Below, one piece after another: positions 1-64,000 of a stretch of 64,000 nucleotides of DNA. Below the pieces are notes generated by a model, which worked only from the letters and a program-made list of their open reading frames with translations, had not been told where the DNA came from and ran no database searches. Within the stretch, counting starts at the first letter, position 1; each line of letters begins with the position of its first letter. The position numbers were made by a program, and so were the translations under genes. This stretch comes from Rhodospirillales bacterium. GTDB lineage: Bacteria > Pseudomonadota > Alphaproteobacteria > ATCC43930 > CGMCC-115725. The DNA lies in contig CANJCB010000011.1 of assembly GCA_947473305.1 (NCBI GenBank), forward strand, positions 1 through 64,000, in the 5' to 3' direction.

Positions 1-194
1 GGGACCTCGCCCATCATGGCGACATGTCCATGCTGATCGTCACCCACGAGATCAGCTTCGCCGAGGATATCGCCGACCGGGTCCTGATGTTCGACCAGGG
101 CAAGATCGTCGAGCAAGGCCCGCCCAAGGAAGTCCTGAAAGACCCGCAGAACCCCCGGACCCGGCAGTTCCTCCGCGCCATCCTGGAGCGATAG
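1..194 (+). CDS. polar amino-acid ABC transporter ATP-binding protein, C-terminal fragment
   Basis: The last 64 codons or so of an ATPase whose start lies left of the window. The reading frame that ends in TAG at 192-194 contains the H-loop segment MLIVTHEISFAEDIADRV followed by FDQGKIVEQGPP and a terminal TRQFLRAILER. This is the usual end of GlnQ/HisP-type ATPases (the 'THE(M/I)xFA' switch and 'P.....RT..FL..IL' tail), which power uptake of polar amino acids at the inner membrane. Walker A, Q-loop and Walker B are outside the window, so the substrate cannot be judged. No other gene of that transporter follows it. Confidence 0.85.
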   Translation, partial: DLAHHGDMSMLIVTHEISFAEDIADRVLMFDQGKIVEQGPPKEVLKDPQNPRTRQFLRAILER

Positions 195-468
195 CAGGTA
201 ACTTAAACTCCTTGTCTTATCGTCATGGCCGGACTTGACCCGTCTCTCGCGGAAGCAAAGCTTCCGCTGCCGACAGGTGAAGCTTCGCTTTACCGATAGG
301 CCATCTTTTTCGGTGCTCTGCGGAGAAAGATCCCCCGATCAAGTCTGGGGATGACGAATTTTGATGATGGGTGAGAACGCATCCGAAATGCGCGCCATAG
401 ACCTGCGCGCATTGTAAACAATTCTGGCCGCGCTATAGTGCGGCGGCTCAATAAACGAGGGAACGGAA
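195..468. repeat. intergenic region with a palindromic dispersed-repeat-like element
   Basis: No coding signal. From about 222 to 357 the region has inverted ends: CGTCAT..CC.GACTTGA on the left and TCAAGTC.GG..ATGACG on the right, with internal matches around AAGCTTCCGCT and GAAGCTTCGCTT. This is the look of the mosaic intergenic repeats common in alphaproteobacteria. A similar layout is seen at about 62299-62402. The stretch 420-468 should carry the promoter of the crotonase gene, which has a GGGAACGGAA Shine-Dalgarno-like run before the ATG at 469. Confidence 0.55.
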
Positions 469-1281
469 ATGTCTGAAGAAACGTCGCTTTACGAGGTCGA
501 TGACAAGGTCAGCATCATCACGATGAACAGGCCGGATAAGCTCAATTCCTTGAACGCGGCGCTCAAGGCGTCCCTGACCGAGAATTTCGCGCGCGCCGAG
601 GAGGATCCCAATACCTCCGTCGTGCTGCTGCGTGGCGCGGGCCGCAGCTTCTGCGCCGGCTATGACCTGAGCGGCGATCCCGACGCGGCCGAGCGCAAGG
701 GCGACGCCATCAAGACCCATGCGCATCTGAGCAAGAGCATCAAGTTCGCGATCAGCCCCTGGTACTTGAAGAAGCCCGTGATCGCTGCCGTGAAGGGCCA
801 TGCGCTAGGCTTCGGCTGCCAGCTCGCCATGTTCTGCGATCTCACCATCGCCTCCGACAACGCCAAGTTCGGCGAGCCCGAGTCGCGTTTCGGCGGCACC
901 GGCCCCGGCTTTGTCATGCGCTGGATGATCGGCTTCAAGAAGGCCCGCGAACTCACCTATTTCGGCGATACCATCGATGCCGAGGAAGCCCTGCGGCTGG
1001 GCATGATCAACAAGATCGTGCCGACCGAAGGCTTCGAGGAAGCGGCGCTCAAATACGCCAAGCGCCTGACGCTCATCGCGCCGGAAGCCCTCGTGATGAC
1101 CAAGCTCGCAATCAATCGGGGCGCCGACGCCGCTGGCTTCATGAACGCGATGCTGGGCGCGGTCGATGTGGTGGCACCGCTCTATGCCGCCACGACCGAG
1201 GTCGGCACCAAGTTCAAGGAGATTTCCCAGACGCAGGGTGTCGCCGCCGCCGTGAAGTGGCGCCGCGCCCAATTCGACTAA
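469..1281 (+). CDS. enoyl-CoA hydratase/isomerase (crotonase) family protein
   Basis: A 270-residue crotonase-fold protein expected to act on an acyl-CoA thioester in the cytoplasm. The first oxyanion-hole segment is seen as SFCAGYDLSG (about residues 60-69) and the second as GHALGFGCQLAMFCDL (110-125). In classical enoyl-CoA hydratases the second segment carries a catalytic Glu in 'GGGCELA'; here that residue is Gln118. The other catalytic Glu (PE in GEPESRFG, Glu138) is kept. This argues against a plain beta-oxidation hydratase and for another crotonase activity (isomerase, hydrolase or a specialised hydratase). It stands alone, with a strong terminator after it. The exact substrate is not readable. 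Confidence 0.85.
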   Translation: MSEETSLYEVDDKVSIITMNRPDKLNSLNAALKASLTENFARAEEDPNTSVVLLRGAGRSFCAGYDLSGDPDAAERKGDAIKTHAHLSKSIKFAISPWYLKKPVIAAVKGHALGFGCQLAMFCDLTIASDNAKFGEPESRFGGTGPGFVMRWMIGFKKARELTYFGDTIDAEEALRLGMINKIVPTEGFEEAALKYAKRLTLIAPEALVMTKLAINRGADAAGFMNAMLGAVDVVAPLYAATTEVGTKFKEISQTQGVAAAVKWRRAQFD

Positions 1282-1310
1282 GGTCCGTCCGACCTGTTCC
1301 GCCCTTGACC

Positions 1311-1345
1311 GGCCCCGAGCGGATCCCCGTTCGGGGCCGCTTTCT
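1311..1345 (+). terminator. rho-independent terminator after the crotonase gene
   Basis: GGCCCCGAGC and GTTCGGGGCC form a GC-rich hairpin with a short loop, followed by GCTTTCTT. It sits 30 bases after the crotonase stop codon and just before the Zur box, so it isolates the zinc operon from upstream transcription. Confidence 0.75.
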
Positions 1346-1351
1346 TGTCCG

Positions 1352-1374
1352 GAAATGTTACTATATAACATCGC
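1352..1374 (+). promoter_or_regulatory. Zur operator (zinc box) of the znuA operon
   Basis: The near-palindrome ATGTTACTATATAACAT, preceded by GAA, matches the known proteobacterial Zur box (GAAATGTTATAnTATAACATTTC) at almost every position of both half-sites. It lies 40 bases upstream of the znuA ATG, where a bound zinc-loaded Zur dimer would block RNA polymerase. It is the main evidence that the transporter below handles zinc rather than manganese. Confidence 0.85.
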
Positions 1375-1413
1375 GCTTTCGGGCGCGTGCGGCGCCTTCT
1401 GCCGGACGGAACC

Positions 1414-2277
1414 ATGCGGGCGCGCCTTTCACTCATTGCCGGACTTCTGCTGAGCCTCGCGGCGCCGGCGCTGGCGGAGCCACTGCGGATCGTCGCCGCC
1501 GAGAACGTCTACGGCGATATCGCGACCCAGATCGGCGGCCCCGACGTAAGCGTGGTCAGCATCCTCGCCAGCCCGGACCAGGATCCTCATCTTTTCGAGG
1601 CCAATGCGTCGGCCGCGCGTCATGTCTCGGCGGCGCGCATCGTGATCCTCAACGGGGCGGGCTATGATCCTTGGATGGCGCGGCTGCTGGACGCCGCCCC
1701 CACTCCCCATCGGACGGTGATCGAGATCGCCGCCGTCCTCCATCGCAAGACCGGGGACAACCCGCACTTCTGGTACGACCCCGCCGCCATGCCCGCCCTG
1801 GCAAAGGCGCTCGCCGCCGCCCTCGCGGCACAGGACCCCGCCCAGGAGGCCGGTTATCGAAGGCGGCTGGCGGGTTTCGAGGCGTCGTTCGGCAAGCTTG
1901 CCGACAAAATCGCCGCCTTGAAGAAAACCTATGCGGGGACCTCTGTCACGGCGACCGAGCCGATCTTCGGCTACATGGCCGAGGCCCTGGGTCTCAAGAT
2001 GCGCAACGAGCGCTTCCAGCTCGCGGTCATGAACGGAACCGAGCCCCGCGCCTCGGATGTCGCGGCTTTTCAGAGAGATCTGAAGGCCCGCGCCGTCAAG
2101 GTCCTTATCCACAATAACCAGACGAGCCAGGGGCTGACCGACCGAATGGAGGCGCTCGCTCGGGAGGCTGGTGTACCCGTTGTCGGCGTGGGGGAAATGG
2201 CGCCCCAGGACCAGCGCTATCAGGATTGGATGCTGTCGCAGCTCCAATCGCTCGAAACGGCCCTGGCCGCGCCATGA
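1414..2277 (+). CDS. znuA: zinc ABC transporter periplasmic binding protein
   Basis: A 287-residue cluster A-I metal-binding protein (ZnuA/TroA family). A Sec signal peptide (MRARLSLIAGLLLSLAAPALA) starts at the ATG at 1414, preceded by GGACGGA; a GTG at 1387 in frame would put an unlikely nine-residue arm before the signal and is not used. Metal ligands expected in the family are visible as DPHLFE and NPHFWYDP. The third classical histidine is not obvious: the position has TEPIFGYM, so the site may use Glu or another residue. There is no His-rich loop, unlike E. coli ZnuA; a His-rich tail is instead on the ATPase. First gene of a Zur-box operon with znuC and znuB. Confidence 0.88.
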   Translation: MRARLSLIAGLLLSLAAPALAEPLRIVAAENVYGDIATQIGGPDVSVVSILASPDQDPHLFEANASAARHVSAARIVILNGAGYDPWMARLLDAAPTPHRTVIEIAAVLHRKTGDNPHFWYDPAAMPALAKALAAALAAQDPAQEAGYRRRLAGFEASFGKLADKIAALKKTYAGTSVTATEPIFGYMAEALGLKMRNERFQLAVMNGTEPRASDVAAFQRDLKARAVKVLIHNNQTSQGLTDRMEALAREAGVPVVGVGEMAPQDQRYQDWMLSQLQSLETALAAP

Positions 2278-2287
2278 AGGCCTCCCC

Positions 2288-3118
2288 ATGAACGCCATCG
2301 AGCTTCAGGGCGTAACGCTCCGCCAGGGTGGAAGAACCGTTCTCTCCCGGGTCGGCGCCACGATCGAAGCGGGTGAATTCATCGGCGTCTTCGGCCCCAA
2401 TGGCGCTGGCAAGACGACCTTGCTGCGGGCGATCCTGGGGCTTCTGCGACCAACGGCGGGCACGATCCAGGTCTTCGGCGAAGCGCCGCGAAACGGCGCC
2501 CGGATCGGCTATCTCCCGCAAAAGCGGTCCGCCGCGTCGAACCTCGGGCTCAACGGGCGGGATTTCGTCGCCAGCGCCTATGAGGGCACGCGCTGGGGCC
2601 TGCCGATCCTGGGGGCTGAAGGGCGACGCGAAATCGACTGGGCACTGGAAACGGTGGAGGCGCGGGAACTTGCCCGCCGCCCGCTTTCCGACATGTCCGG
2701 CGGCGAGCGGCAGAGGCTCCTCCTGGCCCAGGCGCTGCTGGGCAAGCCCAAGCTCCTGCTGCTCGACGAGCCGCTCATCAGCCTCGACCCGCGTTACCAG
2801 CGAAACGTCGTCGATCTCGTGCGGCGGGTGCAGCGCCAGCTGGGCATCGCGGTGCTTTTCACCGCCCATGAGTTGAACCCCCTCCTCCCCGCCATGGATC
2901 GCGTGCTTTATCTGGGCAGCGGTCGCGCCGCTCTGGGATCGGTCGAGGAGGTCGTCACCGGAGAGGTCCTGTCGCAACTCTATGGCGCGCCGATCGAGGT
3001 CCTTCGGATCGGCGGCCGGATCCTGGTCGTCTCCGCCCACGGCGAGATCGAAGCGGATGCCCATCGCCACGACGGGCATGACCACAACCACGACGATCAC
3101 AACCACGACCATGCTTGA
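2288..3118 (+). CDS. znuC: zinc ABC transporter ATP-binding protein with His-rich tail
   Basis: A 276-residue ABC ATPase. Walker A is GPNGAGKTT (about residues 37-45), the signature MSGGERQRLLLAQALL, and Walker B LLLLDEPLISLD; the H-loop reads FTAHELNPLL. The start is the ATG at 2288, ten bases after znuA stops; a longer frame upstream merely overlaps znuA. The C-terminus ends in DHNHDDHNHDHA, part of a tail with eight histidines in about twenty residues. Such tails are likely to bind zinc at the cytoplasmic exit of the pump. The 3' end overlaps znuB by 8 bases, so the two are translationally coupled. Confidence 0.9.
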   Translation: MNAIELQGVTLRQGGRTVLSRVGATIEAGEFIGVFGPNGAGKTTLLRAILGLLRPTAGTIQVFGEAPRNGARIGYLPQKRSAASNLGLNGRDFVASAYEGTRWGLPILGAEGRREIDWALETVEARELARRPLSDMSGGERQRLLLAQALLGKPKLLLLDEPLISLDPRYQRNVVDLVRRVQRQLGIAVLFTAHELNPLLPAMDRVLYLGSGRAALGSVEEVVTGEVLSQLYGAPIEVLRIGGRILVVSAHGEIEADAHRHDGHDHNHDDHNHDHA

Positions 3119-3914
3119 TTACGATTTCATGCGCCTCGCCTTCGGGGCGGGGTTCGCGGTGGCCCTGGTCGCGGGCGCGGTGGGCTATTTCCTGGTGCTG
3201 CGGAACCTCGCCTTCGCGGGCCACGCCTTGTCCCATGTCGGTTTCGCAGGCGCGACCGGCGCGCTGCTGGTCGGCATCCCGCCCTTCTGGGGACTCTTGG
3301 GCTTCACCCTGGCGGCGAGCGGCGCCATGGGTCTGCTGGGCGAAAAACTCAGGGGACGGGATGTGGCGGTCGGCGTGATCCTGACGCTGTCGCTCGGACT
3401 CGGCGTCTTGTTTCTCAACCTCTATACGAGTTCCGCCTCCCAGGCGACGGCGCTTCTCTTCGGCAACGTCTTCGGGGTAAGCCGGACGGATCTCGCGGCG
3501 CTGGCGGCGCTTGGGATTGCAAGCCTGCTGGCCCTGGCGGCGATCTCGCGCCCCCTCATCTTTGCGACCCTGGAACCGGAGCTTGCGGAAGCCAAGGGCC
3601 TGTCGCTGCGCCTCGTCTCGGTGCTGTTCCTGCTGATCGTCGGGATAGCCGTCGCGGAGGCCGTGCAGGTGGTCGGCATCCTGCTCGTCTTCGCCCTGAT
3701 GATCGGCCCGGCCGCCGCCGCCCTGCAGCTCACGTCGAGCCTGAAACGCGGCGTGCTCCTGTCGGTGCTGCTGGCGGTGGGCGCGACCTGGAGCGGGATC
3801 GCGCTCGCCTATGTCACCGACTGGCCGCCGAGCTTCTGGATCGCCACGCTCGGCTCCGCCCTTTATCTCGCCGCGCTTGCCTGGCGACGGATGAAAAGCG
3901 GAGCCCAGCGCTAG
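3111..3914 (+). CDS. znuB: zinc ABC transporter permease
   Basis: A 267-residue integral membrane protein of the ABC-3 family with about eight to nine hydrophobic segments. The start MLDYDFMRLAFGAGF lies inside the end of znuC. The signature region GHALSHVGFAGATGALLVG (about residues 40-58) is the ABC-3 coupling motif that contacts the ATPase. Together with znuA and znuC and the Zur box it completes a high-affinity Zn(II) importer in the inner membrane. Related permeases for manganese exist, but the operator argues for zinc. Confidence 0.9.
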   Translation: MLDYDFMRLAFGAGFAVALVAGAVGYFLVLRNLAFAGHALSHVGFAGATGALLVGIPPFWGLLGFTLAASGAMGLLGEKLRGRDVAVGVILTLSLGLGVLFLNLYTSSASQATALLFGNVFGVSRTDLAALAALGIASLLALAAISRPLIFATLEPELAEAKGLSLRLVSVLFLLIVGIAVAEAVQVVGILLVFALMIGPAAAALQLTSSLKRGVLLSVLLAVGATWSGIALAYVTDWPPSFWIATLGSALYLAALAWRRMKSGAQR

Positions 3915-3917
3915 GCG

Positions 3918-5474
3918 TCAGCTCTTGCCCAGGGTCAGCGCGTTGGTCAGATCGCCCAGCGGCTTCTGCCCATTGGCCTTGAGCGCCGCATCCCGCACGG
4001 TGATCCCCGGCAGAGCCGGCAGATCGAAGCGCTTGGTGATGAAGCGCAGGATCGAGGTCGTGTCGTATTGCGTGTGATCGACGAAGCCGCGCTTGGCGAA
4101 GGGCGAAACGATGAGCGCCGGCACGCGCGAGCCGGGACCCCAGCGATCGGCCTTGGGCGGGGCCGCGTGATCCCAGAAGCCGCCGTTCTCGTCATAGGTC
4201 ACGACAACCAGCATATGCGCCCATTGCGGGCTCTTCTGGAGATGCGCGATGACATCGGCGATATGCTGGTCGCCGCTGAGAACCGCGGCATAGCCCGCAT
4301 GCTCGTTGAGGTTCCCCTGGGGCTTGTAGAAGGTGACTGCGGGCAGCGATCCCGCATCGATCGCCTTGATGAATTCAACGCCGTCCATCCCGCCGTCCTT
4401 CAGATGCTCCGCCCGCGCAGGCTTGCCCGGCGCGTAATTGGCGAAATAGTTGAAGGGCTGGTGGTGGAACTGGAAGTTCGGGACCGGCGAGGCGTTCTTG
4501 CCGTCGAGCACCGCCTGCCACGCGCCGCTGTACCAGGCCCAGTTGACGCCCTTGGCGCTGAGAAGATCGCCGATGGTCTGGTCGGTCTGGGGCGGCAGGG
4601 TCGTCGCGATCTTGGGATCCGCGAGCGCCGTATCCCCCCCCTCGGGCGGCTTGTTGGCGCTCGGCTGATAGGGCGGCTGCATCGTATTGACGGCATAGAA
4701 GTCGGGCGTCAGCGTGCCTTCCCGCGCGAACTTAGGTGCGCCGTCGAGGGCCGATCTCGGTGAATTGGCGGCCATCACCAGAGCCTTGCCGTCCGGCGTG
4801 ACTTCAGCGATCTGGCCCTTGGCCGGGCTCTGGTCCGCATTGGGATATTTCGGCGTGCAGGCGCAGGCCAGCCAGATGTGATTGAGGAAGGATCCTCCGA
4901 AGGCCGCCATGTAGAAATTATCCGCCAGCACATATTTCTGCCCGATCTTCCAGAGCGGCAGGTTCCTGGCGTTCGTATTGTAGTGGCCCATGACGAGCCC
5001 GCCGGAATTGGCATAGGCCGCGAACATGTCGTTCTTGCCGCCGTTGATCTGCATCTGGTTCTGGTAGAAGAGATGCCACAAATCCCGGGTCGCCAGATCG
5101 AGCGGCGTGTTGAAGCCCTTCTTGTCGTCGATGGCGAAGGGCTTGTTGGCGAGATGCTGGGTCTGCGCCTCGGTGACTTCGGGCTTGACGCCCTTGGCGG
5201 TGAGGCTTTCCCAGATCGGCGGCAATTCCTTGAGCGGCTTTCCGTCCCGGTCGCGCTGGAGGTATTTCCCGCGAGTGACCCCCTGGATCCCATTGGCTCC
5301 CGGGAAACTCCCATAGAGATTGTCGAAGCTGCGGTTCTCGGCATAGATCACCACGACCGTCTGGATCTGTTCGAGCCCCGGTCGCTTCTTCGCGGGCGCG
5401 TCGGCGGCCCCAGCGGGCGCCGTGAGGATGGTTCCGGCCACGAGCATCGCAGCGAATTTAAAGATTCTTGTCAT
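3918..5474 (-). CDS. secreted phosphoesterase (PF04185, phospholipase C / acid phosphatase AcpA type)
   Basis: A 518-residue protein with an N-terminal signal peptide (ends near AGAADAPAKK). The PF04185 fingerprint is clear: VVVIYAENRSFDNLYGSFPG at about residues 40-59 (nucleophile/metal region Glu46-Asn47..Ser49), NHIWLACACTPKYPNAD in the middle, and VVTYDENGGFWDHAAPP late in the protein (metal-binding Asp-Glu and Asp-His). Known members hydrolyse phospholipids or phosphomonoesters in the periplasm or outside the cell. Which substrate this one uses cannot be told. It is convergent with znuB, three bases apart, and single. Given the nearby phosphonate genes a role in phosphate scavenging is possible, but I see only half a Pho box upstream. 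Confidence 0.85.
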   Translation of the reverse strand: MTRIFKFAAMLVAGTILTAPAGAADAPAKKRPGLEQIQTVVVIYAENRSFDNLYGSFPGANGIQGVTRGKYLQRDRDGKPLKELPPIWESLTAKGVKPEVTEAQTQHLANKPFAIDDKKGFNTPLDLATRDLWHLFYQNQMQINGGKNDMFAAYANSGGLVMGHYNTNARNLPLWKIGQKYVLADNFYMAAFGGSFLNHIWLACACTPKYPNADQSPAKGQIAEVTPDGKALVMAANSPRSALDGAPKFAREGTLTPDFYAVNTMQPPYQPSANKPPEGGDTALADPKIATTLPPQTDQTIGDLLSAKGVNWAWYSGAWQAVLDGKNASPVPNFQFHHQPFNYFANYAPGKPARAEHLKDGGMDGVEFIKAIDAGSLPAVTFYKPQGNLNEHAGYAAVLSGDQHIADVIAHLQKSPQWAHMLVVVTYDENGGFWDHAAPPKADRWGPGSRVPALIVSPFAKRGFVDHTQYDTTSILRFITKRFDLPALPGITVRDAALKANGQKPLGDLTNALTLGKS

Positions 5475-5610
5475 AGCGGCTCCTGAGACCGATGGGGGCA
5501 GGTGCGGGACACTACACGCCGAGTTATGACACTATTGTGTAGGACATCCGGGGATCCGTCATGCAGGTTTCGCGCTGGCGGGTCCGAACGGGCTGCGCCA
5601 TGCTTGGGCG

Positions 5611-6822
5611 ATGATCCGGAAGCTTCTTCTTCTGCTTTCCTGCGCGCTTCTGCTGGCGACCGGCGATGCCCGGGCGGAAGTCATGTCGCGGGCGCAAGTC
5701 AATCGCCAGGTGAGCATCCTGCGGGACCTGGGCCGGCAGCTTTTTTCCGATCCGACGCTTTCCGCCTCCGGGAAACTCTCCTGCGCGTCGTGCCATGATC
5801 CGGCCCGCGCCTTCGGTCCGCCCAACTCGCTTTCGGTCCAACTGGGAGGCGCCGACCTTAACCAGCCGGGCGTGCGCGCCGCGCCGTCGCTGCGCTATAT
5901 CCAGGTCACGCCCCAGTTCCGCGAGCATTATTACGATTCCGACGACGAAGCCGACGGCAGCGTCGACAACGGCCCGACCGGCGGCCTCACCTGGGACGGG
6001 CGGATGGACCGTGGAAGGATCCAGGCCCGGCTGCCCCTCCTCGCCGATAACGAGATGGCCAATCCCGATGCCGCTTCCGTGGTGCGGGCGGTCAAGCGAT
6101 CCCCCTCCCTGCCGCTTCTCAAGAAAGCTATGGGGAACCGCTCGCTGAACGATACGGACAAGGTCTTCGACATCATCCTCCAGGCTCTGGAGGCCTATGA
6201 ACAGACACCCGCCGAGTTCTTTCCCTATTCGAGCAAATACGACGCTTTTCTCGCCGGCAACGCGACGCTCTCCGCGGAAGAGGCCCGGGGCCTCGCCCTC
6301 TTCGACGAACCCGCCAAGGGGAACTGCGCCCATTGCCATCTGAGCGCGCGGAGCCCCGACGGCACGCCGCCGCAATTCACCGATTATGGTTTTGCGGCGC
6401 TGGCCGTCCCTCGCAACCCGGCGATCCCAGCCAACGCCGATCCCGCCTACCACGACCTTGGCCTCTGCGGCCCCTATCGCAGCGACATGAAGGATCACCC
6501 CGAATACTGCGGGATGTTCAAGGCCCCGACCCTGCGGAATGTCGCGCTGCGGGGATCCTTCTTCCACAACGGGGTCTTCCATACCCTGCGCGAGGCGGTC
6601 GCTTTCTATGCGGATCGCGACACCAATCCGGGGCGCTGGTATCCGAAGGCGCCCGACGGTTCGATCCGCCGATACGACGACCTGCCGGAGACCTATCGGG
6701 AGAACATCAACCTGGAGCCGCCCTTCGATCGGAAGCCCGGCGACCCGCCCGCATTGACCGAAGGCGAAGTCGATGACATCGTTGCTTTTCTTCAGGCTTT
6801 GACGGACGGATATAGGCCGTAA
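5611..6822 (+). CDS. periplasmic di-haem cytochrome c peroxidase (MauG/CcpA family)
   Basis: A 403-residue exported protein with signal peptide MIRKLLLLLSCALLLATGDARA. Two covalent haem motifs are present: CASCH (Cys58, Cys61, His62) and CAHCH (Cys239, Cys242, His243). Around them are family landmarks: GRQLFSDPTLSASGKLSC, LTWDGR with the tryptophan between the haems, and FKAPTLRNVALRGSFFHNGV near the C-terminal haem. Members either reduce hydrogen peroxide with electrons from a small cytochrome c or, like MauG, oxidise residues of a partner protein. No methylamine dehydrogenase or small cytochrome lies beside it. It is followed after 68 bases by an FAD oxidase on the same strand, which may be a functional link (peroxide producer and consumer) although the compartments differ. 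Confidence 0.88.
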   Translation: MIRKLLLLLSCALLLATGDARAEVMSRAQVNRQVSILRDLGRQLFSDPTLSASGKLSCASCHDPARAFGPPNSLSVQLGGADLNQPGVRAAPSLRYIQVTPQFREHYYDSDDEADGSVDNGPTGGLTWDGRMDRGRIQARLPLLADNEMANPDAASVVRAVKRSPSLPLLKKAMGNRSLNDTDKVFDIILQALEAYEQTPAEFFPYSSKYDAFLAGNATLSAEEARGLALFDEPAKGNCAHCHLSARSPDGTPPQFTDYGFAALAVPRNPAIPANADPAYHDLGLCGPYRSDMKDHPEYCGMFKAPTLRNVALRGSFFHNGVFHTLREAVAFYADRDTNPGRWYPKAPDGSIRRYDDLPETYRENINLEPPFDRKPGDPPALTEGEVDDIVAFLQALTDGYRP

Positions 6823-6836
6823 GTTCCTTCCGTTAA

Positions 6837-6882
6837 CCTAGAAATTCCCGTTAATCTCTCTATTTCAGGTAGAGTTTCTAGG
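6837..6882 (+). promoter_or_regulatory. inverted repeat overlapping the ribosome-binding site of the FAD oxidoreductase gene
   Basis: Arms CCTAGAAA (6837-6844) and TTTCTAGG (6875-6882) are perfectly complementary. Directly inside the right arm lies a second small stem, CTCTA (6858-6862) with TAGAG (6870-6874). The right arm contains the first bases of the Shine-Dalgarno run TAGGAGAAAG before the GTG at 6891. In RNA the hairpin would hide the ribosome-binding site; in DNA it could be an operator. Confidence 0.45.
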
Positions 6883-6890
6883 AGAAAGCC

Positions 6891-8066
6891 GTGGCGGAAC
6901 GCTGCGATGTCCTGATCGTCGGTGGCGCCCTCTGGGGATGCGCGACCGCCTATCATCTCCTGAGCCGCGATCCCGGCGTGCGCGTCACCATCGTGGAGCG
7001 AGACGCGACCTTCGAACATGCGGCTTCGGCGCTTTCGACGGCCGGGGTGCGCATCCTCTTCTCCCAGGAGGAGAGCATCCGCATGTCGCAATACGGCCAT
7101 GAGTTCTACGGCAACTTCGCCGAACTCATGGGCCTCGAAGAAAACCCCCTTCCCCTCGCCTTCCACCGGAATGGCTATCTCTTCACGGCCGGCTCGGCGG
7201 AGCAGAGCGCCGACATGGAAGAGAATTTCCGCATTCAATCCTCGCTCGGTTGCGACGTGCGATTGCTGGACAGCGCGGCGGTCAAGCGGCAATGGCCATC
7301 GATGGTCGCCGACGACATCGCCTGCGCCGCCTGGTCGCCGGGCGACGGCTGGATCGATCCCTGGGGAGCCCTCACCGGACTTTTCCGCAAGGTGAAGGCG
7401 CTGGGCGCCACCTACCGCCAGGCGGAAGTGACCGGCATCGAGCGGGACGGGAACAAAATTTCCGCCGTTCGGCTTGCCGACGGCGGACGCATCGAGGCCG
7501 ATATCTTCCTGAACGCAGCCGGGGCCTGGGGTCCGGTGCTCTGCGAGATGGTCGGAATGAAGGTCCCGGTCGCTCCCCTTCCCCGTCAGCAATTCTACTT
7601 CGAGACGGATGTGACGCTCGAACCTTTCCCGCTGGTCCGCGACCATTTCGGGGCGGGGTTTCGGCCGGAGGGAAAGGGCTATCTCGCCGGTATCGGAGAT
7701 CCGGAACGGATCGGCCAGTTTTCCTGGGATGTGCATCACGAGTGGTTCGAGGAGCGGCTCTGGCCGGGCATCGCCAGCCGGGTTCCCGCCTTCGAGCGGT
7801 TGAAGGTCAAAAGCTCCTGGGCCTGTCACTATTCGCAGAACACCTTCGACGGAAACATGATCCTCGGCCCCTGGATCGGCGGGGCCGAGAACTTCTTGGT
7901 GGCGATCGGCGATTCGGGCCATGGCCTCCAGCATGCTCCAGCCGGAGGGCGAGCCCTGGCGGAACTGATCCTCAAGGGACGCTACGAGACCCTAGACCTG
8001 ACCCGTCTTTCCTACCGGCGCATCATCGATAACGTCCCCTATCCAGAGCGCGGGATGCGGCTTTAG
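6891..8066 (+). CDS. FAD-dependent amine oxidase-like protein (DAO family, FOXRED1-like)
   Basis: A 391-residue cytoplasmic flavoprotein of the D-amino-acid oxidase / glycine oxidase superfamily (PF01266). The N-terminal dinucleotide site reads VLIVGGALWGCATAYHL, where the usual GxGxxG has Ala at the middle glycine; the following acidic end of beta-2 is VERD. The C-terminal FAD contact is FLVAIGDSGHGLQHAPAGGRALAEL, with the usual GHG. Such enzymes oxidise amino acids or N-methylated amines. GTG at 6891 follows AGGAGAAAG. The gene lies between a di-haem peroxidase and the phosphonate cluster; flavin amine oxidases occur in some phosphonate pathways, so an aminophosphonate substrate is possible but unproven. 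Confidence 0.8.
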   Translation: MAERCDVLIVGGALWGCATAYHLLSRDPGVRVTIVERDATFEHAASALSTAGVRILFSQEESIRMSQYGHEFYGNFAELMGLEENPLPLAFHRNGYLFTAGSAEQSADMEENFRIQSSLGCDVRLLDSAAVKRQWPSMVADDIACAAWSPGDGWIDPWGALTGLFRKVKALGATYRQAEVTGIERDGNKISAVRLADGGRIEADIFLNAAGAWGPVLCEMVGMKVPVAPLPRQQFYFETDVTLEPFPLVRDHFGAGFRPEGKGYLAGIGDPERIGQFSWDVHHEWFEERLWPGIASRVPAFERLKVKSSWACHYSQNTFDGNMILGPWIGGAENFLVAIGDSGHGLQHAPAGGRALAELILKGRYETLDLTRLSYRRIIDNVPYPERGMRL

Positions 8067-8103
8067 GTTCGGGCGGCAGTTCCACGACCCGCTTCGTCAT
8101 CGC

Positions 8104-8796
8104 TCATCCCGTCAAAGGGAAGCGCTGCAGGATGCGAAAATCCGCGCCGGGCGACGGTTCGTGGAAGAGCGTGACGCCGTCGATCGGGAGCGGATCGCGG
8201 CAATAAGGCTCGGCCAGCGGGACCAGGGCGGAGAGCGCCCGGTCGCGAATCCCCTCCTCCAGCGAATCCGTCAGCGTCATGTGGAAACGGAAAGTGTCGA
8301 AGACATATGGATAGCCCCAGCGCGTCAGATGCTCCTCCTGCCGGGGGGTGAGCGTCGCGCGCTTGCGCTTGGCGGTCTCGGCCTCCGAGGGCGGTGCCCG
8401 AAAGGCGTCAAACCGCTCGACGCAGGCATCGGCCAAGGCGTGAAGCTCCGATTCATGCGCCGAGGGGACCAAGGCGATGAAACACCCGACCGCCTTCACC
8501 CGCAGGGGTGCGATCCGGAACGCCGGTCGTCCGGCGGCGAAGGCGGACACCGCCTCGACCAGTTCCGATAGCGTCCGTCCCGGCGCCAGCGCGAAGGGAG
8601 GCTTCAGCGTGGCGTGAAAGCCGTAGCGGCGTGGAGATCCGGTGATCCCCTGAATTTCCTCGACCGTGAAACCCTGGATCCCAGGTGGCTCCAGGGAGGC
8701 GCCTGTCCAGGCGCTGCGCCCGAGCCAGGCGCTGCCGAAGCGGTCGAGAGGGGTGCCCTCCGCCGGGGCAAAATAGAGGCCGAAACGTTCCATCAT
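8104..8796 (-). CDS. phosphonate-operon 2H phosphoesterase (DUF1045)
   Basis: A 230-residue protein of the family repeatedly found in C-P lyase operons (DUF1045/TIGR03223-like). It opens with MMERFGLYFAPAEGTPLDRF and carries the two 2H-phosphoesterase tetrapeptides: HATLKPPF (about residue 60) and HMTLTDSL (about residue 174). In the 2H superfamily these two histidines act as acid and base on cyclic phosphate esters. PhnP, the usual cyclic phosphodiesterase of this pathway, is absent from the window, so this protein is a good candidate to open 5-phosphoribosyl 1,2-cyclic phosphate. It is divergent from phnC with about 140 bases between. Function is inferred from motif and context. Confidence 0.82.
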   Translation of the reverse strand: MMERFGLYFAPAEGTPLDRFGSAWLGRSAWTGASLEPPGIQGFTVEEIQGITGSPRRYGFHATLKPPFALAPGRTLSELVEAVSAFAAGRPAFRIAPLRVKAVGCFIALVPSAHESELHALADACVERFDAFRAPPSEAETAKRKRATLTPRQEEHLTRWGYPYVFDTFRFHMTLTDSLEEGIRDRALSALVPLAEPYCRDPLPIDGVTLFHEPSPGADFRILQRFPLTG

Positions 8797-8936
8797 GCGT
8801 CCAAGGTGCCGTTCGCCGAGGGATTGCGCAAGCGCCCGCGAGGGAGCGCAACATGATCGTCATGAAAGGGTAATCCCGGAGTCACGCCAGGGGTTTAGTG
8901 AGGGTCCAGTCCCCACTCGCAGAAAGCCCCAGCGCG

Positions 8937-9821
8937 ATGCCGCCAGCGATCCAAATCGCCCATCTCGACAAGACTTTCGCACCTCAGCGCGGCAAGCAGC
9001 CCCGCAAAGCCCTCAACGATCTGTCCCTCAATGTCGCTCCCGGCGAGATGGTGGCGCTCATCGGGCCTTCAGGGTCCGGGAAGTCGACCTTGCTGCGCCA
9101 TGTCTCCGGCCTCGTGACCGGCGACCGCTGCCAACGCGCCTGGGTTTCGGTCGGCGGCCAACCGATCCAACAGGGCGGCCGCCTCGTCAGGGGCGTGCGC
9201 GAGAGGCGCAGCCGTATCGGTTTCGTCTTCCAGCAATTCAATCTGGTCGGTCGCCTCTCCGTATTGGGCAATGTGCTCGCCGGAAGATTGGGGCAGGCCT
9301 CGACCTGGCGCGGGCTTCTCTCGCTTTGGACCGATCAGGAGAAGCGCGCCGCCATGGTGGCGCTCGCCCGGGTCGGGATTTCCGAGATCGCGGGACAGCG
9401 CGCTTCGACCCTTTCCGGCGGCCAGCAGCAGCGGGCGGCCATCGCCCGGACCCTGGTCCAGGGCGCACAGGTCATTCTCGCCGATGAGCCGATCGCCTCC
9501 CTCGATCCCGAATCCGCGCGCCGCGTCATGGAGATCCTGGCCCAGATCAACCGCGAGGACGGGGTCACGGTTCTTGTGACGCTCCATCAGGTCGATTACG
9601 CGACGCGCTATTGCCGGCGGGTCGTGGCGCTGCGCGAAGGCGCCATCGTCTTCGACGGCACGCCCGAGGAACTGACGCCCGCCCTGCTGCGGGACATCTA
9701 TGGCGCGGAACTCGATTTCGCGCTGCCGACCAGCACCCCGGTCCGCGAGGCGCCGCCCCGCGCCGCCGAACGGTCGCGGCAACCCGCCGAAGCCTTCCGG
9801 CTCGGCACCGTCAACGTCTGA
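8937..9821 (+). CDS. phnC: phosphonate ABC transporter ATP-binding protein
   Basis: A 294-residue ATPase of the PhnC family. Walker A is [14 protein letters not shown], the signature [16 protein letters not shown] and Walker [16 protein letters not shown], followed by the H-loop [15 protein letters not shown], a form typical of PhnC. The ATG at 8937 is used because conserved sequence begins at [12 protein letters not shown]; an in-frame GTG at 8898 preceded by GGGG is the alternative. First gene of phnC-phnD-phnE, which import phosphonates and possibly phosphate or phosphite. The C-terminal 25 residues (arginine/proline rich) extend beyond the usual end. Confidence 0.9.
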
Positions 9822-9851
9822 CTTTCAAAACCCACCCAGAGGGGAATTACG

Positions 9852-10841
9852 ATGTTCCAGAAAGCATTGCTGGCCGGCGGCCTCGTCGCGCTGAGCGTGA
9901 CGGTCGCTAACGCGGCCGACGCCCCGAAGGAATTGACCTTCGGCGTGATCTCGACGGAAAGCTCCCAGGCGCTCCGCACCAAGTGGGAGCCTTTCATCGA
10001 AGACCTGCAGAAATCGATCGGCATGCCGATCAAGGCCGCTTATGCCACCGACTATGCCGGCATCATCGAAGGCATGCGCTTCGGCAAGGTCCAACTCGCT
10101 TGGTACGGCAACAAGTCGGCCATGGAAGCCGTTGACCGCGCCGATGGCCAGGTCTTCGTCCAGAGCACTTCCGCGGACGGCACGGCGGGCTATTACTCGG
10201 TGATCCTGGTCCATCGCGACAGCGAGATCAAAACGCTCGAGGACCTGCTGAAGAACGGCAAGAGCTACACCTTCGGCAATGGCGATCCGAATTCGACTTC
10301 GGGCTTCCTGGTTCCGAGCTATTACGTCTTCGCCAAGAACAACGTCGATCCCAAGACCGCCTTCAAGCGGATGGTGACGGCCAATCACGAAACCAACATC
10401 CTGGCGGTCGCCAACAAGCAGCTCGACGCCGCCACGAACAACACGGAGCAGCTCTCCTTCACCGAGAAGAACGCCCCGGAGAAATTCAAGGAAGTCCGGA
10501 TCCTCTGGAAATCGCCGATCATCCCGAACGATCCGATCGTCTGGCGCAAGGACCTGCCGGATGACGTGAAGGCGAAGCTCAAGATCTTCTTCGCGAATTA
10601 CGGGGTCAAGGGCACGCCCGAGGAAGTGCATCATGCGAAGGAAGTCCTTAACGGCATGCGCTGGGGTCCTTTCAAGGAATCCTCCGACCGCCAGCTGATT
10701 CCGATCCGTCAGCTCGAACTCTTCCGCGACCGGACCAAGGTTGCCAACGACGAGAGCCTGGCGGCCGACGCGAAGAAGGCGAAACTCGCGGAGTTCGACG
10801 CGAAGCTCGCCGAACTCGACAAGCAGGCTCAGGGTTCGTGA
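9852..10841 (+). CDS. phnD: phosphonate ABC transporter periplasmic binding protein
   Basis: A 329-residue exported protein; signal peptide MFQKALLAGGLVALSVTVANA. Family marks of PhnD are GVISTESSQALRTKWEPFIEDLQKSIG near the N-terminus, YAGIIEGMRFGKVQLAWYGNKSA (the ligand-site region with the conserved Trp-Tyr-Gly) and GYYSVILVHRDSEIKTLEDL. It would deliver phosphonates to PhnE/PhnC from the periplasm. AGAGGGGAATTACG before the ATG is a good ribosome-binding site. A terminator-like hairpin follows directly, which would make this high-abundance binding protein more expressed than phnE. Confidence 0.92.
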   Translation: MFQKALLAGGLVALSVTVANAADAPKELTFGVISTESSQALRTKWEPFIEDLQKSIGMPIKAAYATDYAGIIEGMRFGKVQLAWYGNKSAMEAVDRADGQVFVQSTSADGTAGYYSVILVHRDSEIKTLEDLLKNGKSYTFGNGDPNSTSGFLVPSYYVFAKNNVDPKTAFKRMVTANHETNILAVANKQLDAATNNTEQLSFTEKNAPEKFKEVRILWKSPIIPNDPIVWRKDLPDDVKAKLKIFFANYGVKGTPEEVHHAKEVLNGMRWGPFKESSDRQLIPIRQLELFRDRTKVANDESLAADAKKAKLAEFDAKLAELDKQAQGS

Positions 10842-10852
10842 CCAAGGAACAG

Positions 10853-10881
10853 CCCTCCCCGGCTCACCGGGGAGGGTTTTT
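10853..10881 (+). terminator. intra-operon terminator/attenuator between phnD and phnE
   Basis: CCCTCCCCGG and CCGGGGAGGG form a perfect ten-pair stem with a short CTCA loop, followed by TTTTT. It has all features of an intrinsic terminator, 12 bases after the phnD stop and 20 bases before the phnE start. Partial termination or mRNA 3'-end stabilisation between the binding protein and the permease is a known pattern in binding-protein operons. Confidence 0.85.
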
Positions 10882-10901
10882 CCATCTTGCCGGATAGATC
10901 C

Positions 10902-11699
10902 ATGACCGCCGCCCAAGCAAGCCTGGAGCCGCCGCGCCGGGATCTCAGGACCTCCGTGGTGAAGCTCCTGAGTTGGGCCGCCATCTTCGGCGTGCTGGCC
11001 TGGGCCTGGGAAGGTGCCGAGATGCGCCCGCTCGAATTCCTGCGCGGCAGCGGCAATATGCTCACCTTTGCCAAGGACTTCTTCCCGCCCGATTTTCACG
11101 ACTGGAGGCTCTATCTCCAGGAAATGGTGATTACCGTGCAGATCGCCATCTGGGGCACCGCCCTCGCGGTGGTCCTGGCGATCCCGCTCGGGATCCTTTC
11201 CTCGTCCAACGTCGTGCCCTGGTGGGTCTATCAGCCGGTGCGCCGGGTCATGGACGCCTTACGCTCGATCAACGAGATGGTCTGGGCGCTGCTCTTCGTG
11301 ACGACGGTGGGCCTTGGCCCCTTCACGGGCGTGCTCGCCCTCTTCGTCCATACGACCGGCATCCTGGCGAAGCTCTTCTCCGAAGCCATCGAGGCCTGCG
11401 ATCCCGGACCCGTGGAGGGCATCCGCTCCACCGGGGCCAGCGCCCTGGGCGAGATCGTCTACGGCATCCTGCCCCAGGTGCTGCCGCTCTGGATTTCCTT
11501 CGCGCTCTACCGCTTCGAATCGAATATCCGCGCCGCGACTGTGGTCGGGATCGTCGGAGCCGGCGGGATCGGCGTCGTGCTCTGGGAAGTGATCCGGTCC
11601 TTCCACTACGCCCAGACGACGGCGGCGATGATCTTCATCATCCTGACCGTGACTGCCTTCGACGTGGCCTCGGCCCAGCTCCGCAAGGCCTTTATCTGA
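10902..11699 (+). CDS. phnE: phosphonate ABC transporter permease
   Basis: A 265-residue permease with about five to six membrane segments. The binding-protein-dependent permease motif (EAA loop) is seen as [33 protein letters not shown], and the PhnE-type [12 protein letters not shown] and [16 protein letters not shown] are clear. Start is the ATG at 10902; a TTG at 10887 in frame is less likely because it overlaps the terminator stem region. Only one permease gene is present, while many alphaproteobacteria have phnE1 and phnE2. Its end overlaps the convergent gntR gene by 8 bases. Confidence 0.9.
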
Positions 11700-12426
11700 C
11701 AGCCGCGATCGTCGCCGCCGAGGTCATGAGCTTGGTCAGCACGGATTTCCTGTGCTGCTCGATCGCCCGCTTGGCGGCGGTTTCGTCGCGGGCCACCAGG
11801 GCGGCAATAATCGCTTCGTGCTCGGCCTTGGAATGATCGTTCAGGGTTTCGCGGAAATTGGCGATCAGTCGCGCCCGGCGGATATGACGGTTCAGGCTGG
11901 TCGCGAGATCCGTGAGCGTCCGGCTGTGAGCCGCCTCGATCAGGGCTGCGTGCACCTGGTCGTTGAGGTCGAAATAGCGGGTCGCCTGCCGCCGCTTATG
12001 CGCATCCGCCATGCGCTTGTGAAGTTTCACGAGTGCCGCGATCTCCGCATCGCTCGCACGGACGCAGGCCAGGCCCGCGGCCATCGCTTCGAGCGTCCCC
12101 AGCACGCGAAGCTTGTCCTCGGTATCCTCGATAGTGGGTTCGGTAATCACCGCGCCGCGATTGGGCAGCAGGATGAGCAACCCCTCGGCCTCGACGGTTT
12201 TCAGCGCTTCCCGCAGCGGCGTCCGGGACACGCCATAACGTTCGGTCAGAAGCTGTTCCGTCACCCGCTCGCCGGGCGCCCATTCGCCGGCGACGATTTC
12301 CTGCCGAAGACGGGCCACCACCTGCAAGGGCAAGGGATGGCGGACGATACGGCTTGGGACCTCCGCTGCGCCCCCGTCCACCACCTTCAATGACACAGCC
12401 CTGACGCTGCCCGCAGCCCTGCCCAT
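11692..12426 (-). CDS. GntR-family transcriptional regulator (FCD/FadR subfamily)
   Basis: A 244-residue regulator. The N-terminal winged helix is seen as [45 protein letters not shown], followed by an all-helical FCD ligand-binding domain with the metal-binding pattern ([39 protein letters not shown]). Start is the ATG at 12426 behind GGGGGAATTTGG; a TTG at 12462 is inside the inverted repeat described next. It is divergent from a 2-oxoglutarate oxygenase gene, whose control it probably exerts. FCD regulators bind small organic acids; the effector is unknown. Confidence 0.87.
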
Positions 12427-12445
12427 CGTCCAAATTCCCCCGGTT

Positions 12446-12469
12446 CGGTAGATTACATACAATCTACCG
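12446..12469. promoter_or_regulatory. perfect 9-bp inverted repeat, likely operator of the GntR regulator
   Basis: Arms CGGTAGATT and AATCTACCG are exact reverse complements around a 6-base spacer. The repeat lies 20 bases upstream of the regulator's ATG and about 56 bases upstream of the -35 of the divergent oxygenase gene. Position and symmetry fit an autoregulatory operator that may also act on the oxygenase promoter. Confidence 0.6.
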
Positions 12470-12524
12470 TAGCTTTTTCCTTACGACCAGCCCCTTTGAC
12501 ACTGGGAAGTGACATTTCACGCGA

Positions 12525-12552
12525 TTGACATGGGGCCGTCCATCCCTAGACT
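12525..12552 (+). promoter_or_regulatory. sigma-70-type promoter of the 2OG oxygenase gene
   Basis: TTGACA at 12525-12530 and TAGACT at 12547-12552 are separated by 16 bases. The -35 is a perfect match, the -10 matches four of six. The ATG of the oxygenase gene is 30 bases further on, behind CTGGAGATTAAAG. Confidence 0.5.
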
Positions 12553-12582
12553 CCGTCTAAATTCAGTTCCTGGAGATTAAAG

Positions 12583-13560
12583 ATGGCACTCCCTCCTTCA
12601 CGGCGGTTGGATTTCGCGGAAGTTCCGGTGATCGACCTCGGCCCCTTGCTGAAAGACGGGCCGGTAAAAGCCAAGTCGACGGTCGACGCGATCGCCAAGG
12701 CGTGTACCGAAGTCGGCTTCATGCAGGTGGTGAATCATGGCGTTTCCGATGCCGCCATCGAGCGGGTCATCGCTGAATCCGCACCCTTCTTCGCCCTGCC
12801 GCTGGAAGAGCGGAACGAGATCGCGATCTCGAACTCGCCGCAGTTCCGAGGCTATCTCCCGCTCAAGTACAAGGGCGAGCAGACCTCGGGCGAGATCCAC
12901 CAGGAAGCCTTCATCATGTTCCATGACAAGCCCGAAAGCGCTTGCCCCATGGACGGACCGAACCTGTGGCCTTCGAGCCGGCCCGGCTTCCGCAAGGCCT
13001 TCGAGGATTATTTCCCCCTGACCGAGAAGCTCGGCATGTCGATGCTGCCCGCTTTCGCGCTGGCCATGGGCAAGGCCCCGGACTTCTTCACCGAGATGTT
13101 CCGCGACCCGATGATGATGCTGAAGGTCAATCACTACCCGCCCCAGGCCGTGGTCGAGCACGACAAGGAGATCGGGGTCACCGCCCATTCCGATTCAGGG
13201 GCCTTCACGATTCTCTGGCAGGACGATGTGGGCGGGCTCGAGATCATGAACAAGAGCGGCGAATGGGTCGGCGTCCCCCCGATCAAGGGCGCCTATGTGA
13301 TCAATCTCGGCAATATGATGCAGATCTGGTCGAATGGCCGCTTCTCGTCGACGCCGCATCGGGTGATCAACCGCTCCGGCCTCGACCGCTATTCGGTCCC
13401 GACCTTCGTGAACCCGAACTACTACACGATGATCGAGCCGCTGGTCGGCACCCCCGCCCCGGATTTCGTGCCCTATATGAGCGGCGACGAGCAGTTCGAC
13501 CTTTATTGGCGGATCTATCCGCAGAAGACGAAGCGGGTCCGGGAACCGGCGACGGTTTAA
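12583..13560 (+). CDS. 2-oxoglutarate/Fe(II) oxygenase, isopenicillin-N-synthase-like
   Basis: A 325-residue enzyme with an N-terminal DIOX_N part (VPVIDLGPLL, then VGFMQVVNHGVSDAAIE) and a C-terminal double-stranded beta-helix. Iron ligands are readable: His202 and Asp204 in VTAHSDSGAFTI, and His259 in SSTPHRVIN; the RYS motif that binds the 2OG carboxylate is Arg269-Tyr270-Ser271. All residues for catalysis are present. Plant and bacterial relatives hydroxylate or desaturate diverse small molecules. It is single on this strand, divergent from a GntR regulator, and converges on the PhnZ-like gene. A role in oxidising a phosphonate before the HD oxygenase is an inference from position only. 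Confidence 0.85.
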   Translation: MALPPSRRLDFAEVPVIDLGPLLKDGPVKAKSTVDAIAKACTEVGFMQVVNHGVSDAAIERVIAESAPFFALPLEERNEIAISNSPQFRGYLPLKYKGEQTSGEIHQEAFIMFHDKPESACPMDGPNLWPSSRPGFRKAFEDYFPLTEKLGMSMLPAFALAMGKAPDFFTEMFRDPMMMLKVNHYPPQAVVEHDKEIGVTAHSDSGAFTILWQDDVGGLEIMNKSGEWVGVPPIKGAYVINLGNMMQIWSNGRFSSTPHRVINRSGLDRYSVPTFVNPNYYTMIEPLVGTPAPDFVPYMSGDEQFDLYWRIYPQKTKRVREPATV

Positions 13561-13584
13561 GCCTCCCGCCCCTTCTCGCTAGAG

Positions 13585-13720
13585 CCCTCTCCGTCCCTTG
13601 GGGGAGAGGGTTGGGTGAGGTGGCCCTGCCACCGGCGAGATGCTCCGGCGCCTCAGCGCCCTCGCCCCACCTCATCCTAAATCCTTCTCCCCCCAGGGGG
13701 CTGAGAAGGACTTTGCACCG
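13585..13720. repeat. dispersed intergenic repeat with inverted halves
   Basis: CCCTCTCCGTCCCTTGGGGG followed by AGAGGGTTGGGTGAGG on the left is mirrored by CCTCATCCTAAATCC and TTCTCCCCCCAGGGGGC on the right. This is a well-known type of repeat in alphaproteobacterial genomes. The right half runs into the 3' end of the PhnZ-like gene, so that gene's last residues (KSFSAPWGEKDLG) and stop codon are encoded by repeat sequence. Confidence 0.65.
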
Positions 13721-14271
13721 GGGCCGGCCGCCCTCACCTCTTCCACATAGCGGCGGAAATGGGCGAAGGGCGGGGTCTTCAGATCGGGGACCTTCGCCTG
13801 GTCGTCCCAGCGGCGAAGCTTCGCCGCGTCCTCGGCATAGGGTTTGGCGATAAACGCCTCGGCTTCCGCCTCTGAGAAGGGGCCGCCCTGCAGTTCCAGG
13901 CTCCGCACCGAAACCGGAGACAGAAGCCCGAAATAATCCCTGTCGGTGGCGCAGAGATAGCGCTTGGCGTCCACATGAAGCCAGATCGGGTAGGCGACAT
14001 CCGGCCCCAGAACATCCATGAGCTGCTTGCCCCCGATCACCTCATGCTTGCTGTCGATGCCGCGCAGCGCCGGGGCGAGGCCCTCCTTATGCAAAAGGTG
14101 CCCGATGTCATGGAGCAGGCAGGCTGCGATGAGCGCCGGGCTCGATCCCGCCTGTTCGGCGAGATAGGCCGTCTGGATCGCATGTTCGCGATGGGAGATG
14201 CGCTCCCCGCCATATTGAACCTCGGCCTTGCGCTCGACCAGATCGAGCAGCGTATCGATATCCACAGCCAT
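13672..14271 (-). CDS. PhnZ-like HD-domain mixed-valent di-iron oxygenase
   Basis: A 199-residue HD-domain protein at the end of the C-P lyase operon. Start is the ATG at 14271 behind GGGGAGGG, 13 bases after phnM. Ligands known for PhnZ (which cleaves 1-hydroxy-2-aminoethylphosphonate to glycine and phosphate with O2) can be matched with a constant offset: the Tyr20..Glu23 lid pair in QYGGERISH, His30, His54-Asp55 and His58 in CLLHDIGHLLH, His76 in SKHEVIGG and His99 in PIWLHVDAKR. The same protein family is noted as 'phosphonate operon HDIG protein'. It is probably an oxygenase rather than a phosphohydrolase. The last 13 residues come from a repeat element. Substrate unknown. Confidence 0.85.
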   Translation of the reverse strand: MAVDIDTLLDLVERKAEVQYGGERISHREHAIQTAYLAEQAGSSPALIAACLLHDIGHLLHKEGLAPALRGIDSKHEVIGGKQLMDVLGPDVAYPIWLHVDAKRYLCATDRDYFGLLSPVSVRSLELQGGPFSEAEAEAFIAKPYAEDAAKLRRWDDQAKVPDLKTPPFAHFRRYVEEVRAAGPGAKSFSAPWGEKDLG

Positions 14272-14284
14272 GGAACCCTCCCCT

Positions 14285-15430
14285 TCAGATGACCCGGACG
14301 GCGTCCCGCCAGACCTGGCGGACCAGCGGCAGCCCATCGATCTTCCGCACCTGGGCAAGGTCGGCGCGCTGACCCACGGCGATCTCGCCGCGATCCGTGA
14401 TCCCCACCGCGCGGGCTGGCGTCTTGCTCGCCATGGCGATGCCCTCGGAGAGGGTGAAGCCCGCCCCCGACTCCCCGAGCAGGAAAGCCGCGTGGACGAG
14501 ACTGACCGGCATATAATCCGACGAGATGATATCTAGCATCCGGCGATCCGCGAGATCCCGGCTCGAAAGGTTCCCGGAATGGGACTTGCCCCGCACCACG
14601 TTGGGCGCGCCCATCAAGACCTGGAGCCCGGCACTGTGAGACGCTTCGGCCGCTTCGAAGGTGGTCGGGAATTCGGCGATCGCCATGCCCTCGGAAATCG
14701 CCTCGTTCACATGATCCAGGGTGGCGTCGTCGTGGCTTGCGAGGGTCAGCCCGCGATCCTTCGCCATCGCCACGATGGCCTTCCGATTGCGGCCGGCATA
14801 CTGCTCGTGGGCGGCCTGCTGCTTGACCGCGAATTTGCTGAACTCGTCGTCCGACCAAGCGTATTTCTTCTGGTAGTAATAGCGGTAGGATTCCAGCGTC
14901 GTGAACTGCCGCTGACCCGGCGTGTGATCCATCAGCGACGCCATGTCGAGCAGCGAATTGTCGAGGAAAGTCTCGAAGAGCTCGGCGCAATTTTCATAGC
15001 TGACTTCGCAGCGCAGATGGAGCCGATGGCAGATGCGGAGGGTGTCCTGCTTCTGGGCCGCTTCAATGGTGCCGACCATCTCTCGGAGGAGTTCGAGCCG
15101 ATCCCCGCCCGCCGCCGTCTGCCCCACCGTCACCGCGTCATAAACCGTGGTGATGCCCGCTGCCGCGACCTGGGCGTCATGGGCGACTACCGCCGCCAGG
15201 CCCGGCCAGCGCACGCCGGGACGCGGCACGAAATGCTTTTCGAGATTGTCGGTATGGAGTTCGACGAGACCGGGGATCAGGTAATCCCCGTCGAGATCGA
15301 CGGCGTCCGAAGCCCGGCTCGCGCCCTCGGCGATCTCGACGATCACCCCGTCCTTGATGCGGAGCGTGCCCTCGATCACCGCATCGGCGGTGACGATGCG
15401 GGCGTTGGTGATGATGGTTTCCTGTCTCAT
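14285..15430 (-). CDS. phnM: alpha-D-ribose 1-methylphosphonate 5-triphosphate diphosphatase
   Basis: A 381-residue amidohydrolase-fold enzyme. It releases pyrophosphate from ribose 1-alkylphosphonate 5-triphosphate, giving the PhnJ substrate. Family marks: DGDYLIPGLVELHTDNLEKHFVPRPGV (metal ligands His, His and the PhnM-specific TDNLEKH), CHRLHLRCEV, ASHDDATLDHV, and late IISSDYMPVSLV with the catalytic Asp. Length fits the family (about 380). Its start overlaps phnL's end by four bases (ATGA). Confidence 0.93.
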   Translation of the reverse strand: MRQETIITNARIVTADAVIEGTLRIKDGVIVEIAEGASRASDAVDLDGDYLIPGLVELHTDNLEKHFVPRPGVRWPGLAAVVAHDAQVAAAGITTVYDAVTVGQTAAGGDRLELLREMVGTIEAAQKQDTLRICHRLHLRCEVSYENCAELFETFLDNSLLDMASLMDHTPGQRQFTTLESYRYYYQKKYAWSDDEFSKFAVKQQAAHEQYAGRNRKAIVAMAKDRGLTLASHDDATLDHVNEAISEGMAIAEFPTTFEAAEASHSAGLQVLMGAPNVVRGKSHSGNLSSRDLADRRMLDIISSDYMPVSLVHAAFLLGESGAGFTLSEGIAMASKTPARAVGITDRGEIAVGQRADLAQVRKIDGLPLVRQVWRDAVRVI

Positions 15431-16122
15431 GCGGTCTCCGCTGTCTGCATCGGATAGAGCCGGGTCGCCAGCGCCTCGCGCACCTCCCGGTCGTGGAATA
15501 TGCCGAGGATCGCGGCGCCGCGTTTGCGCGCCTCCTCGATGAGGCCTTGGACCGCGCTGCGGTTCGTCGCGTCGAGCGAAGCCGTGGGCTCGTCAAGCAA
15601 TAATACCGGATAGGGCGCCGCAAAGCCTCGCGCGATATTGACCCGCTGCTGCTCGCCACCGGAGAAGGTCGCGGGCGCGAGCTTCCAGAGCCGCTCCGGG
15701 ATGTTCAGCCGCTGGAGCAGATCCGCCGCCCGCTGCCGCGCGGTCTCGATATCGGTGCCGAGCGCGCGCAGCGGTTCCGCCACTACATCCAACGCCGACA
15801 CACGAGGCACGGCACGAAGGAATTGGCTCACATAGCCGAGTGTCTTGCGCCGGACCTCCAGCACCAGCCGGGGCGGCGCACCGACCATATCCACGATCTG
15901 CGCGTCATGGCGGATCAGAACGTGGCCCGCCTGCGGCATGTAATTGGCGTAGATTGCTCGCATCAAGGTCGATTTTCCAACGCCGGAAGGTCCGTCGAGG
16001 GCGACGCATTCGCCGGCCTCGATAGCGAAATTCACGTTGTTCAAAACCTCGAAACGGGTGCCGCCCTGGTTATGAAGCGTGAAGCCTTTTTCGAGATCGA
16101 TGATGCGCAGAAGCTCGGTCAT
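15427..16122 (-). CDS. phnL: C-P lyase accessory ABC-type ATPase PhnL
   Basis: A 231-residue ABC-type ATPase. Walker A is GPSGVGKSTLMRAIYANY with PhnL-typical 'ANYMPQAG', signature FSGGEQQRVNIARGFA and Walker B VLLLDEPTASLD. PhnL is required for methylphosphonate use and works with the PhnGHI nucleosidase step rather than in membrane transport. No permease partner is encoded. One base separates it from phnK. Confidence 0.93.
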   Translation of the reverse strand: MTELLRIIDLEKGFTLHNQGGTRFEVLNNVNFAIEAGECVALDGPSGVGKSTLMRAIYANYMPQAGHVLIRHDAQIVDMVGAPPRLVLEVRRKTLGYVSQFLRAVPRVSALDVVAEPLRALGTDIETARQRAADLLQRLNIPERLWKLAPATFSGGEQQRVNIARGFAAPYPVLLLDEPTASLDATNRSAVQGLIEEARKRGAAILGIFHDREVREALATRLYPMQTAETA

Positions 16123-16123
16123 G

Positions 16124-16936
16124 TCAGGCCTGCAGGATCGCCGAAGCGAGAAGCTGGGTATAGGGATGCTGCGGATCGTCCAGCACCTGATCGGTGAGGC
16201 CGCTCTCCACCACCTCGCCGCCGCGCATGACCATGAGCCGATGCGCCAGGAGCCGCGCCACGCCCAGGTCGTGGGTGACGATCACCGCCGCCAGGCCGAG
16301 GTCGCGCACCAGCCCGCGCAAGAGATCCAGCAACCGCGCCTGGACCGACACGTCGAGCCCGCCGGTCGGCTCGTCCATGAAGACAAGGCGCGGATTGCTG
16401 ACGAGATTGCGCGCGATCTGGAGCCGCTGCTGCATGCCGCCGGAGAAATCCCGGGGCAGGTCGTCGATGCGCTGGGTCTCGATCTCTACCTTGTCGAGCC
16501 AATCCGTGGCCGCCGCGCGGATCGCGCCGTAGTGCCGTGCACCGACGGCCATGAGCCGCTCGCCCACATTGGCCCCGGCGCTGACCGAAAGCCGCAGTCC
16601 GTCACGCGGATTCTGATGGACGAAGCCCCAGTCGGTGCGGGTGAGCAACCGACGTCGGGGCTCCGACAGCGCAAAGATGTCGGCCATCTCGCCATCCCGC
16701 ATCCGGTAGTGGATGGTGCCCGATGTAGGTTCCAGTCGCGCGGCGAGGCAATTCAAGAGCGTCGTTTTGCCCGAGCCCGATTCCCCCACGACGCCCAGCA
16801 CTTCGCCGGGCCAAAGCTGGAAGGAAACGTCCTCACAGCCGACCCTTCCGCCATAGAGCTTGGTCAGCCCCTGGACATCGAGGAGCGGCGCTTCCTCGGC
16901 AATCGGAGAGACGTCGGCGAGATCAAGCCGGCTCAT
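16124..16936 (-). CDS. phnK: C-P lyase core-associated ABC-type ATPase PhnK
   Basis: A 270-residue ATPase related to oligopeptide transporter ATPases. Walker A is GESGSGKTTLLNCL, signature FSGGMQQRLQIARNLV, Walker B LVFMDEPTGGLDVSVQ. The insert HYRMRDGEMADIFALSEPRRR is characteristic of PhnK. In the known complex PhnK binds PhnJ in the PhnG2H2I2J2K assembly. The start overlaps the end of phnJ by 14 bases. Confidence 0.94.
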   Translation of the reverse strand: MSRLDLADVSPIAEEAPLLDVQGLTKLYGGRVGCEDVSFQLWPGEVLGVVGESGSGKTTLLNCLAARLEPTSGTIHYRMRDGEMADIFALSEPRRRLLTRTDWGFVHQNPRDGLRLSVSAGANVGERLMAVGARHYGAIRAAATDWLDKVEIETQRIDDLPRDFSGGMQQRLQIARNLVSNPRLVFMDEPTGGLDVSVQARLLDLLRGLVRDLGLAAVIVTHDLGVARLLAHRLMVMRGGEVVESGLTDQVLDDPQHPYTQLLASAILQA

Positions 16937-17801
16937 CGCCGCTCTCCTTCCGCCGCTCGCCGCAATAATCGGTATCGGAGCAGACGAACATGCGCCCGCC
17001 CTTGTCGTCGGTGATCACCTCGTCGAGGAAGCTTTCCGTGGAGCCGCAGATCGCGCAGGCCTCGTCCCAGCTCTCGATGGTGAAGGGATGGTCCTCGAAA
17101 TCGAGGCTCTTCACCGAGGTATAGGGCGGCACCGCATAGATCCGCTTCTCACGTCCCGCGCCGAAGAGCTGCAAGGCCGGGCACATGTCCAGCTTCGGAT
17201 TGTCGAACTTCGGGATCGGCGAGGGCCGCATCAGGTAGCGGCCATCGACCATCACGGGATAATCGTAAGCCGTCGTGACCCGCCCATAGCGCGCGATGTC
17301 CTCATAGAGCTTCACATGCATCGGCCCGTATTCGGAGAGCGCGTGCATCTTTCGGGTCTCGGCCTCCCGGGGCTCCAGCCAACGCAGAGGCTCCGGCACC
17401 GGGACCTGATAAACGATAATCTGGTCGTCGCGCAGCTTGGTTTCCGGCACCCGGTGGCGGGTCTGGACGATGGTCGCCTCGATGGTGCGCTCGGTGGTGG
17501 CGACGCCGGTGGTGCGGCCGAAGAATTTGCGGATCGAGACGGCGTTGGTCGTGTCGTCCGCCCCCTGATCGATCACCTTCAACACATCCGCTTGGCCGAT
17601 GATGCTGGCGGTCACCTGGATGCCGCCCGTACCCCAGCCATAGGGCAGCGGCATCTCGCGGCTGGCGAAGGGAACCTGATAGCCCGGCACCGCCACCGCC
17701 TTCAGGATGGCGCGGCGGATCATCCGCTTCGTCTGCTCGTCGAGATAGGCGAAGTTGTAGCCGGTGGTCGTGGCGGCGGTCGCGCTGGTCCCGTCCATCA
17801 T
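16923..17801 (-). CDS. phnJ: alpha-D-ribose 1-methylphosphonate 5-phosphate C-P lyase (radical SAM)
   Basis: A 292-residue enzyme that breaks the carbon-phosphorus bond using S-adenosylmethionine and a 4Fe-4S cluster. The unusual cysteine pattern of PhnJ is complete: Cys249-X2-Cys252-X21-Cys274 for the cluster and Cys280 five residues later, seen in ACAICGS and FVCSDTDYC. Spacing is identical to that in E. coli PhnJ. Other family marks are GYNFAYLDEQTKRMIRRAILKA at the N-terminus and PLPYGWGTGGIQ. The final residues are charged. It overlaps phnI by four bases and phnK by 14. Confidence 0.97.
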   Translation of the reverse strand: MMDGTSATAATTTGYNFAYLDEQTKRMIRRAILKAVAVPGYQVPFASREMPLPYGWGTGGIQVTASIIGQADVLKVIDQGADDTTNAVSIRKFFGRTTGVATTERTIEATIVQTRHRVPETKLRDDQIIVYQVPVPEPLRWLEPREAETRKMHALSEYGPMHVKLYEDIARYGRVTTAYDYPVMVDGRYLMRPSPIPKFDNPKLDMCPALQLFGAGREKRIYAVPPYTSVKSLDFEDHPFTIESWDEACAICGSTESFLDEVITDDKGGRMFVCSDTDYCGERRKESGDEPA

Positions 17802-18865
17802 TCCGCAGCCTCCCCCCGCATCCGGCGGACAAGATTCAGCTCCGCCTGGAAGTCCACGTAATGCGGCAGCTTCAGATGCTGGACGAAGCCTGAGGCTTCG
17901 ACGCTGTCCGAATGATAGAGCACGAATTCCTGGTCCTGGGCGGGAGCGGAAACGGTTTCATCCAATTCCTCGGCCCGGAGCGCCCGGTCCACCAGCGCCA
18001 TGGCCATGGCCTTGCGCTCGCTCTCGCCGAAGGCAAGACCGTAACCCCGGGTGAATTGTGGGGGCACGGTCGCCGAGCCTTTGAATTGGTTCACCATCTC
18101 GCATTCGGTGACGGTCATCTCGCCGATCACCACGGGAAAACCGAGTTCCTCCGGCACAATCTCGACCTCGACATCGCAGAGCCGGATTTCGCCCGCGAAA
18201 GGATGGTTGCGGCCATAGCCGCGCTGGGTCGAATAACCCATGGCCAGCAGAAAGCCCTCGTCGCCCCGCGCGAGATTTTGCAGTCGCACCGAACGCGAGG
18301 CCGGAAACCTCAGCGGTTCCCGCGTGACATCGCCGTCGGGCTCGTCGCCCTGGGGGATGGCTTCGATCAACCCTTCCTGGTTCAAAACATCGGCAACCCT
18401 GGGCGTCGGATCGAGGCTTACCGTCGCCTCGTCCGGCGGGTGAACTTGGGCTCGGCCCTCCGCCGCAAGCGTGAAATCCAGGAGCCGGTGGGTGTAGTCG
18501 AAAGTCGGACCCAGGACCTGCCCACCCGGCACATCCTTGAAGGTCGCGGAGATGCGCCGCCGCACCGTGCCCCCGCCCGTCTCGATCGGCTTGGTGACAG
18601 CCAATCTCGGCAAGGTCGCGCGATAGGCCCGCAGCAGGAAGATCGCCTCTACCAGATCGCCGCGCGCCTGCTTGATCGCCAGGGCCGCCAGTTCCCGGTC
18701 ATAGACCGAGCCTTCCGTCATCACCCGGTCCACGGACAAGGCCAATTGCTCGGAGATCTGGTCGAGCGAGATTTCCGGCACCTTGGGATCGCCCCGCCGC
18801 GCCCGGTCGAGCATTCCATGGGCCGCATCGATAGCCCGTTCCCCGCCTTTGACCGCGACATACAT
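17798..18865 (-). CDS. phnI: C-P lyase core subunit PhnI
   Basis: A 355-residue protein of the PhnI family, starting MYVAVKGGERAIDAAHGMLD, the typical PhnI N-terminus. Later marks include the segment ending SVRLQNLARGDEGFLLAMGYSTQRGYGRNHPF. PhnI is the nucleosidase that, with PhnG and PhnH, transfers the phosphonate to the ribose C1 of ATP with loss of adenine. Three bases separate it from phnH; four bases overlap phnJ. Confidence 0.95.
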   Translation of the reverse strand: MYVAVKGGERAIDAAHGMLDRARRGDPKVPEISLDQISEQLALSVDRVMTEGSVYDRELAALAIKQARGDLVEAIFLLRAYRATLPRLAVTKPIETGGGTVRRRISATFKDVPGGQVLGPTFDYTHRLLDFTLAAEGRAQVHPPDEATVSLDPTPRVADVLNQEGLIEAIPQGDEPDGDVTREPLRFPASRSVRLQNLARGDEGFLLAMGYSTQRGYGRNHPFAGEIRLCDVEVEIVPEELGFPVVIGEMTVTECEMVNQFKGSATVPPQFTRGYGLAFGESERKAMAMALVDRALRAEELDETVSAPAQDQEFVLYHSDSVEASGFVQHLKLPHYVDFQAELNLVRRMRGEAAE

Positions 18866-18868
18866 GGC

Positions 18869-19471
18869 TCAGGCCTCCTTGATCCGGGTCGAGCGGGGCA
18901 GCGCCGCCAACTCGTCGCCGCAGGCAAAAACGATATCGACTCCGCGCGGAAACATCGCCTGGAGTTCCACGCGCTGCTGCCAAAAGCCGGCGGGCAGCCC
19001 CTCTATGGATAGGCTCGCGGTCTCCTGGATGCCGGGACCGGACAATGTGACCGCCCCTCCGGTCCGCAGACTCTCCACGCAGATAATCAGCGTCGTCGTT
19101 CGATCCGGGAACTCGTCGGTGCCGAGGTCAAAGCCGTCGAGCGCCGGCACGTCGCCGCCGGCAATCGCGAAACTCGCTTTGCGAGGTTCCGCCACAACCG
19201 GGCAACCGCAATGGAACCGAAGATAGCCCGCGGCGCCGCTCATCGAAGGCGAAAGCCAAAGCGGGGTATCGAGATCAAGAAGCGCCAGGGCGAAGGCCGT
19301 CGCCGCCCTGCCGAGCGAGCCGGGAGCCGCGATCCCCGGCGACACCGGCACCCGCTCGATCCGTCCCGGCCGCGCGAAGGCCGCGAGCGCCGCGCGGAAG
19401 CTTGCTTGAGAGTCATGGACCGGATCGGCGAAACCGGGAGCCAGACTCTCCGTGGCGAAGATCTGCGCCAT
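18869..19471 (-). CDS. phnH: C-P lyase core subunit PhnH
   Basis: A 200-residue protein. Start is the ATG at 19471 (MAQIFATESLAPGFADPVHDSQASFRAAL), two bases after the phnG stop; longer upstream sequence in this frame is overlap with phnG. The 'GFADPVHDSQ..FR..L.A.ARPG' start is diagnostic for PhnH. The subunit is a structural part of the PhnGHIJ core. Length matches the family. Confidence 0.94.
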   Translation of the reverse strand: MAQIFATESLAPGFADPVHDSQASFRAALAAFARPGRIERVPVSPGIAAPGSLGRAATAFALALLDLDTPLWLSPSMSGAAGYLRFHCGCPVVAEPRKASFAIAGGDVPALDGFDLGTDEFPDRTTTLIICVESLRTGGAVTLSGPGIQETASLSIEGLPAGFWQQRVELQAMFPRGVDIVFACGDELAALPRSTRIKEA

Positions 19472-19473
19472 GC

Positions 19474-19935
19474 TTATTCCCCCCGCACCAGGGTGAAAAA
19501 TTCGACACGGGTCTTCGCCGTATCGGTCGCCTGCCGCTTTTTCGCGCCGGCCTGGGCCTCGGCGAGCGGTGCCACCACGCCCTTCTTCACCAGAGCGTGC
19601 CAGCGCCCATCCTGCAGCATGGCATCGAAAGCCGCCGCCAGTTCCGCATGGCGCTGGTTGCGTCCCGCAGCATGGGCGAAACCGGCAATCGCTTCGCCCG
19701 CCTCGCCCGTCATCTGAACGGCGGCGCGGGTCATGGTCATCTCGCCCATGTTGAAGGCCTGGCCCGTGCCGCCGATCCGGCCGCGCACCATGGCGAGCCC
19801 GGTCTCGGGCTTGCGCAGGAAGCGATAGGCCGGAGGCTCGGGGATCGCCGACCACAGGGCTTCCAACTCGTCGCCCCGGGCCTTGGCCAGCACCGCCATC
19901 CAGGCTTGTCGATCTTTCGTCTCGATTTCTGGCAT
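19474..19935 (-). CDS. phnG: C-P lyase core subunit PhnG
   Basis: A 153-residue protein with the family's N-terminal RQAWMAVLAKARGDEL and the central ETGLAMVRGRIGGTGQAFNMGEMTMTRAAVQ, including the GGTG..FN.GE motif. Three ATGs are possible (19962, 19947, 19935). I chose 19935 (MPEIETKDRQ) because it gives the usual length of about 150 residues and places the operator palindromes upstream of the coding region. No strong Shine-Dalgarno sequence is seen for any of them. First gene of the operon phnGHIJKLM-HD oxygenase. Confidence 0.93.
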   Translation of the reverse strand: MPEIETKDRQAWMAVLAKARGDELEALWSAIPEPPAYRFLRKPETGLAMVRGRIGGTGQAFNMGEMTMTRAAVQMTGEAGEAIAGFAHAAGRNQRHAELAAAFDAMLQDGRWHALVKKGVVAPLAEAQAGAKKRQATDTAKTRVEFFTLVRGE

Positions 19936-19936
19936 G

Positions 19937-19961
19937 GACAAATTCATAATTTGTCTAGACA
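19937..19961. promoter_or_regulatory. overlapping palindromes, PhnF operator of the C-P lyase operon
   Basis: TGTCTAGACA (19952-19961) is a perfect ten-base palindrome. Its core GTCTAGAC fits the published HutC-subfamily operator pattern GT-N-TA-N-AC exactly. A second inverted repeat, GACAAATT and AATTTGTC around a 3-base centre (19937-19955), overlaps it. PhnF, the divergent gene product, belongs to the HutC subfamily. The site lies just downstream of the promoter-like boxes for phnG, fitting repression by blocking polymerase. Confidence 0.75.
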
Positions 19962-19980
19962 TCCGTATCTTAGTCGGCAC

Positions 19981-20008
19981 ATGATACCTCTCCGACGCGC
20001 GAAGTAAA
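19981..20008 (-). promoter_or_regulatory. candidate promoter of the phnG operon
   Basis: On the minus strand TTTACT (20008-20003) and TATCAT (19986-19981) are spaced by 16 bases. Transcription would start near 19974, a few bases before the PhnF operator. Confidence 0.45.
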
Positions 20009-20046
20009 GCGGCGAACGGCTAAAGTTTTGTGACGGTGGGAGGGTC

Positions 20047-20772
20047 ATGGAAGAGATCGAGCGGGGCAGCGGCGTGTCGCTCTGGCGTCAGATCGAGCAG
20101 ACCCTGCTGCAGGAGATATCGGCGGGCGTGCTGCATCCCGGCGACAAGCTGCCGACCGAACAGGAGCTTTCGGCGCGCTTCGACGTCAATCGCCACACGG
20201 TGCGCCGCGCGGTGGCGGCGCTTGTCCAGCGCGGCATCGTTAGCGTGACCCAAGGCCGGGGCAGCTTCGTTCAGGAAGAGGTGATCGACTATCCGATCGG
20301 CAAGCGGACCCGCTTCAGCGAGAACCTGAAGCGTCAGAACCGCTCGCCCGGCGGTCGGCTCGTGCGCTCCGAGCAGCGACCGGCGAACGGGATCGTCTCG
20401 AAAGGACTGGAAATCCCCCCTGGGACGCCGGTCCTGATGATCGAACTGGTGGGCGAGGCCGACAGTGTGCCGATCAGCACAAGCCTGCACTTCTTCCCCT
20501 GGGACCGTTTCGCCGGCATGGCCGAGGGCTACGCGGAAACCCATTCGATCACTCAGGCGCTGGCCCGCTGCGGTGTCGCGGACTATACCCGCAAGCAGAC
20601 GAACATCACCGCCCGCCTGCCTTCGGCGGAAGAAGCAAGGCTCTTGCGCCAAATGCCCGGGAGGCCGATCCTCCATGTGGAGAGCGTCAACCTTGACGAG
20701 ACGGGAACCCCGATCCAATTCAGTATCGTGAGCTTCGCCGGCGACCGCGTCCAAATGGTGGTGGAAAACTAG
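20047..20772 (+). CDS. phnF: GntR/HutC-family repressor of phosphonate genes
   Basis: A 241-residue regulator. The winged helix is seen as LLQEISAGVLHPGDKLPTEQELSARFDVNRHTVRRAVAALVQRGIV (about residues 17-62), then a UTRA effector domain. Divergent from phnG with a 111-base gap containing a HutC-type operator. PhnF proteins sense a phosphonate-related ligand or phosphate status and repress phn genes. Start ATG at 20047 follows GGGAGGGTC. Confidence 0.92.
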   Translation: MEEIERGSGVSLWRQIEQTLLQEISAGVLHPGDKLPTEQELSARFDVNRHTVRRAVAALVQRGIVSVTQGRGSFVQEEVIDYPIGKRTRFSENLKRQNRSPGGRLVRSEQRPANGIVSKGLEIPPGTPVLMIELVGEADSVPISTSLHFFPWDRFAGMAEGYAETHSITQALARCGVADYTRKQTNITARLPSAEEARLLRQMPGRPILHVESVNLDETGTPIQFSIVSFAGDRVQMVVEN

Positions 20773-20852
20773 GCGCGGGGGCATAGCCATTGGAACAAGA
20801 ACAAGCCTTATCCGTTGGCAGTACCCAGGCCGGCGGATCGAAAGGAGAAAGC

Positions 20853-22151
20853 ATGCGCGCGGAGAGCGCGAGTGGAGAGGCCCCACAGAGGAGCCCCGGC
20901 GAATGGAACGAGACCGGCGATTGGGCCGATCTCGCGCGTCGCTATGGCGAAATCCGGCGGGCCATGGAAGAGCTGGCGGCCCCGCTCTCCGGCGAGGACC
21001 AGACGGTCCAATCCATGCCGGACGCGAGCCCGACGAAGTGGCATCGCGCGCATACGACCTGGTTCTTCGAGACCTTCCTGCTGGTCCCGCATCTCGACGG
21101 CTACAAGCCTTTCGACGAAGCCTTCGGCTATCTCTTCAATTCCTATTACGAGGCCGTGGGTCCGCGACATCCCCGCCCCGCCAGAGGGATGCTCACCCGC
21201 CCGGCCATTTCGGAGATCGCCCAATACCGCGCCCATGTCGATGCGGCCATGGCCGGGCTTCTTGCCTGGACTCCGGCCAGCCTGCGCGATTTGGCCGACC
21301 TGCGCGATTTGATCGAACTCGGTCTTCATCACGAACAGCAGCATCAGGAACTGCTGCTCACCGATATCAAGCATCTCCTTTCCCTGAACCCGACCCGGCC
21401 GGTTTATCGTCCCGCCGATGCCCCTTCCCCTGCCAGCCTCACCCCGCCCCGCTGGATCGACATGGCGGGTGGGGTCTATCGGGTCGGCCATAACGGCGAG
21501 GGTTTTGCCTTCGACAACGAAGGCCCCGCCCACGACGTGCTGCTCCGCGATTACCGCATCGCGGACCGGCCGGTCAGTGTCGGCGACTATCTCGACTTCA
21601 TCGCGGACGGCGGCTATCGGAGGCCCGAGTTCTGGCTGTCCGACGGCTGGGCCACCGTGCAGTCCCAGGGCTGGGAAGCGCCCTTCTACTGGCACCGGGA
21701 AGAGGACGGCTGGTCCGCCTTCACGCTCCATGGCCAGCGCCCGCTGCGGCTCGACGAGCCCGCCTGCCACATCAGCTATTACGAGGCGGCGGCCTATGCG
21801 GCCTGGGCCGGCAAGCGGCTGCCGACGGAGTTCGAATGGGAAGCGGCCGCGCGGCTTCACCCGCCGAGCCCCCGGCGATATCCCGCCCTTTCCCATCCGC
21901 TCCCCTTATCTCCCGGTTTTTCCCAGGATGTGTGGGAATGGACCGGCAGCGGCTATTTCCCCTATCCGCGCTATAAGCCGGCGCCGGGCGCGGTCGGCGA
22001 GTACAATGGGAAGTTCATGGTCAACCTGATGGTGCTGCGCGGGCGGTCCTGCGCGACCCCGCCCGGCCACGAGCGCCTTAGCTATCGTAATTTCTTCCTG
22101 CCCGCCTCGCGCTGGCAATTCACCGGATTTCGCCTCGCGGAGGACCTATGA
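20853..22151 (+). CDS. egtB: ergothioneine biosynthesis sulfoxide synthase EgtB
   Basis: A 432-residue fusion of an N-terminal DinB_2 domain and a C-terminal FGE-sulfatase domain, as in EgtB. Non-haem iron ligands are visible: His67 in KWHRAHTTWFFE and His160-X3-His164 in LGLHHEQQHQELLLTDIKH. The C-terminal part contains GGVYRVGHNGEGFAFDNEGPAHDV and RLPTEFEWEAAAR. The enzyme joins a sulfur donor to trimethylhistidine with O2. Start is ATG at 20853 behind AAAGGAG. It overlaps egtD by four bases. EgtA, EgtC and EgtE are not in the window, so the sulfur donor (cysteine or gamma-glutamylcysteine) is not determined. Confidence 0.92.
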   Translation: MRAESASGEAPQRSPGEWNETGDWADLARRYGEIRRAMEELAAPLSGEDQTVQSMPDASPTKWHRAHTTWFFETFLLVPHLDGYKPFDEAFGYLFNSYYEAVGPRHPRPARGMLTRPAISEIAQYRAHVDAAMAGLLAWTPASLRDLADLRDLIELGLHHEQQHQELLLTDIKHLLSLNPTRPVYRPADAPSPASLTPPRWIDMAGGVYRVGHNGEGFAFDNEGPAHDVLLRDYRIADRPVSVGDYLDFIADGGYRRPEFWLSDGWATVQSQGWEAPFYWHREEDGWSAFTLHGQRPLRLDEPACHISYYEAAAYAAWAGKRLPTEFEWEAAARLHPPSPRRYPALSHPLPLSPGFSQDVWEWTGSGYFPYPRYKPAPGAVGEYNGKFMVNLMVLRGRSCATPPGHERLSYRNFFLPASRWQFTGFRLAEDL

Positions 22152-23131
22152 ACGCGGTTGGACGGCTGCACCATCTCGAAGACTTGGAACCCTCGACCGA
22201 GGAATTCCGCCAGAGCGTCGTCGCCGGGCTGTCGACCCGGCAGAAGACCCTGCCCTGCAAATTCTTTTACGACGTCGAAGGCTCGCGTCTCTTCGACCAG
22301 ATCTGCGACCTGCCGGAATATTATCCGACCCGCACGGAATGCGGGATCCTAGAGGACAAGGCGGGCGAGATCGCCGCCGCCCTCGGCCCCCAGGCGAGGA
22401 TCGTCGAACTGGGTTCGGGCGCCGGGATCAAGATCCGCCTGCTTCTGGCGGCGCTCGACCGACCCGCGGCCTATGTGCCCGTCGATATCTCGCGCGAGCA
22501 TATGGTCGCCGCCGCGACCGATCTCTCGCGGACTTTCCCCGATCTGCGGATCACGCCGGTTTGCGCCGACTATACGAAGCCCTTCGCCCTGCCCGCCGTT
22601 CCCGGCATCACGCCCCGCGTCACATCGGGCTTCTTTCCCGGCTCGACCATCGGCAATCTGACGCCGACCGAGGCGGTGTCCTTTCTGGGACGGATGCGCC
22701 GGCTTCTCGGCCCCGACAGCGCCATGGTCATCGGCGTCGATATGCCGAAGGAACGTTCCGTCCTGGAGGCCGCCTATGACGACGCCGCGGGCGTGACCGC
22801 CGCCTTCAACCTCAACCTCCTGCACCGGATCAACCGGGAACTCGGGGCCGACTTCGAGATCGCGGGCTTCGCGCATCGTGCCTATTGGAACGAGGAACAG
22901 AGCCGCATCGAGATGCATCTCGTCAGCCTCGCGCGGCAGACCGTCCGGGTCGGCGACCGGCAATTCGCCTTCGATGCAGACGAGACGATCCACACCGAGA
23001 ATTCCTACAAATACTCGATCGAGGATTTCCGCGCTCTTGCAGTAAGGGCAGGCTATCGGCCCGACGAGGTCTGGACCGACCGGCAGGCGCTTTTCAGCGT
23101 CCATCTTCTGCGCGCGACGGAACCCGCCTAG
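22148..23131 (+). CDS. egtD: L-histidine N-alpha-methyltransferase EgtD
   Basis: A 327-residue SAM-dependent methyltransferase of the EgtD family (PF10017). Family marks are LPCKFFYDVEGSRLFDQIC, LPEYYPTRTECGIL (the substrate-binding TRTE), the SAM site ARIVELGSGAGIKIRLLLAAL, and FFPGSTIGNLTP. It trimethylates histidine to hercynine, the substrate for EgtB. ATG overlaps the TGA of egtB, so the two are coupled. Confidence 0.94.
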   Translation: MNAVGRLHHLEDLEPSTEEFRQSVVAGLSTRQKTLPCKFFYDVEGSRLFDQICDLPEYYPTRTECGILEDKAGEIAAALGPQARIVELGSGAGIKIRLLLAALDRPAAYVPVDISREHMVAAATDLSRTFPDLRITPVCADYTKPFALPAVPGITPRVTSGFFPGSTIGNLTPTEAVSFLGRMRRLLGPDSAMVIGVDMPKERSVLEAAYDDAAGVTAAFNLNLLHRINRELGADFEIAGFAHRAYWNEEQSRIEMHLVSLARQTVRVGDRQFAFDADETIHTENSYKYSIEDFRALAVRAGYRPDEVWTDRQALFSVHLLRATEPA

Positions 23132-23150
23132 GGACCGTCTTCGGGGGCCT

Positions 23151-23762
23151 TTATCCTCGCGAAAGGCGGCTGTTCTCGACCATGAGGATCTGCTGCCTCT
23201 CGTCTGACGAGAGGATGCTCTTATAAATCCAGTTCTGGTTCGCCTTCGCGTTCGGCACGTGAACGGCGGCCGCTTGGCCGTAGAACCCATAGGCCTGTAC
23301 CGGGTCGCGTCCCATGCCGATCCCCTGGAGCGCGCACCAGGCCAGGAGTTCAAGCGCCCGTCCGTCGCTGGACCGCGCCAGGGATTGGAGCATGCCCAAA
23401 TCCCCCTCGGCGAGCTTCTGCGCCTGGATGCGGACGGCGATCTCTTCCTTGATATCCTTGGGCTTCGTATCGAGAGGGGGATGGACAACCACTGCGCGCG
23501 AGCCCGCCTTGCGGACGATCTGCATGGCCGATTCCGCCGGAACAGCCATCACGACAGGCGCCGGCGCGGGCGCCGAGGCTTTAGGGGCGGGCCGCGGGGG
23601 TTCGACCGGCTCCCGGGTTGCGTCGAAGCAGACCGCGCCGGGGCGCGTCAGGCATTGGAACCGCCCCTCGAGATTATAGAACTGGGCGCTTGCGGGCCTC
23701 GCCGAGACCAGAAGGGTCGCGACGCCTATCGCGGGAAAGAGATATGCCGAGCCGAACCGCAT
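23151..23762 (-). CDS. secreted protein with Sel1-like C-terminus, function unknown
   Basis: A 203-residue protein beginning at the ATG at 23762 behind GGAGGT, with a signal peptide ending near ARPASAQ. A mature N-terminal region holds two cysteines (CLTRPGAVCFD) that may pair, then an Ala/Pro-rich linker (about residues 50-75). The C-terminal half resembles one Sel1/TPR-like repeat: LLAWCALQGIGMGRDPVQAYGFYGQAAA. Such small periplasmic proteins may bind other proteins, but I do not recognise this one. It converges with egtD. Confidence 0.7.
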   Translation of the reverse strand: MRFGSAYLFPAIGVATLLVSARPASAQFYNLEGRFQCLTRPGAVCFDATREPVEPPRPAPKASAPAPAPVVMAVPAESAMQIVRKAGSRAVVVHPPLDTKPKDIKEEIAVRIQAQKLAEGDLGMLQSLARSSDGRALELLAWCALQGIGMGRDPVQAYGFYGQAAAVHVPNAKANQNWIYKSILSSDERQQILMVENSRLSRG

Positions 23763-23911
23763 GGGACCTCCGGGGACGCAAAGGATGCCGTCCCTGGAGA
23801 GGAGCAATCTCCATGCCGCGTTTAAGCGCGGAAATCAGCCCGAGAACCCGGCTCGACCGGGCAGGAATTGCTGGAAGAGGAGCAAGCCCGGCAAATCGTG
23901 CCGGGCCGCCC

Positions 23912-24277
23912 TTATCGCACGATGCGCCAGGAGCCGTCCGGCTGCAGGCAAGCCGTGCCATAGACCTGCTGGGGCCGTCCCTCGATCATGGTGGTCGACT
24001 GATATTCCCGGCATTGGCCCGGTGCGGGCGCATAGGCCGGCGCCGGAGCATAGACCGGAGCGGGCGGCACATAGACCGCAGGCGGCGGCGCGTAATAAGC
24101 CGGAGGTGGTGCATAATAGACCGGCGGCGGGGGATAATAGGCCGGCGCCAGGGGAATGCCGATGCCGAATGAAAAGAAGGCCCGGGCGGAGGCTTCCTGG
24201 GGCGCGAGGCCGATGCACAACAGCGCCGCCAACGCCCCCAGGGCGAGGATTCTCGACGAACGTCCAACGGCACGCAT
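23912..24277 (-). CDS. small secreted proline/tyrosine-rich protein
   Basis: A 121-residue exported protein: ATG at 24277 behind GTGGAGGAG, signal peptide ending near QEASARA. Residues 40-80 are repeats of YYPPPPVYYAPPPA type. The C-terminal CREYQSTTMIEGRPQQVYG with ACLQPDGSWRIV is a module also found at the end of alphaproteobacterial 17-kDa-like surface proteins. A cell-envelope role is likely, the exact job unknown. Confidence 0.7.
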   Translation of the reverse strand: MRAVGRSSRILALGALAALLCIGLAPQEASARAFFSFGIGIPLAPAYYPPPPVYYAPPPAYYAPPPAVYVPPAPVYAPAPAYAPAPGQCREYQSTTMIEGRPQQVYGTACLQPDGSWRIVR

Positions 24278-24393
24278 GAACTCCTCCACAACGATATATG
24301 TCCTCAAAGAGAACTCCCGGTACTATTTTAGGTTCAACACGCCCTTTTTCATCCCCTCTGCGGGACGGGAGCACCTTGATCGGAAACCTGCGA

Positions 24394-24999
24394 ATGGGAT
24401 CTCTTGAGTTTCTGCGAGGCCGTATCGGGCCGCTCGTCCCGGCCCTGGCGCTCCTGTGCCTTCTTGCAGGCTGCGGTTCCCTCATCGGCGGCGGTGCGGA
24501 GCGGGATCTTCCGGTCGACAGTCCCAATGGGGAGCCGCTCTCCGGCGGGCCGCTCGGCAAAGTCTCCTGCGATCTTGCCTTGTCCGGCTGGTTCGACAGG
24601 GTCGACACCAATCGCGACGGGGCGATAGACGGTTCGGAATTCGATGCCGACGCCATGCGCCAATTCGCGGCCATGGATAGCGACAAGGACGGCTATCTGA
24701 CGCCGCCCGAACTTTCCATCTATCGCGCGCCCTACCGGCCCGAACCTCGAACCCGCCAGCGCCGCGACCGGAACGAGAGACGGTCGTTCTGGGATTGGAG
24801 CAAGGATGACGACGAACTCGGGGACCTTCCCCGCAACAACCTGCCGGATCCGGTCATGGCCGCGGACACGAACCTCGATCAGCGGGTAAGCCTCGCCGAG
24901 TTCCGCGCCTATGCCCGGCGGAAATTCGCGATGCTGGATATCGACCGCGACGGGAAGCTTTCCCGCGACGAGGTCCGACGGCTCTGCAAGGGCCGATAG
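24394..24999 (+). CDS. EF-hand calcium-binding lipoprotein
   Basis: A 201-residue protein with a lipoprotein signal: ALALLCLLAGCGS, lipobox Cys at about residue 26. Four EF-hand-like loops follow: DTNRDGAIDGSEF, DSDKDGYLTPPEL, DTNLDQRVSLAEF and DIDRDGKLSRDEV. The first, second and fourth have full Asp/Asn ligands; the third has Gln-Arg at normally Gly-x positions and may be weak. Calcium binding at the outer side of a membrane is likely. A TTG at 24376 is an alternative start with a better GGGAG site. Partners unknown. Confidence 0.8.
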   Translation: MGSLEFLRGRIGPLVPALALLCLLAGCGSLIGGGAERDLPVDSPNGEPLSGGPLGKVSCDLALSGWFDRVDTNRDGAIDGSEFDADAMRQFAAMDSDKDGYLTPPELSIYRAPYRPEPRTRQRRDRNERRSFWDWSKDDDELGDLPRNNLPDPVMAADTNLDQRVSLAEFRAYARRKFAMLDIDRDGKLSRDEVRRLCKGR

Positions 25000-25062
25000 C
25001 GCGGTGACAGCCTCCTTGCGCTATAGTGTTTCGGATCAGGCGGCTATCGGGTGCGTTCAGCG

Positions 25063-27990
<2,928 letters not shown>

Positions 27991-28097
27991 GGCGTCCGGG
28001 AACGGAGCCGCCATGCGAAATTGACGTTTCTCGGACAGGGGGCGAACCTCTTATCTCATCGCAAAAGAAATTCCATGACGCCTGTCAGGAAGCCTAG

Positions 28098-29339
28098 ATG
28101 ACCACCGAAGTGACCGCGCCTACCGCAGCCAAGCCCAGTTTTGCGCTCGCCGGAACGAATACGACGGTCCTCTCGATCCTGATCACGATCACCGTGGGCC
28201 ATCTCCTGGTCGATACGATGAATTCCATCGTGCCGGCGATCTATCCGATGCTGAAGACCAGTTTCGCGTTGAGTTTTTCGGAGATCGGGATCATCGCGCT
28301 GGTTTACCAGACGTCGTCTTCCCTGCTCCAGCCTGTCGTCGGCTTCTTCACCGACCGACGGCCGCAACCCTATTCACTGGGCCTGGGAATGGGGTTTTCG
28401 CTGATGGGGGTGATCTGCCTCGCCCTGACGCCGCAATTTGCCTATCTGCTGCTCGCGGTCACTTTCGTCGGCGTAGGATCCGCGGTCTTCCATCCGGAAT
28501 CCTCGCGCGTCGCGCGGATGGCCTCGGGCGGTCGCCACGGCTTTGCGCAGTCGCTCTTCCAGGTCGGGGGCAATTTCGGCGGGGCCATGGGACCCTTGCT
28601 GGCGGCGCTCGTCATCATTCCGCACGGCCAGCACAGCCTTGTCTGGTTCGCGATGATCCCTTTGGCGGCGATGCTGCTGCTCGCCTATGTGGGGCGCTGG
28701 TACAAGGCGCATCGGGCCGCAACCCCGCGCACGGCGTCATCGGCGAAGCGGACGCTGCATCCCGCGCTTTCGACCCGGGCGGTGGTCTTCTATATCGCGA
28801 TCCTGCTGACCCTGATCTTCTCGAAGTATTTCTACATGTCGAGCATGACCACCTACTTCACCTTCTATCTGATGGAGAAGTTCGGGGTCTCGGTTCAGGC
28901 GGCGCAGATCTACCTCTTCGTCTTCCTTTTCGCCTCAGCGTCGGGAACCTTCATCGGCGGCCCGGTGGGCGACCGCTTTGGCCGGAAATATGTGATCTGG
29001 GGGTCGATCCTGGGGGTACTGCCCTTCACGATCGCCCTGCCCTATGCGAACCTTTTCTGGACGACGATCCTGATCGTGTTCATCGGCCTGATCCTGTCCT
29101 CGGCGCTTTCGGCGATCATCGTCTTCGCCCAGGAACTGGTGCCGGGCAATATCGGCATGGTGGCCGGTCTGTTCTTCGGATTCGCTTTCGGGATGGCCGG
29201 GATCGGCGCGGCGATCATGGGCAAGCTCGCCGACCTCACGAGCATCGAATATGTCTATCACATCTACTCGTTCCTGCCGGCGATCGGGCTGTTGGCCGTC
29301 TTCCTGCCGGACCTCAAAAAAGCAAAGGCTGGAAGCTGA
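28098..29339 (+). CDS. MFS transporter, fosmidomycin-resistance (Fsr) type
   Basis: A 413-residue 12-TM major facilitator. Typical for the Fsr family are HLLVDTMNSIVPAIYPMLKTSF in TM1, QTSSSLLQPVVGFFTDRRPQPY between TM2 and TM3, and VGVGSAVFHPESSRVARMASGGRHGFAQSLFQVGGNFGGAMGPL. Fsr exports fosmidomycin, a phosphonate antibiotic, in E. coli; native substrates are unknown. The nearby phosphonate genes make the coincidence notable, but 8 kb of unrelated genes lie between, so a link is weak. Confidence 0.88.
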   Translation: MTTEVTAPTAAKPSFALAGTNTTVLSILITITVGHLLVDTMNSIVPAIYPMLKTSFALSFSEIGIIALVYQTSSSLLQPVVGFFTDRRPQPYSLGLGMGFSLMGVICLALTPQFAYLLLAVTFVGVGSAVFHPESSRVARMASGGRHGFAQSLFQVGGNFGGAMGPLLAALVIIPHGQHSLVWFAMIPLAAMLLLAYVGRWYKAHRAATPRTASSAKRTLHPALSTRAVVFYIAILLTLIFSKYFYMSSMTTYFTFYLMEKFGVSVQAAQIYLFVFLFASASGTFIGGPVGDRFGRKYVIWGSILGVLPFTIALPYANLFWTTILIVFIGLILSSALSAIIVFAQELVPGNIGMVAGLFFGFAFGMAGIGAAIMGKLADLTSIEYVYHIYSFLPAIGLLAVFLPDLKKAKAGS

Positions 29340-29704
29340 CGCCGCCGGCCTTTACCTGAAAGTGCGGGCCGGAGGCTGACGCCTCCGGCCACCGGACTGG
29401 GCTAGTTTCCCCCTGACCCCATCCGGTCAACAGCGGTCGGACCCTCGCATTCGAAACTCTGAGGCGGCACCTTGCGGTGAGCTTGTCCGGATGATGGTGC
29501 GGATCGCGGCGATGACCCTCGGCAGCCCCCCGGCATGCCTTGAACCATTCCCCTCGCCGTCCCCCGATCCCGCATCCATCGGTACCGGAACTCTGCCTGT
29601 GCAAGCCACGCTTCACATCGCGTCTCGCAGGGGGAAGTAAACCCTCCCAACCTGAAGCCAATATTAACTCAAGGGTGACAAATAGTTTCGGGCGAGAATT
29701 CCGC
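29340..29704. other. non-coding gap with GC-rich palindrome downstream of two convergent genes
   Basis: Nothing coding is convincing here. A 20-base near-direct repeat (GGAAGCTGACGCCGCCGGCC and GGAGGCTGACGCCTCCGGCC) starts at the MFS stop; the second copy is itself a perfect hairpin, GGCCGGAGGC with GCCTCCGGCC around TGAC (29369-29392). It could end transcription of the MFS gene, although no T-run follows. The rest (about 29400-29700) has weak composition bias and reading frames without domain sense. Confidence 0.5.
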
Positions 29705-31198
29705 TTAAGACGGTTTTTCGTCTTTTTTGGGCGGCTCGCCGTCGCCCGACCGCAACTTCTGCTGATCCGGCAGATCGCCGGCATGCCAGCCGCCGCCCAG
29801 GGCCTCGATGAGCGCCACGCTCGCGGTAAGACGGTTCTGCGCGATGGACAAGGCGCCCTGCCGGTTCTGCAGCGCCGCCGTCTGGGCGGTCAAGACGCTG
29901 CTATAGGCGACGACGCCCGCCTGATACTGGTTCAGCACCAGTTGCTCCGCCTCGTCGGAAGCGCGCACCGCCCGCGCCTGCACCTCGGCCTGCTGGGCGA
30001 GGATGCGGAGCGCCGCCAATTGATCCTCCACCTGCTGGAAGGCGGTCAGCACGGTCTGGCGGTAGGTCGCGACAGTCTCGTCGTAATTCGCCCTGGCGGC
30101 ATCGGTCTGGGCCGACCGGAGCCCGCCGTCGAAAACCGTATAGGCGAGCTGCGGCCCGATCGACCAGGCCGCGTTGGACGCCCGGATTAACGTATCGAGC
30201 GCGGTGCTGACAAAGCCATAGGAGGCCGAAAGCGTCAGGCTCGGATAATAGGCGGCCTTGGCGACGCCGATCTGGGCATTGGCGGCCGCCATGCGGCGCT
30301 CGGCCAGGGCGATATCCGGCCGCCGCTCCAGGAGTTCCGAAGGCACGCCCGGCGGCTCGACGACCACATCATAGGTGAAGGGCGCCAGCGCGATCGAGAG
30401 ATCCGCCGGGGGCTTTCCCGTCAGCACGGCGATGGCGTGCTCGAACTGCGCCCGCTGGATCCCGACGGCGACGGCCTGGGCACGGGTCGATTCGAGCTGG
30501 GCCTGCGCCTGGACTACATCGGCGCGCGCCGAGGTGCCCACGTTGTAACGGTTCTGGGTGATCTGAAGGGACCGGGCGAAGGCCTGGACGGTGGCATCCA
30601 GGATCCGCTTCTGCTCGTCGGCGGCGCGGAGCTGGAAGTAGTTCGTGGCGAGCAGCGACTGGGCCGACAGCTTCGCATTGGCGAGATCGGCGGCGCTGGC
30701 CTGGGCATTGGCGGCATTGCCCTCGACCGTCCGGCTGATCCGGCCCCAGAGGTCGATTTCCCAGCTCAAGGAACCGGCGAGATTATATTCCGTTGTGCTG
30801 CCGCCCCGCGACGTCGAGGTGCTCGACCGGGTGCTGCCCCCGCCCCTGCCGGAGCCCGATTGCTGGATCGAGCCATTCGTCCCGATGATCGGGAAATAGC
30901 TCGCCCGCGATTCGCGGATGACCGCGAGGGAACTGCGATAGGCCGCCTCCAGGGATTTCAAATTCTGGTTCGAGACTTCGACCTGCGCCTCAAGTTCGTC
31001 GAGGACCGGATCCCGATAGAGCGACCACCAGGGCCCCTTGTCGTCGGTCTCTTTCGGCTCGCCGATTTTCCAGCCCTCGGTCTCCTTGAAATGATCGGAG
31101 ACGATGGCCGGCTGGCGCTGGTAGTCCGGCCCGACGGTGCAGGCGCCGAGCGAGGTCAAGGCGACGCTCGCCAGAAGGGAATAACGCGTAAGCTTCAC
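29705..31198 (-). CDS. outer-membrane efflux lipoprotein (NodT/OprM family)
   Basis: A 497-residue outer-membrane factor with a lipoprotein signal ([15 protein letters not shown]; the Cys is about residue 20). Family marks are VGPDYQRP at the mature N-terminus, [25 protein letters not shown], a coiled repeat with [29 protein letters not shown], and [31 protein letters not shown]. It forms the trimeric channel for the RND pump encoded upstream, with which it overlaps by four bases. A Gly/Ser-rich stretch lies around residue 110. The C-terminus is lysine/proline rich. Confidence 0.92.
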
Positions 31199-34100
31199 TC
31201 GGCGGCTCCCAGGCCCTCGACGGGACGCGCTTCGCCGCGCCGGACGCGCCGGCTCCAGTGGCTCAAGCGGTCGAGGTAAAGATAGATGATCGGTGTCGTA
31301 TAAAGCGTCAGAAGCTGGCTCAGGATGAGGCCGCCGATGATCGAGACGCCCAGCGGCCGGCGCAGCTCGCCCCCGTCGCCCATGCCCAAGGCCAGGGGCA
31401 AGGCGCCCAGAAGCGCCGCCATGGTGGTCATCATGATCGGCCGGAAACGCAGCACGCAGGCATGAAAGATCGCCTCGCGCGGCGGCAGGTTCTGCGTGCG
31501 CTCGGCGACCAGCGCATAGTCGATCATCATGATCGCGTTCTTCTTCACGATGCCGATCAGCAGGAAGACCCCGATCAGCGCGATGATGCTGAACTCCATG
31601 TCGCAGATCATCAGCGCCAGCACCGCCCCCACCCCGGCCGATGGCAGGGTGGAGAGAATGGTCAGGGGATGGATATAGCTCTCGTAGAGCACGCCCAGCA
31701 CCACGTAGATTGCCGCCAATGCCGCCAGGATCAGATAAGGCTGACTGGCGAGCGATTGCTCGAAGCCCCGCGCCGTGCCCTGGAAACCGCCATGGACCGT
31801 GGCGGGCACGCCGATCTTGTTCATGGTCTCGCCGATGACCCGCTGGGCATCGCTCAAGGCGACACCCTCCGCCAGGTTGAAGGAGATCGTGCTGGCCACG
31901 AAAAGGCCCTGGTGATTGACCGAGAGCGGCGTATTGCCCGGCCCGAATTCGGTGAAGGCTGAGAGCGGCACCATGGTTTCGACCTTGGTGCTGACGGAGG
32001 CGCCGGAGGAACTGCCGCCCTTGCCCACGGCGGTGATCGCATTGGTGCGCTGGTTGCGCACAGCATCCTGCGCGGTGCTTCCCGCGTTGGAGGTCGTCGT
32101 CTGCGGCGCGCTTTTGGCCGAGGTCGTCGGCGCGACCAGCGCATTGGTCGCGCTCGTGCCGCCGACCGTGCCGGCCGACGTGCTGACATAGATATCCTTC
32201 AGCATCTCCGGGCTCTGGCGGAAGCGCGGGGCCACCTCCATCACCACGTGATACTGGTTCAGCGCGTTGTAGATCGTCGAGACCTGGCGCTGACCGAAGG
32301 CGTCATAGAGGGTGTTGTCGATCTGGCTCGTGGTGATGCCAAGGCGCCTGGCCATATCCCGGTCGATGACGATATCGGTCTCGAGCCCCTTCTGCTGCTG
32401 GTCGGAATTGACGTCGGCCAATTCGGGAACGTTCTTCAGCGCTTCCGCGATCTTGGGCGCCCATTCGTAGAGGTCGGCGAGATTGTCGCTCTGCAGCGTG
32501 TATTGGTATTGGGCATTACCGCCCCGTCCGCCCATGCGGAAGTCCTGGACCGACTGCAGGAAGAGCGCGGCGCCCGGCACCTGCGCCAGTTCTCCGCGCA
32601 ACCGGGCGATCACTTGGTCCGCCGAGACGTCGCGCTCGGCAAGCGGCTTTAGGGCGACGAAGATGAAGCCCGAATTGGTCTGCCCGCCTCCGGTGAAGCC
32701 GACGACGCTTTCGACCGCCGGGTCCTTCTGCACGATCGAGACGAATTGGGTCAGCTTCTGCCGCATCGCCTGGAAGGAGATGCTCTGGTCGGCCTGGATG
32801 CCGCCGTTGAGGCGGCCAGTGTCCTGTTGCGGGACGAAGCCTTTGGGGATCTCCGTATAGAGGTAGACGTTGAGGCCGAGCGCGCTGACCAGGATCAGCA
32901 TCATGATCCCGCTATGGGCGAGCGCCCAGGCGAGCGACCTTTCGTAGCCTCGCAGCAACGCGTTGAACCACCTCTCGCTCGCATTGTATAGCCAGCCATG
33001 GGCCGTCCGCTGACGGCGGAGGATGAAGGCGCACATCATCGGCGTGGTGGTCAGCGACACCGCGAGCGAGACCAGCACCGCCACGGAAAGCGTCACCGCG
33101 AATTCCCGGAAGATGCGGCCGATGATCCCGCCCATCAGCAGGAGCGGGATGAAAACCGCGATCAGCGACAGGCTCATGGAGAGGACGGTGAAACCCGTCT
33201 CCTTGGCGCCCATGATCGCCGCCTTCACGCGCGGAACACCCGCTTCGAGGTGGCGGGTTATGTTCTCCAGCACGACGATGGCGTCATCGACAACGAAGCC
33301 GGTGGCGACGGTCAGAGCCATGAGCGACAGGTTGTCGAGGCTATAGCCCAGGAGATACATGACCCCGAGCGTGCCCAGGAGCGACACCGGCACCGCCACG
33401 GTGGGGATGGCAGCGGCCCTCGCATCGCGCAGGAACCAGAAGACCACGGCGATCACGAGCCCGATGGAGATGAGCAGCGTCCGCTCGATGTCGTGCAGCG
33501 ACGCGCGGATGGTGGAGGAACGGTCGGAGGCCAACAGGATGTTCACATCCGCCGGCATCGAGGCCTGAAGCTGCGGCAGGAGCAGCTTCACCCGATCGAT
33601 GGTGTCGATGATATTGGCGCCGGGCTGGCGGAAAAGCTGCACCAGCACCGCAGGATCGCCATTGGCCATTCCGGCATTGCGCACGTTCTCGACGGAATCG
33701 AGGATTTCCGCCACATCCTTCAATCGCACAGGCGCGCCGTTGCGATAGGCGATCACGAGGTTGCTGTATTCGTCGGCCTTGCGCGCCTGATCGTTGCTCT
33801 CGATCTGGTAGCGCCGGTCGCCGACGTCGATGGAGCCCTTGGGACTATGGGCATTGGCCGAGGCCAGTGCCGCCCGCACGTCTTCCAAACCGATCCCGTA
33901 TTTGAAGAGTGTCTGGGGATTGAGCTCGACGCGGACGGCAGGCAGCGAGCTACCGCCGAGGCTCACCTGGCCGATGCCCTCGATCTGGGAAAAGCGTTGC
34001 TCCAGCACGGTGGTCGCCGCGTCGTAGAGCTGTCCCTGGGTCAGGGTCTTGGAGGTCAGGGCCAGGATCAGGATCGGCGCGTCGGCCGGATTGACCTTGC

Positions 34101-34488
34101 GATAGGTGGGATTGCTGCGGAGGCTGGCCGGGAGGTCCGCCCGCGCCGCGTTGATCGCCGCCTGCACGTCCCGCGCAGCCCCGTCGATGTCCCGATTTAG
34201 GCCGAATTGGAGCGTGACGCGGGTCGAACCGACCGAACTCTGGGATGTGATCTCGGTGACATCCGCAATCTGCCCCAGATGCCGCTCCAGCGGGGTCGCC
34301 ACGGTGCTTGCCATGACCTCGGGGCTGGCGCCGGCCATCGAGGCCTGGACGGAGATCGTCGGAAAATCGACCTGGGGCAGCGGCGAGACCGGCAATTGAA
34401 AGAAGGCGACCGCCCCCGCCAGAGCCACCCCGAAGGTCAGCAGCGTCGTCGCCACGGGGCGGCGGATAAAGGCCTCGGAGAGGTTCAT
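31195..34488 (-). CDS. RND efflux pump inner-membrane subunit (MdtC-like) with Ser/Thr-rich insertion
   Basis: A 1097-residue HAE1 RND transporter with twelve TM segments; N-terminal [25 protein letters not shown] and the proton-relay TM4 ([17 protein letters not shown]) are typical. The usual length is about 1030, and the excess is explained by a low-complexity insertion of about 65 residues (near 768-834), rich in Ser, Thr, Ala and Gly ([19 protein letters not shown] and so on), in the second periplasmic loop. The sibling subunit lacks it. It overlaps both neighbours by four bases, so it is coexpressed with the second RND subunit, probably as a hetero-trimer like MdtBC. Confidence 0.93.
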
Positions 34489-37400
34489 TCGGCGACGCCC
34501 GGCTCTTCCTCGTCGGCCGGGAAATAACGCCGGACCCGCGCCGCAAGACTGTCAAAGGCGAGATAAATGACCGGCGTCGTATAGAGCGTCAGAAGCTGGC
34601 TCACGATGAGGCCGCCGACGATGGTGATGCCGAGGGGATGGCGCAGCTCCGACCCCACGCCGGTGCCGAGCATCAGGGGCAAGGCTCCCAGAAGCGCCGC
34701 CATGGTGGTCATCAGGATGGGGCGCAACCGCAGGAGACAGGCCTGGTGGATCGCCTCGCGCGGCGGCTTGCCTTGCTCGCGCTCGGCTTCCAGGGCGAAG
34801 TCGATCATCATGATCGCGTTCTTCTTCACGATACCGATGAGCAGCACGATGCCGATGATGGCGATGATGCTGAGATCGTCGCCCGCGAGCATCAGCGCCA
34901 GGAGCGCGCCGACGCCTGCCGAGGGCAGGGTCGAGAGAATGGTGATCGGATGGATGAAGCTCTCATAGAGCACGCCCAGCACGATATAGACCGTGATGAT
35001 CGCGGCGATGATGAGCAGCAGCGTGTTCTGCAGCGAAGCCTCGAAGGCGAGAGCCGCGCCCTGGAAGCTCGTGAAGATGCTTTGCGGCATGCCGAGCTCG
35101 ATTTCCGCCTGGCGGATCGCCTTCACGGCCGCGCCCAGGGAAGCGCCCGGCGCGAGATTGAAAGAGATTGTCGTCGCCGGGAACTGCCCCAGATGCGTCA
35201 CCAGCAGCGGCGAGGTTTCCTCGATCACGCGGGCCAGCGCCGAGAGCGGCACCTGCCCGCCCGCCGCGACCGAGGACGGCAGATAGATCGAGTTCAGGGA
35301 TTCCAATGAATTGTGGAAGACCGGATCGGCCTCCAGGATCACCCGGTACTGGTTGGCCTGGGTGAAGATCGTCGAGACGATGCGCTGCCCGAAGGCGTCA
35401 TAAAGCGCGTTGTCGATGGTCGCGGGCGTGATGCCGAAGCGCGCCGCGGTGTCGCGGTCCACCATCACGTAGGCGGACAGCCCCTTCTCCTGGAGGTCGC
35501 TGGCCACGTCCTGAATATCGGGAATATGCGACAGCTTCTCCGCGAGCTTCGGCGCCCATTGGCTGAGTTCGTCAGGATCGGCGTCTTCCAGCACGAAGCG
35601 GTATTGGGTCCGGCTGACGGTCGCATCGACGCTCAGGTCCTGCACCGGCTGCATATGGAGGGCGATCCCCGAGACATTGGCCAGCCGGTGCTCCAGATCG
35701 TCGATCACATCGAGAACCGTGGCCTTGCGCTGGGCATGGGGCTTCAGGTTGATGAGGAAGCGTCCGCTGTTGAGCGTCAGGTTGGTCCCATCCACGCCGA
35801 TGAAGGACGAGAGGCTCTCGACATTGGGATCCTTCAGGATCTCCGCCGCCAGCGCCTGCTGGCGCTCCGCCATGGCGGCGAAGGAGATCGACTGGGAGGC
35901 TTCGGAGACACCCTGGATGACGCCCGTATCCTGGGTCGGGAAGAAGCCCTTGGGGATCGCGATATAGAGATAGGCGGTCAGCCCCAGGGTCGCGACCGCC
36001 ACGACCAGGGTCGCGAACTGCCGGTCGAGGACCCAGGTGAGCGTCCGGTCGTAGCCACCCACCAATCTGTCGAAAAGCTCCCTGTTCCTTCGTTCGAACC
36101 AAGATTCCTTGGCCTCATTGGGGCGCTTGAGCAGTTTTGCGCAAAGCATCGGCACCAGGGTAAGCGAGACGACGGCGGAGATGATGATCGTCACCGCCAG
36201 CGTCACCGCGAATTCGCGGAAAAGACGCCCCACCACGTCGCCCATGAACAAGAGTGGGATCAGCACCGCGATCAGCGACACCGTCAGCGATACGATCGTG
36301 AAGCCGATCTGCTTCGAGCCCTTGAGCGCGGCCTGGAGCGGCGAGTCTCCTTCCTCCAGATAGCGCGCCACGTTCTCGATCATGACGATGGCGTCGTCGA
36401 CCACGAAGCCCGTGGCGATGGTCAAGGCCATGAGCGAAAGGTTGTTGAGGCTGAAGCCCAGGAGATACATGGCCGCGAAGGTGCCGACCAGGGACAGCGG
36501 CACGGACAGGCTCGGGATGATCGTCGCCCGGACGTTGCGCAGGAAAAGAAAGATCACCAGCACGACGAGGCCGACCGACAGCGCCAGTTCGAACTCCACG
36601 TCCCGGACCGAGGCGCGGATCGTCACGGTCCGGTCGGTCACCACCGTGACATTGATCGCCGCCGGCAGCGCCGCCTCCAACTGCGGCAGCAGGATCTTGA
36701 TCCGGTCCACCACGTCGATGACATTGGCGCCCGGCTGCCGCTGCACGTTGAGGATCACCGCCGGCGTCTCGTTGACCCAGGCGGCGAGCCTGGTGTTCTC
36801 GGCCCCATCGATGACATTGGCCACATCGGTGAGCCGGACCGGCGCGCCGTTCTTATAGGCCAGGATGATCTTCTTATAGGCCTCGGCGCTCTGGAGCTGG
36901 TCGTTGGCATTGATCGTATAGGCCCGGCTTGGCCCGTCGAAATTGCCCTTCGGCGTATTCACGTTGGAGGTGGTGATCGTCGAGCGCAGGTCGTCGATAT
37001 TGAGCCCATAGGCCGCCAGCGCCTTGGGATTGGCCTGGATGCGCACGGCGGGCCGCTGCCCCCCGCTGATGCTGACGAGCCCGACGCCCGCGATCTGGGA
37101 AATCTTCTGCGCGACGCGGGTATCCGCCAGGTCCTCGATCTGCGGCAGCGGCATGGTTTTCGAGGTGAGGGCCAGGGTCAGGATCGGCGCATCGGCCGGA
37201 TTGACCTTGGCGTAGATCGGCGGCGCCGGGAGATCCGACGGCAGGAGGTTTCCGGAAGCGTTGATCGCCGCCTGGACCTCCTGCTCCGCGATGTCGAGGC
37301 TGAGGTTGAGGCCGAATTGCAGGGTGATGACCGAGGCCCCCGCCGAACTCGACGAGGTCATCTGTGTGAGGTTCGGCATCTGGCCGAACTGACGCTCCAG

Positions 37401-37598
37401 GGGGGCCGTGACCGAAAAGGTCATGACCTCGGGACTGGCGCCCGGATAGAAGGTCCGGACCTCGATCGTCGGATAATCGACCTCGGGAAGGGCCGCCAGA
37501 GGCAGGAAGCGGAAGGCGATCCCGCCGACCAGCAGCAGCGCCAACATCAGGAGCGTCGTCGCGACCGGGCGAAGGATGAAGGGACGCGAAGGGTTCAT
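34485..37598 (-). CDS. RND efflux pump inner-membrane subunit (MdtB-like)
   Basis: A 1037-residue HAE1 RND transporter beginning [28 protein letters not shown]4 reads [26 protein letters not shown] with the conserved acidic pair used for proton transfer. Normal length and normal periplasmic domains. It is a paralogue of the following gene, and tandem pairs of this kind (MdtB and MdtC) form mixed trimers in E. coli. Substrates of this pump cannot be read from the sequence. Confidence 0.94.
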
Positions 37599-37617
37599 CG
37601 GCTAAGGCTCCCGACCC

Positions 37618-37638
37618 CGCCCGCCTTCACGGCGGGCG
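37618..37638 (-). terminator. intercistronic hairpin between the MFP and first RND gene
   Basis: CGCCCGCC and GGCGGGCG form an eight-pair stem with a 5-base loop, three bases after the adaptor gene's stop. There is no T-run, so it is more likely an mRNA-stability or attenuation element than a full terminator. Confidence 0.4.
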
Positions 37639-37641
37639 CGA

Positions 37642-38937
37642 TCACGGGCTGTTCCCGCGACGCCGCTGTTGTCCCCTTTGCCCGCGCTGCGTGTCGTTCT
37701 GGTTCGCGGCCGGCTGGTTGCCGACCGCGGCCCCGGTGGCGTCGCGCTGGCTCACGGCGGCGCCGTCGCGCAGCTTGTCCGCGCCATCCACGACCACAGG
37801 GTCGCCCACATTGAGGCCCGAGATGATCTGGACCTTCTCGCCCTGGGTGACGCCGAGCTTCACCGGCTGGACATGGGCCGTGCCGTCTTCCTTTACCGCA
37901 TAGACGAAGGTGCCGGGCGCGCCGCGCTGGATCGCGGGCGTCGGGATCACGCTGGCGTCCTTCACCGTATCGACCAGCAGCTGGATGTTCACGAATTGGT
38001 TGGGGAAAAGGACGCCGTCCTCATTGGGAAATTCGGCGCGCAGCTTCACCGTACCCGTCGTCTGGTCGATCTGGTTGTCGACGGTCACAAGCTTGCCGGT
38101 CGCGAGCTTGTTCAGCTGGGCCCTGTCGAAGGCCGTCACGGGAAGCGACGCGCCCGATGTGACCCGCCGCATGATCGCGGGGATATTGTCTTCCGGCACA
38201 TTGAAGATGACGGTGATCGGCTGGACCGCCGTCAGGACCACGAGCCCTCCGGCGTCGCTCAACTGGACGTAGTTGCCCTGGTCGATCTGGCGCAGGCCGA
38301 CGCGCCCGTCCATGGGCGCCACGACTTTCGTATAAGAGAGATTGAGCTTGGCGTTGTCGACCAGCCCCTGATCCGTCTGCACAGTCCCCTGATACTGCGC
38401 GACGAGGGCCGCCTGGGTGTCGAGCTGCTGCTTCGGAATGGAATCCTGCGCCGCCAGGGTCTTGTAGCGGGCCAGATCGAGTTCGGCGTTCTTCAGCAGC
38501 GATTGGTCGCGCTGGAGCGTTCCCTGGGCCTGGGCGAGCGCGAATTGATAGGGCCGGGGATCGATCTCGGCGAGAAGGTCGCCCTTCTTCACCAGCTGGC
38601 CTTCGCGGAAGGCAACGTTGACGAGTTGCCCGCCAACCTGGGACCGCACCGTCACGACCGCCGAAGGCGTCACAGTACCAAGCGCGTTGAGGGTAATGCC
38701 GACGTCGGCTTTCTCGACAATGGCGGTCACCACCGGCATCGGTCCGTTGACCTGGAAACGGCCCGTGCGCTGGGCCGGGGCGGGCCGCATCTCGACCCAC
38801 CAGACCACCCCGCCGATCACGGCCAGGATGACCAAAACCCAGATCGCCTGCCGCCAGAGCGAGCGCCGCTTCACCACGGGCACCGGCGCTATGGCGGTAT
38901 GGGGACTGGCCTGGTCATTGAGTTTGTAATCGTCCAT
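37642..38937 (-). CDS. RND efflux periplasmic adaptor (MdtA-like)
   Basis: A 431-residue membrane-fusion protein. An N-terminal TM anchor (LWRQAIWVLVILAVIGGVVWWV, about residues 27-48) is followed by a biotinyl-lipoyl-like half (VVTVRSQVGGQLVNVAFREGQLVKKGDLLAEID), a helical hairpin, the second lipoyl half with VVAPMDGRVGLRQIDQGNYV, and a beta-barrel. The C-terminal 35 residues are Gln/Arg/Asn rich. First gene of the operon MFP-RND-RND-OMF; no regulator is adjacent. Confidence 0.93.
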   Translation of the reverse strand: MDDYKLNDQASPHTAIAPVPVVKRRSLWRQAIWVLVILAVIGGVVWWVEMRPAPAQRTGRFQVNGPMPVVTAIVEKADVGITLNALGTVTPSAVVTVRSQVGGQLVNVAFREGQLVKKGDLLAEIDPRPYQFALAQAQGTLQRDQSLLKNAELDLARYKTLAAQDSIPKQQLDTQAALVAQYQGTVQTDQGLVDNAKLNLSYTKVVAPMDGRVGLRQIDQGNYVQLSDAGGLVVLTAVQPITVIFNVPEDNIPAIMRRVTSGASLPVTAFDRAQLNKLATGKLVTVDNQIDQTTGTVKLRAEFPNEDGVLFPNQFVNIQLLVDTVKDASVIPTPAIQRGAPGTFVYAVKEDGTAHVQPVKLGVTQGEKVQIISGLNVGDPVVVDGADKLRDGAAVSQRDATGAAVGNQPAANQNDTQRGQRGQQRRRGNSP

Positions 38938-39201
38938 CTGAGACCCTGGAGCTGCGGAAACCGTCCATCACCTGAGCGCGTCCCACAATCCCTCGAAGCT
39001 CGGGCAGGCGCCAAGATACGGCGATGACACGAAGCCCGCGAACCACAAAGTTCCGAAACCGCGTATCGTTCCCGCCTTTATAGGCATTCCAAGTCGCAAC
39101 AATCCCCGAAATTTATCGAAATCCTTCAAACAAGCTCCTGGTTTAGGTAGGTTGGTGGGGCATAAATGCCATTCGCGCCGGCAAAATAGGGGAGAAGCGT
39201 C

Positions 39202-40425
39202 ATGCCGATCAGACCGGGACCGATTTTCGGCGCTCTCGCCGTGGCTCTCCTCCTGGCGGCGAGCCCGCTTCGGGCGGCCACCTATTCCCCCGGGGCGACC
39301 GACAGCGAGATCAAGATCGGGCAGACCATGCCCTATAGCGGCCCGGCCTCGGCCTATGGCTCCATCGGCAAGGTGGAAGCCGCCTATTTCGAGATGCTGA
39401 ACAAGGAGAAAGGCGGCATCAAGGGCCGCAAGATCACGCTCCTGAGCCTCGACGACGGCTACAGTCCCGCCAAGACGGTCGAACAGACCCGCCGCCTCGT
39501 CGAGCAGGACAAGGTGCTGATGCTGTTCCAGTCGCTCGGCACCGCGTCCAACGCGGCGATCCAGAAATACATGAACCAGCGGAAGATCCCGCAGCTCTTC
39601 GTCGCTTCGGGCGCCAGCCAGTGGGGCGATCCCAAGAATTTCCCCTGGAGCATGGGCTGGCAGCCCAACTACCAGACGGAAGGGAAGATCTACGCGAAAT
39701 ACATTCTCCAGACCCTGCCGAACGCCAAGGTCGGAATCCTCTACCAAAACGACGACTACGGAACCGACTACCTGAAGGGCTTCACCGAAGGCCTCGGCGA
39801 CAAGGCCAAGACGATGATCGTGAAGCAGGTCAGCTACGAGCCCTCCGATCCCACCGTCGATTCCCAGATCGTGGACCTCAAGGGCAGCGGCGCGGATGTC
39901 TTCTTCAACGTGGCGATCCCGAAGTTCGCGGCCCAGGCGATCCGCAAGGCCTATGACATCGACTGGCGGCCGACCCAGTTCCTCAACACGATCTCGACCT
40001 CCGTCGGAGCCGTCATGCAGCCCGCCGGCGTCGAGAAGGGCAAGGGCATCATCTCGCTGCAATATTACAAGGACCCGAGCGACAAGCGCTGGCAGAACGA
40101 CGCCGACTACAAGGAATGGCTCGCCTTCATGCAGAAGTACAATCCGGGCGCCAGCGTCAACGACAGCCTGAACGTCTATGGCTATATGGCGGCCAAAACC
40201 CTGGAGCAGGTGCTGATCCAATGCGGCGACGACCTCACCCGCGAGAACATCATGAAGCAGGCGGCCAACCTGAAGCATCTCAAGGTGCCGATGCTGCTGC
40301 CGGGGATCGAGGTCAACACCGCGCCGGACAATTTCTTCCCGCTGCAGCAGGGCCAGCTCATCAAGTTCAACGGCGCCGAATGGGATCCCTTCGGCCAGGT
40401 GATCGGCATCGACGGCAAATCCTGA
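39202..40425 (+). CDS. branched-chain-amino-acid-type ABC transporter binding protein
   Basis: A 407-residue Peripla_BP_6 protein with signal peptide MPIRPGPIFGALAVALLLAASPLRA. The ligand-binding start is TDSEIKIGQTMPYSGPASAYG, and further LivK-like signatures are INLLSLDDGYSPAKTVEQTR-like text and VGILYQNDDYGTDYLKGF. There is no permease or ATPase beside it, an orphan as often seen in alphaproteobacteria. Many of these bind hydroxy- or aromatic acids or urea, so the ligand is open. GGGGAGAAG precedes the ATG. Confidence 0.88.
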   Translation: MPIRPGPIFGALAVALLLAASPLRAATYSPGATDSEIKIGQTMPYSGPASAYGSIGKVEAAYFEMLNKEKGGIKGRKITLLSLDDGYSPAKTVEQTRRLVEQDKVLMLFQSLGTASNAAIQKYMNQRKIPQLFVASGASQWGDPKNFPWSMGWQPNYQTEGKIYAKYILQTLPNAKVGILYQNDDYGTDYLKGFTEGLGDKAKTMIVKQVSYEPSDPTVDSQIVDLKGSGADVFFNVAIPKFAAQAIRKAYDIDWRPTQFLNTISTSVGAVMQPAGVEKGKGIISLQYYKDPSDKRWQNDADYKEWLAFMQKYNPGASVNDSLNVYGYMAAKTLEQVLIQCGDDLTRENIMKQAANLKHLKVPMLLPGIEVNTAPDNFFPLQQGQLIKFNGAEWDPFGQVIGIDGKS

Positions 40426-40435
40426 GTCTGCCCAG

Positions 40436-40927
40436 ATGAACCGTCGCTCCCTCCTTCTCGGACTTACCGCCACGCCGCTGATCGCGGCCTGCGCGGAAAC
40501 CCGGCTGACCTTCGACAAGGTCGAGACGGCCCAACCCGTGCCGCCCGTGGGCAAGGCCCGGTTCTACTTCTACCGCGATGCGTCCCCCTATGAGGGAACC
40601 CAGGTGCGGGACATCTATCTCAACCGGCAGAAGATCGGCCTCTCCTGGCCCAATGGCGTGATCTACCGCGACGTGCCCGCCGGCCAATACGAGGTCAGCG
40701 TCTATACCCAGGAGCAATATCCCAACCAGTTCAAGACCGTGGTCGTCCGGCCCGGCGAGACCCACTACGTAAAGATCGACTCCATAAAGGGATGGGGGGA
40801 GGCGACAAGCTCCGATCCCATCTCGCGCGAGACCTGGGTCGTCACCCTGATCGACCCGGCGGTCGGCAGCCGCGCCATCCGGCCGCTGTGGTTCTATGGC
40901 GGCGGCAACTGGGCGCCCGCTCCGTGA
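40436..40927 (+). CDS. DUF2846-type lipoprotein
   Basis: A 163-residue protein with a lipobox (LIAACAE; Cys19). The rest is one beta-rich domain with ARFYFYRDASPYEGTQVRDIYLNRQKIG and GVIYRDVPAGQYEVSVYT, the carrier-like form of DUF2846 proteins, whose role is unknown. The start is ten bases after the binding-protein gene; the end overlaps the next gene (GTGA). Periplasmic, tethered to a membrane. Confidence 0.78.
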   Translation: MNRRSLLLGLTATPLIAACAETRLTFDKVETAQPVPPVGKARFYFYRDASPYEGTQVRDIYLNRQKIGLSWPNGVIYRDVPAGQYEVSVYTQEQYPNQFKTVVVRPGETHYVKIDSIKGWGEATSSDPISRETWVVTLIDPAVGSRAIRPLWFYGGGNWAPAP

Positions 40928-41331
40928 CCGAGGAGCCGACGGATCGCCTCCGCACCGCCCTGGCGCGGGCCGAGGATTGGGAAGCTTCCGCCCGGCGGGA
41001 ACACGAAGAGACCCTCCGCCTCAAAGCCATATTGGCGGAGCGCGAGCAGCGGCTGGCGATCCTCGAAGGCACCAACGCCGATTTGCACCGCCAGCTTCTG
41101 GAGACCGTGCGCGCCGCCCACGCCCGCATCCGGCAAGTCGAGGCTTCCTACGCCGGCCAACCCAAGGCGGCCGAGGAGATCGATGCGACAGACCGCTTCC
41201 GTCACGCCAAACAGGCCTTCGCGCGCCTCTATCACCCGGATAATCAGACCGCGAGCGCAGCGGAACGGGCGCTGCGCACCGAAATCTTCAAGGAATTCTG
41301 GACCGAGCTGGAGCGGATCGAACGCTCCTAG
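40924..41331 (+). CDS. coiled-coil protein with a degenerate J-domain-like C-terminus
   Basis: A 135-residue cytoplasmic protein. GTG at 40924 overlaps the TGA of the lipoprotein. Residues 1-75 are a charged coiled coil (LARAEDWEASARREHEETLRLKAILAEREQRL). The C-terminal part, DRFRHAKQAFARLYHPDNQT then EIFKEFWTELERIE, looks like helices II-IV of a J-domain with the HPD tripeptide kept. Helix I is missing or altered. It could recruit DnaK but no published function comes to mind. Confidence 0.6.
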   Translation: MTEEPTDRLRTALARAEDWEASARREHEETLRLKAILAEREQRLAILEGTNADLHRQLLETVRAAHARIRQVEASYAGQPKAAEEIDATDRFRHAKQAFARLYHPDNQTASAAERALRTEIFKEFWTELERIERS

Positions 41332-41990
41332 CGCTTCACCGCCAATGAAATGCCATCGCCGATCGGCAGAAGGCTGAAGTCGATCCGCTGGTCGTCCCGC
41401 ATCTTGCGATTGAGCGTACGCAGCGCCACCGTCGAAGCGCTCTGGTCCTTGGGATCGGCCACCGACCCTGACCAGAGCACGTTGTCGATCAGGATCAGCC
41501 CGCCCTTTCGCAACAGCTTCAGGCTGCGCTCGTAATAGGCGTCATAGCTGGTCTTGTCCGCATCGATGAAAGAGAAGTCGAAGCTCCCCTCGCCACCCCC
41601 GGCGAGCAGCTTGTCGAGGGTCTCCAGCGCCGGGCCGATACGCAAATCGATGCGATCCGCAATTCCCGCTTTCTCCCAATAGCGCCGGGCGACCGAAGTC
41701 ACCTCCGCATCGATGTCGCAGCAGATGAGCCGGGCGTCGGCGGGCAGCGCCAGCATGACCGCCAGCGCGCTATAGCCGGTGAAGGTCCCGATCTCAAGGC
41801 AGCGGCGCGCTCCCATGAGCTTGGCCAGCAGACCCATAAACTGCGCCGCTTCCGGCGAGCTCAGCATCATCGCGCGCGGCATGGTCATGGTTTCTTCGCG
41901 AAGCTCCCGCATGACCTGCGGTTCGCGGCCCGTCTCGGCAAGCAGATAGTCGTAAAGCGCGTCGGTAACGGCAAGGGTGCGATTGGACAT
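41328..41990 (-). CDS. class I SAM-dependent O-methyltransferase (Methyltransf_3)
   Basis: A 220-residue caffeoyl-CoA-OMT-like protein. The SAM motif is RRCLEIGTFTGYSALAVMLAL, followed by ICCDIDAE, the metal site DFSFIDADKTSYDAYYE and ILIDNVLWSG. It methylates a catechol-type hydroxyl in a divalent-metal-dependent way; the substrate is unknown. On the minus strand, AGGAGGT precedes the start, overlapped by the inverted repeat at 42004-42018. Its stop converges with the J-like gene by four bases. Confidence 0.88.
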   Translation of the reverse strand: MSNRTLAVTDALYDYLLAETGREPQVMRELREETMTMPRAMMLSSPEAAQFMGLLAKLMGARRCLEIGTFTGYSALAVMLALPADARLICCDIDAEVTSVARRYWEKAGIADRIDLRIGPALETLDKLLAGGGEGSFDFSFIDADKTSYDAYYERSLKLLRKGGLILIDNVLWSGSVADPKDQSASTVALRTLNRKMRDDQRIDFSLLPIGDGISLAVKR

Positions 41991-42003
41991 TGTTGGCGAC
42001 CTC

Positions 42004-42018
42004 CTAAAGAGACTTTAG
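42004..42018 (-). promoter_or_regulatory. small inverted repeat abutting the O-methyltransferase ribosome-binding site
   Basis: CTAAAG and CTTTAG flank three bases; on the minus strand the second arm runs directly into GGAGGT, the Shine-Dalgarno site. It may be a short operator or an RNA stem affecting translation. Confidence 0.35.
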
Positions 42019-42179
42019 AAGACCGATGAAAGTCGCGTCAATCAGCGACCCGATCAGAAGTTCCAAAGACATTCCTAAATAAAATTTAATTCCATCCGGT
42101 CGTCAGCCCAAAATTGCCACCTTGTCGCTGTGTTGTCTTTATATAACTAACTACCCGTCGTAACATCCGGGTAATTATT

Positions 42180-42869
42180 ATGCCGTATCGCTTCGCCTTG
42201 CTTGCAGCAACCGCATTGGTTGCCGTCTCGACTCTCGCACAAGCTCAAAACACCCCTCCTACTTCCAGCCAGTCCACGTCGACCACTATAGTCTACGACA
42301 ACAATCCCAACTGGGGTCTTTCAAGCGCCGGGCTTACCCCGGGTCCCTACCTGAAGGGGACGCTCGGAGGGTCCTTCGCCGATAGCTCGCGCTTCGGCAA
42401 TTCCATGGTCTATGGCGCAGGTATCGGTTACCGCTTCTCGCCCTGGTTCCGAACCGATCTGACCGTCGATTTCCGCCCCGACTTCAAGGATTCCAACAGC
42501 GGCGGGGCGTCTTTCCGGAACTGGGCGACCATGCTCAACGGCTATATCGATTTCAACGTGCCGCCGATGCGGCCCTCCATTCCCTATATCGGCATGGGCG
42601 TCGGCATGGCCCAGAACAAGGTGAACGGCTCGGTGGTCAACGTTGGCGGTACGAGCACGGCCAATCTGACCGGGAGCAGCAAGAACCAGTTCGCCTGGCA
42701 GGCCATGGCGGGCGCTTCCTATTACTTCACCCCGACGACGGCCCTCGACGTTGGCTACCGCTATTTCTACGGCGGCAGCGCGGAAAGCGGCAGCGGATCG
42801 GGATTTCCTACCAGAAGCGGGGATTTCGACAGTCATGAGATCCTGGCCTCGGTGCGCTGGGGCTTCTAG
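42180..42869 (+). CDS. outer-membrane beta-barrel protein (Omp25/OmpW-like)
   Basis: A 229-residue exported protein with signal peptide MPYRFALLAATALVAVSTLAQAQ and a C-terminal Phe (EILASVRWGF), the marker for barrel insertion. Strands with alternating aromatic residues (GPYLKGTLGGSFAD, GAGIGYRFSPWFRTDLTVDFR, PYIGMGVGMAQNKVNG, TALDVGYRYFYGG) suggest eight strands. It lies in a block of envelope proteins. A structural or adhesion role is likely. Confidence 0.8.
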   Translation: MPYRFALLAATALVAVSTLAQAQNTPPTSSQSTSTTIVYDNNPNWGLSSAGLTPGPYLKGTLGGSFADSSRFGNSMVYGAGIGYRFSPWFRTDLTVDFRPDFKDSNSGGASFRNWATMLNGYIDFNVPPMRPSIPYIGMGVGMAQNKVNGSVVNVGGTSTANLTGSSKNQFAWQAMAGASYYFTPTTALDVGYRYFYGGSAESGSGSGFPTRSGDFDSHEILASVRWGF

Positions 42870-42895
42870 CCCACCGATGACATAGGTGCCGGGAG

Positions 42896-42933
42896 GAACT
42901 CTGATCCGCACTACCGGTTTCGGATCAGAGTTC
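42896..42933. promoter_or_regulatory. perfect 13-bp inverted repeat between the barrel and PRC genes
   Basis: GAACTCTGATCCG and CGGATCAGAGTTC are exact reverse complements with a 12-base loop. It follows the barrel stop by 27 bases and precedes the PRC ATG by 22 bases. It lacks a T-run, so either a processing/stability stem or an operator. Confidence 0.55.
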
Positions 42934-42954
42934 AACTCTCATGGAGGCCTTGAT

Positions 42955-43431
42955 ATGACGACCCGTATAGCCACCGTTGCTTCCGCCCTGGTTCTGATCG
43001 CCGGGACGGCTTTCGCCCAGTCGAGCACGACCAGCCCGCCCTCCAACGCGCCGACGACGACCGCGCCGGCCGCGCCGATGGCGACGCCCGGCGTCGCGCC
43101 CGCCGGCCCCGCCGCGACGGTCCCCGCTCCCCGCGCCGCGGAAAATCCCCTGATGAAGGAAGACGTCTCCAAGCTCAACGGCGCCAACGTCTATGGCTCC
43201 GATGACAAGAAGCTGGGCGACGTGACGACGGAGCTCATGAACCCCACCAGCAAGACGATCGACCGGCTGGTCGTCAACGTCGGCGGCGTCATGGGTGTCG
43301 GCGGCCATCACGTGGCGCTGCCCATCGGGGATTTCAAATGGGACGCCCAACGGGGCGGTTTCCGGATTTCCAAGACCGCGGACGAGCTGAAGTCGATGAC
43401 GCAATGGAAGGAAGCTTCCGCCTCTCGTTAA
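42955..43431 (+). CDS. secreted PRC-barrel protein
   Basis: A 158-residue exported protein: ATG at 42955 behind ATGGAGG, signal peptide to TAFAQ, an Ala/Pro/Thr-rich linker (residues 22-60), then a PRC-barrel (LNGANVYGSDDKKLGDVTTEL, RLVVNVGGVMGVGGHHVALPIG, ISKTADELKSM). Most PRC-barrels of this sort are periplasmic in alphaproteobacteria and often stress induced. A terminator follows. Confidence 0.85.
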   Translation: MTTRIATVASALVLIAGTAFAQSSTTSPPSNAPTTTAPAAPMATPGVAPAGPAATVPAPRAAENPLMKEDVSKLNGANVYGSDDKKLGDVTTELMNPTSKTIDRLVVNVGGVMGVGGHHVALPIGDFKWDAQRGGFRISKTADELKSMTQWKEASASR

Positions 43432-43452
43432 CTTCACGCTCATCCAGCAGAG

Positions 43453-43483
43453 AGAGCCCCGCGTCTCGCGGGGCTCTTTTTTT
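43453..43483 (+). terminator. rho-independent terminator after the PRC-barrel gene
   Basis: AGAGCCCCGCG and CGCGGGGCTCT form a perfect stem with a TCT loop, followed by an uninterrupted T-run. Confidence 0.9.
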
Positions 43484-43567
43484 GGCCCGATGCCGCCGAA
43501 AATCGGAACCATCCGCGTTGGGAACGGTTGATCGGCACTACGTTAACCCAAACACAAAGGTGCGGAT

Positions 43568-43747
43568 ATGAAGGGTGCGATCGACAAAGCCAAGGGCGCC
43601 GTGAAGGAAGCCGCCGGCAAGGTCATGAACGACCGGCAGCTCGAAGCCGAAGGCAAGGCCGACAAGATCAAGGGCCATGCCAAGGACGCGGTCGAACATG
43701 TGAAGAAGGCCGTCAAGGAAGGCAGCGCAGCTGTCCGTAAGCACTAA
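43568..43747 (+). CDS. CsbD-like stress protein
   Basis: A 59-residue protein, too short for many gene callers: MKGAIDKAKGAVKEAAGKV, then LEAEGKADKIKGHAKDAVEHVKKAV. This is the CsbD pattern (about 60 residues, amphipathic Lys/Ala/Glu helices, GK.DK.KG..K). CsbD proteins are abundant under general stress and have no assigned activity. AAAGGTGCGGAT precedes the start. It is followed after 25 bases by a 25-codon membrane peptide. Confidence 0.85.
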   Translation: MKGAIDKAKGAVKEAAGKVMNDRQLEAEGKADKIKGHAKDAVEHVKKAVKEGSAAVRKH

Positions 43748-43772
43748 CAACCATTTTCAAGGGAGATCCTCC

Positions 43773-43850
43773 ATGGGTCGCGGAATTCTGCTCTGGCTCC
43801 TGGGTGTGCCAATTCCGGTCATCATTCTGCTTGCATTGATCTGGCGATAA
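43773..43850 (+). CDS. 25-residue hydrophobic membrane peptide
   Basis: The frame MGRGILLWLLGVPIPVIILL, ending ALIWR and a stop, is preceded by GGGAGATCC at the right distance. It is a single transmembrane helix with a central Pro-Ile-Pro kink and a charged residue at each end. I recall similar tiny unannotated peptides next to CsbD or PRC genes in other alphaproteobacteria. It probably modifies a membrane partner; the next gene is a multi-pass membrane protein 6 bases away. Confidence 0.7.
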   Translation: MGRGILLWLLGVPIPVIILLALIWR

Positions 43851-43856
43851 GAGGTG

Positions 43857-44750
43857 ATGGCGGTGAGTATAAGCACAGAGGGGCGAGGCGTGGCCCTGGA
43901 GGATACCTCCGTTTCCGCCGTGTCGTGGGCAGCCATCCTAGGGGGCGCCGCAGCCGCGATTGCGACCACCCTCATCCTCGTGATCCTGGGCACAGGCCTT
44001 GGACTCACCGCCGTCTCTCCCTGGCGCGGGATGGGGGCTTCGGCCACCACGATCGGCGTTTCCGCGATCATCTGGATGGTGGTCGTCCAATGGCTGTCCG
44101 CTGCGGTCGGCGGCTATCTCGCCGGGCGGTTGCGCACCCGATGGGCGCGCCTCCATGGCGATGAAGTCTTCTTCCGCGATACGGCCCATGGCTTTCTGGT
44201 CTGGTGCGTCGCAACGGTGGTCGGCGCCGCGCTCTTCATTGGAGCGGGAGCTATCGCAACCGGTGGCATTGCCGCCGGCGCGGGCCAGATCGCGGGGGGC
44301 GCCGCGAGCGGCGCAGCCCAGGCCGGCATGCAACGCGCAGGAAGCCCTCGGGGCGGCTTAACCGGCCCTGAGTCCTACTTTACCGATACGCTGTTCCGGT
44401 CCTCAGCAACGGCGGCGCCTGCGGCCGGGTCCGACCCCAAGCCCGAGGCCTCCCGCATCCTGACAAAGAGCATCGCCAACGGTCAGGTCTCGCTAACTCC
44501 CGAGGATCGGACCTATCTCGCGCAGACCGTTTCCGCCCGCGTCGGGATCCCCCAGGCCGTGGCGGAGCAGCGGGTCGATACGGTCGTGAAACAGATCGCC
44601 GATGCCGAGGTCAAGGCGCGCGAAGCGGCCGATACCGCCCGCAAGCGGAGCGCCCAGATCGCTATCGTCATCGCGCTTTCCATGGCCGTGGGCGCTTTCG
44701 TCGCCAGTGTCGCCGGCGCCATGGGTGGTCGGCTGCGCGACGAATACTAG
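43857..44750 (+). CDS. multi-pass membrane protein of unknown function ('PhnA-like' type)
   Basis: A 297-residue protein. Four to five TM segments are seen: ILGGAAAAIATTLILVILGTGLGL, TTIGVSAIIWMVVVQWLSAAVGGYLAG, HGFLVWCVATVVGAALFIGA, and at the end IAIVIALSMAVGAFVASVAGA. Between the third and last lies a soluble part with a helical region (AEQRVDTVVKQIADAEVKAREAADTARKR). Some databases name this family PhnA-like without biochemical support. ATG at 43857; GTG at 43863 is an alternative. Cotranscribed with the small peptide and CsbD genes. Confidence 0.7.
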   Translation: MAVSISTEGRGVALEDTSVSAVSWAAILGGAAAAIATTLILVILGTGLGLTAVSPWRGMGASATTIGVSAIIWMVVVQWLSAAVGGYLAGRLRTRWARLHGDEVFFRDTAHGFLVWCVATVVGAALFIGAGAIATGGIAAGAGQIAGGAASGAAQAGMQRAGSPRGGLTGPESYFTDTLFRSSATAAPAAGSDPKPEASRILTKSIANGQVSLTPEDRTYLAQTVSARVGIPQAVAEQRVDTVVKQIADAEVKAREAADTARKRSAQIAIVIALSMAVGAFVASVAGAMGGRLRDEY

Positions 44751-44757
44751 GGAACGG

Positions 44758-44778
44758 CGGGCGGGGATGACCCGCCCG
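44758..44778 (+). terminator. hairpin after the membrane protein gene
   Basis: CGGGCGGG and CCCGCCCG form an eight-pair stem with a GATGA loop eight bases after the stop codon; the following TTCG is only a weak T-run. Confidence 0.5.
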
Positions 44779-44841
44779 TTCGCCTCCTAGAATGGCCATA
44801 GTGCGAGGATGACGCCGTTATCGTCTTCCAGGAGGTGTGCC

Positions 44842-45420
44842 GTGACCAAAGTATCGCTTGTTCATCGTCTGAAGCACTTTTCCGCGCTCGCGGCTGTCCT
44901 GGCGCTCGGTGCCTGTACCGTCGCGCCGCCCGTGGGTCCCCGCGTCGCCGTGATGCCGCCCCAGGGCAAGGATCTCCAGACCTTCCAGCAGGAAGACATC
45001 GGCTGCCGGCAATACGCCCAGGCGCAAACCGGGATCTCTCCCGGCAATGCGGCGGCGCAGAGCCAATTCAATTCCGCCGCGGTCGGCACCCTCCTGGGGG
45101 CGGGCCTCGGCGCGGCGATCGGCGCAGCGGCGGGCAATCCGGGCATGGGAGCCGCCATCGGCGCCGGTGGTGGCGCGGTGCTGGGCACCGCCGAAGGAGC
45201 GCGCGCCGGCGCGGCCTCGGCGTCCAATATCCAGGCGGCCTACGATACGAGCTATGCGCAATGCATGGCCTCGCGAGGCAATGTGGTCCAGACGGCTGCG
45301 GCCTATCCGCCGCCGGCCCCGCCGCCCCAGGTCTATTACGCGCCCCCGCCCCCGGCCTATGCCTATCCCTACGGCTATTACTACTATCCGGGATATCGCT
45401 ACGGCGGACGTCACTGGTAA
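44842..45420 (+). CDS. glycine-zipper lipoprotein with Tyr/Pro-rich tail
   Basis: A 192-residue lipoprotein: GTG at 44842 behind AGGAGGTGT, lipobox LALGACT. The centre is a YMGG-type glycine zipper (TLLGAGLGAAIGAAAGNPGMGAAIGAGGGAVLG, about residues 82-115), able to insert in a membrane. Cysteines in DIGCRQYAQ and YAQCMASRG frame it. The tail is Pro/Tyr rich (YYAPPPPAYAYPYGYYYYPG). Relatives are outer-membrane lipoproteins; the job is unknown. Confidence 0.8.
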   Translation: MTKVSLVHRLKHFSALAAVLALGACTVAPPVGPRVAVMPPQGKDLQTFQQEDIGCRQYAQAQTGISPGNAAAQSQFNSAAVGTLLGAGLGAAIGAAAGNPGMGAAIGAGGGAVLGTAEGARAGAASASNIQAAYDTSYAQCMASRGNVVQTAAAYPPPAPPPQVYYAPPPPAYAYPYGYYYYPGYRYGGRHW

Positions 45421-45441
45421 GGCCACCGGCCTGACAGCAGA

Positions 45442-45475
45442 AAGGGGTTAGGCCTGTCGGCTTAACCCCTTTTTC
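45442..45475 (+). terminator. rho-independent terminator after the glycine-zipper gene
   Basis: AAGGGGTTAGGCC and GGCTTAACCCCTT make a 13-position stem with one G-T pair around TGTC, then TTTTC. The opposite strand is A/T rich too, so it may serve the convergent GcrA-like gene. Confidence 0.85.
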
Positions 45476-45499
45476 TTGTGCTTGGCGCCCGAGGGGCGG

Positions 45500-45694
45500 T
45501 TAGCGGGTCGGGAAAACAGGTTCCACGCGGATCTTCTGCTTCGCGTAGACGACCTTCATATGATCGGTGCAATAGGACTTTCCGGGCACGACCGGCGCAC
45601 AGCAGAAAGTGTACTGATGATGGGCCACTTCGCCGCCGGGATAGGAACATTCGGAGCGGCCCGGCAAACCATTCGATAGCTTCGTCAATTGCAT
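45500..45694 (-). CDS. small GcrA C-terminal-like protein
   Basis: A 64-residue protein: GRSECSYPGGEVAHHQYTFCC, then APVVPGKSYCTDHMKVVYAKQ. The pattern Cys-x-(Y/F)-P-x-G, F-C-x-A-P-x-x-P-G-x-S-Y-C-x-x-H is the C-terminal signature of GcrA cell-cycle regulators. GcrA has about 170 residues with an N-terminal winged helix that binds methylated DNA; that part is missing here. An in-frame stop lies just upstream, so the short form is real in this sequence. It might modulate sigma-70/GcrA interaction. GGGAG abuts the ATG rather closely. Confidence 0.65.
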   Translation of the reverse strand: MQLTKLSNGLPGRSECSYPGGEVAHHQYTFCCAPVVPGKSYCTDHMKVVYAKQKIRVEPVFPTR

Positions 45695-45757
45695 CTCCCG
45701 TATCTACGCGAGGATCTGAGCGTCTTTCCGCCTGAAATCGATCCTAGGTCATCCGAA

Positions 45758-45803
45758 GGAAGCCCGCGCTCCAGCCATCGTCGATGGTGGGGCGCGGGCT
45801 TCC
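45758..45803 (-). terminator. hairpin downstream of groEL
   Basis: GGAAGCCCGCGC and GCGCGGGCTTCC form a perfect 12-pair stem; the loop contains a smaller CCATC/GATGG stem. It follows the groEL stop by 29 bases. The T-run is poor. Confidence 0.65.
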
Positions 45804-45831
45804 GGATTACTGCCTCGGAAGCTGGCTGGAC

Positions 45832-47854
<2,023 letters not shown>

Positions 47855-48026
47855 AAGATTGTATCCTTTGGATCGAATCCGCAGAGTGGATCTTGGCTCA
47901 GCACCATTGCTATGAGCGTCGGCTTTGTCGCGAAATCGGGCGGGCGCCCGGTCGCGGTCTCATTCGTCATCCGGAGCGCATCCGGGCGATGACGAGTGGA
48001 ATAGCGGCGACCTTTTCGGCCGCGGC

Positions 48027-48152
48027 TCAGGTCCCCGGCTTCTTCTTGATCTGGGCGCTGACGAGGGATGACGTAACGGCGGCGGGCTTCTTCTTGTTGT
48101 CCGCCTTCGGTTTCTTTTGTTCCCGGTTACTTTTCTTTTGACCCTTGGCCAT
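48027..48152 (-). CDS. 41-residue lysine-rich protein of unknown function
   Basis: ATG at 48152 follows AGGAGAGAATT. The product begins MAKGQKKSNREQKKPKADNK and ends AQIKKKPGT; one third of residues are lysine. I recall small alphaproteobacterial proteins with the same 'MAKGQ.RSN.E.KKPK' start that have no known role; ribosome or nucleic-acid binding is plausible from the charge. It precedes groES in the same direction by 170 bases. It is too short for many gene finders. Confidence 0.72.
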   Translation of the reverse strand: MAKGQKKSNREQKKPKADNKKKPAAVTSSLVSAQIKKKPGT

Positions 48153-48662
48153 AATTCTCTCCTGGTCGACGATCCGTCGGCCGTTATCTCTCTATCGGCA
48201 AATCACTGAATCGAGCCACCGGCGCGCGTCGCGAAACCTGTCTCCGGGCACCTCACCCAAGTGCCATTGGGCGCGTGAGAATCCGACTTCTTTCAAATTA
48301 AAAATAAGTCTTCATCCGATATTTTCGGACACTTCTTAAACATATAATTTCGGCGGGATTTAAGACAGAAAATTATAGGTCGCCGCGATAAAAAATAAAC
48401 TTGGCCACACTATTGAAAAGCTGAAATCTAATGCCCATCCATCGATGTCTAAATGAACATTCATATTTTCCGATAGCCATCAACAACTGGGAACACCCCA
48501 GCTGAAATACAAGTAATTACCCTCCGGTTCACAACCATCATCAGAACATCGACCGCCAGGATCTCACCGTCGCTCACGAGCACGGGATTGAAGTCATGTG
48601 TCGCGGCCTTCCAAGATCCGGGGTTCATCGGGCGGTCCCCATATCCGAGATGTCGCGCGAGG
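48153..48662. other. AT-rich intergenic region
   Basis: About 500 bases without a convincing gene. The part 48290-48480 is much richer in A and T than anything else in the window (runs such as TTAAAAATAAG and GATAAAAAATAAAC). A 55-codon frame on the minus strand (48461-48628, beginning MNPGSWKAATHDFNPVLVSD) has a moderate GGGGAC site but no recognised relative; I treat it as doubtful. The region should hold promoters for the lysine-rich/groES genes and may include a small RNA or a DNA-bending site. Confidence 0.5.
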
Positions 48663-49643
48663 TCAGGCCTTCCGGCCCGCCGCCTCGGGATTGAGAAGCC
48701 GGATGGGCTTCCCGTCGAGATAGGCCGCGATGTTCTCGACCGTGTCCTGGTAGAAGTAGCGCAAGCGATCCTCGGCGACATACCCCAGGTGCGGGGTGAT
48801 CACCGCATTGTCGAGCGTCCGGAACGGATGGCCCCCCGGCAGCGGCTCCTGGTCATAGACATCGAGCCCCGCTCCTCCGATCCGGCGCTCGCGCAGCGCC
48901 GCCAGAAGCGCCGCCTCGTCGACCAGCGGCCCGCGCGAGGTGTTGATGAGATGCGCGGCGGGCTTCATCAGGGCGAGATCCCCGGCGCCGACGATCCCCT
49001 GGGACCGCTCGCTCAGGACCATATGAATGCTGATCACGTCGCTCTGCCGGAAAAGCTCGTCTTTTTCGACCCGGCGCACCCCCACGGCGGCGGCTTTTTC
49101 CTCGGTGAGGTTGGGACTCCAGGCGATCACCGTCATGCCGAAGGCGAGCCCGATCCGCGCCATCTGCCGCCCGATCCGGCCAAGTCCCAGAAGACCCAGA
49201 ACCTTGCCGTGAAGCGACATGCCGACCGTCGTCTGCCAGCCACCCCCGCGCATGCTCCGATCCTCCTGCGCCACATGCCGCACGGAAGCCAGGATCAGCG
49301 CCCAGGCCAGCTCGCTCGTGGCGTAATCCTGGCCGCCGGAAGAGGTATGCGACACCAGCACGCCATGGTCCGTTGCGGCGGCCATGTCCATCGTCCGATG
49401 AAAGGCCCCGGTGATCGCCGCGAATTTCAGGTTGGGCAGCTTCTCGAAAAGGCTTCGCGGGAAAGCCATCCTCTCCCGGAGCATCGAGACGATCTGGAAA
49501 GGCCGCAGACGTTCGGCCGCCTCGTCCGGGACCTTCAGGTTCACGTCGAAGACCTCGATCTCGCAGCGCCCCGACAAGGGCGACCAATCCGCAAGCTTCA
49601 GGGCGACATGCTGATAATCGTCGAGGATGGCAAGGCGGATCAT
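48663..49643 (-). CDS. D-2-hydroxyacid dehydrogenase family protein
   Basis: A 326-residue NAD-dependent dehydrogenase. The Rossmann motif is LGLLGLGRIGRQMARIGLAFGM, with the catalytic Arg in NTSRGPLVDEAAL, the Glu in LDVYDQEPLP and the His in ITPHLGYVAEDRL. The N-terminal MIRLAILDDYQHVALKLADW is common in an alphaproteobacterial subfamily resembling SerA/glyoxylate reductase, for which no unique substrate is known. No partner genes adjacent. Confidence 0.88.
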   Translation of the reverse strand: MIRLAILDDYQHVALKLADWSPLSGRCEIEVFDVNLKVPDEAAERLRPFQIVSMLRERMAFPRSLFEKLPNLKFAAITGAFHRTMDMAAATDHGVLVSHTSSGGQDYATSELAWALILASVRHVAQEDRSMRGGGWQTTVGMSLHGKVLGLLGLGRIGRQMARIGLAFGMTVIAWSPNLTEEKAAAVGVRRVEKDELFRQSDVISIHMVLSERSQGIVGAGDLALMKPAAHLINTSRGPLVDEAALLAALRERRIGGAGLDVYDQEPLPGGHPFRTLDNAVITPHLGYVAEDRLRYFYQDTVENIAAYLDGKPIRLLNPEAAGRKA

Positions 49644-49728
49644 GGGAGGCGCTTCCGCTGAAATTATATACTCGTGAGTTACAACCTAGCGCTCTCCGCC
49701 GTGACCGGAAAGCCTCCAGCCGACGCTG

Positions 49729-50484
49729 TCACCCCGCCACCGCCACCGCGATCGCTTTCATCAGGCGATCGGCTTCCGCCGCATGTCGCGAAAACTCCGC
49801 GGAGGGCGGTGCGCCGCGCGGCATGGCGTCGAATGCTCTCTCGCGATGCTCGCTGGCGATCGTGAAGCGATCGATGAGATCCGGCAGAGAATCCTTCGGC
49901 AGCCGGGCCAAAATCAATTCCCTGAGCGATTTGCCCGCCTTTGCGGCGCGCTTTGTCTCATAAGCAAGTTGAGACGCACTCATGCGCTCCATCTGGATCG
50001 CCACCCGTCTGGCCTCATCCCCCGCCCCGTAAAGGCTCCAGCGCTGATTGCGGGGGCGGTTGGCAAAATCGAAGCCCGGCGGGTAGGCTTTGTCGGGGAC
50101 GAAAACGATGTGAGATTCGCCCCCAGGCTTGGGCGTGATGTCCAGCAATGCCCCGGTTGGGTCTTTCCAAACGGCATGAAACTCCGCCGTCAGCAGGACG
50201 GTCGGCCACTCCCAGAGGACCCAGCCGAATTCGATGGATCCGCCGTCGTGCCTGATCTTTTCCAGCACGCCGTCGGCGCTCCAGCCGTAGAGACCGCAGG
50301 GGTCCTGGATGACCGTGACGCTGATCGGCTTCGAGGAACCCAGGCTTTCTGCGAATTCCACCACTGCGGCGTTGATCTCTGCCGGCGCAGTTTCGTCGGG
50401 ACGTTTGGATGATGCGGCCCTCTCGAATTGACGTTCGGAATGCCGCTTCTTCTCTTCATGGGATTCAACCAATTGGATGCTCAT
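49729..50484 (-). CDS. hypothetical protein
   Basis: A 251-residue soluble protein that I do not recognise. The N-terminal 30 residues are charged. The central part has a conserved look: FGWVLWEWPTVLLTAEFHAVWKDPTGALLDITPKPGGESHIVFVPD, rich in Trp, which resembles a region of bacterial proteins sometimes annotated near SEC-C domains. The C-terminus is helical (RELILARLPKDSLPDLIDRFTIASEHRERA). No signal or membrane part. Confidence 0.6.
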   Translation of the reverse strand: MSIQLVESHEEKKRHSERQFERAASSKRPDETAPAEINAAVVEFAESLGSSKPISVTVIQDPCGLYGWSADGVLEKIRHDGGSIEFGWVLWEWPTVLLTAEFHAVWKDPTGALLDITPKPGGESHIVFVPDKAYPPGFDFANRPRNQRWSLYGAGDEARRVAIQMERMSASQLAYETKRAAKAGKSLRELILARLPKDSLPDLIDRFTIASEHRERAFDAMPRGAPPSAEFSRHAAEADRLMKAIAVAVAG

Positions 50485-50575
50485 TCCTGACAGTCATCGC
50501 TCGCGCCATCTTCGTTCATCCCGCGCCTCGGCGCATTAGTCGTCGGATGAAATATGGCGGTGGGAGCAGGAACAA

Positions 50576-50607
50576 TTGCGGCGCCACCCTATTCGGTGGC
50601 GCCGCAA
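50576..50607 (-). terminator. hairpin downstream of tRNA-Lys
   Basis: TTGCGGCGCCACC and GGTGGCGCCGCAA are perfect 13-base complements around a 6-base loop, 24 bases after the tRNA. On the minus strand it is followed by TTGTT only. Likely the end of the tRNA transcript. Confidence 0.65.
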
Positions 50608-50630
50608 TCCAAGCCGAAGCTTTGAGTAAT

Positions 50631-50706
<76 letters not shown>

Positions 50707-50720
50707 GTAAGGAGGGCGGG

Positions 50721-50749
50721 TATATAACAAAGCGGTTCGGCCTTGTCGA
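50721..50749 (-). promoter_or_regulatory. promoter of tRNA-Lys
   Basis: On the minus strand TCGACA (50749-50744) and TATATA (50726-50721) have a 17-base spacer, placing the start a few bases before the tRNA 5' end at 50706. Confidence 0.6.
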
Positions 50750-50780
50750 GTGGGAACGGCTGACCCCTTGCCGCAGGTCC

Positions 50781-51935
50781 TCAGAGATCGACTTCCCCGC
50801 GCCGGCCGATGCGCACGTCGCGGTGGATATAGACGCTCATCATCAGCCCGAAGCCGAACATAACCGTCAGCATCGCCGTGCCGCCGTAGGAAATGAGTGG
50901 CAGCGGCACGCCCACGACCGGGATCAGGCCCATGACCATTGCCGTATTGATGAAGACATAGAGAAAGAAGTTGATCGTGATGCCGAAGGCCAAGAGCCGC
51001 CCGAAATGATTGCGGCTCAGGAGCGCGATGGCATAGCCGTAGATGAAGACCAGGGAATAGAGCCCGATCAGCACCAGCCCGCCCACCAGCCCCCATTCCT
51101 CGGCCAGCATGGTGAAGATGAAATCGGTCTGCCGCTCCGGCAGGAAGCTCAGGTGGCTTTGGGTCCCGAGCAGAAACCCCTTGCCGAAGATCCCGCCCGA
51201 GCCCAGGGCGATCTTCGACTGCAGGATGTGATAGCCCGCGCCCAGCGGGTCGTTCTCCGGATCGAGGAAGGTGTAGATCCGCTTCTTCTGGTAGTCCCGC
51301 AGGAAGCGCCAGGCGATGGGCACGAGGGCCGCGCCGGCGCCGAGCACGACCGCGAATTTCCAGAGCCTCACGCCGGCCAGGAAAAAGATCGCCCCGCCCC
51401 CCATGACCAGCATGAGCGCCGTGCCGAGATCGGGCTGCTTCAAGACCAGAACGGCCGGCACCATGACGAGCAGGAGGGGCGCCACCAGCTTCACCGGCCG
51501 CCCGATTTCCTCGATCGGCACGCCGTTGAAATAGCGCGCCAAGGCCAGGACCACCGCCACCTTCATCAATTCCGAAGGCTGGAGCTGGATCACGCCCAGA
51601 TCGATCCAGCGCTGCGCGCCCATGCCGATGGCGCCGCGAAGCTCGACCGCGATCAGCAGCAGGAGCGCCACCAGATAGATGATATAGGCGGCGCGCAGCC
51701 ACACCCGGATATCGACCAGCGCCACTCCGATCATCAGGAGGAGCGCTATCGAGAAGCGGATCATCTGCTTCGCCGCCCAGGGCTGCCAGGAGCCATTGGC
51801 CGCAGAATAGAGCATGGCGAAGCCGACGCAGGCGAGGAGCGCCAGCAGCAGCACCAGCCCCCAATTGACGCTCAGCAGCTTATCGAAAATGCTGCGCCGC
51901 TCGCGACTGCTGTCGAGGGTGCGCTCCATGGACAT
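50781..51935 (-). CDS. rodA: peptidoglycan glycosyltransferase / rod-shape protein RodA
   Basis: A 384-residue SEDS protein with about ten TM segments. Typical parts: NWGLVLLLALLACVGFAMLYSAANG at the start, RWIDLGVIQLQPSELMKVAVVLALA, KQPDLGTALMLVMGG with the catalytic-region Asp, QSHLSFLPERQTDFIFTMLAEEWGLVG and GVPLPLISYGGTAMLT. It polymerises glycan strands with PBP2 in the elongasome. ATG at 51935 overlaps the mrdA stop by one base (TGATG). Confidence 0.95.
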   Translation of the reverse strand: MSMERTLDSSRERRSIFDKLLSVNWGLVLLLALLACVGFAMLYSAANGSWQPWAAKQMIRFSIALLLMIGVALVDIRVWLRAAYIIYLVALLLLIAVELRGAIGMGAQRWIDLGVIQLQPSELMKVAVVLALARYFNGVPIEEIGRPVKLVAPLLLVMVPAVLVLKQPDLGTALMLVMGGGAIFFLAGVRLWKFAVVLGAGAALVPIAWRFLRDYQKKRIYTFLDPENDPLGAGYHILQSKIALGSGGIFGKGFLLGTQSHLSFLPERQTDFIFTMLAEEWGLVGGLVLIGLYSLVFIYGYAIALLSRNHFGRLLAFGITINFFLYVFINTAMVMGLIPVVGVPLPLISYGGTAMLTVMFGFGLMMSVYIHRDVRIGRRGEVDL

Positions 51936-53836
51936 CAGCTGCGAACCACATTGTTCTCGGCGGTGAAGAGCCGGTCCGGCACCTTGCGGGCGGGATCGCG
52001 CTTCTGGACCTCGCGCAGCACGTCCCGGCAGATCGGCGCCGCCACGGCCGAGCCGCCGCCGGCGCTCTCGCCGCCATGCTCGACCACGCAGGCGCAGACA
52101 TAGCGAGGCGTCGAAACCGGCGCCAAGGCGATGAAAAGCGCGTGGTCGCGTTCCTTCCAAGGCACGTCCTTGATCTTGCGCAGACCGGTGTCGCGTTCGG
52201 CCTGGGAGATGCGGCGTACCTGGGCCGTTCCCGACTTGCCGGCCATCTGGAGACCAGGATCGGTGATCCGCGCGGCATAGGCGGTGCCATGCTGTTCGTT
52301 GACCACGCCGTTCATGCCGTCGAGCACACGGGCAAGATCCCGGGCGGAAACGCCGAGCGACGGGAAATGGCTGGGATCGGCGTCGGGCATGTCGCGAGAC
52401 GCCACGCCATCGGGCCGGGTGAAGCGGGGCTGCACCTCCCGGCCGGTGACGAGACGCGCGGTCATCACCGCAAGCTGAAGTGGGGTCGTCGTAACGAAGC
52501 TCTGGCCGATACCCGCACTGATCGTCTCGCCCTGCTGCCAGGGCACGCCTGTCGTACCGAGTTTCCAGTCACGGGTCGGGACAAGACCGCCTTTTTCCCC
52601 GGGAATCTCGATACCGAGGGGCGCCCCCAAACCGAACCGCTTGGCCATGGCGGCAATCCGATCGATGCCTAAGCGCCGTGCCGTCTCGTAGAAATAGACG
52701 TCGCAGGAGTTCTTGATGCCGCCGTGAAGGTCGAGCATCCCATGCCCGCCCTTGCGCCAGCAATGGAAGGTCGCGGCGCCCAACTCGAAATGACCGGGAC
52801 AGGCGATACGCGTGTCGGGGGTGATAACCCCGGCCTCCAAACCCGCCAAAGCCACGATGGGTTTAAAGGTGGAGCCTGGCGAATAAGCCCCGCTGATGGC
52901 CTTGTTGTTGAGCGGTCCGCGAGGGTCTGCCAGAAGTTGCCGCCAGGCCGTCGTCGAAAGCCCTGCCGAAAAGGCGCCGGGATCGTAGCCCGGGCAGGAG
53001 ACCGAGGCGAGCACGTCGCCGGACCAGGCGTCCATGACCACGCAGGCGACACTCAGCTCCGCCGCGCAGCGCTTCATGACGAAGTCCTGCAGTTCCATGT
53101 CCAGGGTCAGCACGACTTGCTGGCCGGAATCGCCTTCGTCGCGGGCAAGCTCCCGCACCACCCGGCCGAAAGCGTTGACCTCGACCTCGCTGGTGCCGGC
53201 GGAGCCCCGCAGCTCGATGTCGTGGGACTTTTCGATGCCGCTCTTGCCGATACGAAAATCGGGAAGCTCCAGCAGGGGGTCGTCCCCGGTCAGTTCCTTC
53301 TCGGAAACCGCCGCCACATAGCCCAGCACATGGGCCGCCGTTTCGCCGAAGGGATAGTCGCGGGTCAGGCCCTGCTCGATCGAGACGCCCGGTAGTTCCG
53401 GCGCGTTCACCTCGATGCGCGCCATTTCCTCCCAGGAGAGGTTGTCGCGGATCGCCACCGGCACGAAGGTGTGCTTACGCTTGATTTCCCGAAGCACGCG
53501 GCGCTTGTCGGCCTCGCTGATCGGGATGAGCGCGCCCACCGCGTCCAGGGTCGAGACGATGTCCCCCGCCTGATCGGCGACCACCACCACCCGGTAGTTC
53601 TGCTTGTTGTCGGCCAGCAGCACGCCGAAACGGTCGGTGATGAGACCGCGCGGCGGCGCCAGGAGCCGCAGATTGATCCGATTCTCCTCGGCCAAGGTCC
53701 GATAACGGGCGGATTCGACCACCTGGAGGTAGTACATCCGCGCGGCAAGCGCTCCCAGCAGCGCGATCTTGCCGCCGCCGAGCAGCAGCGCGCGGCGATT
53801 GAGGAGCCGGGACCGGTCGCGATCCTGCTTGCGCAT
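51935..53836 (-). CDS. mrdA: penicillin-binding protein 2 (peptidoglycan transpeptidase)
   Basis: A 633-residue class B PBP. After a short cytoplasmic part and a TM (ALLLGGGKIALLGALAARMYYLQVVE), there is the pedestal domain (APPRGLITDRFGVLLADNKQNYRV), then the transpeptidase with SPGSTFKPIVAL (SxxK), an SCD-type motif in NSCDVYFYE and KSGTAQVR (KTG/KSG box). It cross-links glycan made by RodA along the lateral wall. Upstream mreD ends four bases before it. Confidence 0.95.
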   Translation of the reverse strand: MRKQDRDRSRLLNRRALLLGGGKIALLGALAARMYYLQVVESARYRTLAEENRINLRLLAPPRGLITDRFGVLLADNKQNYRVVVVADQAGDIVSTLDAVGALIPISEADKRRVLREIKRKHTFVPVAIRDNLSWEEMARIEVNAPELPGVSIEQGLTRDYPFGETAAHVLGYVAAVSEKELTGDDPLLELPDFRIGKSGIEKSHDIELRGSAGTSEVEVNAFGRVVRELARDEGDSGQQVVLTLDMELQDFVMKRCAAELSVACVVMDAWSGDVLASVSCPGYDPGAFSAGLSTTAWRQLLADPRGPLNNKAISGAYSPGSTFKPIVALAGLEAGVITPDTRIACPGHFELGAATFHCWRKGGHGMLDLHGGIKNSCDVYFYETARRLGIDRIAAMAKRFGLGAPLGIEIPGEKGGLVPTRDWKLGTTGVPWQQGETISAGIGQSFVTTTPLQLAVMTARLVTGREVQPRFTRPDGVASRDMPDADPSHFPSLGVSARDLARVLDGMNGVVNEQHGTAYAARITDPGLQMAGKSGTAQVRRISQAERDTGLRKIKDVPWKERDHALFIALAPVSTPRYVCACVVEHGGESAGGGSAVAAPICRDVLREVQKRDPARKVPDRLFTAENNVVRS

Positions 53837-53840
53837 GGGC

Positions 53841-54356
53841 TCAGGCCGCCCGGAGGAAAGCGCGCTGGGCGCGCACCAACACCCAACTCGCGATGGGGAA
53901 GATCGCGACCGTCAGCACGCCCTGGAAGGCGAAGGGCCGGAAGTCGAGCATGCGCAGGTCGAACAGGCCCGCCACCGCCCATTGCATCGCCATGAAGAGG
54001 CCGGCAAGCCCCGCGAAACCCAGCCAGACGAAGGGAAAACTGCGATTGACGAACCAGCGCCGCCGTCCCATGACCAGGACCTGCGCCAAGAGCAAGGTCA
54101 GGGCCGAGAGGCCGGCCGGCGTGCCGTTCAGGAAGTCGAGATAGACGCCGATCACGAAAACTCCCAGCGGCGCCAGCAGCTCCGGGCGATAGATCGTCCA
54201 GTGATAGACCGCCATCAGGGCAAAGGCCGGCGTCACCACCGCAAAGCCCGGCATCCGCATCGGGACCACGGAAAGCGTGGCGGCGAGGATCGTCGTCACG
54301 GCCGGCATAAGCCGGGCCGCGATCCCGTCATCCCTCTGGGCGCGAGCTATCGCCAT
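53841..54356 (-). CDS. mreD: rod-shape-determining protein MreD
   Basis: A 171-residue inner-membrane protein with about five hydrophobic segments. Sequence is poorly conserved in the family, but PGFAVVTPAFALMAVYHWTIYRPELLAPLGVFVIGVYLDFLNGTPAGLSALTLLL (the YLDFL.G.P.G..AL motif) is typical. Located between mreC (6 bases) and mrdA (4 bases), as in other proteobacteria. Confidence 0.9.
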   Translation of the reverse strand: MAIARAQRDDGIAARLMPAVTTILAATLSVVPMRMPGFAVVTPAFALMAVYHWTIYRPELLAPLGVFVIGVYLDFLNGTPAGLSALTLLLAQVLVMGRRRWFVNRSFPFVWLGFAGLAGLFMAMQWAVAGLFDLRMLDFRPFAFQGVLTVAIFPIASWVLVRAQRAFLRAA

Positions 54357-54362
54357 CAGTCC

Positions 54363-55274
54363 TCAGCGCGCAGGATCGGCTGCCGCACCTTTACCCTGCC
54401 GGGCGGGCTTGGGTTGCGGCATCGCGGATTGCGGCAGCACGCCGTCAAGCCCGTAGTCGATGATCCGGATGAAATCGAGCCGCCCGAGATCGACATAAAG
54501 CTCGACCCGGACGACGCTGCCCTCGACCGAAACCACTTGCCCGATGGGAAGATCCGAGGGGAAGAGACCGCCCCGGCCGGAGGTGACGATCCGGTCGCCG
54601 ATCTTCACCTCCGCCTTGGAGGAGAGATAGGTGAGCTGCGGCCGGGACGAATTGTCGCCCGCCAATACGGCGCGCTCCCTGGACCCGTCGATGACCACCG
54701 GAATGCGGGAATTGAGATCGGTGAGGAGAAGAACGCGGGCGCTGCGCGTCCCAACCTCGGAAACGCGCCCCACCAGGCCCTCGCCCGCCAATGCGACCTG
54801 CCCCCGCGCCACCTGGTCCCGCGCGCCCGCGTTGACCAGCAGGTTGCGCGCGAAGGCGCCGCCCGATTCCGCCACAACCCGCGCCGTGACGAAGGTGACG
54901 GGATTGTCTTCCGGAAATTTCAGAAGGCCGCGAAGCTGCCCGTTCTCGGTGACCATGCGGCGGGCGACTTCCTGCCATTGCAGGAGCCTTGCGTTTTCCT
55001 CGCGCAGCCGCTGGTTCTCCTGATAGAGCGCGCCCGCAGCCTCGAGTTTTTGCAGCATCTGGGTCGCGGTCTCTATGGGCCGCGCCACGAGATCCAGCAC
55101 CGGCAGCATGGCATCGGCCACCGCCATGCGGGCGCGATCAACCACCAGGATATCGGCTTTTCCGAGGACGATCAGAAGAGCGGAAAGCAGGATGAGGAAA
55201 GGCACGCCAAGGCGCTGGGCGGCTGCCCTCACCGGCATCGCAAGCCTCGCCACCGATCCTGCCCGCTCGCGCAC
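54363..55274 (-). CDS. mreC: rod-shape-determining protein MreC
   Basis: A 303-residue periplasmic protein with an N-terminal TM (GVPFLILLSALLIVLGKADI), a coiled coil (MLQKLEAAGALYQENQRLREENARL) and a beta-rich domain (VTARVVAESGGAFARNLLVNAGARDQV, VGRVSEVGTRSARVLLLTDLNSRIPV). It links MreB filaments to PBP2. The C-terminal 25 residues are basic, Ala/Pro/Lys rich and presumably disordered. Confidence 0.93.
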   Translation of the reverse strand: MRERAGSVARLAMPVRAAAQRLGVPFLILLSALLIVLGKADILVVDRARMAVADAMLPVLDLVARPIETATQMLQKLEAAGALYQENQRLREENARLLQWQEVARRMVTENGQLRGLLKFPEDNPVTFVTARVVAESGGAFARNLLVNAGARDQVARGQVALAGEGLVGRVSEVGTRSARVLLLTDLNSRIPVVIDGSRERAVLAGDNSSRPQLTYLSSKAEVKIGDRIVTSGRGGLFPSDLPIGQVVSVEGSVVRVELYVDLGRLDFIRIIDYGLDGVLPQSAMPQPKPARQGKGAAADPAR

Positions 55275-55379
55275 TGGTCATTCCCCAATCGGGGCGCGTC
55301 AACCCTGCCGCGCCATTCTAGCTACGCAAGAGTAAGTTTTAGCCCTTACGAGGTCCTTAAGTATATGGGGATCGCTGTG

Positions 55380-55460
55380 TCTTTTCCGTTAAATCGGGAT
55401 GCCCCATCTGTCGTCATCGCGAGGCTGCGAAGCGGCCGTGGAGATCCAGGAAAGTCGGAG
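55380..55460. repeat. intergenic repeat between mreB and mreC
   Basis: The text GTCATCGCGAGGCTGCGAAG and CGGCCGTGGAGATCCAGG has the form of the short 'GTCATTGCGAGG..GAAGC..' repeats widespread in alphaproteobacteria. It sits in the 200-base gap of the mre operon. Only one copy of this type is visible in the window. Confidence 0.5.
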
Positions 55461-55474
55461 AACTCGGAAAGACC

Positions 55475-56566
<1,092 letters not shown>

Positions 56567-56573
56567 TCATGGC

Positions 56574-56607
56574 GAAGAAAGGGCGGCCTTTTTTAAGACC
56601 GCCCTTT
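56574..56607 (-). terminator. terminator of leuA
   Basis: On the minus strand AAAGGGCGG and CCGCCCTTT form a nine-pair stem around a 12-base A-rich loop, followed by CTTC. It lies 9 bases after the leuA stop and before mreB. Confidence 0.7.
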
Positions 56608-56615
56608 TCCGTCGT

Positions 56616-58199
56616 TCAGGCCCTCAATGCGGCGGGAGCCGTCTTCTCCCGCTTGGTGAGGAGCTTGTTCAGGGCGTGGAGATAGGCGCGCGCGGAAGCC
56701 ACCAGCGTATCGGGATCGGCGCCCTGGCCGTTCACCGTCTTGCCGGCCTCCTCAAGCCGCACCGTCACCTCGGCCTGGGCGTCGGTCCCCTCGGTCACCG
56801 CATTGACCTGATAGAGCCGCAGCTTGGCCGTATGGGGCACCAATTCCTTGATCGCGTTGAAGGTGGCGTCGACAGGCCCGTTGCCGGTGGTCTTGGCGAC
56901 CTGAGGCTTGCCGTCGATCTCCATTTCAAGCTCGGCGCTCTGAGGGCCCTTGGAACCCGCGATCACCTGGAGCGAAACGAACTTCAACCGCTCGTGCCCA
57001 TGCTGGATCTCGTCGTCGACCAGAGCCACGAGATCCTCATCGAAGACCTCCTTTTTCCGGTCGGCGAGCGCCTTGAAGCGGCGGAAGGCGTCGTTCAACG
57101 CGTTGTCGCCGATCTCGAAACCCAATTCCTTGAGCTTCACCTTGAAGGCATGACGGCCGGAATGCTTGCCCATGACGAGGGTCGAGCGGTTGAGGCCAAC
57201 CGAAGCCGGGGTCATGATCTCATAGGTGCCGGCGTGCTTGAGCATGCCGTCCTGATGGATGCCGCTCTCATGTGCGAAGGCATTGGCGCCGACGATGGCC
57301 TTGTTGGGCTGCACCACGAAACCGGTGATCGCCGAGACGAGGCGCGAGGCACGGGTGATGAACTCGCTGTCGACGCCGGTCTTATAGGGCATGGCATCGG
57401 CGCGGGTCTTGAGCGCCATGACGATCTCTTCCAGGGACGCATTGCCCGCGCGCTCGCCGAGCCCGTTGATCGTGCATTCCACCTGCCGCGCGCCCGCCCC
57501 GAGGGCGGCCAGCGAATTGGCGACCGCGAGGCCGAGGTCGTTGTGGCAATGGACCGAGATCGTCGCCTTGTCGATGTTCGGGACGCGGTTCATGACCATG
57601 CGGATCAAGGCCGCATATTCCTCGGGCACCGCATAGCCGACCGTATCGGGGATGTTGATCGTGCTGGCCCCGGCCTTGATCGCGCTTTCCACCATGCGGC
57701 AGAGGAAATCGTGATCGCTGCGGGAGCCGTCCTCGCTCGACCATTCCACATCGTCGCAGAGGTTGCGGGCATGGGTCACATTCTCGATGACCGCCGCATG
57801 GACCTGCTCCGGCTCCATCTGGAGCTTGAATTTCATATGGAGCGGCGAGGTCGCCATGAAGGTATGGATGCGCGGCCGGGCAGCGCCCTTAAGGGCTTCC
57901 CAGGCGCGGTCGATGTCGTTGCGCGAGCAGCGGGCGAGCCCGCAGACCGAGCTGTTCTTGACGAGGGAGGCGACTTCCTGGACGGCCTCGAAATCGCCGA
58001 CCGAGGCGATGGGGAATCCCGCTTCGATCACATCGACACCCATCTCCTCGAGGAGCAGCGCGATCTTGATCTTCTCTTCGAGGTTCATGGAGGCGCCCGG
58101 CGCTTGTTCGCCGTCGCGCAATGTGGTGTCGAAAATGACGACGCGGTCTTTGTCGCGGCCCTTGGGTGCGTTATTGGGCGCTGTTTGCTTGGCGCTCAT
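56616..58199 (-). CDS. leuA: 2-isopropylmalate synthase
   Basis: A 527-residue enzyme, the first committed step of leucine synthesis (2-oxoisovalerate plus acetyl-CoA). The HMGL-like TIM barrel begins VVIFDTTLRDGEQAPGASMN; other marks are NIPDTVGYAVPEEY, SVHCHNDLGLAVANSLAAL, GLGERAGNASLEEI and FAHESGIHQDGML. The C-terminal third is the LeuA dimer regulatory domain, site of leucine feedback. Start is ATG at 58199 behind AAAGGAA. A leucine-rich small ORF directly upstream may regulate it. Confidence 0.96.
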   Translation of the reverse strand: MSAKQTAPNNAPKGRDKDRVVIFDTTLRDGEQAPGASMNLEEKIKIALLLEEMGVDVIEAGFPIASVGDFEAVQEVASLVKNSSVCGLARCSRNDIDRAWEALKGAARPRIHTFMATSPLHMKFKLQMEPEQVHAAVIENVTHARNLCDDVEWSSEDGSRSDHDFLCRMVESAIKAGASTINIPDTVGYAVPEEYAALIRMVMNRVPNIDKATISVHCHNDLGLAVANSLAALGAGARQVECTINGLGERAGNASLEEIVMALKTRADAMPYKTGVDSEFITRASRLVSAITGFVVQPNKAIVGANAFAHESGIHQDGMLKHAGTYEIMTPASVGLNRSTLVMGKHSGRHAFKVKLKELGFEIGDNALNDAFRRFKALADRKKEVFDEDLVALVDDEIQHGHERLKFVSLQVIAGSKGPQSAELEMEIDGKPQVAKTTGNGPVDATFNAIKELVPHTAKLRLYQVNAVTEGTDAQAEVTVRLEEAGKTVNGQGADPDTLVASARAYLHALNKLLTKREKTAPAALRA

Positions 58200-58289
58200 C
58201 TGAGCGGTTCCTTTCGAGATGGGGAGACAACAAAGCGGACTAGCCGGGAACCCCTGAACGTCGATCGCCGGTGAGCGATCCTTTGACAC

Positions 58290-58421
58290 TCAGGGGCCGG
58301 TAAGTCGCAGCGCCCCGTCACCCCGAAGAAGGCCGAGCAGGCCCGCGGTGGAAAGCAGCGCAAGCGTCGACGGGCGCGTCTGCGCCTCGATCCCGCTTGT
58401 CATCTGCCCGTACCGCTTCAT
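58290..58421 (-). CDS. leucine-rich upstream ORF, candidate leuA leader peptide
   Basis: A 43-codon frame, MKRYGQMTSGIEAQTRPSTL, then ALLSTAGLLGLLRGDGALRL, ending 91 bases before the leuA ATG. Nine of the 43 codons are Leu, five of them CTT. Around the stop codon the RNA can fold: CCCCTGA pairs with TCAGGGG across a smaller GATCGC/GCGATC hairpin. This is the architecture expected of translational attenuation. No good Shine-Dalgarno sequence and no T-run are seen, which are weaknesses. Confidence 0.45.
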   Translation of the reverse strand: MKRYGQMTSGIEAQTRPSTLALLSTAGLLGLLRGDGALRLTGP

Positions 58422-58554
58422 GCCATTCGCTCGCTTCAGCCTGCCGCCTCAGGTTGAGGCGATAGACTTAAATTCCGATTAATTCGGGCAAGAGGCCCGG
58501 ATTCACGGGTATCTCTAGCTTGTTTCGCCCTCGGACTGCAAGCATCGTTAACGA

Positions 58555-59418
58555 TCAGATCGGCCGGTCGCCCTCCGCCATCATGCGATGCATGATCCGG
58601 CGATGACCGTGATAGTCGGTCACCGGCTTGTGCAGCGCGCAGCGGTTGTCCCACATGGCGAAAGAGCCGGGCTCCCATCGGATGCGGCAGGTGAATTCGG
58701 GCCTGATGCTGTGCTCGAAGAGGAAATTGACCAGCGGCATGCTCTCTTCAGGGGTCCAACCTTTGAAGTGCTTGAGGTACGACCGCGTGGCATAGAGCGC
58801 CTTGCGGCCGGTCTCCGGATGGGTGCGGACGACGGGATGCTCGACCATGGCGTCGATCACCTTCTCCATCTTGTCCCATTCGTCGGTCCTGAGCTTCATC
58901 GAGCGGTCTTCGGTGTATTTCCCGGCGGCGATGATGTCGCGCATGCCTATCGCGGAATGAACGGCGATCAACCCGTCGAGCATCTTCTTGAGGCCCGGCG
59001 ACAGCGTCTCATAGGCGAGATACTGGTTCGAAAAGAGCGTGTCGCCGCCGACCGGCGGGATTTCCTTCGCATAGAGGAAGGAGGCGACCGGCGGTTTCTC
59101 CATGAAGGTCGAATCCGAGTGCCAGCCATCCCCATAGGTATAGCGCTCGTTCTCTTCCTTCTTGATGATGAGGAGCTCGGGATTGCCGTCCGGCGCCTTG
59201 ATGAAGGGGTCGTGGATCAAGGGGCCGAAGCGCTCAACGAAGCTCGCCTGCTCCTTCACCGAAAGATCCTGGTCGCGGATGATGATCGCCATATGGTCGA
59301 GGAAGGCCTGGTGGATCTCGGCGAAACTCTCCTGGGTGAGGTTCGCGATATCGGCGCCCAGAATCTCGGCCCCGATATTTCCAGCCAGCGGCTTCACTTC
59401 GATCGTTTGGTAATTCAT
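58555..59418 (-). CDS. TauD/TfdA-family 2-oxoglutarate dioxygenase
   Basis: A 287-residue enzyme starting at the ATG at 59418 behind GAGAGGTCGAG. It begins with EVKPLAGNIGAEILGADIANL, typical of TauD. Iron ligands are His100 and Asp102 in GDGWHSDSTFMEKPP, and His263 in ALHKPVTDYHGHRRIMHR, with arginines for 2OG. Relatives release sulfite from sulfonates or oxidise aryloxyacids and other carboxylates. Cotranscribed with the binding-protein gene upstream (72 bases), so it probably acts on what that protein helps import; no sulfonate transporter is present. Confidence 0.88.
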   Translation of the reverse strand: MNYQTIEVKPLAGNIGAEILGADIANLTQESFAEIHQAFLDHMAIIIRDQDLSVKEQASFVERFGPLIHDPFIKAPDGNPELLIIKKEENERYTYGDGWHSDSTFMEKPPVASFLYAKEIPPVGGDTLFSNQYLAYETLSPGLKKMLDGLIAVHSAIGMRDIIAAGKYTEDRSMKLRTDEWDKMEKVIDAMVEHPVVRTHPETGRKALYATRSYLKHFKGWTPEESMPLVNFLFEHSIRPEFTCRIRWEPGSFAMWDNRCALHKPVTDYHGHRRIMHRMMAEGDRPI

Positions 59419-59459
59419 CTCGACCTCTCCATTTCGAGGCGCGACCCTATCCAAGTTTC

Positions 59460-59475
59460 GGATTGTTGACAATCC
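59460..59475. promoter_or_regulatory. palindrome between binding-protein and dioxygenase genes
   Basis: GGATTGT and ACAATCC are perfect complements around TG, with the core TTGT-N2-ACAA. A related core, TTGTAGACAA, occurs at 61106-61115 upstream of the binding-protein gene. GntR-type repressors bind such sites; none is encoded nearby. Confidence 0.45.
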
Positions 59476-59490
59476 ATCCCCTCGCCTGCG

Positions 59491-61062
59491 TCAATTCGAT
59501 AGCCAGCCCAAATCGAAACTGCTGCCGCGGGAGGCGCCCCACATGTTGTGAAGCCGCTTGCTGGCCGCATCGACCTGGAAATATTCCCGGATGTTCATGG
59601 CGGGCAGATCCTCGGCGAGGATGGTTTGGATCTCGACGAAGATCTTGCCTCGCGCGTCCTGGTTGGGAGCCTTCTCCGCCTCGGCAAAAAGCTGGTCCAC
59701 CTTGGGATTGCTGTAGCCCGAAGGGTTCCCGTAGCCCTGGCCGATGCCGGTCGTCGTATAGGCCCGCGCGATGCCCAGCGATGGATCGGCATTGGTGCCG
59801 TAGCCCACGATCCCGATGTCGAAATCGCGCTTCTGGAACAGGCCGGACACGATGGCCGCGCTTTCCTGGAGATCCACCTCGACATCGATGCCGAGATCCT
59901 TCCACATCCCCTTCATCGCCACGGCTGTCTGATCCAAGCCGGGATATTCGCTGCGGAAGGTGACGATCTTCAGGGCGAACCGCTTGCCGCTCGCGTCCCG
60001 CTTGACGCCCGCCTCGTCGAGCAGCGCATTGGCCTTGGCCATGTTGAAGGGATACATCTTTTCATAGTCGATCTTATTGTCGGCGGCCCAGGGGATCGCC
60101 GAAGTGAAGGGCATCATCCCTGCCTTGCCGATGCCGAAGAAGACGTTCTTCATCAGGAAATTGCGGTCGGTTGCCATGAAGAGCGCATGCCGCACCCGCT
60201 TATCGTTCAAGGGCTTGCGATCCACATTATAGAAGGCGAGGTTGATGTTGGGCGGTTGGTTGCTCTGTTCGAGCTTCAACTTCGGATCGGCCTTGATCTC
60301 GTCGAGCGCATTGGGCGGGATCGTCGGAACGAGATCGAGTTCGCCGCTGCGCAGGCCCGCGATGCGCCCCGCCGGGGAGGTGATGACCTTGAAGACCACC
60401 GCATCGAGGTAAGGCTTTTCCTTGTCCCGATAGGTGGGGTTGCGGACCATCTTCAGAAAATCGCCGCGCTTCCACTCCCCGACCTGGAAAGCGCCAAGCC
60501 CCAAGGGCTGGTCGGTCGTCGCCTTATGGGTCCTGGGATCGCTGCCCCGGAAGACATGGGCCGGCAGGATCGCGCCGCCGTTCTCGCAGGGCAGCGCCAG
60601 GGTGAAAGGCCCATAGGGCTGCTTCATATGAAAGACGATCTGGCGCGGGTTGGGCGTCTCGACGCTTTCGATCTGCTCGCCGGTGCGAATCCAGACGGGC
60701 GAATATTTGGCGCTCACCTCCATCAGCGAGAATTTGACATCGTCGGAGGTGAAGGGCTTGCCATCCGCCCATTGCGCCTCGACCAGATCGAAGCTGTAGG
60801 TCTTGCCATCCGGCGAGACGCTCCAGGATTTGGCGAGCGACGGCTTGAACTTGAAATCGGGGCCGACATCGAGAAGCCCCTGATAAATCATGCAACCCGC
60901 GATGAGATTGGGGACCGAGGTGGAGATCGCGGGATTGATCAGCGGCGGATCCTGGGCGAGACCGACCACCAGTGTTCCGCCCCGCACCGGCTGCTGAGCC
61001 TGCACGGCGCCGATGGCCGAAAGCACCACCGTGGCAGCGATCGCTATCCCTCTGATCCTCAT
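59491..61062 (-). CDS. peptide/oligopeptide-type ABC transporter binding protein
   Basis: A 523-residue SBP_bac_5 protein with signal peptide MRIRGIAIAATVVLSAIGAVQAQ. Family parts are GGTLVVGLAQDPPLINPAIS at the start, SWSVSPDGKTYSFDLVEAQWADGKPFTSDDVKFSL, and VRHALFMATDRNFL. DppA/OppA-like proteins bind peptides, nickel chelates, opines or other small molecules; the ligand here is unknown. No permease or ATPase follows; the next gene is a TauD-like dioxygenase. Confidence 0.9.
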   Translation of the reverse strand: MRIRGIAIAATVVLSAIGAVQAQQPVRGGTLVVGLAQDPPLINPAISTSVPNLIAGCMIYQGLLDVGPDFKFKPSLAKSWSVSPDGKTYSFDLVEAQWADGKPFTSDDVKFSLMEVSAKYSPVWIRTGEQIESVETPNPRQIVFHMKQPYGPFTLALPCENGGAILPAHVFRGSDPRTHKATTDQPLGLGAFQVGEWKRGDFLKMVRNPTYRDKEKPYLDAVVFKVITSPAGRIAGLRSGELDLVPTIPPNALDEIKADPKLKLEQSNQPPNINLAFYNVDRKPLNDKRVRHALFMATDRNFLMKNVFFGIGKAGMMPFTSAIPWAADNKIDYEKMYPFNMAKANALLDEAGVKRDASGKRFALKIVTFRSEYPGLDQTAVAMKGMWKDLGIDVEVDLQESAAIVSGLFQKRDFDIGIVGYGTNADPSLGIARAYTTTGIGQGYGNPSGYSNPKVDQLFAEAEKAPNQDARGKIFVEIQTILAEDLPAMNIREYFQVDAASKRLHNMWGASRGSSFDLGWLSN

Positions 61063-61172
61063 GATCTTCCCCTTTTTGATCTGGAGACGTTACCGGGGAA
61101 TCCTATTGTAGACAACCGGGACATCTGACACTCTGAAGGAAAGCTGAGACTGTCGTTTTCAGGAGCTGCGAT

Positions 61173-62252
61173 ATGGGCGATTTCCGGACCTTCCACGAGA
61201 CCAAGCGCCTCCCCGCAAAAGCGGGTCAGAAGGTCATCGATCCGGCGGGCTGGGATAACGGGGCGCTTCAGAACCTCGAAAACTGGAGCTACCAGATCAC
61301 CGCGAGCGACGTGGCGGAACTGGCCGAGGGTGTCGCGGCGGTGAAGCGCGCCGGCGTGCCCATCACAGGCATCAAGCGCGAGCATTTCCCGCTCAAGGGT
61401 TTCGCCAGCATCCTGGCCGATGTGCGGCGCGAGCTGACGGATGGGCGCGGCCTCGTGATGCTTCAGCAATTTCCCGTCGACGAGTTCGACCGGGAAAGCA
61501 CGGCCATCGCCTATTTCGGCTTGGGCCAGTATCTCGGCCGCACCATTCCCCAGAACGGGCAGGGCCACGTGCTGGGTCATGTGAAGGACATCGGCGCCGA
61601 CTACCGCATTCCGACCGTGCGCGGCTACATGACCCGCGACTGGATGGGCTTTCATACGGACTCGGCCGAATATGTCGGGCTCCTCTGCCTGCAGACCTCC
61701 AAGAGTGGCGGCGAGAGCCTGATCGCATCATCGGTGACGGTCTATAATCGGATCCTGGAGCGACGGCCCGACCTTTTGAGTTTGCTGACCCAGGACTGGT
61801 ATTCGACCCAGTCGGGCGAGATCGATCCCGGCGACAACCCCTGGACCAAGGCGCCCGTCTTCGCCTTCGTCGACGGCTATTTCAGCGCCGGGTCGATCAA
61901 CCTTCATCACGAGCGGGCTCAAGGCATGCCGGGCGTGCCGACCTGGACCGACGCCCATCGGGAAGCGATGGATATCTATAAGGCCACCGTCATGGAATGC
62001 GCCTTGGAGATCCCCTTCCAAAGAGGCGATATCCAATTCCTCAACAACCACGTCATGCTCCATACTCGCCGCGCCTACGACGATTTCCCGGAAGTGGAGC
62101 GCAAGCGCCATCTGCTGCGCCTCTGGCTGCAGGACCCGGTCGCCCGCCCCATCCCGGAAATCCGGCGCAAGGGCCGCAGCGGCCAGGGTGTCGTGCTGAA
62201 AGGCGTGGAATGGATCGCACCGCTGGATGTGGAGCAGTTGGAGACGGCTTGA
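61173..62252 (+). CDS. TauD/TfdA-superfamily dioxygenase
   Basis: A 359-residue 2OG/Fe(II) enzyme divergent from the binding-protein gene. Its N-terminal 75 residues are an extra part; the core has GRGLVMLQQFPVDEF, iron ligands His161-x-Asp163 in WMGFHTDSAEYVGLLC, the distal His297 in VMLHTRRAYDDF and the 2OG Arg316 in LLRLWL. Similar to alphaproteobacterial proteins annotated TauD or gamma-butyrobetaine-hydroxylase-like. A second dioxygenase in the same locus suggests two oxidative steps on one compound. CAGGAGCTGCGAT precedes the ATG. Confidence 0.86.
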   Translation: MGDFRTFHETKRLPAKAGQKVIDPAGWDNGALQNLENWSYQITASDVAELAEGVAAVKRAGVPITGIKREHFPLKGFASILADVRRELTDGRGLVMLQQFPVDEFDRESTAIAYFGLGQYLGRTIPQNGQGHVLGHVKDIGADYRIPTVRGYMTRDWMGFHTDSAEYVGLLCLQTSKSGGESLIASSVTVYNRILERRPDLLSLLTQDWYSTQSGEIDPGDNPWTKAPVFAFVDGYFSAGSINLHHERAQGMPGVPTWTDAHREAMDIYKATVMECALEIPFQRGDIQFLNNHVMLHTRRAYDDFPEVERKRHLLRLWLQDPVARPIPEIRRKGRSGQGVVLKGVEWIAPLDVEQLETA

Positions 62253-62298
62253 GCTTTTCTGCCAAGCGTCGCACTGACAGCTCATCCTCACTAATCGT

Positions 62299-62402
62299 CA
62301 TCCTCGGATTTAGTCCGAGGATCCACGAAGATGTTTGTCGGGCGCCCGACGAACCCAACCACCACTTAGTCGTGGATCCTAGGGCCAAGCCCTATGATGA
62401 GG
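62299..62402. repeat. palindromic mosaic repeat downstream of the TauD-like gene
   Basis: CGTCATCCTCGGATTTAGTC then CGAGGATCCACGA on the left is mirrored by TCGTGGATCC.AGGGCCAAGC and CCTATGATGAGGG on the right. It belongs to the common 'CGTCATCC.CGG.....CCGGGGATCCACG' repeats of alphaproteobacteria and resembles the element at 222-357. Confidence 0.65.
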
Positions 62403-62442
62403 GTGGAGAGGTTGAAACAGCGAGACTAAAACCGCTATCCCA

Positions 62443-62474
62443 AACAAAAACGGCCCGGAATTTCCGGGCCGTTT
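62443..62474 (-). terminator. terminator of ilvC
   Basis: AAACGGCCCGGAA and TTCCGGGCCGTTT form a long perfect stem. On the minus strand it is followed by TTTTTGTTT. It lies 21 bases after the ilvC stop. Confidence 0.9.
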
Positions 62475-62494
62475 CGCATTCCTGAACCGAAAAC

Positions 62495-63535
<1,041 letters not shown>

Positions 63536-64000
63536 TCAGAACTTGGCGGACCCGCGCGAAATCGCGACCACCCCGGTACGCGACACATCGGCGAGCCCCA
63601 AGGGCTCCATCAGATTGATAAAGGCATTCAGCTTCTCGGTCGAGCCGGTCATCTCGAAGACGAAGCTGTCGATGGTCGAATCCACGACCCGCGCCCGGAA
63701 AATATCCGCCAAGCGCAGGGATTCGATCCGCTTCTCACCGGTACCCACGACCTTGATCAGGGCAAGCTCGCGTTCCACATGCGGGCCTTCGTCGGTCAGG
63801 TCGCGCACCGTATGGATCGGCACGAGGCGCGAGAGCTGCGCCTTGATCTGAACGATGATCATGGGCGTGCCGGAGGTGACGACCGTGATCCGCGACAGGT
63901 TGTTGGCGCGGTCGACCTCCGCCACGGTCAGGCTCTCGATGTTGTAGCCACGGCCGGAGAACAGCCCGATCACCCGGGCGAGAACGCCCGGCTCGTTGTC
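63536..64000 (-). CDS. ilvN: acetolactate synthase small (regulatory) subunit, N-terminus cut off
   Basis: 155 codons up to the window edge. The ACT domain reads DNEPGVLARVIGLFSGRGYNIESLTVAEVDR, followed by SRITVVTSGTP and the C-terminal ALS_ss_C domain (IFRARVVDSTIDSFVFEMTGSTEKLNAFINLMEPLGL). The frame remains open past 64000, so the first 10-15 residues are missing. It binds valine and regulates the large subunit, IlvB/IlvI, expected just to the right. Confidence 0.94.
   Translation of the reverse strand, partial: DNEPGVLARVIGLFSGRGYNIESLTVAEVDRANNLSRITVVTSGTPMIIVQIKAQLSRLVPIHTVRDLTDEGPHVERELALIKVVGTGEKRIESLRLADIFRARVVDSTIDSFVFEMTGSTEKLNAFINLMEPLGLADVSRTGVVAISRGSAKF

Follow-up and report, generated by a model that had tools for sequence, protein, structure and literature searches.

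The window, a 64,000-nucleotide stretch of DNA from a Rhodospirillales bacterium, carries on its minus strand a series of genes in the order phnG-H-I-J-K-L-M-HD, where HD is a gene for an HD-domain protein. The C-P lyase genes comprise phnG (19474..19980), phnH (18869..19477), phnK (16124..16936) and phnL (15427..16122), each assigned by a family profile match; phnI (17798..18865), whose product aligns to E. coli phnI at 474 bits; phnJ (16923..17801), which has a PF06007 match of 501.9 bits at 16947-17762; and phnM (14285..15430), the only TIGR02318 match in the genome. The HD gene (13672..14271) encodes 199 amino acids in an open frame from an ATG and is assigned to the PhnZ/TmpB type by homology, profile and fold. 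The 13 minus-strand bases that separate the stop of phnM from the start of the HD gene (14272..14284) hold a ribosome-binding-like stretch, GGGGAGGG, and the HD gene is probably co-translated with phnM.

At the opposite end of the operon from the HD gene, a plus-strand gene for a GntR/UTRA regulator (20047..20772) occupies the phnF position. The window also contains a minus-strand gene for a DUF1045 (TIGR03223) phosphonate operon protein of the 2H phosphoesterase type (8104..8796), plus-strand phnC, phnD and phnE transporter genes (8898-9821, 9852-10841 and 10887-11699), and a plus-strand gene for a 2-oxoglutarate (2OG) oxygenase of the PF03171/PF14226 type (12583..13560), which is convergent with the HD gene at a distance of 0.1 kb. 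PhnN is encoded elsewhere in the genome, apart from the C-P lyase operon (G000:C24:37548-38078, 212.8 bits). No protein in the genome exceeds the cut-off for PhnP (best 66.5 bits versus 272), and DUF1045 may be the PhnP stand-in in this genome.

Kinship with PhnZ and TmpB

A phmmer search of 177,635 PDB sequences matched the HD protein to PhnZ (4mlm/4n71, 105.6 bits) and TmpB (6npa, 103 bits) at E values of about 2e-29, and returned nothing beyond three PhnZ constructs and TmpB at E values up to 10. A profile built from 42 sequences (41 from the collected loci plus that of the window protein) scored TmpB at 198.5 bits and PhnZ at 168-169 bits against the PDB, with Cas10 next at 17.3 bits and only weak Cas10/Csm1 and TRIM5 rows listed after PhnZ and TmpB. 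Judged from sequence, the match to the PhnZ/TmpB type is far beyond chance. An AlphaFold2 model of the protein (pLDDT 90.2, pTM 0.89) yielded ten Foldseek matches at E<=0.001, all of which are PhnZ or TmpB. VIA-align placed TmpB 6npa (Z 23.9, rmsd 2.2, 175 residues, 34% identity) and PhnZ (Z 23.5) ahead of all hydrolases, followed by myo-inositol oxygenase (Z 10.3), a tRNA-processing enzyme (8.9) and, lower, HD hydrolases. Because a helical model may reach a middling Z by chance, only the PhnZ and TmpB fold matches are firm. The third match, myo-inositol oxygenase (2huo, 2ibn), is also an HD oxygenase, which in a comparison based on a predicted fold is suggestive of an oxygenase. It differs from the window protein in cleaving a C-C bond, in having no YxxE lid and in sharing only 15% identity, and it is described in passages of the review PMC8177086 as sharing the mixed-valent chemistry of PhnZ and TmpB.

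The best NCBIfam match is TIGR03276, named "phosphonate degradation HD-domain oxygenase," which covers residues 5-178 with 212.4 bits (212.2 in a repeat). This score is 2.2 bits below the cut-off of 214.6, and therefore the window protein is not filed as a formal member; the cut-off is exceeded in 41 of the 99 genomes of the class that have an HD match and missed in the other 58. The family, which is the PhnHD of PMC11203657, has the same residues and the same phosphonate gene context as the window protein. Passages of that 2024 paper describe Achromobacter proteins of this family as retaining every di-iron and substrate residue found in PhnZ, TmpB and GmPhnZ1, argue for an oxygenase on that basis, and urge caution over their hydrolase name. 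Given the NCBIfam name and these passages, oxygenase chemistry is supported yet not new. The original prediction of a di-iron oxygenase rather than a phosphohydrolase is well supported by homology, fold, lid and ligands, but its remark that the HD name suggests a phosphohydrolase is outdated, since NCBIfam already names TIGR03276 an oxygenase.

The window protein shares with PhnZ of bacterium HF130_AEPn_1 (4mlm, 4n71) the six ligands, the lid (Tyr24/Glu27 in PhnZ), His62, Lys108 and the fold, and with TmpB of Leisingera caerulea (6npa) the six ligands, the YxxE lid and the fold. It scores 151.5 bits against the TmpB model (NF049941), under the cut-off of 300, and 142 bits against the model for Gimesia maris PhnZ1 (NF052439), far below the cut-off of 300. 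The Gimesia enzyme cleaves hydroxymethylphosphonate, according to passages of PMC10574752. A tree of 68 rows (the window protein, PhnZ, TmpB and 65 loci, with the fragment L039 dropped and L066 lacking an HD frame) places PhnZ together with Legionella proteins whose partner is a PhyH protein, whereas the window protein falls outside that group. Because 26 of the 65 inner branches are below 80, the tree position of the window protein is without support; the rows linked to C-P lyase do not form one clade.

Active-site residues and their variation

The candidate iron ligands all have minus-strand codons and pair with those of PhnZ and TmpB: His30 (PhnZ H34; 14182..14184), His54 and Asp55 of the HD dyad (H58/D59; 14107..14112), His76 (H80; 14044..14046), His99 (H104; 13975..13977) and Asp156 (D161; 13804..13806). 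The phmmer offset from PhnZ is 4 residues up to His76 and 5 from His99 on, after a one-residue gap, and it pairs Lys103 with PhnZ Lys108. His58 (PhnZ His62; minus-strand codon at 14098..14100) is conserved and lies outside the iron-ligand motif; we take it to be a substrate contact. The predicted lid is Y20-G-G-E23, in which the YxxE pattern is present and Tyr20 (14212..14214) and Glu23 (14203..14205), also on the minus strand, pair with PhnZ Tyr24 and Glu27 at the offset of 4; the lid role of both is that given in passages of PMC8177086. The other residue roles assigned here draw in part on passages of the same review.

That every PhnZ iron ligand is kept, as originally predicted, holds for six of six in the alignment to PhnZ and TmpB, with no mismatch at a ligand or lid position. 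Each residue that was named pairs as claimed, including the Tyr20/Glu23 lid and His99, which had been placed within one residue of a constant offset. The ligand list itself had to be amended, with Asp156 missing from it and His58 wrongly counted. The motif reported for PhnZ-type proteins in passages of PMC8177086, H...HD...H...H...D, drops His58 from the ligands and adds Asp156, and with this change the motif is complete in the window protein. According to passages of PMC11203657, this motif also occurs in some unusual bimetallic hydrolases, and thus the ligand set alone is no proof of an oxygenase. Taken together, homology, predicted fold, lid and ligands make an iron- and O2-dependent oxygenase, not a phosphohydrolase, a well-supported assignment. 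A mixed-valent Fe(II)/Fe(III) state would be expected by analogy with PhnZ, TmpB and myo-inositol oxygenase.

Conservation was counted over 111 distinct HD rows from all loci collected at that point. All six ligands are kept in 106 rows, and in three of the five exceptions a ligand column is gapped; His58 is kept in 109 rows and Lys103 in all 111. The Tyr/Glu lid, present in 91 of the 111, is less fixed than the ligands. In 31 rows, a lower bound because many collected loci span only about 3.5 kb, a phnM-type gene lies on the same strand no more than 500 bases away; 27 of these rows have the Y/E pair, and the others have FK, FK, FG and YQ. Because the lid is lost in 4 of these 31 rows, a single substrate for all is unlikely. 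Relatives that keep the ligands where the frame is whole, and do not keep the Tyr/Glu lid, occur at three loci linked to C-P lyase (L010, L037 and L061) and at L007, L018, L026, L120 and L141. Their replacements (F..K, F..G, Y..S and Y..H) suggest, so far as sequence can indicate, another substrate or gate.

Gene neighborhoods of the HD gene

A survey of 387 genomes of the class found an HD gene in 99 (E<=1e-20), phnJ in 73 and both in 57, including the window genome; these counts assume that both searches covered the same 387 genomes. The HD gene is thus found in 57 of 73 genomes with phnJ versus 42 of 314 without it (Fisher p 1e-26, with genomes that are not independent). Of the 57 genomes with both, 25 have the two genes no more than 20 kb apart, mostly at 3.2-3.7 kb, which puts the HD gene behind phnM. 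A separate collection of 65 genome_contigs loci includes 64 with an HD frame and 21 with phnI or phnJ in the stretch, and in 18 of these 21 the recognized gene that comes before the HD gene on its strand is a phnM-type gene, several stretches ending at contig ends. In G411 and in the genome of L003, the sole phnM of the genome adjoins the HD gene, and phnJ is 1.3 and 1.9 Mb away, respectively. The link between the HD gene and C-P lyase is real. Passages of PMC9381506 report that phnZ co-occurs with C-P lyase genes at 21% and that substrate-specific genes sit inside some C-P lyase operons. Our literature search found nothing on the role of the HD oxygenase in C-P lyase operons.

Relatives of the HD gene also reside in other phosphonate contexts, as revealed by Pfam and NCBIfam scans of chosen neighbors at standalone loci. 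The orders PhnW-HD-PhnX (L046, L048) and PhnX-like-HpnW-HD (L025, L029) are observed, and the HD gene lies beside a TmpA-like gene at L090, L091, L116, L132 and L135 and beside a PhnY*-like (PhyH) gene at L056 and L058. Passages of PMC8154272 report phnZ homologues in 15 of 1,186 phnWX clusters and 24 of 75 phnWAY clusters, and never with PbfA, the other enzyme for the same hydroxyphosphonate.

Several additional arrangements were encountered among these loci. An actinobacterial protein (L053:8885-10516) fuses a PhyH domain that is methylphosphonate hydroxylase-like to an HD oxygenase, and the fungal PhoF is likewise described as a PhyH–HD oxygenase fusion in passages of PMC10574752. An apparent phosphonate degrader in six Acidimicrobia/Actinomycetota loci (L060:3185-5626, L051, L057, L059, L062 and L064; Pfam run on three of the six, and the L051 frame reaching a contig end) joins a PF01663 phosphodiesterase that is weakly PhnA-like, an HD oxygenase and a TauD/TmpA-like domain, the last of which scores 305 bits to TmpA in L060. 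A DUF5690 membrane protein near the HD gene in Planctomycetota, Bacteroidota and Gammaproteobacteria (L014, L023, L029, L040 and L046; two of the five scanned with Pfam) is a candidate phosphonate permease. A protein of about 324 amino acids lies between the HD gene and an FAD oxidase/GcvT-like fusion (L013:10545-11516 and L036:10581-11567), and the L013 copy, which was scanned, has no Pfam or NCBIfam match. Four cyanobacterial loci (L009, L012, L021 and L069) have a second, divergent PhnM-like gene ahead of the HD gene, and three alphaproteobacterial stretches (L144, L145 and L151) have such a second gene near phnF or a phnC-like gene.

Possible roles of the HD oxygenase

The explanation that we favor, and consider moderately probable, is that the HD protein is a PhnZ/TmpB-type di-iron oxygenase that acts on ready-made 1-hydroxyphosphonates as a side branch, not as a C-P lyase step. 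The original prediction had proposed that the enzyme could handle a by-product or a second substrate class. Because the HD gene appears in an accessory role with many phosphonate pathways, a second substrate class would fit better than a C-P lyase step. The enzyme would bind two irons through His30, His54, Asp55, His76, His99 and Asp156, with Tyr20 capping the second iron until substrate arrives, whereupon Glu23 would swing in to meet the substrate. Oxidative C-P cleavage of an (R)-1-hydroxyphosphonate, driven by O2, would then yield phosphate together with a carboxylate, such as glycine when the substrate is 1-hydroxy-2-aminoethylphosphonate or formate when it is hydroxymethylphosphonate. Such a route can be pictured as a tributary, where PhnCDE would import phosphonates broadly, C-P lyase would handle the plain ones, and the HD oxygenase would handle those hydroxylated at C1 without ATP or ribosylation. 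The literature passages we retrieved hold no statement on C-P lyase failing with 1-hydroxyphosphonates.

Some observations sit uneasily with this explanation. The HD gene remains next to phnM even in genomes whose phnJ is 1.3-1.9 Mb distant, which a free-standing tributary would not predict, and this attachment and the C-P lyase-linked relatives that have no lid fit the tributary least. The absence of phnJ from 42 of the 99 HD-bearing genomes also counts against it.

The oxygenases of the window genome (28 PF03171 matches and 17 of the TauD type) are a further difficulty, since they leave room for an unrecognized hydroxylase partner. The protein might thus perform the second half of a PhnY*/PhnZ-like pathway, its hydroxylase being encoded elsewhere in the genome or by the convergent 2OG oxygenase gene only 0.1 kb away. 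Characterized PhnZ-type enzymes do partner a 2OG hydroxylase, according to passages of PMC8177086 and PMC10574752, and in one distant genome a related PF03171 oxygenase gene (L134:12614-13729) lies 2.3 kb from the HD gene, beside a polyamine/AEP-type transporter. However, the best scores in the window genome are 44 bits for PhnY* (cut-off 500) and 41.7 bits for TmpA (cut-off 400). These scores are generic, and a dedicated hydroxylase is not recognized; a Legionella PhyH protein adjoining an HD gene, by comparison, scores 219 bits to the PhnY* model, and TmpB is paired with TmpA whereas the window genome has no TmpA-grade protein. The neighboring oxygenase belongs to neither the PhyH nor the TauD type, and no gene of its kind was found beside the HD gene at the 64 HD loci from genome_contigs or in another 11 stretches taken from other genomes of the class (ten with the HD gene and one with the phnJ of G411). 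With 28 PF03171 genes in 4.7 Mb, about 0.12 would be expected within 10 kb by chance; two of four other genomes searched have 2-3 such matches and two have none. We rejected this neighbor as the partner because it is not conserved and can be expected by chance, with L134 the sole case in its favor, and it is probably a bystander. The pathway reading as a whole is unlikely.

Somewhat less likely still is that the HD protein acts within the C-P lyase route, on a PhnM-linked ribosylated intermediate or by-product, or that it clears a 1-hydroxy compound that jams the lyase. This proposal draws on the position of the HD gene behind phnM in most C-P lyase loci, on its staying with the only phnM of a genome when phnJ is 1.3 or 1.9 Mb off, and on the second PhnM-like paralogue directly upstream of it in four cyanobacterial loci. 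It has difficulty accommodating the 42 of 99 HD-bearing genomes without phnJ, the many relatives without any C-P lyase gene, and the absence of the HD gene from E. coli and from 16 of the 73 phnJ genomes. Moreover, in the literature consulted, the pockets of PhnZ-type enzymes are not known to take anything other than small, free hydroxyphosphonates. At longer odds, PhnM and the HD oxygenase might work as a functional pair detachable from the C-P lyase core: PhnM or the cyanobacterial paralogue would set free a 1-hydroxyphosphonate that had been bound or activated, and the HD enzyme would then cleave it with O2.

An ordinary HD phosphohydrolase, such as a PhnP or PhnN stand-in, belongs to the same superfamily and would suit a genome with no PhnP over the cut-off, but this reading is very improbable and was rejected on the phmmer, profile, Foldseek and VIA-align results, given that no hydrolase appears by sequence even at E 10, hydrolases are listed by fold yet rank below PhnZ, TmpB and myo-inositol oxygenase, the YxxE lid, His58 and Lys103 are kept, PhnN exists elsewhere in the genome, and HD genes lie beside phnN and DUF1045 in many loci. 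Because HD genes and DUF1045 occur together, DUF1045 is the likelier PhnP stand-in.

Action on preformed 1-hydroxyphosphonates would also bear on how these genes are counted. Surveys score phnZ-like genes as 2-aminoethylphosphonate degradation, with estimates that vary widely according to passages of PMC10574752, and such counts would misjudge the pathway if PhnZ-type oxygenases are commonly C-P lyase accessories that act on these compounds. A PhnM–HD pair, if true, would give the C-P lyase pathway a second way out, an oxidative one. Likewise, if the side branch that we favor is real, C-P lyase operons would include an O2-dependent release of phosphate without methane.
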